NCBI RefSeq assembly: GCF_029094545.1
Contig: NZ_CP117835.1
Span: forward strand, 1,654,001 to 1,718,000
From: Alkalihalophilus pseudofirmus
GTDB lineage: Bacteria > Bacillota > Bacilli > Bacillales > Bacillaceae_D
Length of the DNA stretch: 64,000 bases
Reading direction: 5' to 3'
Shown here: positions 1-64,000 of the stretch, in pieces
Layout of the letters: each line of letters begins with the position of its first letter
How positions within the stretch are numbered: position 1 is the stretch's first letter
The notes under the pieces: generated by a model
What the model was told of the DNA's origin: nothing
What the model saw: the letters and a program-made list of their open reading frames with translations, nothing else
Databases searched by the model: none
Translations under genes and position numbers: made by a program

Positions 1-2125
1 TATTATATGAATCTACATGCTTTTTATATTTGTTTCTTGTTCCTTTATAGAGATAGGTGAAGAAGTAAGGGTGCTTGTCTAATAAAATAGTATTATTAAA
101 CTCCTTTATTTTTCTCTCTTCTTCAGTGTCTTCATCTTTAACTTTATGATAATTAACCCATGTCTTAGGGATTCCTTTTACAGCTCTGCCTATTTTAGCC
201 TTGTCAATCTGAGCGGATTGGAGCTTTGTGCACATTTTAATTCTGTTCATTGTGACTTCAAATTCTGCACTATCTTCATTTAGTGTGGGAAGTAGTGCAT
301 ATCCACTAGTGCTTTTATTTGTAATAGCACCTATAGCTGAACCGAAAGAGAATATATCTGCTTTGTACAAATCTTCATCAGTGAGGACTTTTTTCTCTGA
401 TTTTGGAGCTTCGTAAACAACAGGTAGTTCATCTTTATACACACCTTTTATCACTGTGGGATCGGAAGTGGTTGCAATAATATCATAATCAAAATCGCTT
501 CCTGCCCAATTCATTGTTTCAGAGCCATGTGCATTCACAATAATACCTGTGTAATTATATCTGTACCAATGATTAGTCATCTCATCGTCTCTTAGACCTA
601 AAAGCAGATGCTCACTACGGTAAGTTAAGGGCGCCCTCATTGAATCAACTACCTTCACACCCTTTCTACTCCAGTAATTAGAATAGTATTCTCTCTTCTT
701 TAATAATCCAGTGACCTCAATTCCACACACATGCTGCATCATGGCATAGGGGTCACTTACAAGTGTTTGAAAGTTTCCATCAATTAAAATTTGACCTAAG
801 CAACCAAGTTTTATTTTTCTTTTAAGAAGATCGTAAACTTTCTTTTTGAAGTATCTATCCCTAATTAAGTCATTATTAATTGCTAGGGCTTTGATCCAAT
901 GATTGTCACTTCCCTGTAAAAAATGATTTAGTTTTTCTTCGGTGATATCAGTTCCTAGAAGAAAAAGGAGGGTTTGGTAAACATCTTTCGTTGACACGCC
1001 TAAAATCCAATCTACAAACTTTTTACATATTTGTTCAATATCCTCTTTATTAAGATTTAGAGTTTGTAAGAATTGATAATTCATTTTTAAGATATCTTTA
1101 TCTTTCTTGGGACTATGTAAGGTGACTCCCCATTTCAAGTTATTTTTCTCACAGTTACCCTTGTATTCTTCAATACTAGCAAAGCTATCCCACAGCTTAA
1201 ATTGTGAGTCTGTAATAATGACATCAATTTCTGACAGGTCAGCGAGGATAGGATTGCCGTCACCATCTTTGTATGATGTTTCAATTAATGTTTTACCATC
1301 ATTCTCTGTTTTACAGAACTCATGAATGGGGAAGGTATTTAACATCCCCTTTATATAATTTTGCCTTACGCACCATTGAGCAGGAACATAGTCTAATTTA
1401 AGCTCGTCCGCCCATTTTTTAGCCATCTCATAGCTAATCAAACCCTGCCCATCAAATCTGTTAAAGGATTCTGTAATAGTCTTTTCTACAATGATATCAT
1501 CATCGTTAAGACCTGTTTCTGTTACAAAGTTCACTTTTACCTCAGAGTCACTATAGTAGTCTGGAACTAAACAGAAGCGAGGTGTTGATACAGGCATTGT
1601 AGCAGAGCCTGCTAATCCCTTATAGGCATTAAGCTTTGACGGTACTAGCTGTTTATTTAAGTCTCTGCCGTTGTCTAATACTTTATCTAGTTTATCTGCA
1701 ATACTCTCTTCTACAAACACTACGGTTGATACACGAGCCTGACCTGCAGAGCAAGAAAACCTTCGGTAGAAGTTCTCATTGATTTTAATTTTATTTTCAT
1801 ACATATACTTATAGTGAGAAGGGTGATCCATGACGATTGTGACATATTCAGGTATGTATAGCATTTTATTAAGTTTCTCAATTGTATGTTTAAGCTTAGT
1901 TGGATCATTTTTATTAAGCTTCTTTTCTTTTTCTAGTTTATCAATATCAGCATAGGATACGCTAGAACGTTTGATATCACGTATAGAGCGCAGCATCTGA
2001 TTATCGAAGAGAGCTATGACTTCTTTGAATTTTTTAGCTTGCTCAAAAGTAATGCTAATATCGTAGTTAAATTCTTTTAGTCTTGATGACTTAAACTTCA
2101 ATGTGTAGAATTGTTTATTTTGCAA
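1..2125 (-). CDS. Two-barrel RNA-polymerase-like protein (QDE-1/YonO/crAss type), 3' part outside window
   Basis: About 708 residues are visible and the frame is open to the left edge, so the C-terminus is missing. A TTG start at 2125 is chosen because a strong AAAGGAGG site lies 9 bases upstream and no ATG fits. Near residues 544-548 the protein reads GSDFDYDII, which matches the metal-binding D-x-D-x-D motif (DbDGD) of QDE-1-like RNA polymerases, SPbeta YonO and crAss-phage polymerase. It is followed by segments reading SFGSAIGAITN and GYALLP, typical of the second barrel of this family. Known members are single-polypeptide DNA-dependent RNA polymerases or relatives. The third motif position is Y rather than the usual G. 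I infer a phage-encoded RNA polymerase for genes further left. The family assignment rests on the motif and its surroundings and not on an alignment. Confidence 0.72.
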   Translation of the reverse strand, partial: MQNKQFYTLKFKSSRLKEFNYDISITFEQAKKFKEVIALFDNQMLRSIRDIKRSSVSYADIDKLEKEKKLNKNDPTKLKHTIEKLNKMLYIPEYVTIVMDHPSHYKYMYENKIKINENFYRRFSCSAGQARVSTVVFVEESIADKLDKVLDNGRDLNKQLVPSKLNAYKGLAGSATMPVSTPRFCLVPDYYSDSEVKVNFVTETGLNDDDIIVEKTITESFNRFDGQGLISYEMAKKWADELKLDYVPAQWCVRQNYIKGMLNTFPIHEFCKTENDGKTLIETSYKDGDGNPILADLSEIDVIITDSQFKLWDSFASIEEYKGNCEKNNLKWGVTLHSPKKDKDILKMNYQFLQTLNLNKEDIEQICKKFVDWILGVSTKDVYQTLLFLLGTDITEEKLNHFLQGSDNHWIKALAINNDLIRDRYFKKKVYDLLKRKIKLGCLGQILIDGNFQTLVSDPYAMMQHVCGIEVTGLLKKREYYSNYWSRKGVKVVDSMRAPLTYRSEHLLLGLRDDEMTNHWYRYNYTGIIVNAHGSETMNWAGSDFDYDIIATTSDPTVIKGVYKDELPVVYEAPKSEKKVLTDEDLYKADIFSFGSAIGAITNKSTSGYALLPTLNEDSAEFEVTMNRIKMCTKLQSAQIDKAKIGRAVKGIPKTWVNYHKVKDEDTEEERKIKEFNNTILLDKHPYFFTYLYKGTRNKYKKHVDSYN

Positions 2126-2144
2126 TATTGACTTCCTCCTTTAT

Positions 2145-2393
2145 TTACTGGTCTGATAAGTCTGGGTTGGATTCTTTCATAATCTCCCAATCATAATCAT
2201 CAATACCTGATAGGTACGGTTCAAGACTGTGCTCAACTTCATTCAGCTCATTATGTAATGATTTCCATTCGCTATAAGTTACTTTATTTTTTAGATTACT
2301 CAGTAAGACAAGCACATCTTCAAGATCATCTAAGTCTTCAATTTCTAAAATTAGCTCTCTTACTTTCAGTAATTCTGATTTGTAGTTGCTCAT
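2145..2393 (-). CDS. Hypothetical acidic protein, 82 aa
   Basis: The start is the ATG preceded by GGAGGAG with about 9 bases spacing. The product is acidic and rich in Leu and Glu, probably largely helical. It lies just upstream of the polymerase-like gene and overlaps the end of the preceding gene, so the three minus-strand genes form one unit. Function is not recognised. Confidence 0.7.
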   Translation of the reverse strand: MSNYKSELLKVRELILEIEDLDDLEDVLVLLSNLKNKVTYSEWKSLHNELNEVEHSLEPYLSGIDDYDWEIMKESNPDLSDQ

Positions 2394-2593
2394 CTGCCAA
2401 CTCCTCCAATCCAATACTCACTCTGCATTTCATCTAACAGTGTTTTCAGCACCCTGTCATAAGAAACTTCTTCTGTATTCTTATAATCTATGTACCAGTC
2501 AATTTCTTTATATGTAGCTTCATCGTTTAAAATCTTTTCCTCTAAATACGCTACAATCTCCTTGATACTCCATTTAACTTTATTCAACTTCAT
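2390..2593 (-). CDS. Hypothetical protein, 67 aa
   Basis: A small charged protein at the head of the minus-strand unit that ends in the polymerase-like gene. A five-codon ORF beginning at an upstream ATG with a better ribosome site ends in ATGA on this start, suggesting translational coupling. Its last codons overlap the next gene. Function is not recognised. Confidence 0.65.
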   Translation of the reverse strand: MKLNKVKWSIKEIVAYLEEKILNDEATYKEIDWYIDYKNTEEVSYDRVLKTLLDEMQSEYWIGGVGR

Positions 2594-2950
2594 TTTGCTT
2601 CACCCATGTTTATCACCTTTCAATTATAATTTATTTTAATTTATTTTATTAGGTCATTTAAGACCTCTCACATCCATTGTGAGCAACATTATGTATTTTC
2701 GAGTCTATTTATACTATCTGTTATAAAAATGCTCGTACAAGCCTTCTAGGGTACGATATGGCGATTCAAAAATAATTCATCTTCATGCACCTCCTAATTA
2801 ATTTTTATTTATTTTATTGATAAGCTTATATTAACTTATCATTCTATTATTTGTCAACAGGTAAAATGCAAGTACCACAAAAAATAAATTTTATTTAATT
2901 AGGACAGGAAACTATACAAGCATTCGACAATATAACTAAAGCAAGAAGCT
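2594..2950. promoter_or_regulatory. Divergent intergenic region with leader hairpins
   Basis: No gene of normal size is visible. Two consecutive stem-loops lie at 2651-2666 (AGGTC arms) and 2667-2683 (CTCACA arms); on the minus strand they would sit in the leader of the polymerase-gene unit. Further right, a strong minus-strand AGGAGG (around 2793-2798) precedes only very short ORFs (4-14 codons), possibly a leader peptide. GATAAG/CTTATC arms flank 10 bases near 2819-2840. The region probably holds promoters for both directions, but I cannot assign -35/-10 boxes with confidence. Confidence 0.4.
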
Positions 2951-3006
2951 TGATATTTAAAAATCTCTAAAAATTTTCAAATATCTTTAAAAATATTTAA
3001 ATATCA
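2951..3006 (+). repeat. AT-rich repeat cluster upstream of tubR, candidate tubC centromere
   Basis: The block starts with TGATATTTAAA and ends with TTTAAATATCA, so its ends are inverted copies. Between them AT-rich units of the form (T)TTAAAAAT recur. The 24 bases at its right end recur at 4426-4449, just after tubZ. In known TubRZC systems TubR binds iterated AT-rich sites beside its own gene, so this is the natural candidate for the centromere and autoregulatory site. Confidence 0.55.
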
Positions 3007-3029
3007 GGCTTAGGACAGGAGGGGTGTAT

Positions 3030-3308
3030 ATGGATTACTTTGAAGCGATAGTAGGAGGATTAACAATTGAAGAATTAAGTTGTTTGGGTTTACTCCAAGA
3101 GGAGGACGCTAATGCACCATTTAAGGCAATACCTCAAAAGACACTAAGAGAGGAATTGAATTTAACCACCGCAAATTTCAGAAGGGTTATTTTGTCATTA
3201 GAAGCTAAGCAGCTTATAAAAGTCATGAGGGATAGAATGAAGCACAACATCTATATCACACATTACGGGGTTGACGCATTAACCCTTTCATTAGAAGGAG
3301 TTGAATAA
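3030..3308 (+). CDS. tubR: TubR-like partition DNA-binding protein
   Basis: A 92-residue protein with a winged-helix pattern: a recognition-helix-like stretch around residues 35-60 (LREELNLTTANFRRVILSLE) followed by a basic wing. Size, fold pattern and position directly before an FtsZ/tubulin-type GTPase match TubR of type III partition systems, which binds the centromere and recruits TubZ. The start is ATG 3030, behind GGAGGGG. The stop overlaps the ribosome site region of tubZ. The assignment leans on context, because TubR proteins diverge strongly in sequence. Confidence 0.72.
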   Translation: MDYFEAIVGGLTIEELSCLGLLQEEDANAPFKAIPQKTLREELNLTTANFRRVILSLEAKQLIKVMRDRMKHNIYITHYGVDALTLSLEGVE

Positions 3309-3309
3309 T

Positions 3310-4416
3310 ATGTATGGATTTATTGGCTTAGGTCAGGCAGGTAGTTCAATTTGTAACATTGCTTCGAAAATGAATTTTCCTTCTGTAGCAATCAACTACT
3401 CAGAAAAAGATTTACTGTCGTGTGTAAATATTGAAGAAGAAAACAAACTCTGCCTCATAGGTAGCGAAGGAGTAGGTAAAGATCGTCAGCAAGCTATTAA
3501 GCTTATGAATACAAACTGGGAGAGAGTAACGTCATTTATTGAAGAGAAATTCTCGCATCCTTCTATTGAGATTATCTTTATTGTCTATTCTACAGGAGGC
3601 GGGAGTGGGAGTGGAATCAGTTCATTAGTCATTGACCTGTTACAAAATAAAATGAATAAAGTGTTCGTTGCATGCCCTATCCTTCCTAGCTTAAATGAAG
3701 TTGCTACAAGTCAGCTCAACACAATAGAAGCTATGAGTGATTTATCTGGATTAGATATTGCAGTATTGTCAATTGATAATGAAAAAGGTAATGCAACAGA
3801 CAAAGGGGAGACATATCAGAAGATAAACTACAGATTCATCAACCAATTGAATCAGCTTCTTCATTACACTGAGCAGGAATCGACTATCTCCAATTTAGAT
3901 AAAAGAGACCTTTTAACGCTATTTAGTACACAGGGATTGATTAATATTAGCGAATTGAATCTTGTGGACTTAAATCATTCAGTTGTCGAGAATGAAAAAT
4001 GGGTTAATCAAGCCTTAATTAAATCGTGGGATGATCAAATCTATATTACTCCTGAGAAGAAGCGGCTAATTAGAATGGGGCTGATTGTGGATTGTCATAG
4101 CTCAGTTCTGAAAAGTTTAGAATTACAGCAGCTATACAATCAATTTGAATCAGGTGAGCCATTGGCATTGTATGAGGGCTATTACGAAACAGGTCAGAAT
4201 AAAATACTCACAATTTTGACTGGTCTTTCGTGGTGTGAGGCACGAATCCGCAAGATCGAAGAAAGGATTCAAACTCAAGAAGTTAAGCTAGGGAGCTTAT
4301 TTGAGGAAGAGATACGCTACACACCTACAATTTCTACTCAAAGATTCAAGCAGCCTGCACAACAAGAGAAGAAAAAACGCTCTGCATTAGATATTCTTAG
4401 CAAGTACAAACGTTGA
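3310..4416 (+). CDS. tubZ: TubZ-like tubulin/FtsZ-family GTPase (plasmid or phage partition)
   Basis: This 368-residue protein begins with a GFIGLGQAG nucleotide-binding loop. The tubulin signature near residues 94-103 reads STGGGSGSG, against the common GGGTG[TS]G. TubZ filaments treadmill and move plasmids bound through TubR. The C-terminus is basic (KKKRSALDILSKYKR), as expected for a tail that contacts TubR. ATG 3310 is preferred over an in-frame TTG at 3301 that overlaps the GAAGGAG ribosome site. Together with tubR it forms a two-gene operon. Phage tubulins such as PhuZ are an alternative family, but the adjacent tubR favours partition. Confidence 0.88.
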   Translation: MYGFIGLGQAGSSICNIASKMNFPSVAINYSEKDLLSCVNIEEENKLCLIGSEGVGKDRQQAIKLMNTNWERVTSFIEEKFSHPSIEIIFIVYSTGGGSGSGISSLVIDLLQNKMNKVFVACPILPSLNEVATSQLNTIEAMSDLSGLDIAVLSIDNEKGNATDKGETYQKINYRFINQLNQLLHYTEQESTISNLDKRDLLTLFSTQGLINISELNLVDLNHSVVENEKWVNQALIKSWDDQIYITPEKKRLIRMGLIVDCHSSVLKSLELQQLYNQFESGEPLALYEGYYETGQNKILTILTGLSWCEARIRKIEERIQTQEVKLGSLFEEEIRYTPTISTQRFKQPAQQEKKKRSALDILSKYKR

Positions 4417-4449
4417 TTTTTAAAAATCTTTAAAAATATTTAAATATCA
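4415..4449 (+). repeat. Downstream copy of the tubR-upstream AT-rich repeat
   Basis: This begins inside the tubZ stop codon and shares 24 identical bases with the right end of the 2951-3006 block (ending TTTAAATATCA). A matching pair flanking tubRZ suggests a second TubR-binding site or a regulatory site for the small gene that follows. Confidence 0.55.
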
Positions 4450-4479
4450 AACTACTACCAAGACTGAGGAGTGATTTAA

Positions 4480-4638
4480 ATGGGTAAAATCGAAATGGCT
4501 AAGAAAGTGATTGAGAATTTATGCGAAAACAAAGTAGGTATCCTTTTAACTGATGAAGGGATGAAACTGATTCAAGAAGCGGTAAAACAGCAAGCTCTCG
4601 AAATAGCTAAAGAGAATCAAAAGTATGCTAAAGCCTAG
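4480..4638 (+). CDS. Small protein after tubZ, 52 aa
   Basis: ATG at 4480 behind GAGGAGTG. The product is 52 residues, Lys- and Glu-rich and predicted helical. It follows tubZ with 63 bases between and may be a third gene of the partition operon. Some TubRZ loci carry an extra small gene (TubY), but this one is much shorter and I do not claim homology. Confidence 0.6.
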   Translation: MGKIEMAKKVIENLCENKVGILLTDEGMKLIQEAVKQQALEIAKENQKYAKA

Positions 4639-4665
4639 TTTATAAGTTTACTAAGATAGTAAATT

Positions 4666-4770
4666 TCATCTTTCCTGTGGGTAATATGGACATTACCCGT
4701 ATCTTTCCCACTACTTTCCCGTAATTACCCACCCATCTTTCCCTGCTAATTTCCCAAGGTGGGTAATTAC
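4666..4770. repeat. Cluster of inverted and direct repeats (TTACCC/TTTCCC)
   Basis: GGGTAAT (4679-4685) pairs with ATTACCC (4692-4698). GTAATTACCCACC (4721-4733) pairs perfectly with GGTGGGTAATTAC (4758-4770) across a 24-base loop. The word ATCTTTCC occurs three times (about 4667, 4701 and 4736), with further TTTCCC words in between. No gene fits here. Possible roles are a centromere, a transfer origin, or a termination/operator site. Confidence 0.6.
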
Positions 4771-4882
4771 AAAGTGGCTTATTTACAAGGTTTTTAAGGT
4801 GTTTCAAAAGGTATAGATTATTAAGCTGCTTGCTCTACCAAAAATATTTTGCTGATATAAAACATTAGAAAAGGTGATTGAA

Positions 4883-5470
4883 ATGACGTGGAGAATTACA
4901 TCAAAGTTTGGCGATATGGAAAGCTTTAGAAATTCACCCCACAAAGGTATCGATCTGGCTATGAAAGAAGGGGAAGAATTATATTCGATTAGGGAAGGTG
5001 TAATCAAGTTCGCTGACTATGGCGATAAAAATGCGGGCAGAACTGTGTTCATTGAAACAGAAAGTGGTCAGACATTCATCTATGGTCACTTGAGTAAATT
5101 TACTAATCATTTAAAAGAAGGAGACTTTGTAGAGAAAGGAGAGTTGATAGGCTACGCAGGAAATACGGGTCATTCTTACGGGAGCCATCTTCATTTTGGT
5201 GTGAGGGAGGGAGGGAAGTTTATCGATCCCTCCCCTTATATAGAAGACATTCAAAATATGGGAAGCTTAATAGCTGATGGATCTTCTTCTATTGATAAAG
5301 GATACTCATTACTTGAGTTGTTCAGTGGCAGTCAAGATAGTGTAGCAAGTTTCTTAAAGCACTTCACAACAAATTTTATTTCATTATCTGCAGATTTAAT
5401 TAATCACTTTTGCATTAATTATTCTGTGTTGGCTCAGTATCTTGAGTGTTTCTTCAACTTTTTCTCTTGA
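4883..5470 (+). CDS. M23-family peptidoglycan endopeptidase
   Basis: The 195-residue protein carries both zinc-binding signatures of LytM/M23 peptidases: HKGID near residues 22-26 and SHLHFG near residues 104-109, with a YGHL motif between. M23 enzymes cut peptide cross-links of the cell wall. There is no clear signal peptide. The C-terminal ~70 residues are hydrophobic and low in similarity to the domain. ATG 4883 is chosen for its AAAAGG site. A short minus-strand gene overlaps its 3' end. Next to the membrane and FtsK genes it could open the wall for DNA transfer; a virion or lysis role is the alternative. Confidence 0.85.
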   Translation: MTWRITSKFGDMESFRNSPHKGIDLAMKEGEELYSIREGVIKFADYGDKNAGRTVFIETESGQTFIYGHLSKFTNHLKEGDFVEKGELIGYAGNTGHSYGSHLHFGVREGGKFIDPSPYIEDIQNMGSLIADGSSSIDKGYSLLELFSGSQDSVASFLKHFTTNFISLSADLINHFCINYSVLAQYLECFFNFFS

Positions 5471-5566
5471 TAAACCAGTCTCTCTAATAATATCATCGCT
5501 GCAATTGTTTAACTGTTGTTCCCAGTCATACTCTTCAACTTTCCATCCCATAAAGAAAATACTCAT
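5396..5566 (-). CDS. Small minus-strand protein, 56 aa, HTH-like
   Basis: A perfect TTAGGAGG lies 8 bases before the ATG at 5566. The 56-residue product has a helix-turn-helix-like stretch (DDIIRETGLSREKVEETLKIL). It overlaps the last ~75 bases of the M23 gene on the opposite strand. Its ribosome site overlaps the stop of the gene upstream, so the two minus-strand genes are coupled. Confidence 0.6.
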   Translation of the reverse strand: MSIFFMGWKVEEYDWEQQLNNCSDDIIRETGLSREKVEETLKILSQHRIINAKVIN

Positions 5567-5578
5567 TATATATACCTC

Positions 5579-5659
5579 CTAAGCATTTTTGCCAGCATCT
5601 TTAATATCTCTAATAGTAGTGCTTAATATTTCTTGTTTTGTTTGTGGTTTCTTAGCCAT
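5579..5659 (-). CDS. Very small minus-strand protein, 26 aa
   Basis: ATG at 5659 behind TGAGGTG. Its 26 basic and polar residues end in a TAG that overlaps the AGGAGG of the next minus-strand gene. The tight coupling and good ribosome site are the only support. Confidence 0.45.
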   Translation of the reverse strand: MAKKPQTKQEILSTTIRDIKDAGKNA

Positions 5660-5707
5660 TACATTCACCTCAGTAAATATGATGAGCAAATTGGGAGGTT
5701 TTTATTC

Positions 5708-6118
5708 ATGAAAAAAATAACTATTGAGTTAAATGAAAGTACGGTGAAAAGGTTGGAGGAGCTTGCTAATTACATTGATCTTGAAAATAAGCTCTTCTAT
5801 AAGATTGAAGAAACAACAACTATTGAAGAATTAATAAAGGGTTCTATCATTAGACAGCTTTGGGAAATGGAGGTTCTTCTAGGCGATAAAAAATTAAACA
5901 AGGATATCGAGAAGGTAGGTGTATTAAAGAACCGCTTCAAGGAATTAATGAAGCAACACGAAGTAAAGCAAATTGAACTTGCCAAACTTACTGACATAGA
6001 TACTTCCACACTCAATCTCATTCTAAATAACAAACAAACTCTTTCTCTGGAGAATTTCTTGAAGTTGTGGACTGCTTTCAATCATCCTCCTATACGAACA
6101 GTTCTTTATAGAGAGTAA
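5708..6118 (+). CDS. XRE-family regulator with N-terminal extension, 136 aa
   Basis: ATG 5708 follows GGGAGG, and an upstream in-frame TTG lacks a site. The N-terminal half is helical and charged. Residues ~75-120 form a helix-turn-helix of the XRE type (LMKQHEVKQIELAKLTDID followed by STLNLILNNKQTLS). It faces the small minus-strand pair and may regulate both directions. Confidence 0.7.
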   Translation: MKKITIELNESTVKRLEELANYIDLENKLFYKIEETTTIEELIKGSIIRQLWEMEVLLGDKKLNKDIEKVGVLKNRFKELMKQHEVKQIELAKLTDIDTSTLNLILNNKQTLSLENFLKLWTAFNHPPIRTVLYRE

Positions 6119-6198
6119 ATTTTTCTTCAGTTATTTGTAATAGTACAAATTTCAATTCTCATACACTTGAATAGATTAATAAAAAGAGGTGATTATTT

Positions 6199-6426
6199 AT
6201 GACTCCCACAATTATCGGAGTAGGTTGGATGGCAGCAAAGACCGCACTATTCCTTGGAGGATGCTTAGGAATAGTAAAGGGTGTTCAGCTTCATCATAAT
6301 TTTCAATCAATTAAAAAAGACAACAGCGTAGAATCTACACCAAGAAGGAGGAAAACAAATGTCTATACAGGTGAGAGTGCAAACGAGGAAATTAGAAGAA
6401 TGCGTGAACTACAAGAATCCAAGTAA
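6199..6426 (+). CDS. Small membrane-anchored protein, 75 aa
   Basis: Residues ~5-27 form one hydrophobic segment, followed by a charged tail. ATG follows GAGGTG. First gene of the run leading to the FtsK-like gene; function not recognised. Confidence 0.65.
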   Translation: MTPTIIGVGWMAAKTALFLGGCLGIVKGVQLHHNFQSIKKDNSVESTPRRRKTNVYTGESANEEIRRMRELQESK

Positions 6427-6499
6427 AATAATTCAGCTTAAAACAGAAGAAACAGATAAGGATTTTTTAATCAGTCAGTTCAGAGAGGAGGTGAAAAGT

Positions 6500-6913
6500 T
6501 TGCCAAAAGGGAAATTAGTAAAACTGAAAAATCAGTTGCTAAAAACTCAAGTAGCATTAGCGTCAATATTGGCAGCCGTGAGTCCGAGTATAGTAAGAGC
6601 AGAGGAAGTCAGCACAAACATTCAAGCAGGCTCACTAGGGCTTCCAACACCTCCAGAAATAATGGAGTTTGCAACGATGTTAATAGACTACTCAATCATA
6701 CTAGGGTTAGCAATAGGGTCGGTATGGCTAGTAATAAGCCGACTGTATTACTTTCACCCCAAAAAGAATCAGCATCAAAAAGCAATGGACGCTTTCAGCA
6801 ACACAGTAAAAGGAATGGCACAAATAATCATCACACCGACCATCATAAGGATCATCTTGACATTAGCAACCATTTTACTAGGCGGTTCACCAGCATTTCA
6901 TCTTCCTTTCTAA
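6500..6913 (+). CDS. Secreted/membrane protein with signal peptide and two TM segments
   Basis: The TTG at 6500 is chosen because AGGAGG precedes it by 7 bases; the longer frame from 6359 has no site. The 137 residues hold a typical signal peptide ending at about VRAEE, then two hydrophobic segments around residues 52-75 and 100-125. A signal peptide plus two membrane spans is the layout of VirB2/TrbC-like pilins and of other small transfer-channel proteins, but no sequence signature confirms this. Its 3' 190 bases overlap the next long frame. Confidence 0.6.
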   Translation: MPKGKLVKLKNQLLKTQVALASILAAVSPSIVRAEEVSTNIQAGSLGLPTPPEIMEFATMLIDYSIILGLAIGSVWLVISRLYYFHPKKNQHQKAMDAFSNTVKGMAQIIITPTIIRIILTLATILLGGSPAFHLPF

Positions 6914-8061
6914 ACATAGTTAAAAAGTTAACTATACCCGCAGCAGTCTTCTCAACTGCTTTTCTTGCGACAGGGTTTAACCATGCACATGCAGAGACAA
7001 AGAAGACATTATGGGGTTCACTATGGGAAAGAGGAAATATTGAAAATAACCCCTATACTAACTCAGGAACATTTGAGGGAGCTTCGTTTGGAAATAACTA
7101 TACAAAAGCAATTGAACTATGGAATGAAATAGGGGAGAAAGTTAAGGTTGTTTTAGATTGGATTAACAATATCAATGAAAATGTTTCTGCTTTATCAGTC
7201 AACTTATTAGCTTGGTGTTATGAAACGATTTCAAGTATTGTGCTACAAGTACCTGCCTTTCTTTTTACAAGCGACATATTTAAAGAGAACATGATGAATC
7301 TTTCTTTTGTGTCGATGGGATTAGTGACCGTAGCTTTTACTTATAACTCAGTGAAGCAAATGTTTGATCTTAAATCTGAGGGTGGTAGATCAAGTAAAAT
7401 AAAATATGATAAGTTTTCTGATTTAGTAAAGCGACTAGGTGTAGTGGTTGCAGCTATGGGATTTGCACCATTTGTTTTAGAAAAGGTATTCACATCCGTC
7501 AATATGCTATCAAAGCTCATTGCTAAGTTGGGTGCTACGGGTATGTCAATAGGAGAAATAGTTCCCGCTTCTACTTCATCGGGCTTTGATGTTCTAGCTT
7601 TAATACTTTTTGATATCTTGCTCATAGGTACCCTTATACCTGTAGCGCTGCAGAATGGCAGAAGATGGTTTGATTTGTTTGTGCTGTCTGCACTTACTCC
7701 AGTTGCTTTAAGTGCTTGGATATTCTCAGACACTCGCAAATACTTTACATTATGGTTAAGATCTATTCAAACCTTATGCACTGTGCAGCTTGTGTACGCT
7801 TCGTTTATCACATTCATAGGCTTACTCATATTCTTAACAAGATCAGCAACAGGTGGAATGGAAATGGTATTTAGATTGCTTATTGTAGCTGGAGGCTTAT
7901 ACCGAATGGCAAACCCTCCTGCATTTGTTCAAAGAATGTTAGATAGTAATCAAGGGAATATCTTTGATGTACTTAAAGGATTTAAAACAATGTTTAGCTT
8001 GAAATCACTTAACCTTGCTAAGCCTTGGTCACTTGCTAAGCGAATAGGTAAAATTAAATAA
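6724..8061 (+). CDS. Multi-spanning membrane protein, VirB6/TrbL-like (start uncertain)
   Basis: The frame encodes at least six hydrophobic segments, with a signal-like sequence at 6900-7000 ending in NHAHAE and a basic C-terminus. Size and topology resemble VirB6/TrbL channel proteins of type IV secretion, and an FtsK-type ATPase follows directly. The first ~58 residues after the ATG at 6724 are polar and lie inside the previous gene, so the true start is probably nearer 6892-6910. No ATG, GTG or TTG is available there, so an ATT start at 6892 or frameshifting from the upstream gene is possible. Confidence 0.65.
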   Translation: MASNKPTVLLSPQKESASKSNGRFQQHSKRNGTNNHHTDHHKDHLDISNHFTRRFTSISSSFLNIVKKLTIPAAVFSTAFLATGFNHAHAETKKTLWGSLWERGNIENNPYTNSGTFEGASFGNNYTKAIELWNEIGEKVKVVLDWINNINENVSALSVNLLAWCYETISSIVLQVPAFLFTSDIFKENMMNLSFVSMGLVTVAFTYNSVKQMFDLKSEGGRSSKIKYDKFSDLVKRLGVVVAAMGFAPFVLEKVFTSVNMLSKLIAKLGATGMSIGEIVPASTSSGFDVLALILFDILLIGTLIPVALQNGRRWFDLFVLSALTPVALSAWIFSDTRKYFTLWLRSIQTLCTVQLVYASFITFIGLLIFLTRSATGGMEMVFRLLIVAGGLYRMANPPAFVQRMLDSNQGNIFDVLKGFKTMFSLKSLNLAKPWSLAKRIGKIK

Positions 8062-8079
8062 AATTATGGATGTGATTAT

Positions 8080-10317
8080 ATGATAAAAAGAATACTAGAA
8101 AGCTTTCATGATTCAGATGAAGAGCGCTATCAGTATCAGGATTTCTTACTAAAAGATTTTGAAAGGGTTCTTGAAAACAATTATCTAGAACTCTCATATG
8201 TCACAGCACTATGGAAATTTACTCAGGATGAAAATAAATGCTATCTACACGCCCCTAACTTTTGGAAGAAACGAGGATATAAGCCTGTTACAAATGGGGT
8301 GTCAGTAAAGGCGAGTAGATGGTATCGTCTAGGGTTAATAAAAGATTCCTTTTATCCTATTGGAGTAGGTGAAGGATTCTCATTCATCTCATCTTTATTA
8401 GGTAATAAACATCTTCTTAGTGGCGATGATGAGATTATTTTGAAGATTAATCTTAAAAAACGTGTGGGTGGTTGGCGAAGTGAGGAATTAGAGAAGTATC
8501 AACACTTTCTAAATGGCAATGCTCTTGCTGTTGAAAATAAGACAGTGCGTAAGTTTGCACAGCTATTGAAGAGAGGAGAAGATGCCAATGATAATATCTA
8601 CACTAACTTAGAAGACATTGAACAGAAAATAATATCCGATCAGTTTCAGTTTGAATGTTTAATAGGCGTAACTAGTGAATCTAATGATCAATTAAAGACA
8701 TTGCTTAGCCTAATCAATAAATGTGTAAATGATTTAGCTGGACTGAATCGCTTTGATCTAGTTAGAGCAACCAATCATTCTGAGCCTTTCTATAATAAAG
8801 AATATCTATGTAAGCAGGAGATACTTTCTTTAACTAGTGTAAATGATTCATACGAAATTACAAATGACCTGATTCCTCAAGCTCCTGTTGTGAGTGGATC
8901 ATATGTTTCTGAATCAACAAGTGACTCTATATTTGAATTACTCCCCCGAATAGAAGTCACAAATGATTCTAATGAGCACTCTGACATTTCTAAAAGGATT
9001 ATAGCTGCTTTAAAAAGAGTGGGTGTAATAAAAGGGAAAGGAATGAAGCTAGATAGTGAATTAAGCGGATTAAGCTTTATTCGATGTCAGTATACAATAC
9101 CAGAAAACTTGGTGTTCACTAAAATATTTGAGAAGAATAAGGATTTGCGGGTGGCGTTAGGTGTACCATCTTTGACAATTGAACAGGGAGATAAGCCTGA
9201 TACAATTGCATTCTTAATACCAAAGGAGGATAGAAAACCGTTATACTTAGGCAATATTCTAAGCAGTCCAAGTAACTTATCTTCACTTTCTAAATTGGAT
9301 ATACCTTTTTTCATTGGTTTAGATCCATTAGGCGAACCAATCTTTATGTGCCTATCAGATATTAAACATTTGTTAGTTGCAGGTCAGACAGGAGGAGGAA
9401 AGTCTGTTTGGTTGAATCAAGCGATTCTTACTATGCTGTTAATGATGACACCAGAAGAGCTTGAGCTGTATCTAATTGATCCAAAGAAAGTAGAGTTTAG
9501 CCAATTCAAGCAGTTTGAGCAAGTGAAGATAGTTGAAACAGATGCTGAGAAATCAGTCTCTATCTTGGCTAATTTAATCAATATTATGGAAGAGAGATAT
9601 GAGTTATTATCTAATGCTAATGCTAAGTCATTGAAAGATTACAATGCCAAATCAAACAATAAATTACCTTATATTGTAGTTGTAGTAGATGAGTTTGCAG
9701 ATTTAAGGATGTCTAACAAGGTAGTAGTTGAACACATAGCCTCTTTAAGTCAGAAGGCTCGTGGAGCAGGTATCCATTTAATTATTGCTACTCAAAGACC
9801 TGACGTTAAGATAATTGATGGCTTCATCAAAGATAATCTTCCTTCTAAGATATGCTTTAGATTAGGTTCTAATAAAGCTTATTCTACCGTATTTGGAACG
9901 GGTATACCTTTTGAGTTGCTAGGTAAGGGACATGGAGCAATGAAAATAGAGGGTCAATTAAAGGAGTTTGAGCAATTTCAGAGTGCGGCTATATCACTTG
10001 ATAGCAAGGAAGAAGAAAAAGCTTATGAAAGAATAGCAAACTACTTGAAGCGAAATGGGCATAAGAAAGAATCAATAGTAGACACTGATGAATCAATAGA
10101 ACAAGAGAGCGATCTCGACAGGCTAAAGAAGATTATTGCCTCTACAGGTGAAACCAGAGTAACTACTTTACGCAAAGAGTTAGGTATACGTGGTGATAAG
10201 GTGCAAGAGTTAATGCAAGAGCTAGTAGTAGAAGGATGGCTGCATAAACACGAGTCACGCAACAAAGGATATGAGCTAATAGCAATAGATGAAGAACTAG
10301 ATAAATGGAGGGAGTGA
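8080..10317 (+). CDS. FtsK/SpoIIIE-family DNA translocase
   Basis: A 745-residue protein. The Walker A motif GQTGGGKS lies near residues 435-442 and Walker B IVVVVDEFADL near 532-542, followed by ARGAGIHLIIATQRP, the classical FtsK signature. The last ~70 residues form a winged helix like the FtsK gamma domain. The N-terminal 400 residues are not membrane-spanning, unlike chromosomal SpoIIIE. The protein probably moves double-stranded DNA through the adjacent membrane channel or into a virion. Position after the VirB6-like gene favours a coupling or transfer role in a large Bacillus plasmid. The 3' end is followed by a gap with a new promoter. Confidence 0.9.
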   Translation: MIKRILESFHDSDEERYQYQDFLLKDFERVLENNYLELSYVTALWKFTQDENKCYLHAPNFWKKRGYKPVTNGVSVKASRWYRLGLIKDSFYPIGVGEGFSFISSLLGNKHLLSGDDEIILKINLKKRVGGWRSEELEKYQHFLNGNALAVENKTVRKFAQLLKRGEDANDNIYTNLEDIEQKIISDQFQFECLIGVTSESNDQLKTLLSLINKCVNDLAGLNRFDLVRATNHSEPFYNKEYLCKQEILSLTSVNDSYEITNDLIPQAPVVSGSYVSESTSDSIFELLPRIEVTNDSNEHSDISKRIIAALKRVGVIKGKGMKLDSELSGLSFIRCQYTIPENLVFTKIFEKNKDLRVALGVPSLTIEQGDKPDTIAFLIPKEDRKPLYLGNILSSPSNLSSLSKLDIPFFIGLDPLGEPIFMCLSDIKHLLVAGQTGGGKSVWLNQAILTMLLMMTPEELELYLIDPKKVEFSQFKQFEQVKIVETDAEKSVSILANLINIMEERYELLSNANAKSLKDYNAKSNNKLPYIVVVVDEFADLRMSNKVVVEHIASLSQKARGAGIHLIIATQRPDVKIIDGFIKDNLPSKICFRLGSNKAYSTVFGTGIPFELLGKGHGAMKIEGQLKEFEQFQSAAISLDSKEEEKAYERIANYLKRNGHKKESIVDTDESIEQESDLDRLKKIIASTGETRVTTLRKELGIRGDKVQELMQELVVEGWLHKHESRNKGYELIAIDEELDKWRE

Positions 10318-10370
10318 CACATACATAGTCGCTTCCTTCTCCAATTAATAAAATAAATTAAAATAAATAG

Positions 10371-10399
10371 TTGACGTATTAACTAGTTTATATTATTCT
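10371..10399 (+). promoter_or_regulatory. Probable sigma-A promoter
   Basis: TTGACG (10371-10376), a 17-base spacer and TATTCT (10394-10399). It sits in the gap before the XRE gene and so probably drives the XRE-helicase-primase operon. Confidence 0.55.
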
Positions 10400-10431
10400 A
10401 TTATTAACTTATTAATAAAGGAGGAGAGAAG

Positions 10432-10623
10432 TTGAGAGGGAAACAACTTAAAATTTTACGCATTCAGCATGACATAAAGGCAAAAGACATTGCATTGGCA
10501 CTAGGGGTGAGCAAAGCGTACATAAGCATCCTAGAGAACGAAGTGCAGCAAATACCTAAACATATCTACGAGAAGTGGACTACATACATAGAAACTGTCA
10601 GCAATAACATTACAATAAATTAA
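10432..10623 (+). CDS. Small XRE-family regulator, 63 aa
   Basis: TTG start with GGAGGAG 5-8 bases upstream. Residues 5-45 form a Cro/C1 helix-turn-helix (LKILRIQHDIKAKDIALALG then SKAYISILENEVQ). First gene after a clear promoter and directly before the helicase, so probably the autoregulator of the replication operon. Confidence 0.78.
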   Translation: MRGKQLKILRIQHDIKAKDIALALGVSKAYISILENEVQQIPKHIYEKWTTYIETVSNNITIN

Positions 10624-10643
10624 AATGATAAGGGGTTGTTAGT

Positions 10644-12842
10644 TTGAACGAGACTATTAGTTTAAGAGTAGAGGTAGCGAAAGAGATTAGATACTTCGAT
10701 AACGGATTTGGTATTTATAGCTTTTATCCATTAAGCAATCATAGCTCTGTAAAGATCAATAAGTCATACGGGAACTTCTCGGTAAAAGGAAATACATTTC
10801 AATTGGCTGAAGGAATGGAGTATGAGATTGAAATCACACCAACTGAATTTCACCCTCAGTATGGTCAGGGATATGAATTTGTATCAGTAAAGCAAGACAG
10901 ACCAACATCTGCACAAGAGCAGCAAGTGTATATAAAGACACTTCTAACGGATACTCAGGCAAGAGCTATCATTGATAAGTACCCTAATGATAAGATTCTC
11001 GATTTAATGAGAGAAGATAAGTTTGATTACAGTGACATTAAAGGAATTGGAAAGAAAACGTATGTGAAAATCAAAAAGCACCTTCTAGACAATCTTGATA
11101 TTCAAGAAGCTATTATTGAGCTTAAAGATTTAAAGATTAGCTTCCCTGCTATGAAGAAACTAATTGATCACTACGGTTCAGCAGAAATGGCTGTACAGAA
11201 GATTAAAGAGAATATCTACAACCTATGTAGCGTATCTAACTTTGGCTTTAAGACAGTGGATAAGTTTGCTATGAATAGAGGCGACAGTAAAGAAAGTAGA
11301 AATAGAATTCTTGCTGGCTTAACTTTTCTACTCGCACAAGAGGAATCAAACGGTCATTGTTGGATGAGTAAGTTTACATTAATGGAGAAAGCAAGAGAAC
11401 TGTTAGAGATTTCAAGAACGATTATCGAGGACAATATTGATAGCTTACCTGAAAAAGCTTTTTATGTAGAAGGTGATACTGTAGCAAGAAGGGTTGCTTA
11501 CAATACTGAGAAAAATATCATGAAGAAGTTAATTGAATTGCGAGATGCTGAAAGTAAGATTGATGTGAAGTATGATGAGGAAAAAGTAAAAGAATTAGAA
11601 AAAGAACAGGGATTTGAATACTCAGATGAGCAACGAGAAGCAATTAAGTTGGCTATGGAGAATAATGTTTTAGTTATTAATGGTAAGGCAGGTGCAGGTA
11701 AGACAACAGTGCTTAAAGGTATTGTAAAGTTACTTGATCAGTATAATCATGCTGCTTGTGCATTATCTGGAAAAGCAAGTAAAGTTCTTTCAGAAAATGG
11801 ATTACAGGGTAGTACGATACATAGATTATTGGGAATTGAATCAGATGGCTTTAAATACAATGAGGATAATCCTCTTCCTAAGCATATCTTGTTTATTGAT
11901 GAAACGAGTATGATTAATATCTATCTCTTCTTTGACATTCTCAGAGCAGTAGAGAATGGATATAAGCTTATTATCGTAGGAGATGATGGTCAGCTCAGTT
12001 CAATTGGCTCAGGTGCTGTATTAAGGGATTTACTTGCTTCTGACTTACTTCCTACGATTGAGTTAACTAAAGTACAACGTCAAGCAGAGAAGTCAGGCAT
12101 CCTTTCTATTGCTAATAAGATTCGTGAGGGCGAACAGATTATCAAAAGTGGTGACTATGGTAAAAAGGTGTTTGGTGAACTGAAGGATCTGCTGGTCATT
12201 CCAATGGAACATAAGGAGCAAATTATTGATTTGACGATTGATATTGCAAAGAGGAAATTTATCAATAAAGACTTGCATGAGTTTCAATTCATTACTGGAA
12301 GGAAGCAAGGTGGAGATATAAGCGTATACGAGCTTAATAACGCCTTACAGAAGGTCTTTAATGAGAAGAAGGGTAAACCTATTGAGAAGAATAAATACTC
12401 GTTCTATGAGGGCGACAAGGTTATCCAATGTGGAAATAACTATGATGTAGATGGAACAGGTGTAAATGTCTTTAATGGAACAATTGGAATCATTGAGAAG
12501 ATTGAACATGGAGTAACTGATATTGATAAAAAGAAGAAGAACTTTATCCATATTCAGTTTGAAGGAATTGAAGAACCAGTTGTTTACACTGAGGATGATA
12601 TGATTATGATTGAGTTGGCTTATGCGATATCAACACATCGTAGTCAAGGTAGTACCATTCCATACGTCATCTTTGTGTTTGACTATGCTTCATATATGCT
12701 ACTGAGCAAACAGTTCTGTTATACGGGGATTACAAGAGCTAAGAAGGGTGCTGTAATGATTTGTGAGTTAAGTGCCTTACGCCATGCAATTAAAACTGAT
12801 GTAAGTGATATGAGAAGAACGTTCTTGAGTGAGTTGTTATAA
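10644..12842 (+). CDS. RecD2-like ATP-dependent DNA helicase
   Basis: The 732-residue superfamily 1 helicase shows an N-terminal region with a helix-hairpin-helix (IKGIGKKTYVKIKKHLL, ~132-148), Walker A GKAGAGKTT (~347-355), DETSMI (motif II), GDDGQLSSIGSG (motif III) and C-terminal THRSQGST and TGITRAKKG. RecD2 unwinds DNA 5'-3' and is common in Firmicutes and their plasmids. The TTG start has an AGGGG site. It lies just before the primase gene, so it probably serves replication of the element. Confidence 0.9.
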   Translation: MNETISLRVEVAKEIRYFDNGFGIYSFYPLSNHSSVKINKSYGNFSVKGNTFQLAEGMEYEIEITPTEFHPQYGQGYEFVSVKQDRPTSAQEQQVYIKTLLTDTQARAIIDKYPNDKILDLMREDKFDYSDIKGIGKKTYVKIKKHLLDNLDIQEAIIELKDLKISFPAMKKLIDHYGSAEMAVQKIKENIYNLCSVSNFGFKTVDKFAMNRGDSKESRNRILAGLTFLLAQEESNGHCWMSKFTLMEKARELLEISRTIIEDNIDSLPEKAFYVEGDTVARRVAYNTEKNIMKKLIELRDAESKIDVKYDEEKVKELEKEQGFEYSDEQREAIKLAMENNVLVINGKAGAGKTTVLKGIVKLLDQYNHAACALSGKASKVLSENGLQGSTIHRLLGIESDGFKYNEDNPLPKHILFIDETSMINIYLFFDILRAVENGYKLIIVGDDGQLSSIGSGAVLRDLLASDLLPTIELTKVQRQAEKSGILSIANKIREGEQIIKSGDYGKKVFGELKDLLVIPMEHKEQIIDLTIDIAKRKFINKDLHEFQFITGRKQGGDISVYELNNALQKVFNEKKGKPIEKNKYSFYEGDKVIQCGNNYDVDGTGVNVFNGTIGIIEKIEHGVTDIDKKKKNFIHIQFEGIEEPVVYTEDDMIMIELAYAISTHRSQGSTIPYVIFVFDYASYMLLSKQFCYTGITRAKKGAVMICELSALRHAIKTDVSDMRRTFLSELL

Positions 12843-12878
12843 TTAATTAAAATTATTTTATAATTAAGGGTGATTGTT

Positions 12879-14720
12879 TTGAAACTTATGCTAGACACTA
12901 AGGAATACAAAAGCAAGCCAGTATCAGCAGGTGAGGTTACGAGTAGGGTTGTAAGATACCCTACTGACCTTTCTCCTGAATCTTTGGCTAATGAAATAGT
13001 TAAAGGTAAAAGTTTCGTAGCTGGATATTTAAATAATAAAGTGAACGGTAAGATTAAGAGACGTGTTGACTGTTGGACTTCGCAGCAAATTATTTGTATG
13101 GATTTTGATGATAACTACAGAATTGAAGAAGCCATTAATGACTTTAAGGATATTGGAATGTTTATCTATAAGACTTTTAATCACACTGATGAACACCATA
13201 AGATTAGAGTTGTATTGGCTTTAGATAAACCTGTAACTAATTACAATCAATTTTATAGACTGATGAATGAATTACATAAACTCTATCCTCAATGTGATCA
13301 AAGTTGTAAAGATGGTAGTAGACTATTCTACGGAGGTAAAGAGTGTATTATTTTAAATTATAATAATAGAATTAAACTTGAAGATTACATTGATACCTCT
13401 ATTGATTATTCTTCTATTAAAACAACCGCTAATACTACTAAAAGTAACAATACTAATACTAAACAAGTCAATATTACAAGCAGTCAAGTACAGGTGGTTA
13501 CTAGTGTTTTAAATAATATACTCCCTTGTAACCACCACAACTTGAATATGATAAAACTCATTAAAAATAAGGATATTGAAGCATTACAGAGAATTTTAAG
13601 TCCAAGTCCAGTTGTATTTTACACTTACACAGAAGTATATGATTATATTAAGCAGCAAGATTTGAGATTACTGTTGGGATTAGGGGAGGGTAGCTGCTCT
13701 TGTTTATTTCATGAAGATAGCAACCCTAGTGCTAACATCTTCTATGGTGATGAAGTGCAAGGGTACATATATAAATGCTTTAGTGAGAAATGTACATTTA
13801 AAACAGGCACAATAAGAAAAGTCATTGAAAGGATTCTTGGCTGCAATAAAGTAGAAGGTTTGAATTTCTTGATGAAACTCTATAGAATTGAATTGAAGGA
13901 AACTGATTGGCAGAAAGAACAAAGAAGAATCATTGATGAAAACATTCGATACTTAATGAGCATTGATTTACAAGAAGAATATCCAGAGTTATACATAAGA
14001 ATTAAAAGATATTTAGGTGATCTGACCATATTGCATAATATTGCAAAAGAGAATCTTCCTGCTGAACACTATAGCGATGAGAAAATTGAGTACTTGTTTT
14101 ATGCTAGTGTGAGACATATAGCAAACATTAAAGGCATTAAAAATATAAAAAGAGTTAATGATATTGTATCTTTGTTTGCTTATTTAGGATTGATATTTAA
14201 GAAAACGAAAGATGATATGCCACAGAGAATGATTGAAGATGTATCGAAAGTAATGAGTGATAAAAAATCTGATAAGTTAACGTTCTTTGCTTTACCGTCA
14301 TACTCACATGAGATTATGACATTTGGTGAGGAAAAAGCTGTAGAGTTCAAAGAAAAACATTTCTCGATGAAAGGATGGTCTAGAGAGATGCTTCTAAGAT
14401 CACTAGGTGATGAAGAGGCAAATAGAGTATATCCATTGCAAAAAGGTAAGCAGCTATCTAAACAGAGTGAGTGCAATGTGAGTAAATTGGAGACGTATTG
14501 TTTAGACTTACTTAATGAAAATGGATGGATTATTGAAAGTGAAATCGTTAATAATGTTGTTCTGAGCTTTGGTGGTAAAGAGTATAAGAAAATACAAATT
14601 AAGAAAATGCTTGGGGAGTTTATTGATAAGTACGATTTAAAAAGAAGTAGATTAAATAAGAAGATAAAAAATCTTCTCAATGTAGAGTATGAGGGTTCAC
14701 CATTTATTATATATAAGTAA
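12879..14720 (+). CDS. Replication primase: AEP-type core plus CHC2-like zinc ribbon
   Basis: The 613-residue protein has CMDFDDN near residues 73-79, the h-D-h-D metal site of archaeo-eukaryotic primases. An HHKIRVVLAL segment (~105-115) fits the s-x-H/R strand, and a later acidic position lies near DGSRLFYGG. A DnaG-like zinc ribbon follows around residues 272-310 (CSCLFHED, then YKCFSEKCTFKTG). The C-terminal half is helical and basic and may bind DNA or the origin. Known primase-polymerases of plasmids and phages start replication with this arrangement. The TTG start at 12879 is favoured by AAGGGTG. A strong terminator follows. Confidence 0.75.
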   Translation: MKLMLDTKEYKSKPVSAGEVTSRVVRYPTDLSPESLANEIVKGKSFVAGYLNNKVNGKIKRRVDCWTSQQIICMDFDDNYRIEEAINDFKDIGMFIYKTFNHTDEHHKIRVVLALDKPVTNYNQFYRLMNELHKLYPQCDQSCKDGSRLFYGGKECIILNYNNRIKLEDYIDTSIDYSSIKTTANTTKSNNTNTKQVNITSSQVQVVTSVLNNILPCNHHNLNMIKLIKNKDIEALQRILSPSPVVFYTYTEVYDYIKQQDLRLLLGLGEGSCSCLFHEDSNPSANIFYGDEVQGYIYKCFSEKCTFKTGTIRKVIERILGCNKVEGLNFLMKLYRIELKETDWQKEQRRIIDENIRYLMSIDLQEEYPELYIRIKRYLGDLTILHNIAKENLPAEHYSDEKIEYLFYASVRHIANIKGIKNIKRVNDIVSLFAYLGLIFKKTKDDMPQRMIEDVSKVMSDKKSDKLTFFALPSYSHEIMTFGEEKAVEFKEKHFSMKGWSREMLLRSLGDEEANRVYPLQKGKQLSKQSECNVSKLETYCLDLLNENGWIIESEIVNNVVLSFGGKEYKKIQIKKMLGEFIDKYDLKRSRLNKKIKNLLNVEYEGSPFIIYK

Positions 14721-14749
14721 ATTAAAATTATTAATTCAATACATACCTT

Positions 14750-14777
14750 AGAGACGTGTAACTAGCGTCTCTTTTTT
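14750..14777 (+). terminator. Rho-independent terminator after primase
   Basis: AGAGACG and CGTCTCT form a perfect 7-bp stem with a 9-base loop, followed by a run of T. It ends the 10.4-14.7 kb operon. Confidence 0.9.
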
Positions 14778-15356
14778 GTGTTCTATTTTATATAGGGTAG
14801 TAGTGTATGTGAGTAGGGATACGTTTAAATTGTAAAATAAGCCCCCTCTATATGGATAGCTGCTTATATATATGGATGATGTGTTAGACGTAGAGGTATG
14901 AGTAAAGTGATTGATCTGTGAGTAGTGTGCCAGTCGAAAGTGTGTGATCAGATGAGTGAGTTGAGTGATTAATAGTAGATACGATAAGGGTTATGTGAGG
15001 ATTAAAGTGTGAGTAGAGTGAGATATATGAAGAGAGGAAAACAGGTGTCGTATTTGAGGGTGTAAAGTGAGTAAAGAGTAGATAAGATGGGAGATATGTG
15101 AGGATTAGGAGGGTAAGATGATCGAAAAGAGTAGATGGGATAAGGGGTTGAGTAGGATGAGAGTGGAAAAAGGGGTGATTTAGGGTAAAGTGGGGAGAGA
15201 GAATAGTGAGGGGAATGGGGATATTTTCGAGAGAAAGTCGAGAGGGGAATTATCGAGTGGAAAATTAAAGTGAGTGGACGGATAAATGTGTTTGGCACAT
15301 AGAAAACCTAGTGTCAAGTCCATTTAACGTTAATTATGCCCCTCCTATATAAATTT

Positions 15357-15445
15357 ATCACTATATAATTAGAGTTATGTAGTGATATAACCTTCTTTAT
15401 TATTTTATTTTATTAAGACTATATAATTTTGTATTATGTAGTGAT
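15357..15445 (+). repeat. Two direct copies of an ACTATATAAT...TTATGTAGT hairpin
   Basis: Copy 1 (15357-15386) and copy 2 (15417-15445) each form an imperfect palindrome with ATCACTATATAA-type and TTATGTAGTGAT-type arms around a short loop. A third copy, in inverse orientation and 27/29 identical to copy 2, lies at 33248-33276. Possibly binding or recombination sites. Confidence 0.65.
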
Positions 15446-15511
15446 GAATCCGACCAATTGAATCAAAATGAAAAATTTAAATGAACGAAAAAAGATAGAA
15501 TTATAATTGCA

Positions 15512-15561
15512 GCCGAGACCACTATACCACTGTACTAATGAACTAGTACACTGATATCGGC
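15512..15561. other. Stem-loop at the strand-composition switch
   Basis: Outer arms GCCGA (15512-15516) and TCGGC (15557-15561) enclose a perfect inner hairpin, TGTACTA-N6-TAGTACA (15531-15550). It lies exactly between the C-poor and G-poor arms. It is not followed by a T run, so it is unlikely to be a simple terminator. It could be an origin hairpin. Confidence 0.5.
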
Positions 15562-16413
15562 AAGGGTAACAGGCGGTTAAAGTTATAAGACTTACCTTTC
15601 TTCTCCTCACTCCTTCCTTACACTCACCAACTCACACTCCTTCTTTCCTTATCTCCTCTTATCTCATCCTCACTTGTCACCAAACCAAACCACACAGCCC
15701 AAACCAACTCATTCCCTCACACTATCCTATCTCCTCACACTATCCTATCTCCTCACACTCACACTATCCACCCTTACCTCACACTATCCACTGTCCATCT
15801 ATCCATCCATCCATTCCTTATCCATTGTCCCAACAAACTCAACTCAACTCACATCATCCTCACACTATTATACATCTATCATATATCCACTCACTTCCCA
15901 CAACTCTGATCAATCCATCATCCAAACCATTCACAAACTCACCAACCAAACGAACCCGAACAAACCAAACCGAACTACACACTCTATCACATACTAATAT
16001 ACATACTCATATATATTACTCTTACACTATCCATCACTTGCTTATCACTTGTCACACTTTAACCTCTAACATATCACACTCTTATACCTTCTTATCTCCT
16101 TATCTTATCCTTATATCCATCTATCCTTATACTTCCCTTATACATCTATTACCTTTATATATCCTCTTATACTATACTTACTATCTATTACTATACATAC
16201 TCTTCACACTTACCATACTATCCACTAAGCAACCTTACAAGGCTATACAGAGCCATACACATTCTATACAACTCTAACACCAAACAATAAATAAACCTTT
16301 ACAATAATTAAAAATTAATATACAATAGATAATGATACACATATACTATCATATCTCTTCACTATGTATTACGTATCACACTACATATCTACATATCAAA
16401 AGGAGGAAATACA

Positions 16414-16608
16414 ATGCAAAAGAATAAATTTTATTTCTGTTATTCACCAGTACAACACAAGTATTTACACAATAAGAAAGGACTAGCATACATATGCTCT
16501 GCTTTACATGAAACAACTCATAATAAGTTTTGGTTATATGAAAACAATGATACATTATCAAAAGCATTAGAGGATTATAGAGAGCATATGTCATTTCTTA
16601 ATAATTAG
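16414..16608 (+). CDS. Hypothetical protein, 64 aa
   Basis: ATG behind a strong AAGGAGG. The protein is rich in aromatic residues, His and Asn. First gene right of the asymmetric tract; not recognised. Confidence 0.65.
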   Translation: MQKNKFYFCYSPVQHKYLHNKKGLAYICSALHETTHNKFWLYENNDTLSKALEDYREHMSFLNN

Positions 16609-16673
16609 TTATCTAGCTTAACTTATACTTGTATCTGTTTACTAATGAACGTTATTTAAAGGAGTTGTATACC

Positions 16674-17207
16674 ATTAATAATATTGATAAATCTATTCTT
16701 ACTGCAATACAGATGCACACACAAGAAGAGGCTGCAAAGTCTGTTATTGATACGCTTGATAGTATGGGAGTAAATACCGAGAATTTAGGCGTAAGCTTAT
16801 ACATACAAGATAAATCAAAGGTTAAATGGAAAACTAAAACTCACTTTGTAAAAATCTTTTCAGGGGAGTTGAAACGCTTGAGACGTAATAATATTATTGA
16901 CTATGAATCATTGGGCTTACTGACAGAATTAAGCGCATATATGGACTTTCAAGGCTGTTATTTAAGAAATGATGATGGCTCTTATATGTCCCAAAAAGAT
17001 ATAATTAATCTCACTGGTTGGGCTAGATCAAAGGTAAGTAACGTCCTTACGGACTTAATTAAAAAAGAATTGTTGCTTTTTACGACCCAAAAAGAAGATA
17101 AGAGAAAGAAAAGATATTTCTTGAATCCGAATCTTTTTTATATTGGTAATGAGATACATAAAGATATTAAAAATTATTACACTCATAAAGATAAAGAAGA
17201 GTTATAA
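16674..17207 (+). CDS. RepL-like winged-helix protein, candidate replication initiator (AUU start)
   Basis: A perfect AAAGGAG at 16658-16664 is followed 9 bases later by ATT. No ATG/GTG/TTG fits, and an in-frame TTG at 16629 has no site. The product is about 177 residues. Around residues 95-160 it has a winged helix ending in RYFLNPNLFYIG, which resembles the wing and NP-x-L-[IF] signature of Firmicute RepL proteins and related single-strand plasmid initiators. It stands next to the origin-like tract, which supports an initiator or copy-control role. A generic winged-helix regulator is the alternative. Confidence 0.55.
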   Translation: MNNIDKSILTAIQMHTQEEAAKSVIDTLDSMGVNTENLGVSLYIQDKSKVKWKTKTHFVKIFSGELKRLRRNNIIDYESLGLLTELSAYMDFQGCYLRNDDGSYMSQKDIINLTGWARSKVSNVLTDLIKKELLLFTTQKEDKRKKRYFLNPNLFYIGNEIHKDIKNYYTHKDKEEL

Positions 17208-17371
17208 TATTATCGTATTGTTTAAACTGTATAGATACTATAGATAACTTTTTTGCTGAAATGAGCTAAAAACCTAGTTATAATAAGCCTGAATGTGAAA
17301 ATAATATGTCCTCAAATTAGTACATATCTATAAATGAGTGAATAAAAATCCCTTTATAATCCATACCCTTA

Positions 17372-17407
17372 AAAATAATATGTCCTTAGATTAGGACATA
17401 TTATTTT
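17372..17407. terminator. Strong AT-rich stem-loop, probable bidirectional terminator
   Basis: AAAATAATATGTCCT (17372-17386) pairs perfectly with 17393-17407 across a 6-base loop; A-run and T-run flanks fit termination in both directions. A degenerate copy of the same hairpin lies at about 17298-17325. The 17208-17590 gap contains otherwise only the promoter listed next. Confidence 0.75.
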
Positions 17408-17519
17408 ATCTTCCTATTCTCTTCAATCCCTTATAAATCAACCTTTCCACTAACATTCCACTATTCACACTAAGCAACCAACACAAATAAATAATCATTA
17501 AAGATGATTAAAATAATAT

Positions 17520-17548
17520 TTGTATTTATTGTTCTAATGTGTTAGAAT
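17520..17548 (+). promoter_or_regulatory. Promoter with dyad operator, site 1
   Basis: TTGTAT, a 17-base spacer and TAGAAT. The dyad TTCTAA-TGTG-TTAGAA (17532-17547) covers the -10 box. It drives the zinc-ribbon gene at 17591. One of six matching sites. Confidence 0.7.
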
Positions 17549-17590
17549 TACTTATATAATAATAAAAACAAATTCTTGGAGGTTTTCAAT

Positions 17591-18202
17591 ATGACTATTT
17601 GTACTCGTTGCGGTTCTTCTCTAAAAAATCCGGTAAACTTTGAAGGTAAAGCATATGGCTCTGATTGTGTGCAAGTTGTAAGCGGCTTAAAACGATGGGA
17701 AGTAGATTCAGCAGGCAACGATCTAGACAGTTATATCATCAAGAAAGCAGCAAGAATCAAAAAAGCTCAAGATGAACACAAAGCAGCAACTGAAAAAGCG
17801 GCATATTACACTGATAAAAATAATTGGTTAATGAGTGTTCTTGAAAGCATGGCAGATCCTTCAAAAGTAAATTATAATACGTTTGCGGCTGATATCTTGC
17901 GCTTACTATATACTAGAGAAGTTAAAGAGCTATCAGAAAAACAACTTTTAATTTTAGAGGATATGTTTGCAAGTGGTCAAAGTGGAATCGAAGAAGGAAA
18001 GGTAAGGTTAAGTTTTCTATTAGCTTGCGAACTATATGATATTAATGATAAAGCAGTACAAGAAGAAGCAAAAATTTTCATCTTATCGTATGCAACCTTA
18101 CAAGAATTAAAAGGACTATGCAAAGAAAATAAAATCAAAGGATATAGCAAGTTGAAGCGTGAAGAACTTGAAGAGTTATTAGTAAATCATATTGAATTAT
18201 AA
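17591..18202 (+). CDS. Zinc-ribbon protein with C-terminal SAP/HeH-like domain, 203 aa
   Basis: The N-terminus reads CTRCGSSL with a later GSDC, a CxxC...C zinc-binding pattern. The middle is helical. The last ~40 residues (LKGLCKENKIKGYSKLKREELEELL) match the helix-extended-loop-helix pattern of SAP or Rho-N-like nucleic-acid binding domains. Good AGGTTTTC-type site before ATG 17591. Its own operator-promoter lies upstream and a terminator directly after, so it is a single-gene unit. Function unknown; nucleic-acid binding is likely. Confidence 0.65.
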   Translation: MTICTRCGSSLKNPVNFEGKAYGSDCVQVVSGLKRWEVDSAGNDLDSYIIKKAARIKKAQDEHKAATEKAAYYTDKNNWLMSVLESMADPSKVNYNTFAADILRLLYTREVKELSEKQLLILEDMFASGQSGIEEGKVRLSFLLACELYDINDKAVQEEAKIFILSYATLQELKGLCKENKIKGYSKLKREELEELLVNHIEL

Positions 18203-18232
18203 AGGCTGGTTCTCACCAGTCTTTTCTTTTTT
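18201..18232 (+). terminator. Rho-independent terminator
   Basis: AAGGCTGGT and ACCAGTCTT form a stem with a 4-base loop, followed by TTCTTTTTT. It begins at the stop codon of the preceding gene. Confidence 0.88.
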
Positions 18233-18335
18233 ATATAATTAATACAATAAATAAAAATAATCCTTTACAATACACATTAAACTGTGGTATTATTTTCTTG
18301 TAAGGGAATTACCTACTTTTCACCAACAAATCACA

Positions 18336-18351
18336 TTCTAACTCATTAGAA
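18336..18351 (+). promoter_or_regulatory. Dyad operator, site 2
   Basis: TTCTAA-CTCA-TTAGAA, with TAGAAT as probable -10 just upstream of the gene at 18370. The -35 is poor (CAACAA at 17-base spacing). Confidence 0.55.
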
Positions 18352-18369
18352 TAAACGGAGGTTTTCACA

Positions 18370-18603
18370 ATGACAAACATTCAAAACGTTATCAACTCAA
18401 CTCTAAAAGCAGCTTTCTCTAATGATCTTTTATTCTTCACTTACTTACTAGTTGCATTGTTCGTTGTTCCTTATCTAGTTATTGCATTCGTTGCAATGTC
18501 TCCTATTGCTTTAGCGGTTGCTATGGGATCTCCTTCACTTGGTATTTTAATCCTTATCATTGTTAAAAATTACGTTGATGAACTTCAATTCAAAACAAAT
18601 TAA
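18370..18603 (+). CDS. Small membrane protein with two TM segments, 77 aa
   Basis: Residues ~18-45 and ~48-68 are strongly hydrophobic. ATG follows GGAGG. Codon use is rich in TCT/CTT compared with neighbours. Not recognised. Confidence 0.7.
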   Translation: MTNIQNVINSTLKAAFSNDLLFFTYLLVALFVVPYLVIAFVAMSPIALAVAMGSPSLGILILIIVKNYVDELQFKTN

Positions 18604-18637
18604 AATTTATCAAACTTATCTAAAGGAGGCTATTGCC

Positions 18638-18964
18638 ATGAAAAAGATTGTATTCTATGCGCTTGCTAAACATGTGACAGAAGGTAAAAAGGATATTGTG
18701 AAAGCTCTGAATGATCGTCAATGTGATACATCAAGCCTATACCGAGAAGCAAAGCACATGAGCAAGTCAAAAGGCTATGAGCTTACATACAAGGAGTTTA
18801 AAAGCCTTTTGAAAAGTCTTGTTTCTGCTAAACTGGTATGTTTCAACGTAGAAGAATACTTTTACAATGGTAAGCAAAAAGCCTTTAGATACTCTTTCAC
18901 TAAAAAGGGTATTCAAGTATTATTAAAGGAAGTTAAAAAGGATAAAAAGCAGCTTTCTAATTAA
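18638..18964 (+). CDS. Hypothetical basic protein, 108 aa
   Basis: ATG 18638 follows AAGGAGG; the longer frame reaches back into the previous gene without a site. Lys-rich, predicted helical with a possible winged helix at the C-terminus (FNVEEYFYNGKQKAFRYSF). Confidence 0.65.
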   Translation: MKKIVFYALAKHVTEGKKDIVKALNDRQCDTSSLYREAKHMSKSKGYELTYKEFKSLLKSLVSAKLVCFNVEEYFYNGKQKAFRYSFTKKGIQVLLKEVKKDKKQLSN

Positions 18965-19005
18965 TCAATTAATCATCTAAAACTAAACAAAACGGAGGTT
19001 ATCAC

Positions 19006-19182
19006 ATGAATTTATCAACGTTATCAAATCAGCTTAAAGCAGGGGAGAAAATAGGAAAAAGAATTGAATCCATCCAATATACTAATAATTGTTATGTGTG
19101 GTCTGTAAGAGGCTTTAATGATGTAATCATACATGACTATAAGGAAGCGCTTGATGTTGCTAGAATGCTTACAGAGGCTTAA
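19006..19182 (+). CDS. Hypothetical protein, 58 aa
   Basis: ATG with CGGAGG upstream. The stop codon lies in the loop of a stem-loop (AGAGGCT/AGCCTCT, 19173-19194) that may stop transcription. Not recognised. Confidence 0.65.
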   Translation: MNLSTLSNQLKAGEKIGKRIESIQYTNNCYVWSVRGFNDVIIHDYKEALDVARMLTEA

Positions 19183-19270
19183 ATAATAGCCTCTTAGCTT
19201 CCTTTCAATCTTTAACCAGTAACCAATAAAAGAATTTAAACTAATTCAACTCAAAAGGGGATAAATTAAA

Positions 19271-19792
19271 ATGTTAAAATCTAAACTTATCAAATCAATC
19301 AAATCAATCGCTTTAGCTATTATAACCGTTTCAACTCTTTTCACTCTATCAGCTTGTAACCAGTCACAAACCGAGCAATTAAACCTTGAACAACTTGCAG
19401 CATGCGAGGAATGCTATGTAATCAGTCATATAGAAGATAATACAATTAAACTCACTGACTCATATGACACGCTCACTATTAACGCTCACGAGCTTGTAAA
19501 CACTGATTTAAGCGGTTTGAAGTATAATAATATGGTTTACTACTTATATCAAGATGGTTCAATGATTAAGCCATATGAAGCCGTTACAATCTATTCAGCT
19601 TCTATTGATCAAATTGTTTCAACTGACCAAACAATCGAATATTATGCAAGCAACGAACAAGACGGTTTTTATTTCACTTCTACCGAGCTTCTAACCAGTG
19701 ATAAGGATATAAATATAAGTGATGATGTATTACTTTACTTTCATACCGATAATACTATTGATGGATTAATAAGAGTTTATAAAGGTAATTAA
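19271..19792 (+). CDS. Predicted lipoprotein, 173 aa
   Basis: A basic N-terminus, a hydrophobic stretch and the lipobox LSAC near residues 26-29 mark a lipoprotein signal. The mature part is acidic and strand-rich with three Cys soon after the lipid Cys (ACEECY). ATG follows AAGGGG. A surface lipoprotein made by an element can act in superinfection exclusion or signalling, but nothing in the sequence shows which. Confidence 0.78.
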   Translation: MLKSKLIKSIKSIALAIITVSTLFTLSACNQSQTEQLNLEQLAACEECYVISHIEDNTIKLTDSYDTLTINAHELVNTDLSGLKYNNMVYYLYQDGSMIKPYEAVTIYSASIDQIVSTDQTIEYYASNEQDGFYFTSTELLTSDKDINISDDVLLYFHTDNTIDGLIRVYKGN

Positions 19793-19813
19793 AATATAAA
19801 AGGAGCTTACCCT

Positions 19814-20059
19814 ATGCCTAAATCAATCAACTTTGATCAATTGTCTCTACGTGCTATTGAATTAAAACTAGACATTCAATCATTCAACAATACTTATCAT
19901 TATAATCAAACTAAATCATTTTCTAATTGGTCTCAAGTTGCCGACTTCCTTCACACGGAACGCAATAAAGAACTATCTTATATCTTTGTTGCTGGTTATA
20001 CTCTTAATAAGGGTAAAATTACGTTGTATTACTCTATAGGGGAAATTTACACGTATTAG
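19814..20059 (+). CDS. Hypothetical protein, 81 aa
   Basis: ATG behind AAGGAG, 21 bases after the lipoprotein gene and likely co-transcribed. Not recognised. Confidence 0.65.
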   Translation: MPKSINFDQLSLRAIELKLDIQSFNNTYHYNQTKSFSNWSQVADFLHTERNKELSYIFVAGYTLNKGKITLYYSIGEIYTY

Positions 20060-20167
20060 GCTACAATTGTATTACCATCTTTTAAAACGCTTAAATGAGC
20101 CATTTAGAAGGGTTTAAAGGGATTCATTAAAACAATAAAATTAATAAAAATAAATTTAATAAAATAC

Positions 20168-20197
20168 TTGATTTATTAGAATCTAACATGTTAGAAT
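20168..20197 (+). promoter_or_regulatory. Promoter with dyad operator, site 3
   Basis: TTGATT, 18-base spacer, TAGAAT. The dyad TCTAA-CATG-TTAGA overlaps the -10, and a second half-site TTAGAA lies directly left of it, so two overlapping dyads are present. Confidence 0.65.
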
Positions 20198-20261
20198 AAA
20201 GATAGTTAAAAAAGCGAAAACGAAATAATAAAGATAAAATCATTGGAAGGGCGTGTTTAAA

Positions 20262-20516
20262 ATTAAGAACTTTAACGATATTAAAGAACAGGTGAAAGCT
20301 ACCGATATTACAACTTACTATACTATGGAGATGGTCGGAAAGTTAATGGCTAGAAGAGACCAATTGAAAATAGGTATTGATGAATTATCTGTGATGTCTG
20401 GTGTTTCTGCTAGTCTAATAAATTTAATTGAGGATGGAGAAGCTTTACCAACTTTAGAAGCTGTTATAAAATTAGCTCATGCATTAAAATTAAATATGAA
20501 ATTAGAAAATCAATAG
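20262..20516 (+). CDS. XRE-family regulator, 84 aa (probable AUU start)
   Basis: The ribosome site GGAAGGG (20245-20251) is 10 bases from ATT 20262 but only one base from an in-frame GTG at 20253, so ATT is preferred. Residues ~25-80 form a Cro/C1 helix-turn-helix (RRDQLKIGIDELSVMSG then SASLINLIEDGEALPTLEAV). It is preceded by operator site 3 and could be the regulator of the six-site regulon, though that is not shown. Confidence 0.65.
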   Translation: MKNFNDIKEQVKATDITTYYTMEMVGKLMARRDQLKIGIDELSVMSGVSASLINLIEDGEALPTLEAVIKLAHALKLNMKLENQ

Positions 20517-20527
20517 GAGGAATTACA

Positions 20528-20749
20528 ATGAAAAATATTACATCTATCTTTAGTTACTTCAATAAAGAATATGGAGCTAACATGATCATAGGACAAAAGG
20601 AGTTTGAAGGCTTAGAATTAGAAGAGGTTAAAATTGAATCTAATAAGATCTTAGAATCTTTAAAGCTTATTAAAAGCGAACGAGTAAACTATATTTTACA
20701 AGTTGAAATTGACGGACAAAAGAGGATTTTATGTGATGGGATTGCTTAA
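20528..20749 (+). CDS. Hypothetical protein, 73 aa
   Basis: ATG behind AGGAGG, 11 bases after the XRE gene and co-transcribed. A small mixed alpha/beta protein, possibly a partner of the regulator. Confidence 0.65.
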   Translation: MKNITSIFSYFNKEYGANMIIGQKEFEGLELEEVKIESNKILESLKLIKSERVNYILQVEIDGQKRILCDGIA

Positions 20750-20808
20750 TGCGTCCCGTTGCATCCTTTAATTAAGTAAATAAAAATATTATTTAGGAGG
20801 ATTTAAAC

Positions 20809-20982
20809 ATGTATGTTAAACAACTAAGCATGCAGCAACAAAGAGCCATAGCAAGAAAGATAAAAGCCCAATTAATAAAGCTGGGGCTTACTAAGGAGTA
20901 ACGAAAAGAAGCTTTTAAAAATGCCATGAACTCAAAACTGTATGATCTTGATGAATTAATAAATATCAAACCATACCTATAA
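20809..20982 (+). pseudogene. Small gene interrupted by an in-frame TAA
   Basis: From ATG 20809 (AGGAGG upstream) the frame codes 30 residues to TAA at 20899-20901, then continues in the same frame with a protein-like segment ending YDLDELINIKPYL at TAA 20980. A CAA-to-TAA change would explain it. Suppression or a short genuine protein is possible. Confidence 0.5.
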
Positions 20983-20986
20983 TACA

Positions 20987-21014
20987 CATAACAGATTTAA
21001 TGAAATATCGCTGG
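20987..21014 (+). promoter_or_regulatory. TATAACAG-N10-AAATCGCTG element, copy 1
   Basis: CATAACAG, 10 bases, then ATATCGCTGGG. First of seven intergenic copies with identical 10-base spacing. Confidence 0.6.
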
Positions 21015-21058
21015 GATTTTTTAAAAATTAATTAAAATAAAAAATGGAGTGATTTGAA

Positions 21059-21547
21059 ATGACTGTAATGACAAAAGAAAAAATTATTCTTGACAATGAA
21101 ATTGTAACTGAAAATTTTATTCATGTTGATTGTGATCATACACAGTTTTGTAAAATTGAAAGAATCAGCTTGCCAAACATTAAAGAACTAGAAAAGCAAG
21201 TCAAAGCATTTAGAAAAGAACTAAAAGAAAAAAAGGTAAAATTAAATAAAACAAATACCCTAAAACTACTTAAAGAAAAAGAAGAGTATAATGCAGCCGT
21301 AAAAGAATACAATGATACTTTTGATAAATTAGTCGACTCTTGGAAAATTAAGCTTGAAGATGGTTTATATGTTGGTTATAGTGATGATGAGCTTTACAAC
21401 GAAACTTTAAAGCCTTTAGAATGGAAATTAGAAAAAATGTTTAATCGTTCTGAATTGCTTTATAATATTAAGAAAATTGAAAGTAATTTAAATCATATTA
21501 AACAAGAATTAAAATTCGGAACGGAATATATTTCAGTATCTATCTAA
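21059..21547 (+). CDS. Hypothetical coiled-coil protein, 162 aa
   Basis: ATG behind GGAGTG. Residues ~35-85 and ~120-155 are Lys/Glu/Leu-rich with heptad spacing. Not recognised. Confidence 0.7.
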   Translation: MTVMTKEKIILDNEIVTENFIHVDCDHTQFCKIERISLPNIKELEKQVKAFRKELKEKKVKLNKTNTLKLLKEKEEYNAAVKEYNDTFDKLVDSWKIKLEDGLYVGYSDDELYNETLKPLEWKLEKMFNRSELLYNIKKIESNLNHIKQELKFGTEYISVSI

Positions 21548-21574
21548 GAATAAAAAGTAATGGAGATGATTTTA

Positions 21575-21787
21575 ATGGATAAGAATTCAAAGAACTATAA
21601 TGATTTATTAAGATGGATTGTAAAAGATATTAAAGACCTGCCGAGAAGAGACAGAAAGACATTAAATGAAAGATACTTGCATGGATCTATAGGTACATTG
21701 GACATGTTTGGAGTGGTTACGACTCAAGAGGAGTTTAAAAGCTTTAAAAAGGACGTTGAAGAGCTTACAGGCATGGTTTTTAACTAG
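21575..21787 (+). CDS. Hypothetical protein, 70 aa
   Basis: ATG 21575 follows ATGGAG. Basic N-terminal half. Not recognised. Confidence 0.6.
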   Translation: MDKNSKNYNDLLRWIVKDIKDLPRRDRKTLNERYLHGSIGTLDMFGVVTTQEEFKSFKKDVEELTGMVFN

Positions 21788-21837
21788 CCTGTAAGCATTC
21801 AATAACATATTAATTATGAAAAGGAGAATGATATAAA

Positions 21838-21951
21838 ATGCTATCTGTCAATGATCATTTAAAATATTTAAAGAAAATGAAAGAAGTAACTGAAATAAAT
21901 AGGGAAAGTATGAAACTAGAAAACATTGTAAAAGAAATAAAAAAAGACTAA
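21838..21951 (+). CDS. Hypothetical small protein, 37 aa
   Basis: ATG behind AAAGGAG. Lys-rich and helical. Confidence 0.5.
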   Translation: MLSVNDHLKYLKKMKEVTEINRESMKLENIVKEIKKD

Positions 21952-21993
21952 TTTTCATCCTATAAAATATTCATTTCAAGAGGAGTGTTATTA

Positions 21994-22212
21994 ATGAAAA
22001 AGAATCTTATTAATTTAATTAATTACATGTTAGCGGAAGAATTAAGCGGTTTTAATAGCGTGACGGAAGAAAGCAGAAAAGAGCTTGCAGCGTTCATTGG
22101 TCTGTTTAGTGAAAAGGTTGATCTTCTTCTATATAAATTCTTTTTCATTAATAATAAGGTTGATAATGGAGGAGCACCAGTACTTAAGGAGATACTAAAA
22201 GAAATTAGTTAA
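21994..22212 (+). CDS. Hypothetical protein, 72 aa
   Basis: ATG behind AGAGGAG; mainly helical. Not recognised. Confidence 0.6.
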   Translation: MKKNLINLINYMLAEELSGFNSVTEESRKELAAFIGLFSEKVDLLLYKFFFINNKVDNGGAPVLKEILKEIS

Positions 22213-22231
22213 AATAAATTAAAATTAACAG

Positions 22232-22260
22232 TATACAAATTAAATCTAATATGTTAGAAT
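22232..22260 (+). promoter_or_regulatory. Promoter with dyad operator, site 4
   Basis: TATACA, 17-base spacer, TAGAAT, overlapped by TCTAA-TATG-TTAGA (22245-22258). Confidence 0.6.
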
Positions 22261-22297
22261 GAAGTTAGTTAAGAAATACGAATTCGGGAGCGAAAAA

Positions 22298-22459
22298 ATG
22301 AAAACAATTAAAGAACTTAATCAAGGTGAATGCATCGTAGTAGCTGAGACACCATGCGGAACACTAAAAGAATATAAAGGGAGTTTTAACCAAGCTAAGC
22401 AAATTGTATTTATGTGTGTACCGCAAGAATACAAAATTCTAGGATATATTCAAAACTAA
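22298..22459 (+). CDS. Hypothetical protein, 53 aa
   Basis: ATG 22298 behind GGGAG; the longer frame would begin inside the promoter -10 region. Beta-rich small protein. Confidence 0.6.
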   Translation: MKTIKELNQGECIVVAETPCGTLKEYKGSFNQAKQIVFMCVPQEYKILGYIQN

Positions 22460-22482
22460 TTAAAATAATTGGGGGCTATAAA

Positions 22483-22668
22483 ATGAATTATACAATTGAA
22501 GAATGTAAAGAAATGATTGATCTAACTGAAAAAGCAATTGAAAAAGAAAAGCTGAATTTAATCAATGCGCAAAGTGAAGAGGAAAAGCAGCAAATTTTAT
22601 TTAAAATTAAAATTGGTGAAATTGATATAAAATACTACAAAGCGAAAATTATTCAGCTAAGCAATTAG
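22483..22668 (+). CDS. Hypothetical coiled-coil protein, 61 aa
   Basis: ATG behind a GGGGG site. Almost entirely helical, Lys/Glu-rich. Confidence 0.6.
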   Translation: MNYTIEECKEMIDLTEKAIEKEKLNLINAQSEEEKQQILFKIKIGEIDIKYYKAKIIQLSN

Positions 22669-22730
22669 AATGAAACTTCTCTTTTATCGAATGTAGGAAA
22701 TTAAAAATATAATTAAAAGGATGATGAAGA

Positions 22731-22987
22731 ATGACAACTTATACTTTTGATAACATTGATGTATACAAAAAAGGAGATTTAAAAGGATATGTGCAAGGAT
22801 TAATCACTTTCAGCTCTAATGAAACAGAATCAACTCATGAATTTTTATATAGAACGATGATGAAGCAAACGGGAAAAACTTTGAAATAGTATCAATTGAT
22901 TATGGCTATAAGGTTACAGGTATTGAAAATCTATGGAGTGATATTGAAGATGATTTAAAGCAACTTACATTAGCTTCTTTTCGATAA
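22731..22987 (+). pseudogene. Small gene with a single-base frameshift
   Basis: Frame 1 runs from ATG 22731 to TAG 22887-22889. A second frame, open to TAA 22985-22987, gives a protein-like segment (FEIVSIDYGYKVTGIENLW and onward). One extra A near 22850-22853 would join them into an 85-residue protein. Either a recent deletion or a base-call error. Confidence 0.55.
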
Positions 22988-23028
22988 ATCAGTGATTTTA
23001 ATTTAATAAAGATATTTAAAATTAATAC

Positions 23029-23057
23029 TTGCAATGTATTTTCTAACATGCTAGAAT
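23029..23057 (+). promoter_or_regulatory. Promoter with dyad operator, site 5
   Basis: TTGCAA, 17-base spacer, TAGAAT. The operator TTCTAA-CATG-CTAGAA (23041-23056) covers the -10. Confidence 0.7.
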
Positions 23058-23117
23058 GAGTATAACGAGCTAAGCAAGGCAGCAAACAAAATAAATCAAT
23101 TTATGGGAGTGTGTCAC

Positions 23118-23393
23118 ATGGCAAAGATCACAAAGAAAGAATACAACCGTAGAAAGCAACTAATTTTAGATGAAATTAAAAATCAAAATGAGTTATTAGA
23201 AAGCTACGAAAAAGCAGCTAATGAAGATTTTGAAAAGGCACATGCTGAAATTGGCGACAAGTGGAATGAGGCTCATGATAAAATTTACGACTTAGAAAAA
23301 GAATTGAAATTCCTTGATGATGAATGGGACAAAAGAAACTGGTCACACCAAGATCATACCGAATGGGAATTAATCACTAATAACATTGATTAA
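23118..23393 (+). CDS. Hypothetical coiled-coil protein, 91 aa
   Basis: ATG 23118 behind GGGAGTG. Highly charged, helical, with Trp near the C-terminus. Controlled by operator site 5. Confidence 0.65.
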   Translation: MAKITKKEYNRRKQLILDEIKNQNELLESYEKAANEDFEKAHAEIGDKWNEAHDKIYDLEKELKFLDDEWDKRNWSHQDHTEWELITNNID

Positions 23394-23427
23394 TAAAATT
23401 ATTTAAAATTAATATTAAAAATTAAAG

Positions 23428-23469
23428 TCGTTCTATAGCTGTTTAACTGGTCGTGTAGCTATAGAACGA
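23428..23469. repeat. Perfect 13-bp inverted repeat with 16-base loop
   Basis: TCGTTCTATAGCT (23428-23440) and AGCTATAGAACGA (23457-23469). It lies 35 bases before the next start codon and has no T run. It mirrors the layout of the repeat at 23928-23979, also with a 16-base loop. Confidence 0.7.
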
Positions 23470-23503
23470 ACAAAGAAGACTAATACCACAGGAGTGATTG
23501 AAT

Positions 23504-23917
23504 ATGTATACTACACAATTAGAAACGCCACTAAAAGCCATTGTAAGCAAGTTAGAAGCATATGCAGGGGAAAAGATAACTATCTTTAAATATAATGATT
23601 TTGGCTTCCCTATAGCCATACAAACGACTTTAAAAGAGTTATCAATACAACCATATGCACAATATCAAAATACGCTGAAAATCGTTCACAAGCCGAAAAG
23701 AAAGCGTAAATACTGGGGACATCGTTTTTATGAATCTGATCAACTAATTGTAGTAGAAGGATGGCACGATTTAGACACAAGATCAACACATGATACAATT
23801 GGCAGTAATCAAAACGCAGTTACTACACAATCAAAATATGCATGCTTTGATAAACAGTATATGAAAGATATTAATAAAACTTTAAACACTGGTATTATTG
23901 TAAAAATGAATGTTTAA
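23504..23917 (+). CDS. Hypothetical protein, 137 aa
   Basis: ATG 23504 behind AGGAGTG. Basic middle (KPKRKRKYWGH). It is bracketed by two long inverted repeats with equal loops. Not recognised. Confidence 0.65.
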   Translation: MYTTQLETPLKAIVSKLEAYAGEKITIFKYNDFGFPIAIQTTLKELSIQPYAQYQNTLKIVHKPKRKRKYWGHRFYESDQLIVVEGWHDLDTRSTHDTIGSNQNAVTTQSKYACFDKQYMKDINKTLNTGIIVKMNV

Positions 23918-23919
23918 TC

Positions 23920-23979
23920 TTGCTTATCATTTCTTATATGTTAGAATTAATTAACAACCAGTCTAACATATAAGAAATG
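23920..23979 (+). promoter_or_regulatory. Promoter, dyad operator site 6, and 18-bp inverted repeat
   Basis: TTGCTT, 16-base spacer, TAGAAT, with dyad TTCTTA-TATG-TTAGAA (23931-23946). The same region is the left arm of a perfect 18-bp inverted repeat (23928-23945 and 23962-23979, loop 16). A transcript from this promoter would begin inside or after the repeat. A weaker hairpin (GTGTACAT arm) follows to 23997. Confidence 0.6.
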
Positions 23980-24110
23980 TATACAAAACGTGTACATGAT
24001 ACTTAATAAAGATATTTAAAATTAATTTTAAATAAATCTTGCATTTTATCGGATGAATAGAATATAATGGAATTAAGATAAAATTAAAAATTATTAAGGA
24101 GTTGATACAT

Positions 24111-24404
24111 ATGACTGAACAACAACTATATACTTTAGTGCATGAAGAGTTATATAAAACAGGCTCATGCGTCCCGAATGTATGGAGACTTTTGAAAATT
24201 GCAGACGGTGAAAGAGTTGCAATATTTGAAGCAATTCAACCAAGAAGAGGGAATATAAAAATAAGGCGAACAATAAAAAAGCAAAGAATTAATGATGAAG
24301 GAAAAGAAATTTGGTTATATAATCTTTATAGATTCACTAACAAAAAAGAATTAAAAGATGATGGATTATTAGAAGATGTGAGACCAGATCATGAGGAGGG
24401 TTAA
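24111..24404 (+). CDS. Hypothetical basic protein, 97 aa
   Basis: ATG 24111 behind AAGGAG. A second promoter-like pair (TTGCAT, 18 bases, TATAAT) lies at about 24038-24067. Arg/Lys-rich strand region. Not recognised. Confidence 0.65.
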   Translation: MTEQQLYTLVHEELYKTGSCVPNVWRLLKIADGERVAIFEAIQPRRGNIKIRRTIKKQRINDEGKEIWLYNLYRFTNKKELKDDGLLEDVRPDHEEG

Positions 24405-24406
24405 AA

Positions 24407-24676
24407 ATGAATGTATATGATGAATTAAAAGACCTATACAATTTTGATGAAATGGAAGAATATAAACCATCTCTAGTAAAAATATCTTATACGATTGATA
24501 ATGTATTATATAATGGTCATTCTTTCACTACTCCAAGTGGCTTAAATGTATTCACATATAGAACTAAGGGAGCAATGGGGAATCATTGGAAATTGTACGA
24601 TATTGATAATGGTAAGCATTTAATTTTTGGAGAGAAAACACGTAAACAAATAATAAAAAATGCTGAGTTATTATAA
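24407..24676 (+). CDS. Hypothetical protein, 89 aa
   Basis: Follows the previous gene directly, its GAGGAGG site overlapping that stop. Tyr- and Gly-rich. Not recognised. Confidence 0.65.
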   Translation: MNVYDELKDLYNFDEMEEYKPSLVKISYTIDNVLYNGHSFTTPSGLNVFTYRTKGAMGNHWKLYDIDNGKHLIFGEKTRKQIIKNAELL

Positions 24677-24688
24677 GGAGGTTGTAAG

Positions 24689-24796
24689 ATGAATAAAAGA
24701 AGAAAGAGGGCAATTAATAAAGCTAAATTTTATATGGAAGTATACGAAAATAAAAAGTATTGGACTTGGAGATTTTCAAACATGAGTTATAAATAA
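24689..24796 (+). CDS. Small basic protein, 35 aa
   Basis: ATG behind AAGGAGG. 35 residues, very basic and Trp/Tyr-rich. Confidence 0.5.
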   Translation: MNKRRKRAINKAKFYMEVYENKKYWTWRFSNMSYK

Positions 24797-24877
24797 AATA
24801 CGCTTTTTAAATAATAACTAGCAGGAAATGAAAATTTTTAGTAATATTAAAATAAAGAAATTTTGGGAGGGTTCTAC

Positions 24878-25153
24878 ATGGATAAAGAATTGCTTATTGA
24901 TCATTTGGAATCTCTAGACTTTAATGAGGGCTTTAAAATAAAATCAGAAACATTTTATTTTGGTGTAATGAGAGTAAATTTGTTTGACTCTGATTCAATA
25001 GTTTTTACAGTTTATGGAGGAGAATTAAAATCTTACTGGCTTGAAAATCATTCTTTTGAAGAAGTAGCGGACGAAATTGAAAAATATATAAATGGTTTTG
25101 ACTACAAGGATTTTCAAAGAGGATTAATTCTTGAAGATTGTGTGATAGTTTAA
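24878..25153 (+). CDS. Hypothetical acidic protein, 91 aa
   Basis: ATG 24878 behind GGGAGGG. An imperfect hairpin (25171-25197) follows the stop. Not recognised. Confidence 0.65.
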   Translation: MDKELLIDHLESLDFNEGFKIKSETFYFGVMRVNLFDSDSIVFTVYGGELKSYWLENHSFEEVADEIEKYINGFDYKDFQRGLILEDCVIV

Positions 25154-25244
25154 TACTTATTCCTTTCTAGCTTGCATGATCAAGCCATCGTGCAAGTCAT
25201 GAAAACGAATAATACAATCAATTAAAATAATGGAGGTTGTTAAA

Positions 25245-26924
25245 ATGAATGTAACCAGACTAGAAAAAGGCTTTTCAATCGTATCTGAGGAATTAGGGAT
25301 TAATGCAACATATCATCTTGATAAAGTCAGTGGTAAGGGTTCTAGAAAGCATAAAGAGGACATCATAGCAGCCGTTGAGCTATTCGTTTCTAATGAGCAA
25401 AATAAAGCCAATGAAGAGAAGCAAGCTAAAGCTGAATCAGTTACTAAAAGGCAACCTCACGTTGAATTATTAGCGGTGTATGATGTACATATTACAAGCG
25501 GTTTAGATAGTCATGGTTATACAAATTACAATAAAACATCTTGGCAAGTTATGACAGGGGAACAACTAAACAAAGCTATTTCCCATTCTGAGGTTTTAGA
25601 ATTCACCAAGCAAGAAAACGTTGAAGAGCGTTTATATAATCTTGGTACGTTCGGTAGTGAGTGGATTGATCAAATAGCGTCAGATAGCCGTTTTATGGTT
25701 GTTATGAATGGTGTTCATGTTACTGGTCTTTCTTTATTGGAAATGACTGCAGCGGGGAGAAGCTTCTATAAATTACATGAGAATAAACAATCAAAAGAGA
25801 CATTTTTGAGCAATGCGGTTAAATTTTCAAATGGTAAAATTATTAATTTAACTCCTCTTCAGTCAGACAGGGATATTGAAAATATTGATATGGTTGAACG
25901 TGTGACAAATGAATTAAACAGAGCAAAAGAAACGGGCTTTACTTATGACAAAAAGCAAACATTAAACAACCTTAGAAAAAAGATGACCTATGATCTAATG
26001 AATGAATGCTATGTAAATTTAAACAGTGATGACCAGTCAGAGCTTTTAAAGTTGATTGAAGAGAATAGCACCAATGAAAAAGTATTTGATGATTATTTTA
26101 AGGATAAGGACGCTTTAAACAATCCGACTAAATATATCATTGAAACAGATAAGAAGCTGAGACAGGGTTTAAACCTACGCTATGCGAACGATATGAGCGA
26201 CAAAGCAGAAACAGAGCTTGAACAATATCACATTGAATTGCAACAACTAGGGATGGATTATAAAGAAGATAATAAAAATGAATCAATTAAAGATGATCAG
26301 CTTTATAAAGTCATTGTAAGTATTGATAGAGATTCTAATGAGGTTGGGGAATTTGTAAAGGTTTTAGATGCTGAATCATACAAAGACCAGTTACACATGA
26401 ATGAAGTAATTCAATTGATTGAAACTGTAAAACCGTATAACAGTAAAGTAAAAATATCGCTGGACGAATTCACCTTATCTGATCAGCAAGAAAAGTTTAT
26501 CAATGAGCAACTAAGCAAGCCATATATAAAAGGTTTATCATTGCATCAAGATCAATTAAATGGAAATATTTATTTCACTTGTTGCAACCTAAATCATGAT
26601 AACGCAGCTCCATTCACTTATAAAGTTGATCAGGCGGGAGATAAGCACAGTTTAGGCTATAACGTTACTTTAACAGACTATAAGCTATTACAATTCTTTG
26701 ATGATCATTACAACGTCCTTGATGCTTCTGAACGATTTAAGAAGCGTAGAGAAGAAGTAGCAAAAGAAAACTATTTAAAATACTTTGACAAGGAAGTTAA
26801 ACCATTCCTGACACATGATGAGATGGGGAAGTTGATTGAATTAGGGGATAATGTAGAATCATTTAATAGATATGTTAGCGAGTTAATCACTAAAGCACAG
26901 AAGAGGAAACAATTTATTAACTAA
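25245..26924 (+). CDS. Large hypothetical protein, 559 aa
   Basis: ATG 25245 behind GGAGG. The N-terminus is basic (KGSRKHKEDIIAAVELF). A second region (~65-190) is mixed alpha/beta, and the rest is charged and helical with many Asp/Glu/Lys. There is no signal peptide, membrane span or nucleotide motif. It is the longest gene between 17 and 27 kb and is not recognised. Confidence 0.7.
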   Translation: MNVTRLEKGFSIVSEELGINATYHLDKVSGKGSRKHKEDIIAAVELFVSNEQNKANEEKQAKAESVTKRQPHVELLAVYDVHITSGLDSHGYTNYNKTSWQVMTGEQLNKAISHSEVLEFTKQENVEERLYNLGTFGSEWIDQIASDSRFMVVMNGVHVTGLSLLEMTAAGRSFYKLHENKQSKETFLSNAVKFSNGKIINLTPLQSDRDIENIDMVERVTNELNRAKETGFTYDKKQTLNNLRKKMTYDLMNECYVNLNSDDQSELLKLIEENSTNEKVFDDYFKDKDALNNPTKYIIETDKKLRQGLNLRYANDMSDKAETELEQYHIELQQLGMDYKEDNKNESIKDDQLYKVIVSIDRDSNEVGEFVKVLDAESYKDQLHMNEVIQLIETVKPYNSKVKISLDEFTLSDQQEKFINEQLSKPYIKGLSLHQDQLNGNIYFTCCNLNHDNAAPFTYKVDQAGDKHSLGYNVTLTDYKLLQFFDDHYNVLDASERFKKRREEVAKENYLKYFDKEVKPFLTHDEMGKLIELGDNVESFNRYVSELITKAQKRKQFIN

Positions 26925-26933
26925 TTAATCCAC

Positions 26934-26962
26934 CTATAACAGAAATTAAAATAAATCGCTGG
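26934..26962 (+). promoter_or_regulatory. TATAACAG-N10-AAATCGCTG element, copy 2
   Basis: CTATAACAG, 10 bases, AAATCGCTGG; the following AGG belongs to the next ribosome site. Confidence 0.65.
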
Positions 26963-26973
26963 AGGTTTTTAAG

Positions 26974-27078
26974 ATGATTAGAAAGTTTAAAGCATTGGAT
27001 AGTACAGAAAGATTTATCGTTGTATTAGGGTTAGTGGTAATAGTGGGATTGTATGTGCAAGCAGCGTTTTTAGTATAA
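26974..27078 (+). CDS. Single-span membrane peptide, 34 aa
   Basis: ATG behind GGAGG. Basic start then a hydrophobic segment (residues ~14-34). Its stop codon lies inside element copy 3. Confidence 0.6.
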   Translation: MIRKFKALDSTERFIVVLGLVVIVGLYVQAAFLV

Positions 27079-27100
27079 CAGACAAGGTGAAAAATCGCTG
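27073..27100 (+). promoter_or_regulatory. TATAACAG-N10-AAATCGCTG element, copy 3
   Basis: GTATAACAG, 10 bases, AAATCGCTG. The TAA of the motif is the stop codon of the preceding gene. Confidence 0.65.
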
Positions 27101-27220
27101 AAAGTTATTTAAATAATTATTAAAATAAATAAAAATAATGGTATCAATTAATATGTAAGTGTGATATAATAGAAGAAACAGAAAAGTAAAAGCCATTCCA
27201 AGATAAGAGAAGGTGATCAG

Positions 27221-27406
27221 ATGAGGCAGTCGAATAATAATTATAGTGATTTAATCTTGATCTTCGATAAGTATAATTTAAGTACGGCAGCAGTAGCTAA
27301 CATGATTTATGAATCATATGACCGTTTTGAGAAGGATTTGCCTTATGATAAACATAGAGAGTTTGAAAATGATTTAATTCCTCTTATGGGAAGACAGGGA
27401 GGTTAA
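27221..27406 (+). CDS. Hypothetical protein, 61 aa
   Basis: ATG behind AAGGTG; probable -10 TATAAT about 50 bases upstream. Helical, Tyr/Asp-rich. Confidence 0.6.
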   Translation: MRQSNNNYSDLILIFDKYNLSTAAVANMIYESYDRFEKDLPYDKHREFENDLIPLMGRQGG

Positions 27407-27409
27407 AGC

Positions 27410-27559
27410 ATGCATTACTTAATTCAACAGGCAGAAGATTTAAAGCAGCAGATCAAGTTAAATGAAAAAGAGATTGATAATCCTGTGCTGGTCTTGAGTG
27501 TATATAGTGCATTGATTGATCTAACAGAGTATTTAAAGGAAGATAAACAATTAAAATGA
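27410..27559 (+). CDS. Hypothetical protein, 49 aa
   Basis: ATG behind GGGAGG, three bases after the previous gene. Helical and acidic. Confidence 0.6.
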   Translation: MHYLIQQAEDLKQQIKLNEKEIDNPVLVLSVYSALIDLTEYLKEDKQLK

Positions 27560-27613
27560 AATTCTAATTTTATGTAGAAATATTATAAAAAATATTATAA
27601 GGAGATGGATGAA

Positions 27614-28816
27614 ATGTCAGCAGTATTAAAATTAGTTGAAGAGACTAAAGAGGTTAGAGATAGTCTTGTGGAGAAGGTAGATGTACTAAGCAAGGTAAAA
27701 CAATTATCATTATTGCCAGATGGTTCACACATGAATTTAAAGCAAGTTGCAGATTATTATAATGTGGACACAAGTACCATTAAAAATGTTATGAGTCGAT
27801 ATAAAACAGAATTTATGAGCGATGGAATAAGAGTGCTGAGAGGCGAGAAGTTCAGACAATACAAAGAGAGATATTTAAAATATAATTATGAATACAAGAA
27901 AGCACCGTCTATGACATTATTGACAAAAAAAGCAATCTTGAGAATGGGAATGTTACTGAGGGATAGCGAGGTTTCACAAAAGATTAGAGAGTACTTACTT
28001 AATGTAGAAAATGAATCGCATAATAGTGTTTCTAACAATGAAGTAAAATATAATGGATCATGGACAAAAGAATTAATTGAAGAGGTTTTATATAGCTTAA
28101 ACATTAAATTTAAAGAAGAAAAACCATTAATTCAGTCAATATCAGAAGTTGCTGAGGAAATTAATTGCAAACCGACAACATTAATAACAAAATGGTATAA
28201 AAAAGATACTGAGGAGAATCCATCTCTTAAAACTCTATTTGCTACATATTCTGAAAAGAAGCCATCAGTTAAACGTAAAAAGGAAACAAAAGAAATTATA
28301 GAAGCAATTCCTAATGAAGAAGTGGTAAAGGTTAATAATACTATTGAAAGTGAAGAGAAGATAATCTTAGATAAAATGATGGGTCTTATGAAAGATCAGA
28401 ATAGTAAAATGGAAGAAATGATGACAGAAGTTTATGAATTAAAGAAGAGTAATAAAAACTTGAATAGATTAAGTCAATTGCTAATCAACGATAATAAGAT
28501 GCTATGGGATGTTTGTAATGGCATTGTTGAGAGTAACCAAGAAATTAAAGATCAATTAGTAGAAACTCAACAATCATTAAGCAGCTTCAAGGAAGAATAC
28601 GAAAAACTAGGGACTGAAAATCTTGAAAAGTTAAAAAATAGAATTAAATTAGCACAAACCAAGATCAAGAAAGCCGAAAATGAAAATAGTGAATTATTGA
28701 AATTTATTGGTAAATCACATATGTTATCAAGCACCTATAATACAAATGAATCAACGGAAAGAAAAACTCCTCTTGAGCTTAAGATGGATCGAAATGGAAA
28801 CTTAAACAGAATGTAA
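27614..28816 (+). CDS. Phage antirepressor/regulator-like protein, 400 aa
   Basis: Residues ~30-60 read HMNLKQVADYYNVDTSTIKNVMSRY, a helix-turn-helix. Residues ~95-130 read MTLLTKKAILRMGMLLRDSEVSQKIREYLL, the pattern seen in ORF6N/antirepressor-type phage proteins (for example SPbeta YoqD relatives). The C-terminal 200 residues are a long coiled coil. Probably a DNA-binding regulator of phage functions. ATG 27614 follows AAGGAG. Confidence 0.65.
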   Translation: MSAVLKLVEETKEVRDSLVEKVDVLSKVKQLSLLPDGSHMNLKQVADYYNVDTSTIKNVMSRYKTEFMSDGIRVLRGEKFRQYKERYLKYNYEYKKAPSMTLLTKKAILRMGMLLRDSEVSQKIREYLLNVENESHNSVSNNEVKYNGSWTKELIEEVLYSLNIKFKEEKPLIQSISEVAEEINCKPTTLITKWYKKDTEENPSLKTLFATYSEKKPSVKRKKETKEIIEAIPNEEVVKVNNTIESEEKIILDKMMGLMKDQNSKMEEMMTEVYELKKSNKNLNRLSQLLINDNKMLWDVCNGIVESNQEIKDQLVETQQSLSSFKEEYEKLGTENLEKLKNRIKLAQTKIKKAENENSELLKFIGKSHMLSSTYNTNESTERKTPLELKMDRNGNLNRM

Positions 28817-28824
28817 GCTATTAT

Positions 28825-28839
28825 AAAATGCTGATTTTA
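28825..28839 (+). repeat. AAAAT-N5-TTTTA intergenic motif family (first site)
   Basis: AAAAT-GCTGA-TTTTA just before a ribosome site. Further sites: 29037, 29282, 32550, 40330, 41951, 45775, 52623 and 52657; AAAAC or AAAAA variants at 47627 and 58397; 60716; AAAAG at 54440; one-mismatch copies near 31291, 32113 and 59556. All read the same way, and all but the first of the two sites at 52.6 kb lie shortly upstream of a start codon. Confidence 0.6.
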
Positions 28840-28852
28840 AAGGAGTGATAAC

Positions 28853-29038
28853 ATGAAATGTATTTACTGCAAATCAAAGGTTGATATTGTAAATCAGAAG
28901 GCAGATGGATTGAAATCTGGTCTAATCCCTAGAGCAATTGTAAAAGAAAATAAGTTAATTAGGAATAAAAAAGACTTTGTAGTTTGCTTAGATTGCGTAG
29001 ACCATCACAATGAGTTTACTGAAAAATACCATCAATAA
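28853..29038 (+). CDS. Small zinc-ribbon-like protein, 61 aa
   Basis: CIYC near the N-terminus and CLDC near residue 47 form a two-pair Cys site. ATG behind AAGGAG. Probably a structural zinc protein; role unknown. Confidence 0.7.
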   Translation: MKCIYCKSKVDIVNQKADGLKSGLIPRAIVKENKLIRNKKDFVVCLDCVDHHNEFTEKYHQ

Positions 29039-29071
29039 AATATTGCTTTTAAGAAACAGAGGTGAAAATAA

Positions 29072-29269
29072 ATGTTTACATGGGTACTGTGGAAGGATAT
29101 AAAAGGCGAAGTGCATAGAATTAAATTTGCTAATTATGATTTAGCTGACAAATTCTATAAGATGATTAAAAAAGATTATTTAGTAAAAGAAATCAGTAAA
29201 GATGAATATGATATGGCTTGTGGACTTTATAAGCTACCAATGAATAAATATTTATTCCTAGCTTGCTAA
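29072..29269 (+). CDS. Hypothetical protein, 65 aa
   Basis: ATG behind AGAGG. Small basic alpha/beta protein. Confidence 0.6.
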   Translation: MFTWVLWKDIKGEVHRIKFANYDLADKFYKMIKKDYLVKEISKDEYDMACGLYKLPMNKYLFLAC

Positions 29270-29322
29270 ATACAATCGGTTAAAATAGTTCTTTTAAATA
29301 ATTTAAAATAGAGGGGTGTAAA

Positions 29323-29493
29323 ATGGGAGTAAAAGCAAGATACGAAAAGAAAAAACAAGTAAATGTGGAATTGAGTGCAGCACAAATAACTCAACTAGAC
29401 TTTATTAAAAGGTCATACGGTTGGACGACAACAGACGCAGTAAGATTTCTTATTAGAAAAGAAGCTTTGAGACTACATAAGAGTATTACATAA
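29323..29493 (+). CDS. Ribbon-helix-helix-like protein, 56 aa
   Basis: A strand (KQVNVELSAAQI) followed by two helices with WTTTDAVRFLIRKEA gives the RHH (CopG/Arc) pattern. ATG behind GAGGGG. Probably a small dimeric DNA-binding protein and a candidate binder of one of the dyad elements. Confidence 0.65.
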   Translation: MGVKARYEKKKQVNVELSAAQITQLDFIKRSYGWTTTDAVRFLIRKEALRLHKSIT

Positions 29494-29511
29494 AAAGAAG
29501 GAGTGTTAAAA

Positions 29512-29733
29512 ATGGAAGATATGACTTTAGGTAAATATATTAAAAAAGAATTATTCAAGAGAGGTATTCCGATGAGAAAGGTAACAGAAATATCAGGAAC
29601 AAATGTAAAAACACTTCACTATAATTTAAACAATGACAGTTTAAGGGCTAACGAGCTACTAGCAGCAGCAACTCTAATTGGTATTGATCTTAACGAAGTT
29701 AGAAAAACTTATTATGATAGGGAAAGTGTGTAA
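29512..29733 (+). CDS. HTH protein, 73 aa
   Basis: KELFKRGIPMRKVTEISG then NVKTLHYNLNNDSLRANELL is a helix-turn-helix of XRE type. ATG 29512 behind AAGGAG. Co-transcribed with the RHH gene. Confidence 0.65.
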   Translation: MEDMTLGKYIKKELFKRGIPMRKVTEISGTNVKTLHYNLNNDSLRANELLAAATLIGIDLNEVRKTYYDRESV

Positions 29734-29734
29734 G

Positions 29735-29866
29735 ATGGGCTATCATATCAAATGGGAAGAAGACGGAAAGCAAAAAGATATCTATGTGGATGCTTGGATC
29801 GAGCGTGATGTGATAGTAGAACGATTAAACGATCAAGGTATTTCTCATATTTGTGAAATCAAATAG
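29735..29866 (+). CDS. Small hypothetical protein, 43 aa
   Basis: ATG directly after the HTH gene's stop; the ribosome site (GGGAAAG) is modest. Beta-hairpin then helix. Not recognised. Confidence 0.5.
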   Translation: MGYHIKWEEDGKQKDIYVDAWIERDVIVERLNDQGISHICEIK

Positions 29867-29867
29867 T

Positions 29868-29896
29868 GTATAACAGAATGAGTTAAAAATCGCTGG
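29868..29896 (+). promoter_or_regulatory. TATAACAG-N10-AAATCGCTG element, copy 4
   Basis: GTATAACAG, 10 bases, AAATCGCTGG. Confidence 0.65.
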
Positions 29897-29960
29897 CTAT
29901 TTATAGAAAGAAATTATTGACTTAAACAATATAATAAAATAAAATGACGAGGAAGTGATT

Positions 29961-30218
29961 ATGATGAACGTGCAAGAGTTAACCACTGAAGAGATGCAAG
30001 AGCAAATTGAAGATTATAATGATTTTATGGAATGGAAAGAGAGATACGAAAATTTATCATTTTATCTCAACCCTAAAGAAATGAATGAGTTAATGGCAGC
30101 TTATAGTTCTAATTGTAGTGATTCAGAGTTTGTTGAAATGCTGACTAGTGCAATGACTACTGCAACCATGAGAAAGAAAATGTACAATAATGGGGTGGCG
30201 ACAATTGAAGCCGTATGA
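29961..30218 (+). CDS. Hypothetical protein, 85 aa
   Basis: ATG behind GAGGAAGTG; acidic and helical. Its 3' end overlaps the next gene by 14 bases. Confidence 0.62.
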   Translation: MMNVQELTTEEMQEQIEDYNDFMEWKERYENLSFYLNPKEMNELMAAYSSNCSDSEFVEMLTSAMTTATMRKKMYNNGVATIEAV

Positions 30219-30360
30219 AGCAATTAACTATCTAAGACAGAATGAAATTAGTTCATTAGATGAGGCTATTAGATACAGAAATGAGCATGATATAAAGCAT
30301 TGGATTAGAGTCGCCAACTCACGAAAAAGATCGAGAGAGTCACAAAAGGAAAGTGAATAA
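30205..30360 (+). CDS. Small basic protein, 51 aa (TTG start)
   Basis: The TTG start overlaps the previous gene, with GGGGTGG as ribosome site. The C-terminus is Arg/Ser/Lys-rich. Confidence 0.55.
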   Translation: MKPYEAINYLRQNEISSLDEAIRYRNEHDIKHWIRVANSRKRSRESQKESE

Positions 30361-30383
30361 AAATAAATAAAGAGGGATGTACG

Positions 30384-30650
30384 ATGATTAATTTTGACTT
30401 ATTACTAATTAAGAAAAGTGGCTACTTTTATGACGTATGGTGTGAGTATTCACAGTTACCAGTAGATTCATTTACCAGCTATGAGAAAGCAGCAAGTTTT
30501 GTTAATGGGTATCTGTATAAAGACTGTAGTAATGAAGAAGCGAAACGAGGGAAGTTGTTTAAAGAGTTTGTAGAGCATGATCTTAAAGAAGGTACTACAT
30601 ATAGAAAATATTTCAATTTCGATACAGTAGATGAAATGGCAATGGTATAA
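30384..30650 (+). CDS. Hypothetical protein, 88 aa
   Basis: ATG behind GAGGGATG. Aromatic-rich alpha/beta protein; not recognised. Confidence 0.62.
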   Translation: MINFDLLLIKKSGYFYDVWCEYSQLPVDSFTSYEKAASFVNGYLYKDCSNEEAKRGKLFKEFVEHDLKEGTTYRKYFNFDTVDEMAMV

Positions 30651-30657
30651 TAAATTC

Positions 30658-30686
30658 GTATAACAGAAAAGGTGAAAAATCGCTGG
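30658..30686 (+). promoter_or_regulatory. TATAACAG-N10-AAATCGCTG element, copy 5
   Basis: GTATAACAG, 10 bases, AAATCGCTGG. The 10-base gap and flanks resemble copy 3 closely (AAGGTGAAAA in both). Confidence 0.65.
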
Positions 30687-30707
30687 ACTGTTTTTAGGAG
30701 GAGCTTA

Positions 30708-30890
30708 ATGATGATGCTCAACATTGACTTGGAAGATATTATTAATAAACCCAATGATAAAGGTGATGACTTAATTACAAAAGAGGTAAACGGTAAATAT
30801 GTATCTTTTTTTAAAAGTAAACCGCAGCTTATAGGGATGGGAGTTACTGATTTACAGTCACTTGAAAGCTTAAGGCAGCTATTAAGATAA
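30708..30890 (+). CDS. Hypothetical protein, 60 aa
   Basis: ATG 30708 behind AGGAGGAG. Small alpha/beta protein. Confidence 0.6.
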   Translation: MMMLNIDLEDIINKPNDKGDDLITKEVNGKYVSFFKSKPQLIGMGVTDLQSLESLRQLLR

Positions 30891-30917
30891 AAACAGAATT
30901 TCAAGGAGAGTGAAAAC

Positions 30918-31042
30918 ATGGCTATTCAAACAAATACTTATTTAAAAGCAATGAGCAATTCGGAACTTAAAGAGATTTTTTCGAATGTCAAAATGAAATT
31001 GTAGAAGGAATCAAAATTTACTTATCAGAAAGAGTAGTCTAA
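30918..31042 (+). pseudogene. Small gene frameshifted at a T6 run
   Basis: ATG 30918 (AAGGAGAG upstream) is open for 28 codons. A second frame from the T run at 30976-30981 continues as CQNEIVEGIKIYLSERVV to TAA at 31040. One more T would give a single 41-residue protein. Confidence 0.55.
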
Positions 31043-31072
31043 TTTAAATTCACTTTTATGAGGAGAGATGAA

Positions 31073-31288
31073 ATGAGAGAGCCATTAAAAGATGGAGATG
31101 TGAGACAGTCTAATAACGGTGTGGCAATTGTAGTTGGAGTGTGGCAAGATGGCGAAGACATTCAAATAATCTCCAAAAATCAATTTAAGACCTCTGTAAA
31201 TGAGAAAGAAGGCAGTGTAAGATGCCACAAAAATCTTTATAAACACTTGCGCACTCTTTTGCAAGATCAAGGTAAGTGGAAAGATTAA
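31073..31288 (+). CDS. Hypothetical protein, 71 aa
   Basis: ATG 31073 behind GAGGAGAG. Beta-rich N-terminus, basic C-terminus. Confidence 0.6.
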   Translation: MREPLKDGDVRQSNNGVAIVVGVWQDGEDIQIISKNQFKTSVNEKEGSVRCHKNLYKHLRTLLQDQGKWKD

Positions 31289-31333
31289 ATGAAATCAGAG
31301 TTTTATTTAAAGTTAATGGAGTGGTGACAGTTA

Positions 31334-31603
31334 ATGAATCAGAAAGTAGAGCAGGATATCGAGTTTAGAACGTTTCTGAAACTGTATGATGAGGGCATTA
31401 GATTTGTTGATGATGAAACTAATAATATAGCAGCATCTAAGGACAATGGGCTTGGAATAAGTACAGTTTATGATCATCGTGCTATTAAAGAACACAAACT
31501 ATTAAGCTTAGATGGAAAGAAATTAAGTGACGATGAAATTGAATTAATGTTCAACTATCTGTATTTCAAAAAACTAGTAAAAGATAAGAAGATAGTTTTT
31601 TAA
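31334..31603 (+). CDS. Hypothetical protein, 89 aa
   Basis: ATG behind GGAGTGG. Acidic; not recognised. Confidence 0.62.
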   Translation: MNQKVEQDIEFRTFLKLYDEGIRFVDDETNNIAASKDNGLGISTVYDHRAIKEHKLLSLDGKKLSDDEIELMFNYLYFKKLVKDKKIVF

Positions 31604-31645
31604 TTTGATAAATGCAGACTTTTATTAGAAAAAGGAGGAATATTA

Positions 31646-31876
31646 TTGAAGATAAAAAGCAAATATTCTACATTTACTTTAAGCGAGAATGATGTGATCA
31701 TGTGGAATGAAAAGATTTATCAGTTGCTTAGTCAAAGAGAGAGTAATAGCACATATCCTGTATTAAATGAGACTCAGGTTCGACAGTATATCAACAATGG
31801 CAGTTTGAAGTTTCTGAAACATTATATAACCGAATACACAAGGGTTCCAGTGACATATTATAGACCTATTAAATAA
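31646..31876 (+). CDS. Hypothetical protein, 76 aa (TTG start)
   Basis: TTG start with AAAGGAGG 8 bases upstream. Ser/Thr/Tyr-rich; not recognised. Confidence 0.6.
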   Translation: MKIKSKYSTFTLSENDVIMWNEKIYQLLSQRESNSTYPVLNETQVRQYINNGSLKFLKHYITEYTRVPVTYYRPIK

Positions 31877-31907
31877 AATATCTAACTTATTCAATTTGGA
31901 GGGAGAA

Positions 31908-32114
31908 ATGAATATGCATTTATCTGATGAACAAAAAGATGCGTTAAAATTTTCGATCACACAACTTAATATTGAAGGAAATAGAAACAATGATAAGCGA
32001 TTCTTTAAAGTATCAGAATCATTAGAGAGTATCTTAAGAGATGATGAAGACTCGTATTATCAAGAAATGGCTGATGCAGCTAGAGAAGATTGGGCAAATG
32101 AAATGGAAGACTAG
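31908..32114 (+). CDS. Hypothetical acidic protein, 68 aa
   Basis: ATG 31908 or 31914 behind GGAGGGAG. Acidic helical protein. Confidence 0.6.
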   Translation: MNMHLSDEQKDALKFSITQLNIEGNRNNDKRFFKVSESLESILRDDEDSYYQEMADAAREDWANEMED

Positions 32115-32160
32115 ATTTTTTAAAATGTCAGTTTAATCCAAAATAGAGGAGATGAGAGTA

Positions 32161-32556
32161 ATGGAAAAATTAAATCGTGTTAGTTCATTTTTCTTTAATA
32201 CATTAGAGGCTCAGTCGAATTTTGCGTTAAGTTATGAGTCTAAATTAGACACCGAAAGGATTGACGTTTATTCTTTTGGCAGTGGGATGGTAAGCTTTAA
32301 AGTAAATCATATTTTTGAAATAACAAGTGAGCCAGATTTAGACCTGTACCAAAAGCAAAGTGAAAAAGGAGAAGTAATTGCAAACGACCTTTACAACAGA
32401 TTCATTGAATCAAACGCTTATAAGAGAAATAAAGAATTGTTCGAATCCCCATATTCCATTGCTGATAAAGATAGAGTTTTAAAATTTGAAAACCTTAATT
32501 TAGAATTAAAAAGATGGATGATCGAAAACATAGAGAGTTTTGACTTTATAAAATAA
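32161..32556 (+). CDS. Hypothetical protein, 131 aa
   Basis: ATG 32161 behind AGAGGAG. Mixed alpha/beta, no motif seen. Confidence 0.62.
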   Translation: MEKLNRVSSFFFNTLEAQSNFALSYESKLDTERIDVYSFGSGMVSFKVNHIFEITSEPDLDLYQKQSEKGEVIANDLYNRFIESNAYKRNKELFESPYSIADKDRVLKFENLNLELKRWMIENIESFDFIK

Positions 32557-32577
32557 TCATTTTAAGGGTGTGTAAGA

Positions 32578-32736
32578 ATGAGAGCTAACTTATACGAAAA
32601 ATTAGAACTATTGCCAGAAAAGGATAAAGGAGATTTATTGCAGGCTATTTTTGGACTTATGGAAATTGCTGAAGATAATAGTACGCACCTAAATCCAAAA
32701 GACTTTTTTACATTGATTGAAATGAGGACTAAATAA
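32578..32736 (+). CDS. Hypothetical protein, 52 aa
   Basis: ATG behind AAGGGTG; helical. Last gene before a regulatory gap. Confidence 0.58.
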   Translation: MRANLYEKLELLPEKDKGDLLQAIFGLMEIAEDNSTHLNPKDFFTLIEMRTK

Positions 32737-32762
32737 AAGCATCATATAGCAAAAGGAGTCAA

Positions 32763-32908
32763 ACCGTTCTATCTGAACGGAAAGATATATGCATACCTGA
32801 TGTTTTATAGCATAGCGTACTTATCAAATCACATGATAATTTAGTTTCACAGTTCAGAGATAGCGAATATATCATTTTTGTTATTAGACAGTCTTCTCTG
32901 TCTATGAT
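32763..32908 (+). promoter_or_regulatory. Promoter/operator region of the XRE gene at 32943
   Basis: Inverted repeats CCGTTC-N5-GAACGG (32763-32779) and TAGACAG-N6-CTGTCTA (32885-32904) lie in a 206-base gap without a gene. The second overlaps a possible TTGTTA/TATGAT promoter with a long 19-base spacer, so autoregulation is plausible. Confidence 0.5.
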
Positions 32909-32942
32909 AAATTTAGTTGCAGCAAAGGAGGAGATTAGATCA

Positions 32943-33215
32943 ATGAAGACTTGGGATGATGTTTCTAAGGATATTAGCTCAATACCTGATGACAAAAAGA
33001 AATATATAAGCCTGTTGGCTGAGATGGTGTCTGTAAGAGAAAGAAAAGGTTTAACACAAGCTCAAATTTCAGAAATTACAGGACTCTCGCAGCCATCTGT
33101 TGCAAGATTAGAGAACCCATCGAACAATATGAGCTTAATTACAGCAATAAAATATTTAGAGGCACTAGGTATGGAGTTAAGATTTATACCTAAAGAAACA
33201 AAAGAAAAAGAATAA
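32943..33215 (+). CDS. XRE-family antitoxin-like regulator, 90 aa
   Basis: Residues ~30-80 carry a HigA/XRE helix-turn-helix (VSVRERKGLTQAQISEITG then SQPSVARLENPSNN). The C-terminal MELRFIPK is typical of HigA-like antitoxins, usually found after a RelE/HigB toxin gene. No toxin frame is present upstream, so it is solitary here. ATG 32943 follows GGAGGAG. Confidence 0.78.
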   Translation: MKTWDDVSKDISSIPDDKKKYISLLAEMVSVRERKGLTQAQISEITGLSQPSVARLENPSNNMSLITAIKYLEALGMELRFIPKETKEKE

Positions 33216-33247
33216 TTTCTTTAAAAGTTTAGTTTTATTAAGAAGTA

Positions 33248-33278
33248 ATCACTCTATAATACAAAATTATATAGTCAT
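33248..33278 (-). repeat. Inverted third copy of the origin-region hairpin
   Basis: The reverse complement of 33248-33276 is 27/29 identical to 15417-15445 (GACTATATAATTTTGTATTA core). It is 18 kb away and just left of the recombinase operon. Confidence 0.7.
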
Positions 33279-33279
33279 A

Positions 33280-33316
33280 AGGCTTATTTTTCGAAAAAAT
33301 CAACGAAAATAAGCCT
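33280..33316. terminator. Stem-loop, probable terminator
   Basis: AGGCTTATTTT (33280-33290) pairs with AAAATAAGCCT (33306-33316), extended by a TCG/CGA inner pair, with T-rich sequence on the right. Ends the transcript of the XRE gene. Confidence 0.65.
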
Positions 33317-33467
33317 ATTTGTCGTTGTATTTATTGTTTTTATATTTTAATTTGCTATAATAAAGATAAGAAAAAGAAAGAAAAATAAATTTAATGTTTA
33401 GGACAGTACATAAAAGGTAATCACTAAGAATATAATAAATTAAAATATAAAAAGGATGGTATATGAA

Positions 33468-33665
33468 ATGAGTACAGTAATCGACTTTAAGCGAAAGAGT
33501 GTAGAAAAACAATATAAAGCATTATTCAACAATGGAACTGCAGCTCTTAACCTGAGAGAAGAGGAGCTGTATTGGAAGAAGCAACAAACAAAGATAGTTA
33601 AAATTGATCCAGAGACAACAAGAAAAGAAATGCTAAAAGGTTACATGGAAATGCTAAGTAAATAA
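33468..33665 (+). CDS. Small basic protein, 65 aa
   Basis: ATG 33468 behind AAAGGATG. Lys/Glu-rich, helical. First gene of the recombinase-repressor cluster; not recognised. Confidence 0.6.
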   Translation: MSTVIDFKRKSVEKQYKALFNNGTAALNLREEELYWKKQQTKIVKIDPETTRKEMLKGYMEMLSK

Positions 33666-33738
33666 TACATATCTATTGCAAAATGGCTTACCTAAAGGTA
33701 TAATAAAGATAATAAAAATTAATCAGGGAGTGATCGAG

Positions 33739-34743
33739 ATGGAATTGGCATACATTCACAAAGTTAACGTTGAAGAAATTATTAACAAGTTTATAGAAAC
33801 AAAAATTGATAAGCCTACTACACGTAATAGTTATCGTACTCACATTAGAGACTTCTATCTGATCACAATGTCTAAGCAGCTTAATGAATTGATTGAAAAG
33901 GATTTAATTATCAGCCATAACATTATTGATACGTTTATGGTTGAAGGTAAGAGGAAGTGGAGCAATAACACAATCAATACTAAGATGGCAGCAATCAAAA
34001 GCTTCTATAAGTATCTTGAATCAAGGGTAAATGATTTCATGCTTTCTGTTGAAATTGACTTCTCTATATTAAAAGGGTCAGACAGATTAAAGACACAAAA
34101 AATTAACTACGGTAAATTAACTTATGATGAAGTAGTTCAAATGTCTGAAATTGTATTTGAGACTGAAAGAAATAAAGCTAAGAACAAAAGTGCATTTTTA
34201 TTGTTTGCTCTAGATACTGGCTTGCGTAAAGAGGAAATTCAAAAAGTACAGTGGAGAGATTTGAGAGTTATTGATAATGATCAAATCTATTTTCAAGTAG
34301 TTGGTAAAGGCGATGTAATTCATCAAAGAATCATTAAGAAAGAATTATATTCAATCATCTTAAATGCGAAGGAGGATGATAAGTATTTATTCCCTTTATC
34401 AAATACAGAAATTCAATATATGTTTGATCGTTTAAGAGCTTATATGAATATTCCAGAGGAAAGAAATATTGTATTCCATAGTATTCGGAAAGCATCGGTT
34501 ACAGAGTACTACTATTTAACTTTAGATCCACTTGCTACTCAAAAGTTTGCTGGGCATCAAAGTTTTGATACAACTACAAAATACATTCAAGAGAAGGATT
34601 TTGGGAATATTGGTGTAATGAGTATGAGAGAAACCGTTAACAGCGATGACCTAAAATCGCTGGATAAAAATGAACTTTTGGAATTAATTGATAATAACAA
34701 TGAAATTAAAATTCGTTTAATTAATGAACTTAGAAATAAATAA
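33739..34743 (+). CDS. Tyrosine recombinase/integrase (YopP-like position)
   Basis: ATG 33739 behind GGGAGTG; the upstream frame has no site. The 334-residue protein has an N-terminal SAM-like core-binding domain (NSYRTHIRDFY, STIKSFYKYL-type) and a full catalytic set: R163 in TGLRKEE, H247 and R250 in HSIRK, H273 in AGHQS and Y282 in TTKYIQ. It is therefore probably active. In SPbeta the gene pair yopP-yopQ precedes the repressor gene yopR, and the same order (recombinase, DGQHR protein, inactive recombinase) is seen here. It could integrate the element, resolve dimers, or regulate. Confidence 0.82.
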   Translation: MELAYIHKVNVEEIINKFIETKIDKPTTRNSYRTHIRDFYLITMSKQLNELIEKDLIISHNIIDTFMVEGKRKWSNNTINTKMAAIKSFYKYLESRVNDFMLSVEIDFSILKGSDRLKTQKINYGKLTYDEVVQMSEIVFETERNKAKNKSAFLLFALDTGLRKEEIQKVQWRDLRVIDNDQIYFQVVGKGDVIHQRIIKKELYSIILNAKEDDKYLFPLSNTEIQYMFDRLRAYMNIPEERNIVFHSIRKASVTEYYYLTLDPLATQKFAGHQSFDTTTKYIQEKDFGNIGVMSMRETVNSDDLKSLDKNELLELIDNNNEIKIRLINELRNK

Positions 34744-34816
34744 TAATGTTTAACAAACCGTTTAATTGTTGTATAATATAACAAAGTGAAATATAATTAA
34801 AAATGAGGTGATATTC

Positions 34817-36136
34817 GTGAAAGTAGATCGTAAAGAATTGGAAGAAGTATTAATTCCAGTATTAATGAATATTAAAACAAACAGAGATAAGAACAGACAA
34901 TTTAAGGATATGATGTGGCAGTATGATGTAGCAGCTTCTAGGGTAACAGAGATACTTGCCAAAGCTGATGAAGTTGTACCTAATATGGATTTAAAAGAAT
35001 TAATAATTGTAAACTTCGAAGCCTATAATTTATTAAAAATAAGAAAAATTGATCCGAAATTATTTTTTAATGACAGAGAAATTAAAGAAGCAAAATCTAC
35101 TTTTGTAGGCGAGCATTCTGGAGATGACATTGCTAAATTCCCATATACATTTAAAAATGTATTAAAAACTTCTGATGGCTATTTTGCTTTAGTTTCAGTT
35201 TCTGCATTTAGGAAATTAGAGAATGGGAAACAAATTCAATATAATCCTAATACTCAAAGAAATACCAAGAAAACTAAAACGACTGATGGAGACATGATTG
35301 AAACTCCTAGAGTGAATCAGAAAAGTATTAAAGAAATCAAAGAGCTGTTTTTCAAAGGCAAGCTTATCTCATCTACATTAGCATTTAACGCTCGCTTAGG
35401 TACGTCTGATGTGGATGAGGAATTGATTTATGATGATGAAGAAAAGACTTTAACTATAACAGAAGGTACTTTATTTGACTGTATAGATGGGTATCATCGT
35501 TACAGCGCAACGATTGAAGCACAGGCAGAAAATCCTGATATAGATATGGAATTTATGGTGAAAATTGTGAATTTAACTGAATCTCAAGCAAAAGAACACT
35601 TCACACAGACGAACACGATCAACCCTATTCCTAAATCACATAAGAGAAAAATGGATGAAAACAATTATGTTAATTTCTTAGTAAATTATATTGAAGGAAA
35701 TTCAGAACTAAAAGGAAAGATTGTTTCAGATCCAGTAGTTTCACCCAAGAGTGATTCTCTAACTTCTTATGGGACGCTTGGAGAAGCAATTGAAAAGCAT
35801 TTTAACGTAGATAATAAAGGTGCAGCTATTAAACTAGGCAGATATTTAACAGAATTCTTTAATGAAATTTGCTATAGCTATCCAGATGAATTTTTGGGTG
35901 ATGTAGCTGAATATAAAAAGAAAACATATATAAATTCACAATCTATGTTTGCAGGATTTATTGCATTAGCTAAAAGAATGCATGATGAAAATATAGAGAT
36001 TAAAAAGATAAATGATATTCTAAATAATATTGATTTTAGTAAAGATAATAATAAGTGGGATAATATCCTTTCTGGAAACAGAACGGTAGCGATAACACAA
36101 TATTTTAATGAGCTAAATATAGACCAATATAAATAA
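34817..36136 (+). CDS. DGQHR/ParB-like domain protein (YopQ-like position)
   Basis: The GTG at 34817 follows GAGGTG. The 439-residue protein has IDGYHRYSATIEA near residues 225-237, matching the DGQHR motif of DndB and ParB-superfamily proteins, followed by FTQTNTINPIPKSHK as in that family. Members bind or hydrolyse nucleotides and act in partition or DNA modification control. Lying between two recombinase-fold genes, it is a likely partner in lysogeny or replication control. Promoter-like sequence (TTGTAT/TATAAT) precedes it at about 34768-34780. Confidence 0.65.
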   Translation: MKVDRKELEEVLIPVLMNIKTNRDKNRQFKDMMWQYDVAASRVTEILAKADEVVPNMDLKELIIVNFEAYNLLKIRKIDPKLFFNDREIKEAKSTFVGEHSGDDIAKFPYTFKNVLKTSDGYFALVSVSAFRKLENGKQIQYNPNTQRNTKKTKTTDGDMIETPRVNQKSIKEIKELFFKGKLISSTLAFNARLGTSDVDEELIYDDEEKTLTITEGTLFDCIDGYHRYSATIEAQAENPDIDMEFMVKIVNLTESQAKEHFTQTNTINPIPKSHKRKMDENNYVNFLVNYIEGNSELKGKIVSDPVVSPKSDSLTSYGTLGEAIEKHFNVDNKGAAIKLGRYLTEFFNEICYSYPDEFLGDVAEYKKKTYINSQSMFAGFIALAKRMHDENIEIKKINDILNNIDFSKDNNKWDNILSGNRTVAITQYFNELNIDQYK

Positions 36137-36155
36137 TAGGCGCAGGTGATATAGA

Positions 36156-37118
36156 ATGTATAATGAAGCAATTAAAAAAAGGTATTTAGAAACTATTTCT
36201 GAAACAAGCTATGTTGCTTATGAATCCAGATTAAAAGCTTTATCTAATGATGAAAAAAGATATAATAAAGATATTTATGATTTTACACGTAAGGAAATAA
36301 TTGACACTCTATACGCTTTAGAATTGCCATCAATGTCTTCTGCTAGAGCTTACCTTTCAACAGTTAAAAGCTATATTGACTGGGCAATTGCAAATGGATA
36401 TGTTAATAGCAACATTAATCCAGTAGCTAGAGTATATACTAATGTATTAGATGAAATAATTGATCATACTAAAAAGATGTTTATATCAGAGGAAGAGCTT
36501 ACAGAAATTGAAGAAAAAGACTTGAATAATAATTATCAAGATCGAGTAATTTCAAGATTAATTTTTGAAGGTGTGTATGGTACTAAATTTAGCGAGCTTG
36601 CTGGCATTAAATTAAAAGATATTAATACCGATACAAATGAAATCACTATTAGAGAAGGTAAATTTCCACGTACTGTGCAAGTATCAGAACGATTAGTAAA
36701 CTTTTTATTAAAAGCAGCGTCAGAAGATATGTATATTCTTGCAAATGGACTAGCTGAATCTAGAGCAAAAGAAAAGAAGCTAATACAAAATGACTATGTT
36801 ATTAGAGCAGTGGATAATGGAAGAATTAAGGATCACAATGCACCAGTATCTTATATGACTTTATATACTAAATTAAGACACATTAAAGAAATAACAAATA
36901 AACCTTACTTAACACCAACTAATATTAGAAGAAGTGGAATGCTATATATGGGTTACTTGCTTTATAAAGAAAATGGGAAGTTAGATAAAGAAGAATATAA
37001 TCTTATAGCTGAAAAATTCGGAACGGGTAAAATAGGGGTTAACAGAGACATAAATAATATAGCAGGTATCAAAGAATTTGTTACGATTGATAATATAAAA
37101 TCTTATTATGAAATTTAA
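36156..37118 (+). CDS. yopR: Recombinase-fold protein lacking catalytic residues, YopR-type repressor candidate
   Basis: The 320-residue protein keeps the two-domain tyrosine-recombinase layout: a core-binding region at ~10-95 and a C-terminal domain with FEGVYGTKFSELAGIKLKDI. The catalytic positions are replaced: K for the first Arg, N256 in TNIRR for the His, an FGTG segment for GH, and no nucleophilic Tyr in context. SPbeta YopR is a master repressor with exactly this degenerate recombinase fold, about the same length, following yopP-yopQ. I infer that this is the lysogeny or maintenance repressor. Confidence 0.68.
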   Translation: MYNEAIKKRYLETISETSYVAYESRLKALSNDEKRYNKDIYDFTRKEIIDTLYALELPSMSSARAYLSTVKSYIDWAIANGYVNSNINPVARVYTNVLDEIIDHTKKMFISEEELTEIEEKDLNNNYQDRVISRLIFEGVYGTKFSELAGIKLKDINTDTNEITIREGKFPRTVQVSERLVNFLLKAASEDMYILANGLAESRAKEKKLIQNDYVIRAVDNGRIKDHNAPVSYMTLYTKLRHIKEITNKPYLTPTNIRRSGMLYMGYLLYKENGKLDKEEYNLIAEKFGTGKIGVNRDINNIAGIKEFVTIDNIKSYYEI

Positions 37119-37399
37119 TCTTCTAGAGAATATAGTCCGTATGTAACGGGCTATATACCATACATAAAAATAAATTAAAATATTTTAAACTTTAAATAAT
37201 AGTGTTTGGATTCGGTTTGTAGAAATATAAGTATACTTATACTAAATTTGCTACAATTTGACTCGAAATACTAAAATTCGACAAAAATAGTCAATGAATA
37301 ATAAGTTATTATATAGTAATATTGGTTTAGGAAATAGTAATCTTTTATGTCTATACTTTGCTTTAGCGCAAAGTCGAGGTAGACGAGGAATGTGTTTCC
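37119..37399. promoter_or_regulatory. Intergenic control region right of the YopR-like gene
   Basis: Contains a stem-loop at 37130-37156 (ATATAGTCCGT/ACGGGCTATAT, probable transcript end), a perfect 16-bp palindrome TATAAGTATACTTATA at 37226-37241, and hairpins ACTTTGC/GCAAAGT (about 37355-37375) and GAGGAA/TTCCTC just past the end of the minus-strand gene. The palindrome is a candidate repressor operator. Confidence 0.5.
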
Positions 37400-37639
37400 T
37401 CATCTTCTCTGAGCCCTGTTTTCCTTAGGAATCCAGTCATAGAGATCATCAATGCGTATGCCTAAAGCTTGGGCTATAGTGGCGGCATTGTCTAGGGACA
37501 TAGCTCTAGAATTACTGGCATATAAGGAAATTGAAGAAGTGTCGATACCTGTAATTTCTGACAGGTCTTTATGTTCTAAGTTTCGCTTATCCAGTAATTT
37601 TTGAAGATGGCATTTCCCTGTAGTTAGTTTTCTGCCCAA
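37400..37639 (-). CDS. XRE-family regulator divergent from aimR, 79 aa (TTG start)
   Basis: AAGGAGGG on the minus strand places the start at TTG 37639; an upstream in-frame ATG at 37678 lacks a site. Residues ~14-68 are a Cro/C1 helix-turn-helix (LLDKRNLEHKDLSEITG then DTSSISLYASNSRAMS). It is transcribed away from aimR and probably shares its control region. SPbeta has an XRE gene (yopO) in the same neighbourhood. Confidence 0.78.
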   Translation of the reverse strand: MGRKLTTGKCHLQKLLDKRNLEHKDLSEITGIDTSSISLYASNSRAMSLDNAATIAQALGIRIDDLYDWIPKENRAQRR

Positions 37640-37739
37640 ATGACACCCTCCTTTTGAACTATAAAGTGAAAGTGCCATTAGTAATAATAGCAGAAGTTGG
37701 GAATATAAGAAAGGTTTGTTTTAAATGCTCATTATTATA

Positions 37740-37782
37740 TAGACAAATACACAATGTTCGTCTAAAATAAGAACATACGTTC
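37740..37782 (+). promoter_or_regulatory. aimR promoter with LexA (SOS) box
   Basis: TAGACA (37740-37745), a 17-base spacer and TAAAAT (37763-37768) form a good sigma-A promoter. Directly after the -10, AGAACATACGTTCC (37770-37783) matches the Bacillus LexA/DinR consensus CGAACRNRYGTTYC at 13 of 14 positions. LexA bound here would block transcription, so aimR should rise on DNA damage. Confidence 0.72.
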
Positions 37783-37812
37783 CTGTAGTGATGAGTATAT
37801 GGAGGTGTTCGA

Positions 37813-38979
37813 ATGAAAGACTTTAAAAGGTTGCTCAGTCTAAAGTTAGAGACTGGACAAGTTACTATGAGTGAAATAGCTCGTGCAGCAGGATATAAGA
37901 ACATCACACCACTCAGTAAATATTTGAATGATGAGAAAAGAGAATTTGACTGTATTACTAGGATTATAAAAATTTCAAATTATCTTTTTTCAAACGATTT
38001 AACAAAAGAAAAGAGCATTATAGAAGCTTATTCGGAAACTGTCGATCCCAATAAAGAGATATCCAGACAAACTCTTGAATATTTGAGCTATCATTCCCTC
38101 ATAAGTTACAGAAACAGTTTGCTTGAGAAGATGTACTCTTGCAATAATAAAGAAAGTAAAGAGATGGCTACTATTTACAAATATGAAAAACTGTGGGATA
38201 ATACATGTGACAAGCTTGAAATGATTGAAGATGAATGTGTAAAATCTGATAACAACATTATTTACAAAAAATATTTAAGAATGTGCTGTTTTTATTTAGA
38301 AGGACACAGCTCGATGGTTGAGTACATGCACAGAAGAATAGTGGCTAATCTAAACAGACTTGGTGATTCTTATATAAAAGAAAGCTATCAATTAAGAATC
38401 TTTAAGCTACTAGCAGCTTTTAAACTAGGAATAAACAAGCCTGAAGAGTGTGAAGAAATGGCGTTGTTTGTAATCGGTAAATCGAGAGATAGAAACACTG
38501 CAGCAAGCATGTATCAGCTAATAGGCATGTCTTATCTTTATCGAGACTATGCTAAAGGTAGACTTTATCTTGAGAAAGCTCATGACATCTTTCATGAAAT
38601 TGAAGAGGTAAATGGAGATAATAGTATCTATAACTCACTTAGTTTACATGATCACTACTGGGGAAAAGAAGAGAACTCCGAAAGGTTTATGGATCGGATA
38701 AGCTCCTGTTCCAATAAAGCGCTAATAACATCCTCAGCGATAGGTAATATAGCTTCCTATACTTCCTTAATGCAAAATACAGATAAGGCGAGTATGAATA
38801 ACAGAGATTTGGCTTTTTACTATTACAGCTTAGGATATCTATCAGATGATGAGGAGCTGCTCTGGAAAAGCATTAAGTTATTCAAGTCAATAGATGATAG
38901 TTACTACGTAAAGCTTCCAATTGCAAAATTAGATATTATGGGTACTTGTAAGCAGACTCTAGAAGTTGCTAGCCTATAA
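37813..38979 (+). CDS. aimR: AimR-like arbitrium peptide receptor/transcription regulator
   Basis: The 388-residue protein has an N-terminal helix-turn-helix (~18-55, MSEIARAAGYKNITPLSKYLND) followed by TPR-like helical repeats to the end. Several segments match AimR by eye: a KNxxPLxxxLN stretch, an ALxY/TLEYLS segment, AxSMYQLIGMSYLYRDY (AimR has TFSYITIGNSYIFSDY), LAFYYYSLGYLSDDEELLWKSIKLFK and a final LEVxSL. SPbeta-group AimR is about 380-390 residues, binds DNA as a dimer, and is switched by a short secreted peptide encoded next door. ATG behind GGAGG. Confidence 0.85.
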   Translation: MKDFKRLLSLKLETGQVTMSEIARAAGYKNITPLSKYLNDEKREFDCITRIIKISNYLFSNDLTKEKSIIEAYSETVDPNKEISRQTLEYLSYHSLISYRNSLLEKMYSCNNKESKEMATIYKYEKLWDNTCDKLEMIEDECVKSDNNIIYKKYLRMCCFYLEGHSSMVEYMHRRIVANLNRLGDSYIKESYQLRIFKLLAAFKLGINKPEECEEMALFVIGKSRDRNTAASMYQLIGMSYLYRDYAKGRLYLEKAHDIFHEIEEVNGDNSIYNSLSLHDHYWGKEENSERFMDRISSCSNKALITSSAIGNIASYTSLMQNTDKASMNNRDLAFYYYSLGYLSDDEELLWKSIKLFKSIDDSYYVKLPIAKLDIMGTCKQTLEVASL

Positions 38980-39008
38980 AATAGGTAATTGAAGGGAGGT
39001 GAAATCAA

Positions 39009-39158
39009 GTGAAGAAAATTGCAAAATCATTATTAATCACTGCAGCTCTTACAGTAGTACTTTCTACTTCTGTATCAGCAACAGAAATTACTATCAAAGA
39101 GAGCGATAGCAGTATTGTTAAACCTCTAAATGGTGGGACTCCAATTGTCACACCATAA
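39009..39158 (+). CDS. aimP: AimP-like secreted signal peptide precursor, 49 aa
   Basis: The GTG start follows GGGAGG, 29 bases after the aimR stop. Residues 1-24 are a standard Sec signal peptide ending VSA. The short exported tail ends KPLNGGTPIVTP. Known AimP precursors are about 43 residues, with the mature hexapeptide near the C-terminus (for example SAIRGA or GMPRGA). This tail has no RGA ending, so the signal would be of a new type; the mature peptide cannot be fixed from sequence. Position and export signal are strong, peptide identity is inference. Confidence 0.75.
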   Translation: MKKIAKSLLITAALTVVLSTSVSATEITIKESDSSIVKPLNGGTPIVTP

Positions 39159-39174
39159 CCACATATATTTATTA

Positions 39175-39206
39175 TGAGACGTAGCCATTCGATGGTTTAC
39201 GTCTCA
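39175..39206 (+). terminator. Strong stem-loop after aimP
   Basis: TGAGACGTA (39175-39183) pairs with TACGTCTCA (39198-39206), with an inner CCAT/ATGG stem. No T run follows. In phi3T-type arbitrium loci a terminator between aimP and aimX is the point of control, so this is the candidate equivalent. Confidence 0.6.
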
Positions 39207-39273
39207 AGCTATTTAAAGGGATGTTTCCAATAAATTAAAATTAAGAAATCGGATAATAATAGGGGGAAAAGCA

Positions 39274-39486
39274 ATGTATCAAGCTCATGTATCACTCAAC
39301 TTAGAATTAATCGTAAAGGGAATCGAGAAAGAAACAATTGAGGCGGCTTGGGAAGAAGTACTAAGAAAACTGTCTGAAGAAGTAATTGAAGTAAATGGTG
39401 TGGATATTAGACAGGTCAATGGGGAGAGTGTAGACTGTGAAATCGGATCACATGAAGTTGAGATACATGAAGTGGAAGAAATTTAA
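39274..39486 (+). CDS. Hypothetical acidic protein, 70 aa
   Basis: ATG behind AGGGGG. Acidic, strand-rich C-terminus. It lies where aimX or its neighbours would be; not recognised. Confidence 0.62.
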   Translation: MYQAHVSLNLELIVKGIEKETIEAAWEEVLRKLSEEVIEVNGVDIRQVNGESVDCEIGSHEVEIHEVEEI

Positions 39487-39589
39487 TGAGGGGAATCGGT
39501 CTAAGTATTTAGGGGAATACCTAGACACTGAAAGATTCCTAATTAAAATCACAATTATCATTATACCAATAAACTATAACTAATGAAAT

Positions 39590-39632
39590 AAAAACAATCG
39601 CATTTCTTGTAAGAAAGTGGTTGTTTTTATTT
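39590..39632. terminator. Rho-independent terminator
   Basis: AAAAACAA...TTTCTT pairs with AAGAAA...TTGTTTTT around a 2-base loop, giving a long stem ending in a T run. It closes the arbitrium region. Confidence 0.85.
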
Positions 39633-39686
39633 TGCCTATGTAATATAATTAATTTATAAAATAAATAAAAATTAATAAAGTTGGTA

Positions 39687-39917
39687 ATGTTGATGGTTTT
39701 AGATGAGCAAAAAGAGTTTGGTCAGTTTATTAATTTCATGCGGAAATCAGTAGGTTGGAGCTTAAGCAAGCTTGCTGAGAAAATAGGAGTGCATGAAAAC
39801 ACATTGTCGAGATGGGAAAAAGGAATGAAGATTGCAAAACATGATGATCAGTACATACTTGAAAATCTTATCAGAAATGTAATCAAGGAAGAAATTAGAA
39901 CACGCAGAGTAGCATAA
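39687..39917 (+). CDS. XRE-family regulator, 76 aa
   Basis: HTH pattern FMRKSVGWSLSKLAEKIG then HENTLSRWEKGMKIAK. No convincing ribosome site; starts at 39687 or 39693 are both possible. The stop lies in repeat copy 6. Confidence 0.7.
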   Translation: MLMVLDEQKEFGQFINFMRKSVGWSLSKLAEKIGVHENTLSRWEKGMKIAKHDDQYILENLIRNVIKEEIRTRRVA

Positions 39918-39939
39918 CAGGACATAATAAATATCGCTG
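39912..39939 (+). promoter_or_regulatory. TATAACAG-N10-AAATCGCTG element, copy 6
   Basis: GCATAACAG, 10 bases, ATATCGCTG. Its TAA is the stop of the XRE gene. Confidence 0.6.
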
Positions 39940-39958
39940 AGATAAGGAGAGGGTTTGA

Positions 39959-40180
39959 ATGAAGTATAAAGCTATTACAGTTTGGTCGGTAATCACGGAG
40001 TTTGGAGTAAAACTCAATCATATTGAAGATGGATGGGTTAATGGTGATAAGCCACAACCAATTAAAAAAGAATTTACGAATCAATTAGCTTGGCAAAATT
40101 TAAAATGGAAGAAAGAACATAAAATACTTAATGAAAAAAGACAGGTAGTAAGTGGTATTGCCTACTGGATAAAAGAGTAA
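39959..40180 (+). CDS. Hypothetical basic protein, 73 aa
   Basis: ATG behind AGGAGAGGG. Trp- and Lys-rich. Not recognised. Confidence 0.6.
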   Translation: MKYKAITVWSVITEFGVKLNHIEDGWVNGDKPQPIKKEFTNQLAWQNLKWKKEHKILNEKRQVVSGIAYWIKE

Positions 40181-40252
40181 TTTTATTCAAAATGACTAAA
40201 AGTGAGCTAAAATAGGATTTTTGCCTATAACTGATATGTGCAGCCAAATAAC

Positions 40253-40284
40253 GTTGATATAACAAGGGTTTTCATCGTTAAAAT
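40253..40284 (+). promoter_or_regulatory. GTTGATATA-CAAGGGTTTT element, copy 1
   Basis: GTTGATATAACAAGGGTTTT followed by a TTAAAAT at the same offset as in the copy at 60678. Possibly a phage promoter; TTGATA and TAAAAT are about 19 bases apart. Confidence 0.5.
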
Positions 40285-40363
40285 AAGTATTTTTACAATA
40301 ATCTCAAATATCGAGAAATAAGTTTCGATAAAATAACGGTTTTAATAAATGGAGGAGACAATT

Positions 40364-40846
40364 ATGAATTTGAATGATCTTTTAAGCATAACTGAAGAAA
40401 TTAAACAGTCAGAAAGTATTGAGCTTGTTTTTGAGAATTGTGAATCAATTTCGATACCAATATCATGGTTCAATAAGTTGAAACTTGGTAATATGGAGCA
40501 ACAAGATGAAAAGGACTCTTATATTACAGATTCTTTGGATATGACTATCCAGCTAAGCAGCTTAGATGAACTTACATACTCACCTTCTGACCCGCACGAA
40601 GTTTTGGGAATGTTTATTGGGAATGAAACATGCAATGATGTAGGGGAAAGACCAAATATTCTAGGTAGAATAATTAACTATCATGATATTGTTGTATTGT
40701 ACTTTGCATACGGAAAAGGCAATCGTTTCAGATCTGTCTATGTTCCTTGGGGTGATGATCAGTATAATAACGAGTATATGAAGGTTGATATCGATGAAGA
40801 AAAGATGACATTAAATGTTTTTATTAAAGATGATAAAAATGTATAA
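40364..40846 (+). CDS. Hypothetical acidic protein, 160 aa
   Basis: ATG 40364 behind GGAGGAG. Strand-rich, acidic; GTTTTAATAAAT motif site just upstream. Its stop lies in element copy 7. Not recognised. Confidence 0.65.
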   Translation: MNLNDLLSITEEIKQSESIELVFENCESISIPISWFNKLKLGNMEQQDEKDSYITDSLDMTIQLSSLDELTYSPSDPHEVLGMFIGNETCNDVGERPNILGRIINYHDIVVLYFAYGKGNRFRSVYVPWGDDQYNNEYMKVDIDEEKMTLNVFIKDDKNV

Positions 40847-40870
40847 CAGGATTGAATATAAATCGCTGGA
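40841..40870 (+). promoter_or_regulatory. TATAACAG-N10-AAATCGCTG element, copy 7
   Basis: GTATAACAG, 10 bases, AAATCGCTGGA. TAA is the stop of the preceding gene. Confidence 0.65.
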
Positions 40871-40879
40871 GTTGATGAC

Positions 40880-41203
40880 ATGAGGGCAGTTGAAGCAGTA
40901 AAAGAAAAACGCAATCAATTAAGAAGTGAATTAGAAATGTTTATAGAAGCGAAAGATATCAAGTATCCAACCCCTACTAAATTCACTGATTTAAATGAAT
41001 ATGAAGGGAATGAATTTTCATATATTATGGGCTGTATTAATAGTCTTAGAAATCAGATAAATGCATTAGAATTTGTTTTGAATGAAGATTCTGAGATCGT
41101 TGACTATACAGTGCCATATCCTCGGCAAAGTGAAGCTGGAGTAACAAAGGAGAAGGTTGTTGAAATAACTGTAAAAGACAGTATTAAAAACTGGTTCGAA
41201 TAA
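40880..41203 (+). CDS. Hypothetical protein, 107 aa
   Basis: ATG behind GGAGTTG-type site. Helical N-terminal half. Not recognised. Confidence 0.63.
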   Translation: MRAVEAVKEKRNQLRSELEMFIEAKDIKYPTPTKFTDLNEYEGNEFSYIMGCINSLRNQINALEFVLNEDSEIVDYTVPYPRQSEAGVTKEKVVEITVKDSIKNWFE

Positions 41204-41231
41204 TATTTGTGAAGTTTGAGGAGGGTCTTCT

Positions 41232-41687
41232 ATGCTTAAATCTAATATAGTAGTTGTGACAGGAATTTTGAATAAAGAGTTAAAAGGCTACTTGGCTGAA
41301 AAAGGTTATGACCTATTAAAGCTGAAAAATAATTACAAATCCAATTATAGAGAAATCGTATGCGGTGAAGTTAAAAAGAGTATTAAAAATAGCAGTAAAC
41401 TTGCAATTTTATCAAATAATGAATTAGCAATCCAAGAAATTAATAACCTAATAACCTTAAGCTATATCTCGTATGATAATAATGAATTCTTTGGTAAGTA
41501 TCCACATCTAAGAGTCGCCCCATCTCTAAAGATTGATGATATAGAGGCATATGAGCACAAAGGAGATAGGTTCTTTTCAACCCAGAAAATTAGTAAATAT
41601 GGGATAGAGATTGAATGGATGAATAGTAAAATAGAAGACAGTATTAATTACACGTATGATGTGCAGCAAGCCATTAAAGAAGATTAA
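41232..41687 (+). CDS. Hypothetical protein, 151 aa
   Basis: ATG behind GGAGGG. Lys/Asn-rich alpha/beta protein without recognised motif. Confidence 0.65.
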   Translation: MLKSNIVVVTGILNKELKGYLAEKGYDLLKLKNNYKSNYREIVCGEVKKSIKNSSKLAILSNNELAIQEINNLITLSYISYDNNEFFGKYPHLRVAPSLKIDDIEAYEHKGDRFFSTQKISKYGIEIEWMNSKIEDSINYTYDVQQAIKED

Positions 41688-41723
41688 AATTAATAATATT
41701 AAGCTTAGAATGGAGTGGGAGAA

Positions 41724-41909
41724 GTGAAAGACATTGAAGATATGACATGGGGTGAAATTGAAGAGAAGATCGGTCAAGTAAGATTTGCAGTTTATATATT
41801 AAGTGAATTATTTAAAAGTGATCAGTCGCACTTGGAGTCAATTGAAACGCAAGATGATAAGTATGAAGCATTTATTAAAGGAGAATTGAAGGTTACAAAG
41901 AAGCCTTAA
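41724..41909 (+). CDS. Hypothetical protein, 61 aa (GTG start)
   Basis: GTG 41724 behind GGAGTGGG. Acidic, helical. Confidence 0.6.
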   Translation: MKDIEDMTWGEIEEKIGQVRFAVYILSELFKSDQSHLESIETQDDKYEAFIKGELKVTKKP

Positions 41910-41984
41910 ATTTGTTCAAAAATGAGGAAGAGCACATTTAGAAAAGAAATAAAATATTGATTTTAACCAAAGTGAGGTGAGGGT

Positions 41985-42323
41985 ATGAAGACTAAAACTG
42001 TAAGGATCTATCCAGATCGACACCCAAGAATTGGTGATAATGTAGTGGCATTACGAACAAGTGGTATCTATCACAATAAATATATCGAAGGCTATGAATA
42101 CACTGTGGTTGGTTTAGGTAATGAGACAATTATAGTAACAGGAGAAAGAATGCCTTCAAATTCAAAAGAGTTGGTTATATTAGATGGCTTCTATGCAATT
42201 TATGAAGACGTGATTGAAGAGGTAAAAGAAACCATACTTAAAGAAACTCATGAGAAGGTTTATTGTTTTTGGGTTTACCTCTCTTTAAACGCAAGACATA
42301 TATTTACGAAGAAAATTAATTAA
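41985..42323 (+). CDS. Hypothetical protein, 112 aa
   Basis: ATG behind GAGGTGAGG. The segment IGDNVVALRTSGIYHNKYIEGYEYTV suggests a small SH3-like barrel. Not recognised further. Confidence 0.62.
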   Translation: MKTKTVRIYPDRHPRIGDNVVALRTSGIYHNKYIEGYEYTVVGLGNETIIVTGERMPSNSKELVILDGFYAIYEDVIEEVKETILKETHEKVYCFWVYLSLNARHIFTKKIN

Positions 42324-42359
42324 AATTATCATTATATTCAATTGATAGGAGGAGTAATA

Positions 42360-42605
42360 ATGTATCTACATAACAAAAAAGAATATACTGACTTGCTAGA
42401 GATGAGTACAGTTTTTCTTAAAGAAGTTTGCAGCGGAGTATATGAAGTAGAAAAAGATCACAGTCCAGAAGCATACTGTGAATTTGTTGATAGTAAGGTA
42501 GTAGCAAATTACCTGAATGAGTATTTGACTGTCATACAAAGACTAGATGATAGTTTGATTTCGAGTTACAGCCATTTAGGTGGTAGCGTAGGGCGAGAAT
42601 TTTAG
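42360..42605 (+). CDS. Hypothetical protein, 81 aa
   Basis: ATG 42360 behind AGGAGG. Acidic and helical. Confidence 0.62.
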   Translation: MYLHNKKEYTDLLEMSTVFLKEVCSGVYEVEKDHSPEAYCEFVDSKVVANYLNEYLTVIQRLDDSLISSYSHLGGSVGREF

Positions 42606-42626
42606 TAATAGTGGGAGGGATATGTA

Positions 42627-43001
42627 ATGGAATACAAGTTAAAGTACGTAATAAAGAAATATGATCATGGTTGGTCTGTATGGTTGCAGCGAGAAGATAG
42701 AAAATTCTTAATCGGGAGCGCATTAGAGTCAGAGGAGGCAGTGTCTAGACTTATTAAAGAGATACGCTTACAAGAACCAAGTGAAAGCAAGGATAATGTA
42801 GAAGCAAGAAGCCCTAACTGTATAGGAAATGGTGAGTATTTGGTTTATTACAAAGAGCCAATTAAAGGTAAGATAAATAAGTTTACTGGTATTTGTGAAA
42901 ATTTTAATGGTTGTGGTCTTAATGTTTTTTGGAATGAAGAAAAAGAACAAATGCTAATAGTTAAATTTCTAGATATTGTGGGCTTATACCCAATTCAATA
43001 G
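42627..43001 (+). CDS. Hypothetical protein, 124 aa
   Basis: ATG behind GGGAGGG. N-terminal beta segment (LKYVIKKYDHGWSVWL) and a second beta-rich half. Not recognised. Confidence 0.63.
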   Translation: MEYKLKYVIKKYDHGWSVWLQREDRKFLIGSALESEEAVSRLIKEIRLQEPSESKDNVEARSPNCIGNGEYLVYYKEPIKGKINKFTGICENFNGCGLNVFWNEEKEQMLIVKFLDIVGLYPIQ

Positions 43002-43033
43002 AATGAATAAAATAATTTTCAGAGGTGAACATG

Positions 43034-43435
43034 ATGGTAAAAGCTTATAGTGGAGATTTAATACAAGTCATAGAACCATGTGACTCTTATAGCGTTGAGG
43101 ATATTCTGGAAGTTGATTGCAGAAGTTCAGATATGGGAGCGTGTGATGATAATACAGTGCACACTACATGCGACCTCGTATTGTTTGATAATGAATATAA
43201 GATCTTTAAGAGAAGTAGATTAAGAGTTGATGAGAATGAACCTAAGCGCAGCAGAGAGGATATTTTTCAAGACTTTCGAGAGTTGCAGTTTACTGTTAAA
43301 TTTTTAGCTTCAATTGTGCAAAATGAAGGAGAGTCGTGCGATGATGAACTGTTAGACTGGTGCAGCAAAAAAGATGAGGTCGTTAGAAAGCTAAGCAGCT
43401 TAGAGAAAGATGTAGTTAGATATTTTAGTAAATAG
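43034..43435 (+). CDS. Hypothetical acidic protein, 133 aa
   Basis: ATG 43034 (or 43031) behind AGAGGTG. Cys- and Asp-rich N-terminal half. Not recognised. Confidence 0.62.
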   Translation: MVKAYSGDLIQVIEPCDSYSVEDILEVDCRSSDMGACDDNTVHTTCDLVLFDNEYKIFKRSRLRVDENEPKRSREDIFQDFRELQFTVKFLASIVQNEGESCDDELLDWCSKKDEVVRKLSSLEKDVVRYFSK

Positions 43436-43446
43436 AGGTGATTAAC

Positions 43447-43590
43447 ATTTTCTTTAAGAAAAAACCTAGACTAAAAGAAACTTACGAAACAATCTGCAGG
43501 TGTGGATACCCGCTTCCATTAAAGCCTGTATACATCAAAGAAGGATTCATAATGGAAAGAGTATCAAGCAGTGAAACGAGCAAGAGATAG
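43447..43590 (+). CDS. Small Cys-containing protein, 47 aa, AUU start
   Basis: AGAGGTG is followed 6 bases later by ATT; no other start fits. It contains CRCGYPLPLKPVY. After the stop, another frame up to about 43720 gives a protein-like segment (WGHLSHTEDWVIVDRD and on), so this may be the 5' part of a broken gene. Confidence 0.5.
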   Translation: MFFKKKPRLKETYETICRCGYPLPLKPVYIKEGFIMERVSSSETSKR

Positions 43591-43724
43591 TGTTTAAAAA
43601 TATTCTAGATGGGGACATCTATCTCACACTGAGGATTGGGTAATTGTTGATAGAGATACGAATAAAGAGTACCTAAGAAGGTTGGAAAATACCATCCATA
43701 AAATAACAATCAGGAGGTAGGTAA

Positions 43725-43982
43725 ATGAGTTTTGCGGTGGATTATATGATGAAACTGAACAATTGCAATAGCATAACTGTATTAGAAGGTGATGGTGAAT
43801 TCTTAGATCATTATTCAGATGAGATTTATGATATTCATACTATTAAAATCCCATTCAGTGCCAGTGGGAAACATATAACTGTATTCTCAAAAGAAGATGA
43901 AGATATTGTAGAGGATAGAAGTTATTTCGATGGTAAGATATTGAGCTTTAATTGCACTAGTGTCTATCATTGGAAACTTTAA
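43725..43982 (+). CDS. Hypothetical protein, 85 aa
   Basis: ATG behind AGGAGGTAGG. Acidic, strand-rich. Confidence 0.62.
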   Translation: MSFAVDYMMKLNNCNSITVLEGDGEFLDHYSDEIYDIHTIKIPFSASGKHITVFSKEDEDIVEDRSYFDGKILSFNCTSVYHWKL

Positions 43983-44088
43983 GCGCATGACATAAACTTA
44001 AAAATCATAACGAATGATGAGCAGATGGATTTGTCCGACAAGGGCATAAAATTTCTATCATGAATTCAAAGGAGATGTTGGAGTTAAT

Positions 44089-44532
44089 GTGAATAAAATG
44101 GTGTATCAAGATATGTTACTGGATATTAAGATGTCTTTAAACAGCTTCATAAGAGATGGCTTAACAGGCGGGTTTCAATTTGATGAAGAATGTGCATCTG
44201 AGTTACAGCGACTTGAGGATAAAATTTCTTATGTTATTGAAGAGCAGCAAAATGAGATTGATTATCTAAAAGACGCATTAAAACACAGAAAACATCAAAC
44301 TGAAGTTCATGTTGATACCATTTTAGAATTAAAAGATAAAATTAAAAGTCTGGAAGGATTAACTGATCTGCAGGATAAGATGATTGAACATGATGATAGA
44401 TTAAATAAACAAACAATTGAGGAAAACGAAAGAATGAAAATAAAGTTAAGTAAGATACAAGCAATGTACGATGATATTGGACTATCTGATGAGGATTTTA
44501 TAAACGAGATAGATATAATCCTAGAAGATTAA
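44089..44532 (+). CDS. Coiled-coil protein, 147 aa (GTG start)
   Basis: GTG behind GGAG. Residues ~50-125 show long heptad-like Leu/Glu/Lys patterns. Not recognised. Confidence 0.65.
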   Translation: MNKMVYQDMLLDIKMSLNSFIRDGLTGGFQFDEECASELQRLEDKISYVIEEQQNEIDYLKDALKHRKHQTEVHVDTILELKDKIKSLEGLTDLQDKMIEHDDRLNKQTIEENERMKIKLSKIQAMYDDIGLSDEDFINEIDIILED

Positions 44533-44548
44533 AAAGGAGGAATGGATA

Positions 44549-44917
44549 ATGAATACAGGGAAATGGTGTTACAGTTTTAATGGTGAGAATTTTGAAGGTG
44601 TGTTTGACTATAAAGAAGGGGCAATTAATGAAGCTAAATGTAACATATCCGAAGATGACGGAAGTGTGATTTATATTGGTCAGGTTAAAGATATCTCATT
44701 TGGTGTTCCTATTGATTGGTTATTAGACCAATTAAGAGAGGAAGCGTATGAACAAGCAGGAGAGGTTTCACAGGATTTTATGATGTATGTAAACAAGGAG
44801 CATCGGTATGAACTAGAAAATCAATTGAACAATGTACTCCATGATTGGATGAAAAAATACAATTATGAACCTAATTTTTGGACAGTAGAGAATATAGAAG
44901 AATTTAATAGGAGGTGA
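44549..44917 (+). CDS. Hypothetical acidic protein, 122 aa
   Basis: ATG behind AAAGGAGG. Trp-containing alpha/beta protein. The 3' end holds the GGAGG of the next gene. Confidence 0.65.
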   Translation: MNTGKWCYSFNGENFEGVFDYKEGAINEAKCNISEDDGSVIYIGQVKDISFGVPIDWLLDQLREEAYEQAGEVSQDFMMYVNKEHRYELENQLNNVLHDWMKKYNYEPNFWTVENIEEFNRR

Positions 44918-44921
44918 TCAA

Positions 44922-45056
44922 ATGGATGATAAAGAATATCAAATAGCAATGGAAAAAGAAAAGACTAAGCGAGAAATGATTTCTTCTGTGTTTTGGCTTG
45001 TGCTTTGGCTGTTAGTTATAACAGGATGCACCGTTAGCAATGCAATAACTTTTTAA
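44922..45056 (+). CDS. Small membrane protein, 44 aa
   Basis: ATG behind GGAGGTG. A charged N-terminus followed by one hydrophobic span (VFWLVLWLLVITG). The sequence ITGC could be a lipobox, but the charged start is too long for a typical signal. Confidence 0.58.
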   Translation: MDDKEYQIAMEKEKTKREMISSVFWLVLWLLVITGCTVSNAITF

Positions 45057-45127
45057 AGGAAAGGAGAGTAATTATGAAAAGATATTAAGGGCTGGTGGGA
45101 TTAATTCTAATAAAAAAGGCAAGAATT

Positions 45128-45625
45128 TTAATCTCGCCCAATATCTCTTTTTGCCATTTCTAGCAAATAATTAGTAGCCTTATCTAAACTAGCCTCAAAG
45201 TGCTGTCCCTTATATACATTTACTTTTATACCGCTCTTACTGACACTTGACGAAATCAATTCACCCTCATAATCATCGTCTTTAATCCTTACAGATTTTT
45301 TAAATTGACGATTTATTTCAGATGTGAGAGTTTGATTGTGTTTTGGCTGAAATCTTTCTATGCAGTATGCTTCAAACTGTTGTAATTCATAATCACATGG
45401 ATATATCTCAATCACCGATATTTCAGAAGGATCTCCTGAATATGTTGTGGAACCTTTAAGATGGGCTGTCACCCTTGTATTAAGATTCTCTGATAATCCT
45501 ATATATAAAAGCTCATTGCACTCTGTCTTAAAGAAATACAACCCAGATATCTCAGGAATAAATTTAATATTGTTACGTTTATACGATATTGGATTTTTAA
45601 GAATTATTTCAAAACGCTTATTCAT
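45128..45625 (-). CDS. GIY-YIG nuclease-domain protein, 165 aa
   Basis: The N-terminal half shows SGLYFF...LLYIGLSENLNTRVTAHL, the GIY-YIG pattern with the catalytic Arg, and ECxIERFQPKHN-type Glu further on. The C-terminal part may bind DNA. It is the only minus-strand gene between 38 and 64 kb, with its own TATAAT promoter and GGGGG site, and looks like a mobile insertion. Free-standing GIY-YIG genes in phages often act as homing endonucleases. Confidence 0.8.
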   Translation of the reverse strand: MNKRFEIILKNPISYKRNNIKFIPEISGLYFFKTECNELLYIGLSENLNTRVTAHLKGSTTYSGDPSEISVIEIYPCDYELQQFEAYCIERFQPKHNQTLTSEINRQFKKSVRIKDDDYEGELISSSVSKSGIKVNVYKGQHFEASLDKATNYLLEMAKRDIGRD

Positions 45626-45854
45626 GTTAAATCCCCCTATTTTCTGATGTATAAATTATAACACAGCAGAGAGATAATTATGTAAAACTCACTATATGCG
45701 AGAGCTTTTATCGATTTCTTGCTTGAGAAAAGGTTAATATAAAAAGATTTTAATAATGAGAATTAAATTAAAATAAAATGTGGATTTTATATGAAATAAG
45801 AGGTCGAAAACAAGAGTAAAACAGAGTATTGAAGAGTATACAGGAGGTATGGAG

Positions 45855-46097
45855 ATGTCTAAAGTGTACCTAGTGGAAACAGATAACGGAGAAGCTTATG
45901 AAGACTATTTTTCAAGTGTAGTTAAAGCTTTCACTACATATCGAGCAGCTTCAGAATGGTTGATTAGTGAAGGATATGAACCATATTATGAAATGTTCCA
46001 TGGAGAAGGTCGTTTAAGGTTTTATTGGGAAGAGAGTGATGAATATATGTCTGATTGTAGTTTTGGAAAGATCATTGAAATGGAATTAGAAGAATAG
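45855..46097 (+). CDS. Hypothetical acidic protein, 80 aa
   Basis: ATG 45855 behind AGGAGG. Tyr/Glu-rich. Not recognised. Confidence 0.62.
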   Translation: MSKVYLVETDNGEAYEDYFSSVVKAFTTYRAASEWLISEGYEPYYEMFHGEGRLRFYWEESDEYMSDCSFGKIIEMELEE

Positions 46098-46114
46098 AGG
46101 AGGAATTTAATAGT

Positions 46115-46276
46115 ATGAGCGATATTATGATGTGCAACAATAAAGACTGCAGCGTAAACGATTCTTGTTTTAGATACATAGCTGAACCAGTAGCAGAAAA
46201 TCAGTCAATTATGATGTATCCTGATATGGATTGTGTAGATAAGGGATACTTCATGCACTGGGACAAAGGAGAGTAA
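46115..46276 (+). CDS. Small Cys-rich protein, 53 aa
   Basis: Four Cys (MCNNKDC, SCFRY, DCVD) suggest a bound metal. ATG behind AGGAGG. Similar small Cys-rich proteins are common in phages. Confidence 0.62.
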   Translation: MSDIMMCNNKDCSVNDSCFRYIAEPVAENQSIMMYPDMDCVDKGYFMHWDKGE

Positions 46277-46280
46277 TGAT

Positions 46281-46433
46281 ATGAGTCAATATAAACAGAC
46301 GATCCGATTCAGTAAAGAGCAGATTGAAGAAATGGTTATAGAAAGAATGATTGAAAAGGGTTATGACGAAAAGGATTTAGAGGTATTTGTGCATATTGGT
46401 GGAGTCACGGCTTACGTCAAAGAAGACAAATAA
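46281..46433 (+). CDS. Small acidic protein, 50 aa
   Basis: ATG four bases after the previous stop, whose GGAGAG serves as ribosome site. Helix then strand; not recognised. Confidence 0.6.
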   Translation: MSQYKQTIRFSKEQIEEMVIERMIEKGYDEKDLEVFVHIGGVTAYVKEDK

Positions 46434-46452
46434 AATTATTAGGAGGTTTATT

Positions 46453-47001
46453 ATGTCATTTCAAAATGTATGGGTGGTCAGCGATACGCATTTTAATCAT
46501 TCCCGCATAATCGACTTTTCTTCACGCCCATTTGTTAACACCGAAGAGATGGATGAAGCATTAATTGAAAACTGGAATAAGGTAGTTAAACCTAATGACC
46601 TGATCTTTCATTTAGGAGATGTTTTCTTTTGCAATGCTCAGCGCATGAAAGAAATTAGTGATAGACTTAACGGACGTAAAATTCTCATTCTAGGTAATCA
46701 TGATATCGGAAGAATTAGCAAAAGTAAATTTAGAAAGCTAGGATTCGAGCCTTATATGTATTATGTGTTTGAAGAATTATTTCTTAGTCACTATCCGCAG
46801 CAGGTTAATCCACTTAGTAGTTTAGTAAATAATACGGACATTATTGTGAATGTACACGGACATACGCATGAGCAAACGTCACATCTCAATAAGGATATAC
46901 ATTACTGTGTAAGTGTAGAAAACATTAATTATACACCAATTCATGTAGATCAGGTATTTAGTGATGTAGCGAGAGGTAAAAGACCTTATGACTGCATCTG
47001 A
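46453..47001 (+). CDS. Calcineurin-like metallophosphoesterase, 182 aa
   Basis: ATG 46453 behind AGGAGG. All metal motifs are present in order: SDTHF-H (residues ~10-15), FHLGDVF (~51-57), LGNHDIG (~80-86), LSHYP (~109-113) and VHGHTHE (~132-138). This is the small phage/bacterial phosphoesterase type (YmdB/YfcE-like size). It hydrolyses phosphoesters, but the substrate is unknown; nucleotides or RNA ends are possible given the RNA-ligase gene further on. Confidence 0.88.
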   Translation: MSFQNVWVVSDTHFNHSRIIDFSSRPFVNTEEMDEALIENWNKVVKPNDLIFHLGDVFFCNAQRMKEISDRLNGRKILILGNHDIGRISKSKFRKLGFEPYMYYVFEELFLSHYPQQVNPLSSLVNNTDIIVNVHGHTHEQTSHLNKDIHYCVSVENINYTPIHVDQVFSDVARGKRPYDCI

Positions 47002-47623
47002 AGTAATTAAACTAGGGCAGGACATTGAAAAGATTGATCTTGGCATGTTCTCACAATTGTCGTTAAATATAGTATTAATTATTTTAGGATTTTTAGTGGC
47101 TGGTATAGCTTTAGGATATTGGGCGCATGTAGACCCATTCTCAGAATTTTTTAGGGCTTTCGGCTCCTTATCATTAATAGGCATTGGTGTAGCACTTATT
47201 CTTTGTTGGTGCTTCCTATTTCCTAATCAAAAAGCCGAAGAACTTTACCAAGAAGAAATTGAGCAATGGAGGGTAAATTATGTAATACCATATATTGAGT
47301 CCTTGCCATTAGATCAGAGAGAGATAGTATATATTAAAATAGATACAGAAATTCACAGTGACGTAAAAGGTCAGTCTTCATGGTTTTACGGATATACCAG
47401 AACGTCCGAAGTACATAGAACACCATTGACTATTTCTTATAAGAGCAATGGTATAGTTACTGAAACCAACTGGTATGAAACTTACATGGAATTAACTGAT
47501 CAAGAAAAGCCATATATTGAATTTAATTATCTTGATCAAAGCTTGGGTCATGGAGTGACTGCAGGGAAGTATAATTCTAAGATATACCTGCCAGAGAGTT
47601 ATGAGTTTACAGATATAAAATAA
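46988..47623 (+). CDS. Membrane protein with two TM segments, 211 aa
   Basis: Overlaps the phosphoesterase by 14 bases. Two hydrophobic segments at ~22-47 and ~58-77, then an extracellular-type strand-rich domain. Not recognised. Confidence 0.65.
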   Translation: MTASEVIKLGQDIEKIDLGMFSQLSLNIVLIILGFLVAGIALGYWAHVDPFSEFFRAFGSLSLIGIGVALILCWCFLFPNQKAEELYQEEIEQWRVNYVIPYIESLPLDQREIVYIKIDTEIHSDVKGQSSWFYGYTRTSEVHRTPLTISYKSNGIVTETNWYETYMELTDQEKPYIEFNYLDQSLGHGVTAGKYNSKIYLPESYEFTDIK

Positions 47624-47654
47624 AATAAAACCATTGTTTTAAGGAGAGTGTTAA

Positions 47655-47855
47655 ATGTTTAAAGTAGATATTGAGGTAAATGGTTCAACATATATCTTTA
47701 ATGTTGGTAATGTAAAGTATACTGTGGCAGCCAGCAATATTATGGAAGCAAAGAAAATGTTTCTTAAGTTTACTGAAGATCAAGTAGACTTAGAGATACA
47801 TAACATGATTAGTAAATATGTCGAATTGAAAAGCGTGTTAAGTGAAAGTGAATAA
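47655..47855 (+). CDS. Hypothetical protein, 66 aa
   Basis: ATG behind AAGGAGAG; N-terminal strands, C-terminal helix. Confidence 0.6.
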   Translation: MFKVDIEVNGSTYIFNVGNVKYTVAASNIMEAKKMFLKFTEDQVDLEIHNMISKYVELKSVLSESE

Positions 47856-47880
47856 ATCATGACTTTTATTGAGAGGTGAA

Positions 47881-48069
47881 ATGATGTTCATGTGTGGTGA
47901 CTGTAGCCGAGATAAAGGACTTAGCTTAGGAGAGAGGAAAGAGTTAGCTTTAACACTTCCTATCGGAGAGAATGTTTGTGGATGCGGGAAGACTGTTATA
48001 TACGATGGCTTTAGGGTTCAAGAAATACATGCCAACAATCAAACAATACTAAGTGTAATTAATTTATAA
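47881..48069 (+). CDS. Small zinc-ribbon-like protein, 62 aa
   Basis: CGDC near the start and CGCG near residue 33 form a four-Cys site. ATG behind GAGAGGTG. Confidence 0.62.
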   Translation: MMFMCGDCSRDKGLSLGERKELALTLPIGENVCGCGKTVIYDGFRVQEIHANNQTILSVINL

Positions 48070-48142
48070 AATAATTTAAAATTAATATATACATTCAAAG
48101 TTTATGGTGCTATAATCAAGTTAACAGAAAGGAGGAATTAAC

Positions 48143-48493
48143 TTGAGTGAATGTCAGTTTGAAATACATAAGAAATTAAATGATTATAACACGTCAGAAG
48201 AAATGTTAATGATAACACCTCCAGAGAAACACCAGTGCGATAAAGTAGATCAGATAGTAAAGGAATTGATCAATATTGAAAAAGTCAGCGTAATAGGGCG
48301 TTATGATGCAGGAGACATTGAGAATTTGATGGATAAGTTAGATGATATTCAACGGTCATCCGATGGGCTTGAAAAAGAGGTTGAAGAAGTAAGAGCAGCA
48401 CTAGAGATGGTAAGGGAATGGGGTCAAGACTGGAAGAATTTCGCTAAGAAGCTTGTTAATGAAAATGGAATTGATCTAAATAAATATATTTAA
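48143..48493 (+). CDS. Hypothetical coiled-coil protein, 116 aa (TTG start)
   Basis: TTG start behind AAAGGAGG with a TATAAT about 20 bases before it. Acidic, helical. Confidence 0.62.
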   Translation: MSECQFEIHKKLNDYNTSEEMLMITPPEKHQCDKVDQIVKELINIEKVSVIGRYDAGDIENLMDKLDDIQRSSDGLEKEVEEVRAALEMVREWGQDWKNFAKKLVNENGIDLNKYI

Positions 48494-48538
48494 AATTTAA
48501 ATAAAAGAAGAGGTTTATTTGAAAAGGAGGTATGAATT

Positions 48539-48745
48539 ATGGGAGCTTCTGAAGGTGTAAAAGTTGCTAGTATTGAAAGTGACTGCGAGAATTTGTTAAC
48601 TAATATGAATGAAAGATTGTTGAAAGCTAAGTGTGATTTTGAGGAATGGGACAATTCAGAGGATATGGAATTAATTGATCAGATGGAAACTGCAATTGAA
48701 TATATGAATGATATGCTAGAAATTATTAAGAGCTATAAATCATGA
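48539..48745 (+). CDS. Hypothetical protein, 68 aa
   Basis: ATG behind AAAGGAGG; acidic and helical. Overlaps the next gene by 4 bases (ATGA). Confidence 0.6.
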   Translation: MGASEGVKVASIESDCENLLTNMNERLLKAKCDFEEWDNSEDMELIDQMETAIEYMNDMLEIIKSYKS

Positions 48746-48933
48746 ATACAATCCTAAAAAAGATTAGAGACCGTTGGAATAGGATTAAACTACACGACAC
48801 TGTCTCAGTGCATACATTGGATGGAAAACATATTGCTACTGGAGAGATTGTAGAGTATGGACAGAAGACAGTAACATTAAGACAGCATATTAGTTTTGAT
48901 GTAAGAAAAATTAAACTTGAGAAAGCTGACTAG
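48742..48933 (+). CDS. Small SH3-like protein, 63 aa
   Basis: Coupled to the previous gene through ATGA. Strand pattern (DTVSVHTLDGKHIATGEIVEY) suggests a small beta-barrel. Not recognised. Confidence 0.58.
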   Translation: MNTILKKIRDRWNRIKLHDTVSVHTLDGKHIATGEIVEYGQKTVTLRQHISFDVRKIKLEKAD

Positions 48934-48979
48934 CTAATTGAACTTAAGAGGGAAACTGCGACGTAGAAAGGGTGATTAA

Positions 48980-49153
48980 ATGATTACAGATAAAAACAAT
49001 CGAGAGGTAAAAGAAGGAGATACAATCGAATTTACCAATACGTTCATACCTTATAAAGTCGTGCTTAAAGATGGTTTGCTAGGCTCATATGAAAACGGTG
49101 AATTTATAGCGTTGAAAGATTGTTTAAGGAATTTTGCTATTACCAACAGGTGA
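48980..49153 (+). CDS. YopX-like-fold small protein, 57 aa
   Basis: The segment NNREVKEGDTIEF resembles the D-x-x-G-x-x-(I/V)-x-E-G-D core of YopX-type proteins. ATG behind AAAGGGTG. Short for that family. Confidence 0.5.
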   Translation: MITDKNNREVKEGDTIEFTNTFIPYKVVLKDGLLGSYENGEFIALKDCLRNFAITNR

Positions 49154-49205
49154 ACAGTCCGACCACACTAAGAAGAATGAAATCGTGAGAAAAGGAGGAA
49201 ATAAA

Positions 49206-49448
49206 ATGCCAAAACAAATCGTAGTAACGGCTTTGGGTAATCGAATTGAGTACGCTACAACAAACGGAAAAGGGTTAATAACTGGAAAACGTGAAGATAT
49301 CACAGATGAAACTATTGGCGCAGTTTTTCAGCACCTTATGGAAGAGTATAAGAGGAATAACAAAGAAGGTAAGTCTTTCGGTTATGGCTATGAAGGGCTG
49401 GGAGAAATTCACTACCACCCACCAAAACAAGAAGACGTAAAAGACTGA
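49206..49448 (+). CDS. Hypothetical protein, 80 aa
   Basis: ATG 49206 behind AAAGGAGG; Gly/Lys-rich. Not recognised. Confidence 0.6.
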   Translation: MPKQIVVTALGNRIEYATTNGKGLITGKREDITDETIGAVFQHLMEEYKRNNKEGKSFGYGYEGLGEIHYHPPKQEDVKD

Positions 49449-49474
49449 ATTTAAAGGAAGTGAGATAGGACTAT

Positions 49475-49633
49475 ATGGAGTTTAAAATAAAAATAAAATT
49501 CTTGCATAAGGGTTCTATTAATAAGAAGATTGAATGTAAAGACAGTTACACTGCCATAAAGGAAGTAATAGAGACACTGAATCTAACTGAGAAATCCAAC
49601 ATAAAAGCAATTCTAGTCACTAACTACAATTAA
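49475..49633 (+). CDS. Hypothetical protein, 52 aa
   Basis: ATG with a weak AGGA site; a strong AGGAAGTG lies farther up. Basic alpha/beta protein. Confidence 0.5.
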   Translation: MEFKIKIKFLHKGSINKKIECKDSYTAIKEVIETLNLTEKSNIKAILVTNYN

Positions 49634-49653
49634 AATTTGAAGGGATGATTAAA

Positions 49654-49908
49654 ATGGATAAAAATAAACTAGCGTTATTAAAAGAAGAAGCGATAGAAAG
49701 AAATCAAGAAATTAGTGAAATTTTTACTATTGGAGGAAAAGTTAAATGTGACTCAGATTCCTATGATGATATTCCAAAAGGCTCAAAAGGCACTGTTTTA
49801 AAAAAGACCTATTCAGAATATGGGTGCGACTTAAGAGTGTATTTTGAGAATCTGGATATTGAGACATGGATTGACGCTGGCGATATGAGTTCAATTGATT
49901 ATATTTAG
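49654..49908 (+). CDS. Small SH3-like protein, 84 aa
   Basis: ATG 49654 behind GAAGGG. FTIGGKVKCDSDSYDDIPKG then GTVLKK is a typical small SH3-like barrel. Not recognised further. Confidence 0.6.
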   Translation: MDKNKLALLKEEAIERNQEISEIFTIGGKVKCDSDSYDDIPKGSKGTVLKKTYSEYGCDLRVYFENLDIETWIDAGDMSSIDYI

Positions 49909-49920
49909 GGGGGTGTTTAG

Positions 49921-50124
49921 ATGTCTGTATATCATGCTCTGCAAACTTTAAGAGAAAAGAAAAAGTTTTTAGAAAACCAACTAACTAAAATTAAAGAAGG
50001 AGAATTTGATGATCAAGACATTCAGAAAGTGAGTGTCTATAAATATAAGACTACTCAATGGCTGTCCGAAACAGAAGAGGGTATCGAAGTCTTAGAAGGC
50101 TATGAAGGAATTAATGTTAAGTAA
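49921..50124 (+). CDS. Hypothetical protein, 67 aa
   Basis: ATG behind GGGGGTG. Helical, charged. Confidence 0.6.
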   Translation: MSVYHALQTLREKKKFLENQLTKIKEGEFDDQDIQKVSVYKYKTTQWLSETEEGIEVLEGYEGINVK

Positions 50125-50160
50125 ATTTCTAAAGTTGAAATTTACGAAGGAGGTGCTAAC

Positions 50161-51693
50161 ATGTTCAACGACAACAAAGACTTCTATCCAACTCCAGAGC
50201 ATCTATTTTACAAACTGATGAATGGTAAACGTTATTTGTCAGGCAGGATACTTGAACCGTCTGCAGGTAAGGGAGATTTAATTGGTCACATTAAAAAGCT
50301 GAGCAATCGTGATGTCAAGATTGATGCGATTGAAAAGGATAGCAGGTTGTCAAATATTCTTTCGGGTGATGGTATTAGTGTAGTGTGGGATGACTTTCTC
50401 ACCTATAATACATTTAAAGAATACGATTTTATCATCATGAACCCTCCTTTCAGCAATGGAGTAGATCATTTGCTTAAAGCGATTGAATTAGCAGAGCAGC
50501 AGTTAAGCAGTTGCGACATTTATGCAATAGTAAACAAAGAAACAATAGACAATGCATACTCAAATAAACGACAAAACTTACTACATAAAATCAGCTCATA
50601 TAATGGCAAAGTTGAGTATGTTTCTAATGGATTTTCAGACAGTGAGCGTAAAACAAATGTTGAAGTTGCTTTAGTAAGATTGTCAGTAGCTAAAAACAAT
50701 CAAGGTAAAAGTATCTATGATAGGATTGTATTTAATTCGAGTAAAAAGGCTGAACAAGAACTAAGCACAGCGCTTTCTACAACTGTAAAGAATGGCAATA
50801 TCCAGTCTAAAATTAATGATATTGAACGCCTAGTTGCTGAGTATGAAACAGCTTGTGACTTAGCAAAAAAGGCATATCAAGCAATGAGAGAAAGAGAAGT
50901 GTTCTTTAATTACATTGACACTGTAAATAAGGGTGACAATCTTTATTCAAACAAACTTAATTTAATCAGTTCTCACAGTCATACAACAGAAAATCTTAAT
51001 CAAGAGTTAGATAAGTTGAGACATGGATACTGGCAGCTTATACTTGATACAGATGAGTTTAAGGAGTTGCTAACTAATGATGCCATCCAAGAACTGAATA
51101 GAAGAATGAATTTAGCTGATGAATTGGAAATCAATCTACAGAATATCAAAATGCTCATAACAGCAATCAACTATAATCGCCAAGACATGCTGATGGAAAG
51201 TGTAGTCTCAATCTTCAGGAAGATTACTAGGTATCATCAAAACCAATACAGCACGAACATTCATTATTATAATGGATGGAAGACAAATGATGCCTTTAAA
51301 ATAAATAAAAAGATTATCATTCCAATTAAATATGTTTTTGATGGATATTACGACTTCTCTGACAAGTATGAGAATATCAATTCGGATACCAGACGCTACA
51401 TTGATGACATTGTAAAAGCATTTAAGCTTATTGATCATAATGTCGAAGATGAGTTTGTACGTAGTAATGAGAATGAGTTTGAGAACAACTTGCTTAGATT
51501 TAAAATGTTCAAGAATGGAAATATTCACATCTGGTTTAAGGATCTGCAACTGCTGAGTAAGCTTAATTACTTATGTGGAAAACACTTTAACTGGTTGCCG
51601 ACTGATGATGAGATGGAGAATGATAGGGCGGCTAGAGAATATGTGTATAAAGAATTTGGTGAAACTAAGGGAATTAGCTTATTGACAGCCTAA
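50161..51693 (+). CDS. Adenine-N6 DNA methyltransferase-like protein, 510 aa
   Basis: The N-terminal ~190 residues are a class I SAM methyltransferase: DFYPTPE start, ILEPSAGKGDL (SAM loop, ~30-41) and IIMNPPFSNG (catalytic NPPF, ~96-105). The rest is long, helical and basic, with HIWFKDLQLLSKLNYLCGKH near the end, as in phage methyltransferases with a DUF4942-type C-terminal domain. It would methylate adenine in DNA, for protection from host restriction or for regulation. No paired endonuclease is seen. ATG behind GGAGG. Confidence 0.85.
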   Translation: MFNDNKDFYPTPEHLFYKLMNGKRYLSGRILEPSAGKGDLIGHIKKLSNRDVKIDAIEKDSRLSNILSGDGISVVWDDFLTYNTFKEYDFIIMNPPFSNGVDHLLKAIELAEQQLSSCDIYAIVNKETIDNAYSNKRQNLLHKISSYNGKVEYVSNGFSDSERKTNVEVALVRLSVAKNNQGKSIYDRIVFNSSKKAEQELSTALSTTVKNGNIQSKINDIERLVAEYETACDLAKKAYQAMREREVFFNYIDTVNKGDNLYSNKLNLISSHSHTTENLNQELDKLRHGYWQLILDTDEFKELLTNDAIQELNRRMNLADELEINLQNIKMLITAINYNRQDMLMESVVSIFRKITRYHQNQYSTNIHYYNGWKTNDAFKINKKIIIPIKYVFDGYYDFSDKYENINSDTRRYIDDIVKAFKLIDHNVEDEFVRSNENEFENNLLRFKMFKNGNIHIWFKDLQLLSKLNYLCGKHFNWLPTDDEMENDRAAREYVYKEFGETKGISLLTA

Positions 51694-51727
51694 ATAAAAT
51701 AAATTAAAATGAAAAGAGGTAATAATT

Positions 51728-52594
51728 ATGAGGAAATATCAAAGTATTACACGTCATGGGAAAAGCGGCACACACCTTACAATTGAAACTAATGATGAGA
51801 TTATTATCCAAGAGAAATTAGATGGTGCAAATGCAAGCTTCAAGCTCGAAGATGGAAAAGTGGTTGCATTCTCTCGCAATACTAAACTAGATATGAGTAA
51901 TGGCTTAAGAGGCTTCTATCAGTGGACTCAAACACTTGATCCGAGCAAACTATTGGAAGGCGTAGTGTACTTCGGAGAATGGCTAGTAAAGCACAAGCTC
52001 TCTTATGGAGAAAATGAAAATCAGTTTTATCTGTTCGATATTTTTAATGAGAATATTGAAGAATACGTATCATTTCAAATGGTAGAAGATGAGTCTGAGC
52101 GCTTAGGATTAAATTTGATTCCTATTTTCTATAAAGGTGTAACCTTACCGTTTGAAGAGATTGAGAAATATGCGGGAAAATCAATGCTTGGCGATGTTGG
52201 AGAAGGCGTTGTAGTAAAGAACTACAATTATCGAGATAAGTATAACAACCAAGTATTCACAAAGATTGTAACGAAAGAGTTTCAAGAAAAAGCTGGTGTG
52301 AAAAATCCTAAAGTTGCTACAGCAAACAAAGATAGCTTTGATCAGTTCCTTGATACATATATGACTAAACCAAGAGTAGAGAAGATTCTACATAAGATGG
52401 TCGATGAGCAAATCTTAGAAGAAGACTATGCAATTGAAGATATGGGGTTAATTCTTAAAAATGCAGGTAGTAGAGTATATGATGACTTAATTAAAGAAGA
52501 ATTAGACTCTTTACTTAAGCAACTACGAGCAAAAGTAGGAAAAAGATTGCCAGTAGTCATTAAAGAGATTTTAGTGGAGCAAAACCGAGCATAG
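51728..52594 (+). CDS. ATP-dependent RNA-ligase-family protein (Rnl2-like), 288 aa
   Basis: Nucleotidyltransferase motifs are in order: IIQEKLDGANASF (motif I, lysine nucleophile near 34), VYFGEWLV (motif III), GEGVVVKNY (motif IV) and FTKIV (motif V). Length and motif I context (EKxDGAN) fit the RNA ligase/Rnl2 family more than NAD or ATP DNA ligases. The enzyme would seal nicked RNA, as T4 Rnl1/2 do to repair tRNA cut by host defence nucleases. A macro-domain gene follows 106 bases later. ATG behind AGAGG. Confidence 0.82.
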   Translation: MRKYQSITRHGKSGTHLTIETNDEIIIQEKLDGANASFKLEDGKVVAFSRNTKLDMSNGLRGFYQWTQTLDPSKLLEGVVYFGEWLVKHKLSYGENENQFYLFDIFNENIEEYVSFQMVEDESERLGLNLIPIFYKGVTLPFEEIEKYAGKSMLGDVGEGVVVKNYNYRDKYNNQVFTKIVTKEFQEKAGVKNPKVATANKDSFDQFLDTYMTKPRVEKILHKMVDEQILEEDYAIEDMGLILKNAGSRVYDDLIKEELDSLLKQLRAKVGKRLPVVIKEILVEQNRA

Positions 52595-52700
52595 CCTAAA
52601 ATCAATGTGTTAAAAAGCTAGTAAAATCAAGGTTTTAGAGCAGTCAATATTGTAATAAAATGCGTGTTTTATTAAAAGTTAAAATTAACGAGGTGTAATT

Positions 52701-53126
52701 ATGAAATTCGGTGAAGAAGTAAAGGATTTATTCTCGGTATCAAATGATTACTTTCTAGCTCACTGTATTAGTGCTGACGCTAAAATGGGAGCAGGAATTG
52801 CAGTTAAGTTTAAAAGAAGATTTAAGCTTTGGGAATTTCAGAAGGTAGCACAAGAAACAGGATTAAAAGTAGGAAGCTGTGCAATGGTAGGTCGAGTACT
52901 CAATCTTATTACAAAAGAATGCTATTGGCATAAACCAACTTACTTAACTTTTAGAGCAGCTTTAGTAAATATGAAGAAGATTGCTCTAAAACATGAAATT
53001 GACAAAATTGCTATGCCTCAAATTGGTGCAGGTTTAGATAGGCTAGATTGGGAAAAGAACAAAGAAATAATTCAAGACGTGTTTAAAGATACAGATGTTG
53101 AAATCTTAGTTTGTAAACTAAAATGA
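52701..53126 (+). CDS. Macro-domain protein (ADP-ribose binding/phosphatase), 141 aa
   Basis: The N-terminal HCISADAKMGAGIAVKFKR and later MPQIGAGLDRLDW are the two ADP-ribose loops of the Poa1-like macro domain, which in yeast removes the 1''-phosphate of ADP-ribose, a by-product of tRNA splicing. Members also remove ADP-ribose from proteins or DNA. Placement after an RNA-ligase gene fits RNA repair or counter-defence. ATG behind GAGGTG. Confidence 0.88.
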   Translation: MKFGEEVKDLFSVSNDYFLAHCISADAKMGAGIAVKFKRRFKLWEFQKVAQETGLKVGSCAMVGRVLNLITKECYWHKPTYLTFRAALVNMKKIALKHEIDKIAMPQIGAGLDRLDWEKNKEIIQDVFKDTDVEILVCKLK

Positions 53127-53135
53127 GGTGTAACT

Positions 53136-53393
53136 ATGAAAATTGAAATTGGTAAACGTAAATACATAGAAACAGATTCAATTGGATATTTAATCAAAGA
53201 ATATACTGGCAAGCAGGATAAGAAGACAGGTAAGGATTTATATACTATCATTGGCAGCTATGGAACATTAGATCATGCTATCAAAGGTGCTTTTAAACAC
53301 TTAGTTCATTTATCCGATGCAGAGATATTAGAGCAGCTTCAGAAAGATATTGAGAAAGTAAAAGAGAAACTGACTAAAATTTATACGATGTGA
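53136..53393 (+). CDS. Hypothetical protein, 85 aa
   Basis: ATG 9 bases after the macro gene, its GAGGTG overlapping that stop. Basic, strands then long helix. Likely co-translated with the macro gene; not recognised. Confidence 0.62.
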   Translation: MKIEIGKRKYIETDSIGYLIKEYTGKQDKKTGKDLYTIIGSYGTLDHAIKGAFKHLVHLSDAEILEQLQKDIEKVKEKLTKIYTM

Positions 53394-53402
53394 GGACTCA
53401 AA

Positions 53403-53522
53403 ATGAAAGAGATGAAATTTAAAGTTAATTATGAGTTTGAATTTATTTGCAGGTATGGATATTACGATGTCTATGCTTTATGGGTTAATGGCAAACATAT
53501 AGGACTACATATTGTTCACTAA
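53403..53522 (+). CDS. Small protein, 39 aa
   Basis: ATG behind TGAGGA at the previous stop. Strand-rich with aromatic residues. Confidence 0.5.
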   Translation: MKEMKFKVNYEFEFICRYGYYDVYALWVNGKHIGLHIVH

Positions 53523-53558
53523 GTTAAAATGAATAAAAATCAGATAGGGGATAGATAA

Positions 53559-53804
53559 ATGATTAAACCATATTTTAAACATAGTAGCAACTTTAGTTTA
53601 GTTGAAGTAGAGGATCATGGAGTAATTAATTTGACAGAGTTACCGATTAAAGTGAGAGAAGGCGAAGAAGGTCATTATGAGCTAGGATGGGTTTCTACAT
53701 CTATTGAGGGAGAAAGTACATACATATTGTCTGAATATGGTGGAAAAAGCTCTTTAACTTTTGGTGGGCGAAATATTGGAGTTTTACGTGAATTAGTCAA
53801 GTAA
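53559..53804 (+). CDS. Hypothetical protein, 81 aa
   Basis: ATG behind AGGGG. Strand-rich, acidic, Gly-rich. Confidence 0.6.
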   Translation: MIKPYFKHSSNFSLVEVEDHGVINLTELPIKVREGEEGHYELGWVSTSIEGESTYILSEYGGKSSLTFGGRNIGVLRELVK

Positions 53805-53843
53805 TCTTCTATCTGGATATGAATATAATTAAGAGGTGGAAAA

Positions 53844-54026
53844 ATGGATAAGCAGCAACATAATTACCTGTTAAATTATCTCGTAACAATTGATAATAAA
53901 TTTGACTCCTCAAGAATTGGTCATAAATAAATTCACCAAGACATGATGTGAGTAATCGCTAGGCTAGCCACTGAGCTATATGAAACTCAGGAGAAATTAA
54001 GAGATATAGAAAATAAGATAAAGTAA
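53844..54026 (+). pseudogene. Disrupted small gene region
   Basis: From ATG 53844 (AGAGGTGG upstream) the frame ends at 53930. A shifted frame from about 53902 reads LTPQELVINKFTKT, more protein-like. A third stretch to 54026 reads ATELYETQEKLRDIENKIK without a start codon. One or two single-base changes would restore longer genes. Confidence 0.4.
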
Positions 54027-54072
54027 CAATCTTAAAGAGACTTGCTATGGCTTTTAAAAGGAGTGGTATACA

Positions 54073-54207
54073 TTGACTAAATTGAACAATCTAGAGAGAA
54101 AGTTAGTAGCTACAATTTTATCTCATGTTGAAAAGAATTGTTCTGAGGTAGAAGAAGTTGAAGATTACCTTTGGAAGATGCTAGATAAAGATACAGATAT
54201 GGAATAG
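54073..54207 (+). CDS. Small protein, 44 aa (TTG start)
   Basis: TTG behind AAAGGAGTGG. Acidic, helical. Confidence 0.55.
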   Translation: MTKLNNLERKLVATILSHVEKNCSEVEEVEDYLWKMLDKDTDME

Positions 54208-54233
54208 GTGAAAAATTGAAAGGTGGATAGCCT

Positions 54234-54425
54234 ATGTATGGGTTTATTTGCAAAGATGAGAATTACGAATGGTGGGTACGCAGGAAAGAAAAAGGCAGAT
54301 CAGAAATTATCATATCAAGAGAGAGTGATGATTGGATCACACATTACGACTTAAGCTATGTCACAAGCATGTATTGTGATTGTCCTAAAGAAGTAAAGAG
54401 TGTAGCAAAAGAACTTATTTCTTAA
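54234..54425 (+). CDS. Hypothetical protein, 63 aa
   Basis: ATG behind AGGTGGA. Trp/Arg-rich; not recognised. Confidence 0.58.
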   Translation: MYGFICKDENYEWWVRRKEKGRSEIIISRESDDWITHYDLSYVTSMYCDCPKEVKSVAKELIS

Positions 54426-54481
54426 TTTACTATTCAAATAAAAGAGAGATTTTAAATCAACCTGCAAGGGAGAGATATGAA

Positions 54482-54694
54482 ATGAAGAAGAACTTCAAAT
54501 TTGTACTTTCAGATAAACTGAAAAAAGCAGCTCCTCATTCGGCTAATACAGAATTTATAGCTGAAAAGCATGACAGCATTGATGACCTATACGTGATTTC
54601 TTGGGAAGAAGATGGAGAATGGGGAGTTAACAATTATTTAGATGAAGATGTATTTGACAATGTTAACAACGGTTCTTGGGTTCTTGTAGACTAA
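54482..54694 (+). CDS. Hypothetical acidic protein, 70 aa
   Basis: ATG behind AGGGAGAG. Not recognised. Confidence 0.6.
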   Translation: MKKNFKFVLSDKLKKAAPHSANTEFIAEKHDSIDDLYVISWEEDGEWGVNNYLDEDVFDNVNNGSWVLVD

Positions 54695-54713
54695 GCGAAT
54701 GGAGTTGGGCTAT

Positions 54714-55040
54714 GTGACTTATGGTGTTATTAATGATTGGGATGGGCTAGTTGATTCATTTGATTCATATGAGGAAGCAGAAGCAGCATATGAAAAGGAG
54801 AAGCAAGGAAGAGTATGTGAAGGCGTAGAAGTCGAGCAGTCATTTGTAAGTTTGGTTGAACTAGATGAAGAATTAGAGGAAATTAGAACAATCAAGAAAG
54901 TAGTAGCTGTTGAAGATGTCCAACTAAGTAAAGAGATAGGAAGTCCTAAAGATAATGGCTATGACTGGGTTGGATGGGCTAAATGGCTTGATGTAACAAA
55001 TAACGTGAAAATTAGAAGCGGTAGGAAACAACATGAATAA
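54714..55040 (+). CDS. Hypothetical acidic protein, 108 aa (GTG start)
   Basis: GTG 54714 is 9 bases after GGAG, whereas the in-frame ATG 54699 lacks a site. Very acidic. Overlaps the next gene by 8 bases. Confidence 0.58.
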   Translation: MTYGVINDWDGLVDSFDSYEEAEAAYEKEKQGRVCEGVEVEQSFVSLVELDEELEEIRTIKKVVAVEDVQLSKEIGSPKDNGYDWVGWAKWLDVTNNVKIRSGRKQHE

Positions 55041-55278
55041 CAACTCGCATGCTTTTGTTCATATAATAAATGACTTAAGAATGAAATTAAGAGACGCAAA
55101 TAGAAAAAATGAGCGTTTTGAAAAGATTATTTGTTCTATTGCTAATATTGACACTCTATTCCTACAGTCAAATGGAGAGGATCGAGAGTTTAATGAAACA
55201 GAGGCACTAGAAGAAATTGAAAGGTTAGTGATGCCTGTTTGGATAGAATACTGTAAGAGACAGCATGATAATGATTAA
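55033..55278 (+). CDS. Hypothetical protein, 81 aa
   Basis: ATG inside the end of the previous gene, so coupled. Helical. Not recognised. Confidence 0.6.
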   Translation: MNNNSHAFVHIINDLRMKLRDANRKNERFEKIICSIANIDTLFLQSNGEDREFNETEALEEIERLVMPVWIEYCKRQHDND

Positions 55279-55313
55279 TAAATAATTAAAATTAACGAAG
55301 GGATATGATTGTA

Positions 55314-55763
55314 TTGAAGTTAGATTATGGCTCTGGAAGTCAGCCGAAAAATGGGTTTCTAAGCTCTGACTTTTGTGGCAGCCCAAACTATGACTACTAC
55401 ATAAAGGATTATAAAGTATTAGATGCGCAAGATCATTCTTTTGATGTAATCCATTGTCGTAATGTAATTCATCATATACCGGAAGAGGATCTACCAATAC
55501 TGTTTGCTGAGTTTAAAAGGTTGCTAAAACATGATGGTGAGCTAATCATATCTGAACCAAGGAAAGAATTTCATAAGCAGAATTTAATACTTGATATTAT
55601 TTGGTACAGGTTTCTTACTCATAACGATAAAATCATGCTACCTCAAGAATATGTAGATTATAAGAGGTATTTAGATGGCTTCATAGCAGTACATAGTAAG
55701 GATGATTATAATAATGAAGTTGTTACATATAAGAAAGCAGAAATAGTAAAACTAGCAATTTAA
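55314..55763 (+). CDS. Class I SAM-dependent methyltransferase, 149 aa
   Basis: LDYGSGSQP is the SAM-binding loop, followed by DHSFDVIHCRNVIHHI (motif post-II of Methyltransf_11) and HDGELIISEP. At ~149 residues it is a short domain; the C-terminus is irregular. TTG 55314 is favoured by a GAAGGG site; ATG 55305 is too close to it. The substrate is unknown. Confidence 0.8.
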   Translation: MKLDYGSGSQPKNGFLSSDFCGSPNYDYYIKDYKVLDAQDHSFDVIHCRNVIHHIPEEDLPILFAEFKRLLKHDGELIISEPRKEFHKQNLILDIIWYRFLTHNDKIMLPQEYVDYKRYLDGFIAVHSKDDYNNEVVTYKKAEIVKLAI

Positions 55764-55784
55764 AATAATTATGAGGTGATAAAT

Positions 55785-55988
55785 ATGAAAAATACAAATG
55801 AAATTACAGAAACAGTAGTCGAGTTTTTAAATACAGATGAAAATTGCACTTTAGTTTCAAACGAGATAAATATGCATGAAGTTTTAACCATCGCAAATAG
55901 AGAAAAAATAAATATTAATAACAAAGAAGGAAAAAAGTTTGAATCGTCTTTTGGATCACAAAAAGAGCATTATATTAGATATGAATAA
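55785..55988 (+). CDS. Hypothetical protein, 67 aa
   Basis: ATG 55785 behind GAGGTG. Glu/Asn-rich. Confidence 0.58.
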   Translation: MKNTNEITETVVEFLNTDENCTLVSNEINMHEVLTIANREKININNKEGKKFESSFGSQKEHYIRYE

Positions 55989-56021
55989 AATGAATCTTTC
56001 AATGAAAGGAGGTAAATGAGC

Positions 56022-56219
56022 TTGCCAAACTACTTAAAAGGTGTGTATGATTTTAAAACAAGTGAACTAGTAGAAGAATTATCAAAGCGCTTAGGTGTCG
56101 AGAAACTAACAGCAGCTCCTCATTCTGACTTTACTGTTCAGGTTGATAAAGACTGGAATGGGCAAAAAGAAGATTGGACAGACGAAGGAAGTGCAATTAT
56201 CCTCATTATTAAAGATTAA
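56022..56219 (+). CDS. Hypothetical protein, 65 aa (start ambiguous)
   Basis: AAAGGAGG is 8 bases before TTG 56022 and very close to an in-frame ATG at 56016. Acidic C-terminus. Confidence 0.58.
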   Translation: MPNYLKGVYDFKTSELVEELSKRLGVEKLTAAPHSDFTVQVDKDWNGQKEDWTDEGSAIILIIKD

Positions 56220-56231
56220 AGGTGATACATA

Positions 56232-56519
56232 ATGAACATTAATCAATTCATAACAGACTATAAGCAAGGCTTTCCTCTACATGAGATCTGCAGCATGAGA
56301 AATATTGACCGAGCAGTTGCATTAAAGACTTTACAGCAAATTAAAGAGAACAATAAAACAGGCTACAAGTACAATCAAGCTTTCAAACAACTATTAGCAG
56401 ACAGATATGTTGCTGGTGGAAGCATTCAGTCTATGGCAAATGAAATTGGCTCATCTTGGAATGTAATTAAAAAGTATGTTGATGAGATGCTTGAGAAGAA
56501 GTATAGGAAGGTGATCTGA
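56232..56519 (+). CDS. HTH-containing protein, 95 aa
   Basis: ATG behind AAAGGTG. Two HTH-like repeats: PLHEICSMRNIDRAVALKTL and SIQSMANEIGSSWNVIKKYV. A DNA-binding regulator or small terminase-like protein is possible. Confidence 0.62.
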   Translation: MNINQFITDYKQGFPLHEICSMRNIDRAVALKTLQQIKENNKTGYKYNQAFKQLLADRYVAGGSIQSMANEIGSSWNVIKKYVDEMLEKKYRKVI

Positions 56520-56833
56520 TGCAGAGGAAAGAGTTTTACATAGTAAGTGTGGAAAATGGTAGTGATGTAAGTGAATATGAGGGTGTGCTAAATGAATTTA
56601 ATGTACATATTGAACAAATGGAAACTGTTGATATGCTTAGCTGTGCTACTGTACATATTCCTGTGTGGAAAATTTCTTTAACAATTGATGAGTTAAGCAG
56701 CTTACCAGAGAAGTTAGGTTGTGAATTGATCGTAGATAATGATTACACTTTGTATCATTTTAAGGATGATTATGATGTGATTGAAGAGCTTGAAGGTACA
56801 GTATTAGAAATTTATGATGGATATAGAGAATAA
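56519..56833 (+). CDS. Hypothetical acidic protein, 104 aa
   Basis: ATG overlaps the last base of the previous stop. Strand/helix alternation; not recognised. Confidence 0.6.
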   Translation: MQRKEFYIVSVENGSDVSEYEGVLNEFNVHIEQMETVDMLSCATVHIPVWKISLTIDELSSLPEKLGCELIVDNDYTLYHFKDDYDVIEELEGTVLEIYDGYRE

Positions 56834-56876
56834 AATTAAATAAAATATTTGTATTACAAAAACAGGAGATGATTAA

Positions 56877-57227
56877 GTGAGTAAACAAGTAGAAGTGACA
56901 AAGGAAATGGCTGATGTGTTGGATGAAGTTATCCATAAGAATAATTCTATCGAGGAAAACTTGTATGAAGTTTTATCGTATATTAATGACTACATGCCGG
57001 ATTTAGATGGATACTTAAATAAAAACAATATGAGCGCTCATAGACTTTTAGATGCTATCACTTGCGGATACAAGCACAAGTATGAGTTTAAAGAGAGAGA
57101 TATTGTAATTTGTGAAGATACTGGCACTATCTATCAACTTCCTACAAAATTAGTCTCTGTGTCAGCGGCTAATAAACTTGAGAGATTCAAGCTAGTCTGC
57201 AAAGCAGAAAACAGAGAAGATAAATAA
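56877..57227 (+). CDS. Hypothetical protein, 116 aa (GTG start)
   Basis: GTG behind AGGAGATG. Helical N-terminus, beta-rich C-terminus. Not recognised. Confidence 0.62.
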   Translation: MSKQVEVTKEMADVLDEVIHKNNSIEENLYEVLSYINDYMPDLDGYLNKNNMSAHRLLDAITCGYKHKYEFKERDIVICEDTGTIYQLPTKLVSVSAANKLERFKLVCKAENREDK

Positions 57228-57345
57228 ATTAAATAAAAAATTCGTTTTAAGGAGAAATGACACAGACGAGGAAAAAAAGACACATTGAGTTTGTTGGGTA
57301 TGGCTGTTTCAGTTAATAAAATTGCTAAAGAGATAGGTGATTAAC

Positions 57346-57672
57346 ATACATATTAAACGAGCAATCAGAAAAATGAAAAAAGGTATTCCTATTACCCATA
57401 CTTCTTATATGAAGAAGGTAAATTTCAGGTATGTAATAGCTCAATTCTATGATGATAGATTTGATAAGTTACTAACCGAAGAAGACTTGATTAATAGTTA
57501 CAAAGGATATAAGAAAGTTTTAAAAGATAAATATGATTATCAGTGGGAGGTTTGGGATACTAATGCAGAAAAAGCTAACATTCAGCAGAAATTAGAAAAG
57601 CTAAAAGATCAGGAATATATGTTGAAATATGAAATGAGTGAGTTGGAGAATAGGCTCAAATCTTTTGACTAA
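57346..57672 (+). CDS. Hypothetical basic coiled-coil protein, ~108 aa (ATA start proposed)
   Basis: The only ribosome site, ATAGGTG, contains the in-frame GTG at 57337 and is 6 bases before ATA 57346; the same spacing and bases (AGGTGATTAAC) precede the AUU start at 43447. Basic N-terminus, C-terminal coiled coil. Confidence 0.55.
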   Translation: MHIKRAIRKMKKGIPITHTSYMKKVNFRYVIAQFYDDRFDKLLTEEDLINSYKGYKKVLKDKYDYQWEVWDTNAEKANIQQKLEKLKDQEYMLKYEMSELENRLKSFD

Positions 57673-57693
57673 AAATAGATAAGAGGTGTGTGA

Positions 57694-57870
57694 ATGATAA
57701 TTGATGAAAGTAAAATTAATGAATTAATCCAGAGTGAAGTGAAAGCCCAAGTTGAAAAGAAGATGAGGCTTCAAAAAGAGATTGAGGAAAAATATGAATA
57801 TGAAAAAGATATTTGGTATAAAGACATTGCAAAATCCATCTCATGCAAGTCGATGCAAGAGGATTACTGA
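57694..57870 (+). CDS. Hypothetical coiled-coil protein, 58 aa
   Basis: ATG behind AGAGGTG; Glu/Lys-rich helix. Confidence 0.58.
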   Translation: MIIDESKINELIQSEVKAQVEKKMRLQKEIEEKYEYEKDIWYKDIAKSISCKSMQEDY

Positions 57871-57931
57871 AGCACTTGAGGAAAATGATAATTACTATTA
57901 ATTAAAATTAATTTTAAAAGAAGGTGTAATA

Positions 57932-58382
57932 GTGAGAGAGATTAAATTCAGAGCATGGGACAAAGAGCACGAGAGAATGTTTGACGTTGTTAAAATCACC
58001 TATGAAGACAACTCTGCTATTGCTTGGAGAAGCCCATATAAAAAATGAAAAGGTTATTTGGGAAACCAGTGGGTTAGAAGTCGATCAAGAATGCGAACTA
58101 ATGCAATTTACAGGCTACAAGGATAAAAATAACAAGATGATTTATGAAGGCGACATATTAGAAGGTAGTCACTATCCAATTAGCAATGAGGATGATTATT
58201 ACTTGGTGGTGGATTATGCTGAGGATCGATTTTGGGGTGTAAGGAGATTATCCTCTAATTCATCAGCAAGAGGAATTTCAAACGGTATGGCAGATGGCTT
58301 ATACGAATTTTCTGATCAAGATTTAGAGGTGGTTGGAAATATTTATGAAGACTCAGAACTATTGGTAGAAGAAGTTAAATAG
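57932..58382 (+). pseudogene. yopX-family gene frameshifted at an A6 run
   Basis: The GTG start (AAGGTG upstream) gives REIKFRAWDKEHERMFDV, the standard YopX N-terminus, but stops at TGA 58046. The next frame continues with ELMQFTGYKDKNNKMIYEGD, the standard YopX core, to TAG 58380. Removing one A from the run at 58040-58045 joins both into a full protein of about 149 residues. YopX proteins are common in SPbeta-like and other phages, with unknown function. Confidence 0.8.
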
Positions 58383-58440
58383 ATAGCAATTAAAATAAAA
58401 ACTTTGTTTTATCTACAATTAAATAATAGGAGGGATAACT

Positions 58441-59163
58441 ATTAAGATTTTAAAGCTACATAAGTCAAAGCATGGTCATTATTATGCTGTATTTGATGAG
58501 ATACCCGAAATGACATATGAAAGAATAGGGTTAGACTATGTTGGCACATCTGTTGACTCCATTGGAGATATTATTTCTAGTCACCATTTAAAGCGAGAAG
58601 CATTTGGTAATGCCTTTGCTGGTAGAACAATTAAACTAAAAATGAAAGACGGTAGTATAGAAAGAATTAAAGATTATTGGTTTGATTGTGGTTCTTATGA
58701 AAGTCACGGTGAGTTTATAAGTATTGGGGCAGGAAGAATTGAGGAGCTTCAAAACTGTTATGTGTACTCTGGATATAATATAAACAAAGCGACATTCGAG
58801 AGAATGCTAAACGATTATCTGTCTAGGGAGAGAATATATGATTACAGAGAGATTGAGGAATGGTGTAATCTGCAGCACAAATGGTATGAAGTAGTTGTAA
58901 ACAATAAGAAGATTCCGTATATGATGAATAAATATGGAGAAATGGTTGAAAAGTGGACAAAGAAAAAAGTGTTTGCAAGGGAGAATAGAATAAAATCATT
59001 CGGTGGAAAATTGAAAGAGTTTACATATTTTAAATTTAAATATAAAGATGAGGACAGATTAATTAAAATTGAGGCAAATTATCTGGACGTTCTCAAAGCT
59101 ACTCTACCTTATTCAGAAGAAGAAATTATTAAGAATTGCAAACTGCCATTAAGAAACACGTAG
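58441..59163 (+). CDS. Hypothetical protein, 240 aa, AUU start
   Basis: AGGAGGG is 5-6 bases before ATT 58441. The first in-frame ATG (58510) has no site, and the intervening 23 codons look protein-like (ILKLHKSKHGHYYAVFDEIP). N-terminal beta-rich region, basic helical C-terminus. Not recognised. Confidence 0.65.
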   Translation: MKILKLHKSKHGHYYAVFDEIPEMTYERIGLDYVGTSVDSIGDIISSHHLKREAFGNAFAGRTIKLKMKDGSIERIKDYWFDCGSYESHGEFISIGAGRIEELQNCYVYSGYNINKATFERMLNDYLSRERIYDYREIEEWCNLQHKWYEVVVNNKKIPYMMNKYGEMVEKWTKKKVFARENRIKSFGGKLKEFTYFKFKYKDEDRLIKIEANYLDVLKATLPYSEEEIIKNCKLPLRNT

Positions 59164-59224
59164 ACTATGAAATAGTAATTTTAACGAATGATTAGTGTAA
59201 TTCTTAAATAAGGAGTTATTAAAT

Positions 59225-59287
59225 TTGAAGAACTTAATTCACTTGCTGTGTTGGACAGGGTTTACAATCGGAATTTTATTGCTTTAG
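59225..59287 (+). CDS. Possible 20-aa membrane peptide (TTG start)
   Basis: TTG is 8-9 bases after AAGGAG, and all but the first residues are hydrophobic. An overlapping frame (59218 to about 59307, ATT start, 29 codons) is an alternative. Confidence 0.35.
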   Translation: MKNLIHLLCWTGFTIGILLL

Positions 59288-59313
59288 AAACTAGTTATGG
59301 AGGATAGATAATA

Positions 59314-59529
59314 ATGAACCAAGAAGAAAGAGAGCAATTTCAAGAGCTAGGAGAAGCTTGGGAAGATATAAAAAGTAGAAGCGAGAATCTCCATCCAAAG
59401 TACGTTGATTGGCTTATTGAAATAATCAATAAACAAGAGGAAGAAATTGTAAGTCTAGAGAAGCGATCTGAAGGAGCTTTGTATATCTCTAATTATAAAG
59501 TTCAGCCTAAAGAGAAATTTGAGCTTTAA
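59314..59529 (+). CDS. Hypothetical acidic protein, 71 aa
   Basis: ATG with GGAGG upstream. Helical, Glu-rich. Confidence 0.62.
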   Translation: MNQEEREQFQELGEAWEDIKSRSENLHPKYVDWLIEIINKQEEEIVSLEKRSEGALYISNYKVQPKEKFEL

Positions 59530-59589
59530 GTCCCGTACCATCTTGCAGCGTTAAATAAAATACAGGATTTATAGAAATAGGAGATCATT

Positions 59590-59814
59590 ATGACTAAACC
59601 AATATTAAATAAGGAATACATGATGGAACTTCTCAGAGATTTTAAAAACACTCAACCTAAAAAGAAACGGAACAATATAGACCAACTATTCCACAAGATG
59701 ATCACAGGGAAAGAGTTAAATCGCAGGAACAAAGAGACGTATAAGGAATGGCAGAATTTCTTCGCTAGTGCTGTATTAAAGGGAGTAGTCATAAAAGGAG
59801 TGAGTAAAAATTAA
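59590..59814 (+). CDS. Hypothetical basic protein, 74 aa
   Basis: ATG behind AGGAG. Lys/Arg-rich, probably nucleic-acid binding. Its stop overlaps the start of the next gene. Confidence 0.6.
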   Translation: MTKPILNKEYMMELLRDFKNTQPKKKRNNIDQLFHKMITGKELNRRNKETYKEWQNFFASAVLKGVVIKGVSKN

Positions 59815-60352
59815 ACTTGAAAAGCAACTGCTTAAGGATAAGAGAAAAAAGATACTTAATAAGGTTTTTGAAAACACGATTAAGTATCTTATCGGATATC
59901 CAGTTCACTATACAATTATCTATCCGAGCGAATACATAAAAAAGAAATATACTGAATATGAAGAGTCCTATTATCGAAAACGATTTGATGTAGTTGAAAT
60001 GAAAGCTATGAAAGAAATTAAACAGTTTGCAGCAAGTAGGTTAGCTGGTATGTTTGGAGGTTTAACAATTGCTGAAAAATTAAGCTATGATGAAGATGAG
60101 GATTTAGTAATATCAAAGTTTCTCAGTGATTCTACTTATAGATATAATAAAAAAGGTCGTAAGTTCTCTATGATGTATGGGAAACTATTTAAAGAAGAGA
60201 TCGAAAAGAATCATCTTAAGTATATGAATGAGCTTGTGGTCTGGTTATTAGACGAAGGTTGCAATGTTAGACATATGCAGGTTTGGTCAGGCTATAGCAG
60301 GGTTGACTGGTTAGTGGCTGAATTAAAAAAAGATAAAATTAATCGATTATAA
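59810..60352 (+). CDS. Hypothetical basic protein, 180 aa, AUU start
   Basis: AAAGGAGTG is 8 bases before ATT 59810. The first in-frame ATG (59999) lacks a site, and the 63 codons before it are clearly coding. Helical and basic. Not recognised. Confidence 0.65.
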   Translation: MKLEKQLLKDKRKKILNKVFENTIKYLIGYPVHYTIIYPSEYIKKKYTEYEESYYRKRFDVVEMKAMKEIKQFAASRLAGMFGGLTIAEKLSYDEDEDLVISKFLSDSTYRYNKKGRKFSMMYGKLFKEEIEKNHLKYMNELVVWLLDEGCNVRHMQVWSGYSRVDWLVAELKKDKINRL

Positions 60353-60365
60353 AGAGGTGATTTAA

Positions 60366-60620
60366 TTGATGTTTGTATATATCACAGGATATTTATTTAC
60401 GGTGGTAATTAGTTATCTATTGTTCAGACTAACTCTTAAGTTAGATAAGAAAAATGCTCACTGTCATCCGCTAGAGTTTGCGTTATTGATTTGCTTGTTG
60501 CCAATCTTAAATGTTATTACTTCTCTAGTTATATGCCTCATGCATATACCTAAAGGAAGGACAGTTACCGTTTCTATTTCTAAAAATAAGCTAAATAGGT
60601 TATTTGGATTAAAAGAGTAA
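60366..60620 (+). CDS. Small membrane protein, 84 aa
   Basis: TTG 60366 or ATG 60369 behind AGAGGTG. Two hydrophobic segments (~3-24 and ~37-60). Confidence 0.65.
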   Translation: MMFVYITGYLFTVVISYLLFRLTLKLDKKNAHCHPLEFALLICLLPILNVITSLVICLMHIPKGRTVTVSISKNKLNRLFGLKE

Positions 60621-60677
60621 ATAATGAGTAGAAATGAGAATTAATAGCTATATCTTTATCGGAGTAAAGCGAAAAAG

Positions 60678-60707
60678 GTTGATATACCAAGGGTTTTAAG
60701 AGTTAAA
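60678..60707 (+). promoter_or_regulatory. GTTGATATA-CAAGGGTTTT element, copy 2
   Basis: Differs from the 40253 copy at one base over the first 20, with TTAAAT at the matching offset. It is followed by an AAAAT-N5-TTTTA motif at 60716 and then ligA. A weaker relative (TAAAATCAAGGTTTTAGAG) lies at 52622. Confidence 0.5.
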
Positions 60708-60744
60708 TTTTGAATAAAATATGGTTTTTATAGGGAGTGAACAT

Positions 60745-62685
60745 ATGGAAAGAATGCATAAATTAATTAAAGTCCTTAACGAAGCAAATGATGCTTATTA
60801 TAATAGCAATAATCTTCTATTGTCGGATCGTGAATATGACTTAATGTATGATGAGTTATTGCAGCTTGAAAAGGAATCTGGTGTAACACTTTCTAACTCA
60901 CCCACGCAAAGAGTGGGGTATGAAGTGAAATCTAAGCTAAATAAGACTGAACACCCCAAGCCATTACTTTCACTTGATAAGACAAAGGACATCAATGAGC
61001 TTAAAGCATTCATTGGTAATCAAGAATGTATCATAAGCTTAAAGATTGATGGACTTACTACAAAGACTGACTACAAAAATGGAAAGCTAACACTTGGATC
61101 TACTCGTGGTAATGGCTTAATTGGTGAAGTTATTACTCATAATGTTAAGACATTTAAAAATGTGCCAACTCATATAAATAACGATATCTCTGTAGTAGGT
61201 GAGTCAGTAATTACATTCTCAGACTTTCAAGCCATCAACTCTACACTTGCAGACGAGGATAAATATAAATCTGCTCGCAACCTAGCAAGTGGCTCAGTAC
61301 GACAATTAGACAGTGAAATTTGTAGTAAGAGAAATGTTAAATTCCTTGCTTTTGGACTACTTGAATCAGCCCATGAATTTAAAACAAGATCAGAGCAGCT
61401 TGAATTCTTACAGTCTAGAGGGTTTGAATTAGCTCCTTATCTTTTAGTAAATAAAGATAATGTGGATGATGCTGTAGCACTATTGAGAGATAAAGCAATT
61501 AAAGATGATATCCCTATTGACGGCTTAGTGTGTACATACAACGATATCAAGCATGCGGAGGCATTGGGCTATACATCTAAGCACCCAAAATACTCACTCG
61601 CTTTCAAGTTCGAAGATGACGAATATGAAACTGAATTCATTGGTGTAGAAGCGAATACAACTAGAACGGGCATGATCTCTTTAACGGGATTATTTAAACC
61701 TGTGGATATTGATGGAGTAACAGTTACTCGTGCATCATTACATAATGTAGATTTATTTGAAGGGTTGCAGCTAGGTGTGGGTGATACAATCACAGTTAGA
61801 CGTGCTAACATGGTTATTCCACAGATTATGAGCAATCTAACACGCAGTAACACTATTGATGTGCCTGAAACTTGCCCATCATGCGGTCATAAGGCTGAAA
61901 TAAAAGTAGCCAAAGAAGCAAGATTCTTATACTGCAGCAATGAGCAATGTGTGTCACTAGTAGGTAGACGCTTAGAGCATTATGTCAGTCGTGATGCGTT
62001 GAATATTCAAGGATTTTCAGAAGCAACGATTAATAAGTTTATTGAGCAAGGTTTTATCAAGACAATTGATGATATCTACTCACTATCCAAACATGAAAAA
62101 GATATTGTGAAATTGGATGGCTTTGGTAAGCGCTCATATAATAAGTTAATTCAAGCAATTGAAAGCTCAAAGAAAGTTAAATTCGGAAGTTTTATTTATG
62201 CGTTAGGCATCCCACATGTAGGAAAGTCTACAGGAAAAACATTAGCTAAAGAATATACTCTTGAAACATTACCGAGTGCAGAGAAACGCTCTCTAATGCA
62301 ATTAGATGACATTGGACAGGTAGTTGCAGAGAGTATTGTCAGATGGTTCTCTGTAGATACCAATGTGAATCTATATAAGAAGCTTATGGAAGTTGGCTTA
62401 GAGTTTGTTGAGTCTGCATTAGTAAGTGAGGATAGCTCCATAGCAGGTAAGACCTTTGTTGTTACTGGTAGTGTTGGAGTATTTAAAAACAGAAAAGAGC
62501 TTCAAGCAAGAATTGAAGAGCTTGGCGGTAAGGTGTCAGGATCTGTGAGTGCAAAGACCGATTATCTTATTTGCGACATGGATAACAGAACAAGCACTAA
62601 ATTTAAAAAAGCAGAGAAGTTAAATATTCCAATTATAACAGAAGACATATTCCTAAGTATCATTGAGGGTGAGGTTAGTGAGTAG
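60745..62685 (+). CDS. ligA: NAD-dependent DNA ligase
   Basis: The 646-residue protein has the full LigA order: the NAD-binding Ia-like helical start (NEANDAYYNSNNLLLSDREYD), KIDG adenylation motif near residue 101, an OB fold, a four-Cys zinc finger (CPSCG...YCSNEQC, ~375-400), helix-hairpin-helix motifs (KLDGFGKRSYNKL) and a C-terminal BRCT domain (AGKTFVVTGSVGVFKNRKEL). Bacterial LigA is about 670 residues. It joins nicks during replication of the element. ATG 60745 is chosen for GGGAGTG. The adjoining homing-endonuclease-like gene overlaps its last codons. Confidence 0.95.
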   Translation: MERMHKLIKVLNEANDAYYNSNNLLLSDREYDLMYDELLQLEKESGVTLSNSPTQRVGYEVKSKLNKTEHPKPLLSLDKTKDINELKAFIGNQECIISLKIDGLTTKTDYKNGKLTLGSTRGNGLIGEVITHNVKTFKNVPTHINNDISVVGESVITFSDFQAINSTLADEDKYKSARNLASGSVRQLDSEICSKRNVKFLAFGLLESAHEFKTRSEQLEFLQSRGFELAPYLLVNKDNVDDAVALLRDKAIKDDIPIDGLVCTYNDIKHAEALGYTSKHPKYSLAFKFEDDEYETEFIGVEANTTRTGMISLTGLFKPVDIDGVTVTRASLHNVDLFEGLQLGVGDTITVRRANMVIPQIMSNLTRSNTIDVPETCPSCGHKAEIKVAKEARFLYCSNEQCVSLVGRRLEHYVSRDALNIQGFSEATINKFIEQGFIKTIDDIYSLSKHEKDIVKLDGFGKRSYNKLIQAIESSKKVKFGSFIYALGIPHVGKSTGKTLAKEYTLETLPSAEKRSLMQLDDIGQVVAESIVRWFSVDTNVNLYKKLMEVGLEFVESALVSEDSSIAGKTFVVTGSVGVFKNRKELQARIEELGGKVSGSVSAKTDYLICDMDNRTSTKFKKAEKLNIPIITEDIFLSIIEGEVSE

Positions 62686-64000
62686 ACTTGCTACAAGTAT
62701 AATTGGAGAAAAGTTTAATAGGCTTATCGTGGTGGATCAATATCAGATAAACGGAAAAGGTAAAACTATCTGTGAATGTAAATGCGATTGTGGCAGCAAA
62801 AGATTACTGAAAGTAAACTACAGTGAGATTAAAAGGGGGAAAGTTAAGTCTTGCGGTTGTCTTGTAATAGAGAATACCAAAAAGGCAAACACTAAACATA
62901 AAAATAGTAACTCTCATCTACATAATGTTTGGTGCAAAATGAAATCCAAATGCTACAATCACACTAGTAAGTACTTTAAAAACTATGGTGGCAAAGGGAT
63001 TGAAGTTTACAAATACTGGCTGGGTGTAAGTGGCTATGATAATTTTTATGACTGGAGCATGTCTAATGGATACTCTAAAGGATTATACCTTAGTAGAAAA
63101 GATAAGATGAAAGACTATTCACCAGATAATTGCCTGTGGGGAAAGTCTAAAGAAACATACAATAATGAATCCTTTAGTATGAAGAGTAAATTATCAATTA
63201 ACGGAAGTGAATACACTCTAGAGCAAATCTGTTCTTTGGTTGGAATATCCTTCAGGGCGGTAGTAGAGAGGATTAAAAATAACTATCTAGATGAGAGAAT
63301 GCTTATGACCACAATGGAACTCAAACAGATTAATCTCAAACAAAAGCACGATGCACTTAAGATGGAAGAATATGACTACACTCCCTTTACAGAAATAGGA
63401 AGTAACATGATTGCGGAAAAATCTAAATCAGGAATATATGAAATCAAAAACAATCTTAACAATAAAGTTTACGTTGGGAGTGCGGTCGATATTTTCACAA
63501 GGTGGAAAAATCATATAAATAATTTAAATAGAAACACTCACCATTCGAAACATTTACAAAATGCATGGAACAAGTATGGAGGAGGGAATTTCAAATTTAA
63601 AGTCTTAGAATATGTAGATAAAGATCACTTAATAAATAGAGAGCAATATTGGATGGATGAATTGAACGCCTACTCTAGTGACCTTGGATATAATATTCAG
63701 TCTATTGCAGGAAGTCCACTTGGAAGAAAAATGAGTGACGAGACAAAGCAAAACTGGAGTAAAAGTCGAAGAAAACCTGTAGTACAACTAAAAGAAGATG
63801 ATGGTATAGTATATCTTGTTGCTAGATGGGATGGGATTAAAGACGCAGCAAAACACCTGAATCTTCATGAGCAGAACATTTCACATTGCTGTAAAAATTT
63901 TCGTATACCTCATAGGTGTGGAGGATTTATATGGATGTATGCTAATGAGTTTGATAATTTATTAATTAATAATGATAAAGAGTCTAGCAGCTCGAAGAAC
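62678..64000 (+). CDS. Homing-endonuclease-like fusion with GIY-YIG domain (3' end outside window)
   Basis: GTG 62678 overlaps the ligA stop and follows GGGTGAGG. The frame is open for 441 codons to the edge. Domains in order: a zinc-binding N-terminus (CECKCDCG ~33-40 and KSCGCL ~59-64); a phage HNH/AP2-like module with YGGKGIEVYKYW and SPDNCLWG; an HTH-like repeat (~170-205); a GIY-YIG domain starting near 251 (SGIYEIKNN, KVYVGSA, REQYWMDELNAY); and a NUMOD1-like HTH (AAKHLNLHEQNISHCC). Such genes spread by cutting cognate sites, often beside conserved replication genes such as ligA. Confidence 0.85.
   Translation, partial: MSRLATSIIGEKFNRLIVVDQYQINGKGKTICECKCDCGSKRLLKVNYSEIKRGKVKSCGCLVIENTKKANTKHKNSNSHLHNVWCKMKSKCYNHTSKYFKNYGGKGIEVYKYWLGVSGYDNFYDWSMSNGYSKGLYLSRKDKMKDYSPDNCLWGKSKETYNNESFSMKSKLSINGSEYTLEQICSLVGISFRAVVERIKNNYLDERMLMTTMELKQINLKQKHDALKMEEYDYTPFTEIGSNMIAEKSKSGIYEIKNNLNNKVYVGSAVDIFTRWKNHINNLNRNTHHSKHLQNAWNKYGGGNFKFKVLEYVDKDHLINREQYWMDELNAYSSDLGYNIQSIAGSPLGRKMSDETKQNWSKSRRKPVVQLKEDDGIVYLVARWDGIKDAAKHLNLHEQNISHCCKNFRIPHRCGGFIWMYANEFDNLLINNDKESSSSKN

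Follow-up and report, generated by a model that had tools for sequence, protein, structure and literature searches.

A mirror-skewed non-coding tract in an SPβ-like prophage of Alkalihalophilus pseudofirmus is probably a phage genome-end site

Introduction

A non-coding tract of Alkalihalophilus pseudofirmus DNA, almost free of C in its left arm and almost free of G in its right arm, is probably the genome-end (packaging) site of an SPβ-like phage, present as a single copy in the prophage, with a repeat of its core at the virion ends. The tract lies in a stretch of 64,000 nucleotides (hereafter the window; positions 1,654,001 to 1,718,000 of NZ_CP117835.1), which belongs to a 4.08-Mb contig. 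An earlier note, made from the sequence alone, had drawn attention to it and considered its centre as a point from which two replication forks might depart.

SPβ has been known as a phage for more than 50 years and is a home of arbitrium signalling. According to a 2021 review, its replication had yet to be investigated and its packaging is still to be elucidated. Packaging has been described as probably of the headful/pac type on the basis of unpublished read data, with a candidate pac site in the interval that corresponds to the tract. In the open-licence literature searched, no description of terminal repeats or skewed arms in SPβ-type phages was found, and the accessible part of PMC9756591 contains no mention of 'terminal repeat'.

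Composition and structure of the tract

The tract consists of two arms of opposite composition and a core of ∼300 nt between them, which carries a C-run and, at three sites, inverted repeats. Its features are as follows.

14750..14772, + strand: hairpin of terminator type that follows the primase-like gene and immediately precedes the tract (one found, against a mean of 0.7 in shuffles)
14850..15294: left arm, C-poor and G-rich on the + strand; predicted to be subterminal at the right virion end (from the skew and from its position, homologous to the right end of phage Perkons)
15295..15589, + strand: core; predicted direct terminal repeat of 295 nt, with cuts before GCACATAG and after TTATAAG (by-eye letter match to the ends of the Perkons repeat and the openings of BUCT083 and BUCT082)
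15339..15342, + strand: run of four C (CCCC), position 45 in the predicted repeat (C5–C7 in relatives; from the letters)
15358..15385: 11-6-11 palindrome TCACTATATAA-TTAGAG-TTATGTAGTGA (inverted-repeat search and core table)
15418..15442: second palindrome, spacer 5 (inverted-repeat search)
15528..15553: third palindrome CACTGTACTA-ATGAAC-TAGTACACTG (inverted-repeat search)
15590..16300: right arm, G-poor and C-rich on the + strand; predicted to be subterminal at the left virion end (from the skew and the Perkons comparison)

On the + strand, the left arm has only 0–2 C per 50 nt at 14950-15249 and the right arm 0–3 G per 50 nt at 15600-16299. The extreme 200-nt GC skews of the whole window, +0.93 (at 15051) and −0.957 (at 15591), flank 15.3–15.6 kb, one on each side (14.9–15.3 kb and 15.6–16.3 kb). 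We defined a mirror score as the skew of the left 400 nt minus that of the right 400 nt; the tract scored 1.75, whereas 200 dinucleotide-shuffled versions of the window gave at most 0.56 and the best value elsewhere in the window was 0.75. The asymmetry reported in the earlier note is thus real, and its sign (G-rich left, C-rich right) is, as had been stated there, opposite to that of a bacterial origin. The ORFs inside the tract look low in complexity, as judged by appearance. No Rfam family was found at gathering score in 14600-17600. Taken as a whole, the tract is a real non-coding element that probably acts in cis.

The hairpins noted earlier at the skew switch were recovered as inverted repeats at 15358, 15418 and 15528 (four hits, two of which are the same palindrome), whereas 300 shuffled cores gave 0.13 hits on average and never more than 3. 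The tract is nevertheless not the symmetric object that it had appeared to be, because its core has a single orientation. The polarity of the arms had been linked, on the condition that forks leave the centre, to G-free lagging-strand templates that would be unable to fold. We found that both strands of both arms fold weakly (−0.2 to −0.95 kcal/mol per 100 nt, against a background of −5.1), and folding is therefore not the reason for the mirror polarity.

Prophage setting and neighboring genes

Judged by its neighboring genes, the tract is part of a prophage of the SPβ-like kind. The features that define this setting are as follows.

3024..4416, + strand: TubR-like and TubZ-like genes, whose relatives adjoin the tract in two plasmids (profile matches, relatives)
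10644..14720, + strand: RecD2-like helicase gene (10644) and primase-like gene (12870), left of the tract (profile matches, relatives)
33248..33280, − strand: palindrome akin to the core palindromes and in inverted orientation; lies upstream of the yopP-yopQ-mrpR-like genes (sequence comparison)
33676..34743, + strand: YopP-like tyrosine recombinase (PF00589; relatives)
36156..37118, + strand: MrpR-like repressor, an SPβ-type marker, with N and C domains (PF22822, 5.6e-19; PF22823, 6.6e-23)
37813..38979, + strand: AimR-like arbitrium regulator (PF22871, 4.3e-45)

Further left of the tract are a YonO-like RNA polymerase (25%, near 1780) and an HU-like YonN (63%, at −1682, just outside the window). 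Megablast searches of 8080-18200 against phages and of 12000-18200 against plasmids gave no match, including to SPβ and phi3T, so the prophage appears to be a distant relative of SPβ. In the stretches read, 41 of 54 host genes to the left of the prophage are on the + strand and 44 of 50 to its right are on the − strand, so that the prophage is probably near the chromosome terminus, where SPβ relatives have also been located (2021 review).

The earlier note had placed the tract between a helicase/primase operon and a RepL-like gene. The operon does adjoin the tract on the left; the primase-like gene has no Pfam match and owes its name to its place and its relatives. The RepL assignment did not hold: the gene at 16629-17207 was not recovered by the RepL profile (PF05732) at E≤10 and gave only weak winged-helix/MarR-type matches.

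Several side observations concern these genes. In two plasmids, relatives of the TubR/TubZ-like pair immediately adjoin the left side of the tract, and the pair has no match in SPβ or phi3T. An FtsK/SpoIIIE-like translocase (8080-10317) has matches in 184 phage records and in none of the other locally compared genomes. In addition, SPβ YopP (NC_001884, 78691-79767) reads HSFK where YopP of the window (33676-34743) has HSIR, as aligned by eye; a catalytic arginine of this recombinase may have been lost in SPβ.

Conservation of the tract in relatives

Tracts of this kind are present in SPβ-like phages from several host families, in which the composition is kept and the sequence of the arms is not. 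In a first scan of 12 relatives, a G-to-C switch with a score of at least 0.79 was found in seven: phi6255 of Mammaliicoccus (1.74), a Staphylococcus SPβ-like record (1.45), phi3T (1.10), B. velezensis plaBV1 (1.08), a B. pumilus plasmid (0.99), SPβ (0.82), in which the tract is the yonP-yonR gap, and P. larvae pPLP3 (0.79). Scores for E3, Perkons, Sundance, KKP3916 and Efs 1-1-1 were at most 0.71; it should be noted that the scan was linear, with tracts spanning record ends (Perkons, KKP3916, E3 and Sundance) invisible to it, and that E3, KKP3916, plaBV1 and the B. pumilus plasmid were scanned up to their last 131 to 4,561 bases.

MrpR loci were examined in the same way. Among four further chromosomal loci, one (G257) has a tract (0.79) with a perfect palindrome, and the other three (G139, G189 and G269, the last two on short stretches) scored at most 0.69. 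Three of 18 later loci scored 1.14–1.69 and one 0.81; the remaining 14 scored at most 0.64, with no tract within 35 kb upstream. These 18 correspond to 20 loci minus two on short contigs (G566 and G727), with one MrpR copy per genome and with G282, G215, G363 and G771 left out.

The conserved 20-mer was present at 69 loci in viral contigs, 56 of which scored at least 0.8. Of 63 stretches found by the palindrome pattern only, 61 were without a mirror tract, the other two carrying the 20-mer with one difference (counts from a recount of all 63, 34 of which had been scored on one strand in a first pass).

The earlier note had also called for a comparison of composition and sequence in related elements. 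In 38 less redundant tracts, one of which (L267) is an element without arms, right-arm blocks had a mean pairwise identity of 48–52% and a G content of 4–10%, so that composition is indeed conserved without sequence. Differences between close relatives preserved the compositional bias, with C/T 351 and A/G 172 in the right arm, C/T 105 and A/G 218 in the left arm and C/T 199 and A/G 253 in the core; no sequence entered more than two pairs per segment, and six mirror-less loci were left out. The B. subtilis group is over-represented in this set and in a set of 58 tracts (one without a palindrome by the pattern used), because both were drawn from one 20-mer.

An element of 40–43 kb with the tract core and without arms was observed at six loci (L243, L242, L251, L265, L267 and L275), and four of its six source genomes also have a full-tract contig, as judged by contig name. 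Four contigs with this element had no MrpR match. The element might be a satellite, although genes resembling YonO, primase and AimR are present in two copies (G398 and G400).

Layout of the core

A common layout was found in 12 of 13 tabulated cores: a C-run of 4–7, then 12–27 nt, then an 11-6-11 palindrome with ATAA-N6-TTAT inside, whose arms match at 6–11 of 11 positions and whose letters differ by lineage. ATAA and TTA-like inner letters belonged to the search pattern of this table, in which the Staphylococcus and P. larvae cores gave no row. In the thirteenth core (G499), C6 is accompanied by the 20-mer with one difference and by a palindrome whose inner letters, read by eye, are different.

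We also considered an MrpR operator at the tract centre and rejected it. A repeated element of SPβ, derived from five upstream regions named as MrpR peaks in the accessible part of PMC10516654 and taken as SPBRE, sits at 64138-64155, ∼460 nt left of the central palindrome; the centre of the SPβ tract is therefore another site than SPBRE.

Terminal repeats of linear phage records

The strongest evidence for a genome end came from the ends of phage records, although record ends are the depositors' choice. Searching with the plaBV1 tract matched 24 phage records. Two of them, the B. subtilis phage records BUCT083 (marked circular) and BUCT082 (linear), begin inside a plaBV1-like tract; of the other 22, 21 carry the tract internally and one short record ends within it at a different point. 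Eight records were examined for exact direct terminal repeats, which were present in Perkons (264 nt), KKP3916 (308 nt), Sundance (323 nt) and 2S-4 (127 nt) and absent from E3, vB_BcoS-136, BUCT083 and BUCT082. The repeat of 2S-4 is probably an assembly overlap and hence an artefact; it has neither C-run nor palindrome, and its subterminal skews are opposite in sign.

The other three repeats contain core elements. A C-run is located at position 49 in Perkons, 37 in KKP3916 and 48 in Sundance, on the other strand in the last two. The Perkons repeat has a palindrome at 69 (8 of 11) and an A/T-rich part, and that of Sundance has the palindrome CGTTCACAGAA-TTCTAG-TTATGTGAAAA at 70, 22 nt past the start of the C-run; further 8-of-11 palindromes are present in both. 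No palindrome at 8 of 11 or better was found in the KKP3916 repeat, and by the criteria used every core element was present in Perkons alone.

The repeat of Perkons starts at GCTTAGGG and ends at GTAAG^AC. BUCT083 opens at GTGTGGAAATGGAAGT^GCTATGGG (cut ^GCTA) and BUCT082, in reverse, at ATCGAAG^AC; by homology, these two openings correspond to where the Perkons repeat starts and ends. Cut-to-cut distances were 249–282 nt in 47 of 58 tracts of the B. subtilis group, and the other eleven had no match to the right cut. We set the cut sites of the window by eye on letters shared with Perkons, BUCT083 and BUCT082; by this comparison we infer that 15295-15589 is the terminal repeat of the window's own prophage.

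Subterminal skews of the + strand were measured in 300-nt steps inward from the repeat or record end. They were −0.09 and −0.29 on the left and +0.69 and +0.34 on the right in Perkons, −0.18 and +0.08 against +0.61 and +0.12 in KKP3916, and −0.35 and −0.51 against +0.45 and 0.0 in E3, which opens in a mirrored region. Sundance gave −0.40 and −0.35 on the left and −0.04 and −0.12 on the right, and vB_BcoS-136, which has neither repeat nor mirror, was negative at both ends. Some of these values weaken the reading as a genome end: the left end of KKP3916 is only −0.18/+0.08 and its repeat has no palindrome, and Sundance is without one arm (−0.04). E3, which has no exact repeat, vB_BcoS-136, the 21 records with an internal tract and the 14 later MrpR loci at which none was found also count against this reading.

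These data also bear on the headful view in print, in which a single cut at a pac site in the core would start unidirectional packaging with no defined repeat. The published candidate pac site does lie in this interval. However, three exact terminal repeats of different length are at odds with a headful start, and so is the coincidence of the ends of the Perkons repeat with both openings of BUCT083 and BUCT082. We thus regard a headful start as unlikely.

Alternative functions of the tract

It is similarly improbable, in our view, that the tract is a lytic or plasmid replication origin, with a palindromic or iteron-bearing core, an A/T-rich part and G-free outward strands. Several features would fit such an origin: the tract is located where late and early genes diverge, it adjoins TubRZ in two plasmids, ATCGTAAAA repeats occur in tracts of the B. 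subtilis group, and TubZR loci are known plasmid minireplicons according to the accessible part of PMC4219350. However, three close TubZ relatives in other genomes had no tract within flanks of at most 1.5 kb, and TubZ was rejected as a predictor of the tract. Support from DnaA boxes was limited to one lineage: they were concentrated in four Staphylococcus-type right arms (4 exact, 12 within one mismatch), whereas the other 10 right arms had 0 exact and 1 near box, and the window tract had none at up to one mismatch on its outward strands and in its centre. Position lends the origin some support, as the whole-genome skew minimum was within 12.5 kb of the tract in the eight genomes computed; gene direction alone would also give this. 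The G skew at third codon positions of the + strand, with genes from a simple ORF caller, showed no clear negative-to-positive switch at the tract in six genomes: SPβ, phi3T and plaBV1 had positive values both left and right of it, the window went from about zero (left) to positive (right), phi6255 from positive to about zero, and the Staphylococcus record from about zero to negative. This result, together with the presence of core elements in the terminal repeats of linear phage records, speaks against the centre with two departing forks considered in the earlier note. It is possible that an origin lies near the genome end. As a separate observation, the right arm of phi6255 (PV389083) starts with a group of DnaA boxes at 79919-80028, three of them exact and several near.

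Much less probable is a recombination site of the Xer/dif type whose arms would steer a translocase. A dif site has 11-6-11 arms with ATAA-N6-TTAT, a geometry shared by the window palindrome; the arms are G-rich in the inward direction, and YopP of the window prophage keeps its integrase motifs (by eye). On the other hand, the recognition word of SpoIIIE was absent from the 15 arms tested, with one copy seen by eye in the left arm of SPβ, which is outside these 15, and mosaic breaks were located elsewhere than at the palindrome. Arms guided by host SpoIIIE and site-specific recombination at the palindrome both appeared unlikely on these grounds. Equally remote is a bidirectional transcription insulator in which G-free, C-rich outward RNAs would be loaded by Rho: the outward strand is C-rich, G-free and unstructured, but CC was depleted to 0.76 of expected, although TC was slightly enriched (1.12) and Rho favours YC, and promoter-like sites were not in excess (10 found against 11.9 expected).

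Proposed mechanism and comparison with known systems

If the tract is the genome-end site, a terminase would act at the core and each packaged linear genome would end in a direct repeat of it, giving the order repeat, right arm, early genes ... late genes, left arm, repeat. Recognition would probably depend on the layout, that is, the cut, ∼45 nt, the C-run, 12–27 nt and the palindrome. At both virion ends the 3′-ending strand would then be G-rich and C-free, and resection of the 5′ ends after injection would leave 3′ tails that hardly fold and hardly pair with each other. The calculated mean pairing of two such tails, for the window tract alone, was −4.3 kcal/mol for the real arms, −21.9 for unmirrored arms and −9.6 for random sequence. 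The mirror would be needed to avoid pairing, since arms of equal polarity pair at −21.9 rather than −4.3. As the repeats would be the only complementary part of the tails, the genome could circularise by annealing there.

SPβ and phi3T share with the window a homologous core (20-mer, C-run and palindrome), arms and the same gene junction in the yonP-yonR interval or its equivalent; their arms are shorter and weaker (0.82 and 1.10), and in print the interval is regarded as pac/headful and not as a terminal repeat. Psychrobacillus phage Perkons resembles the window in its terminal repeat with C-run and palindrome and in its G-rich right end, whereas its left-end arm is weaker and its sequence is otherwise dissimilar. 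Fixed ends with a direct repeat of a few hundred bp are also typical of T7-type phages, which would thus be like the proposed tract ends, although hosts and enzymes differ; to our knowledge, mirrored C-free/G-free flanks are not known in T7-type phages. In telomeres, the G-rich strand runs 5′ to 3′ towards each end. The likeness of the tract to telomeres is in composition alone, as it has neither telomeric repeats nor telomerase.

Significance

A tentative generalization is that SPβ-like phages might have fixed ends with a repeat of 250–320 bp, and that hundreds of bases inside each end might be selected so that the 3′-ending strand is almost C-free; such ends would be telomere-like without special proteins, with resected ends meeting only through the repeat. 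For a phage group whose packaging has been described as probably headful, the tract supplies exact, testable cut sites, and an odd skew would become a marker for the ends of a widespread group of phages. The finding also cautions that an extreme local skew switch in origin-like surroundings can be a genome end. Finally, it suggests how linear DNA ends may avoid self-pairing through a simple design of their sequence.
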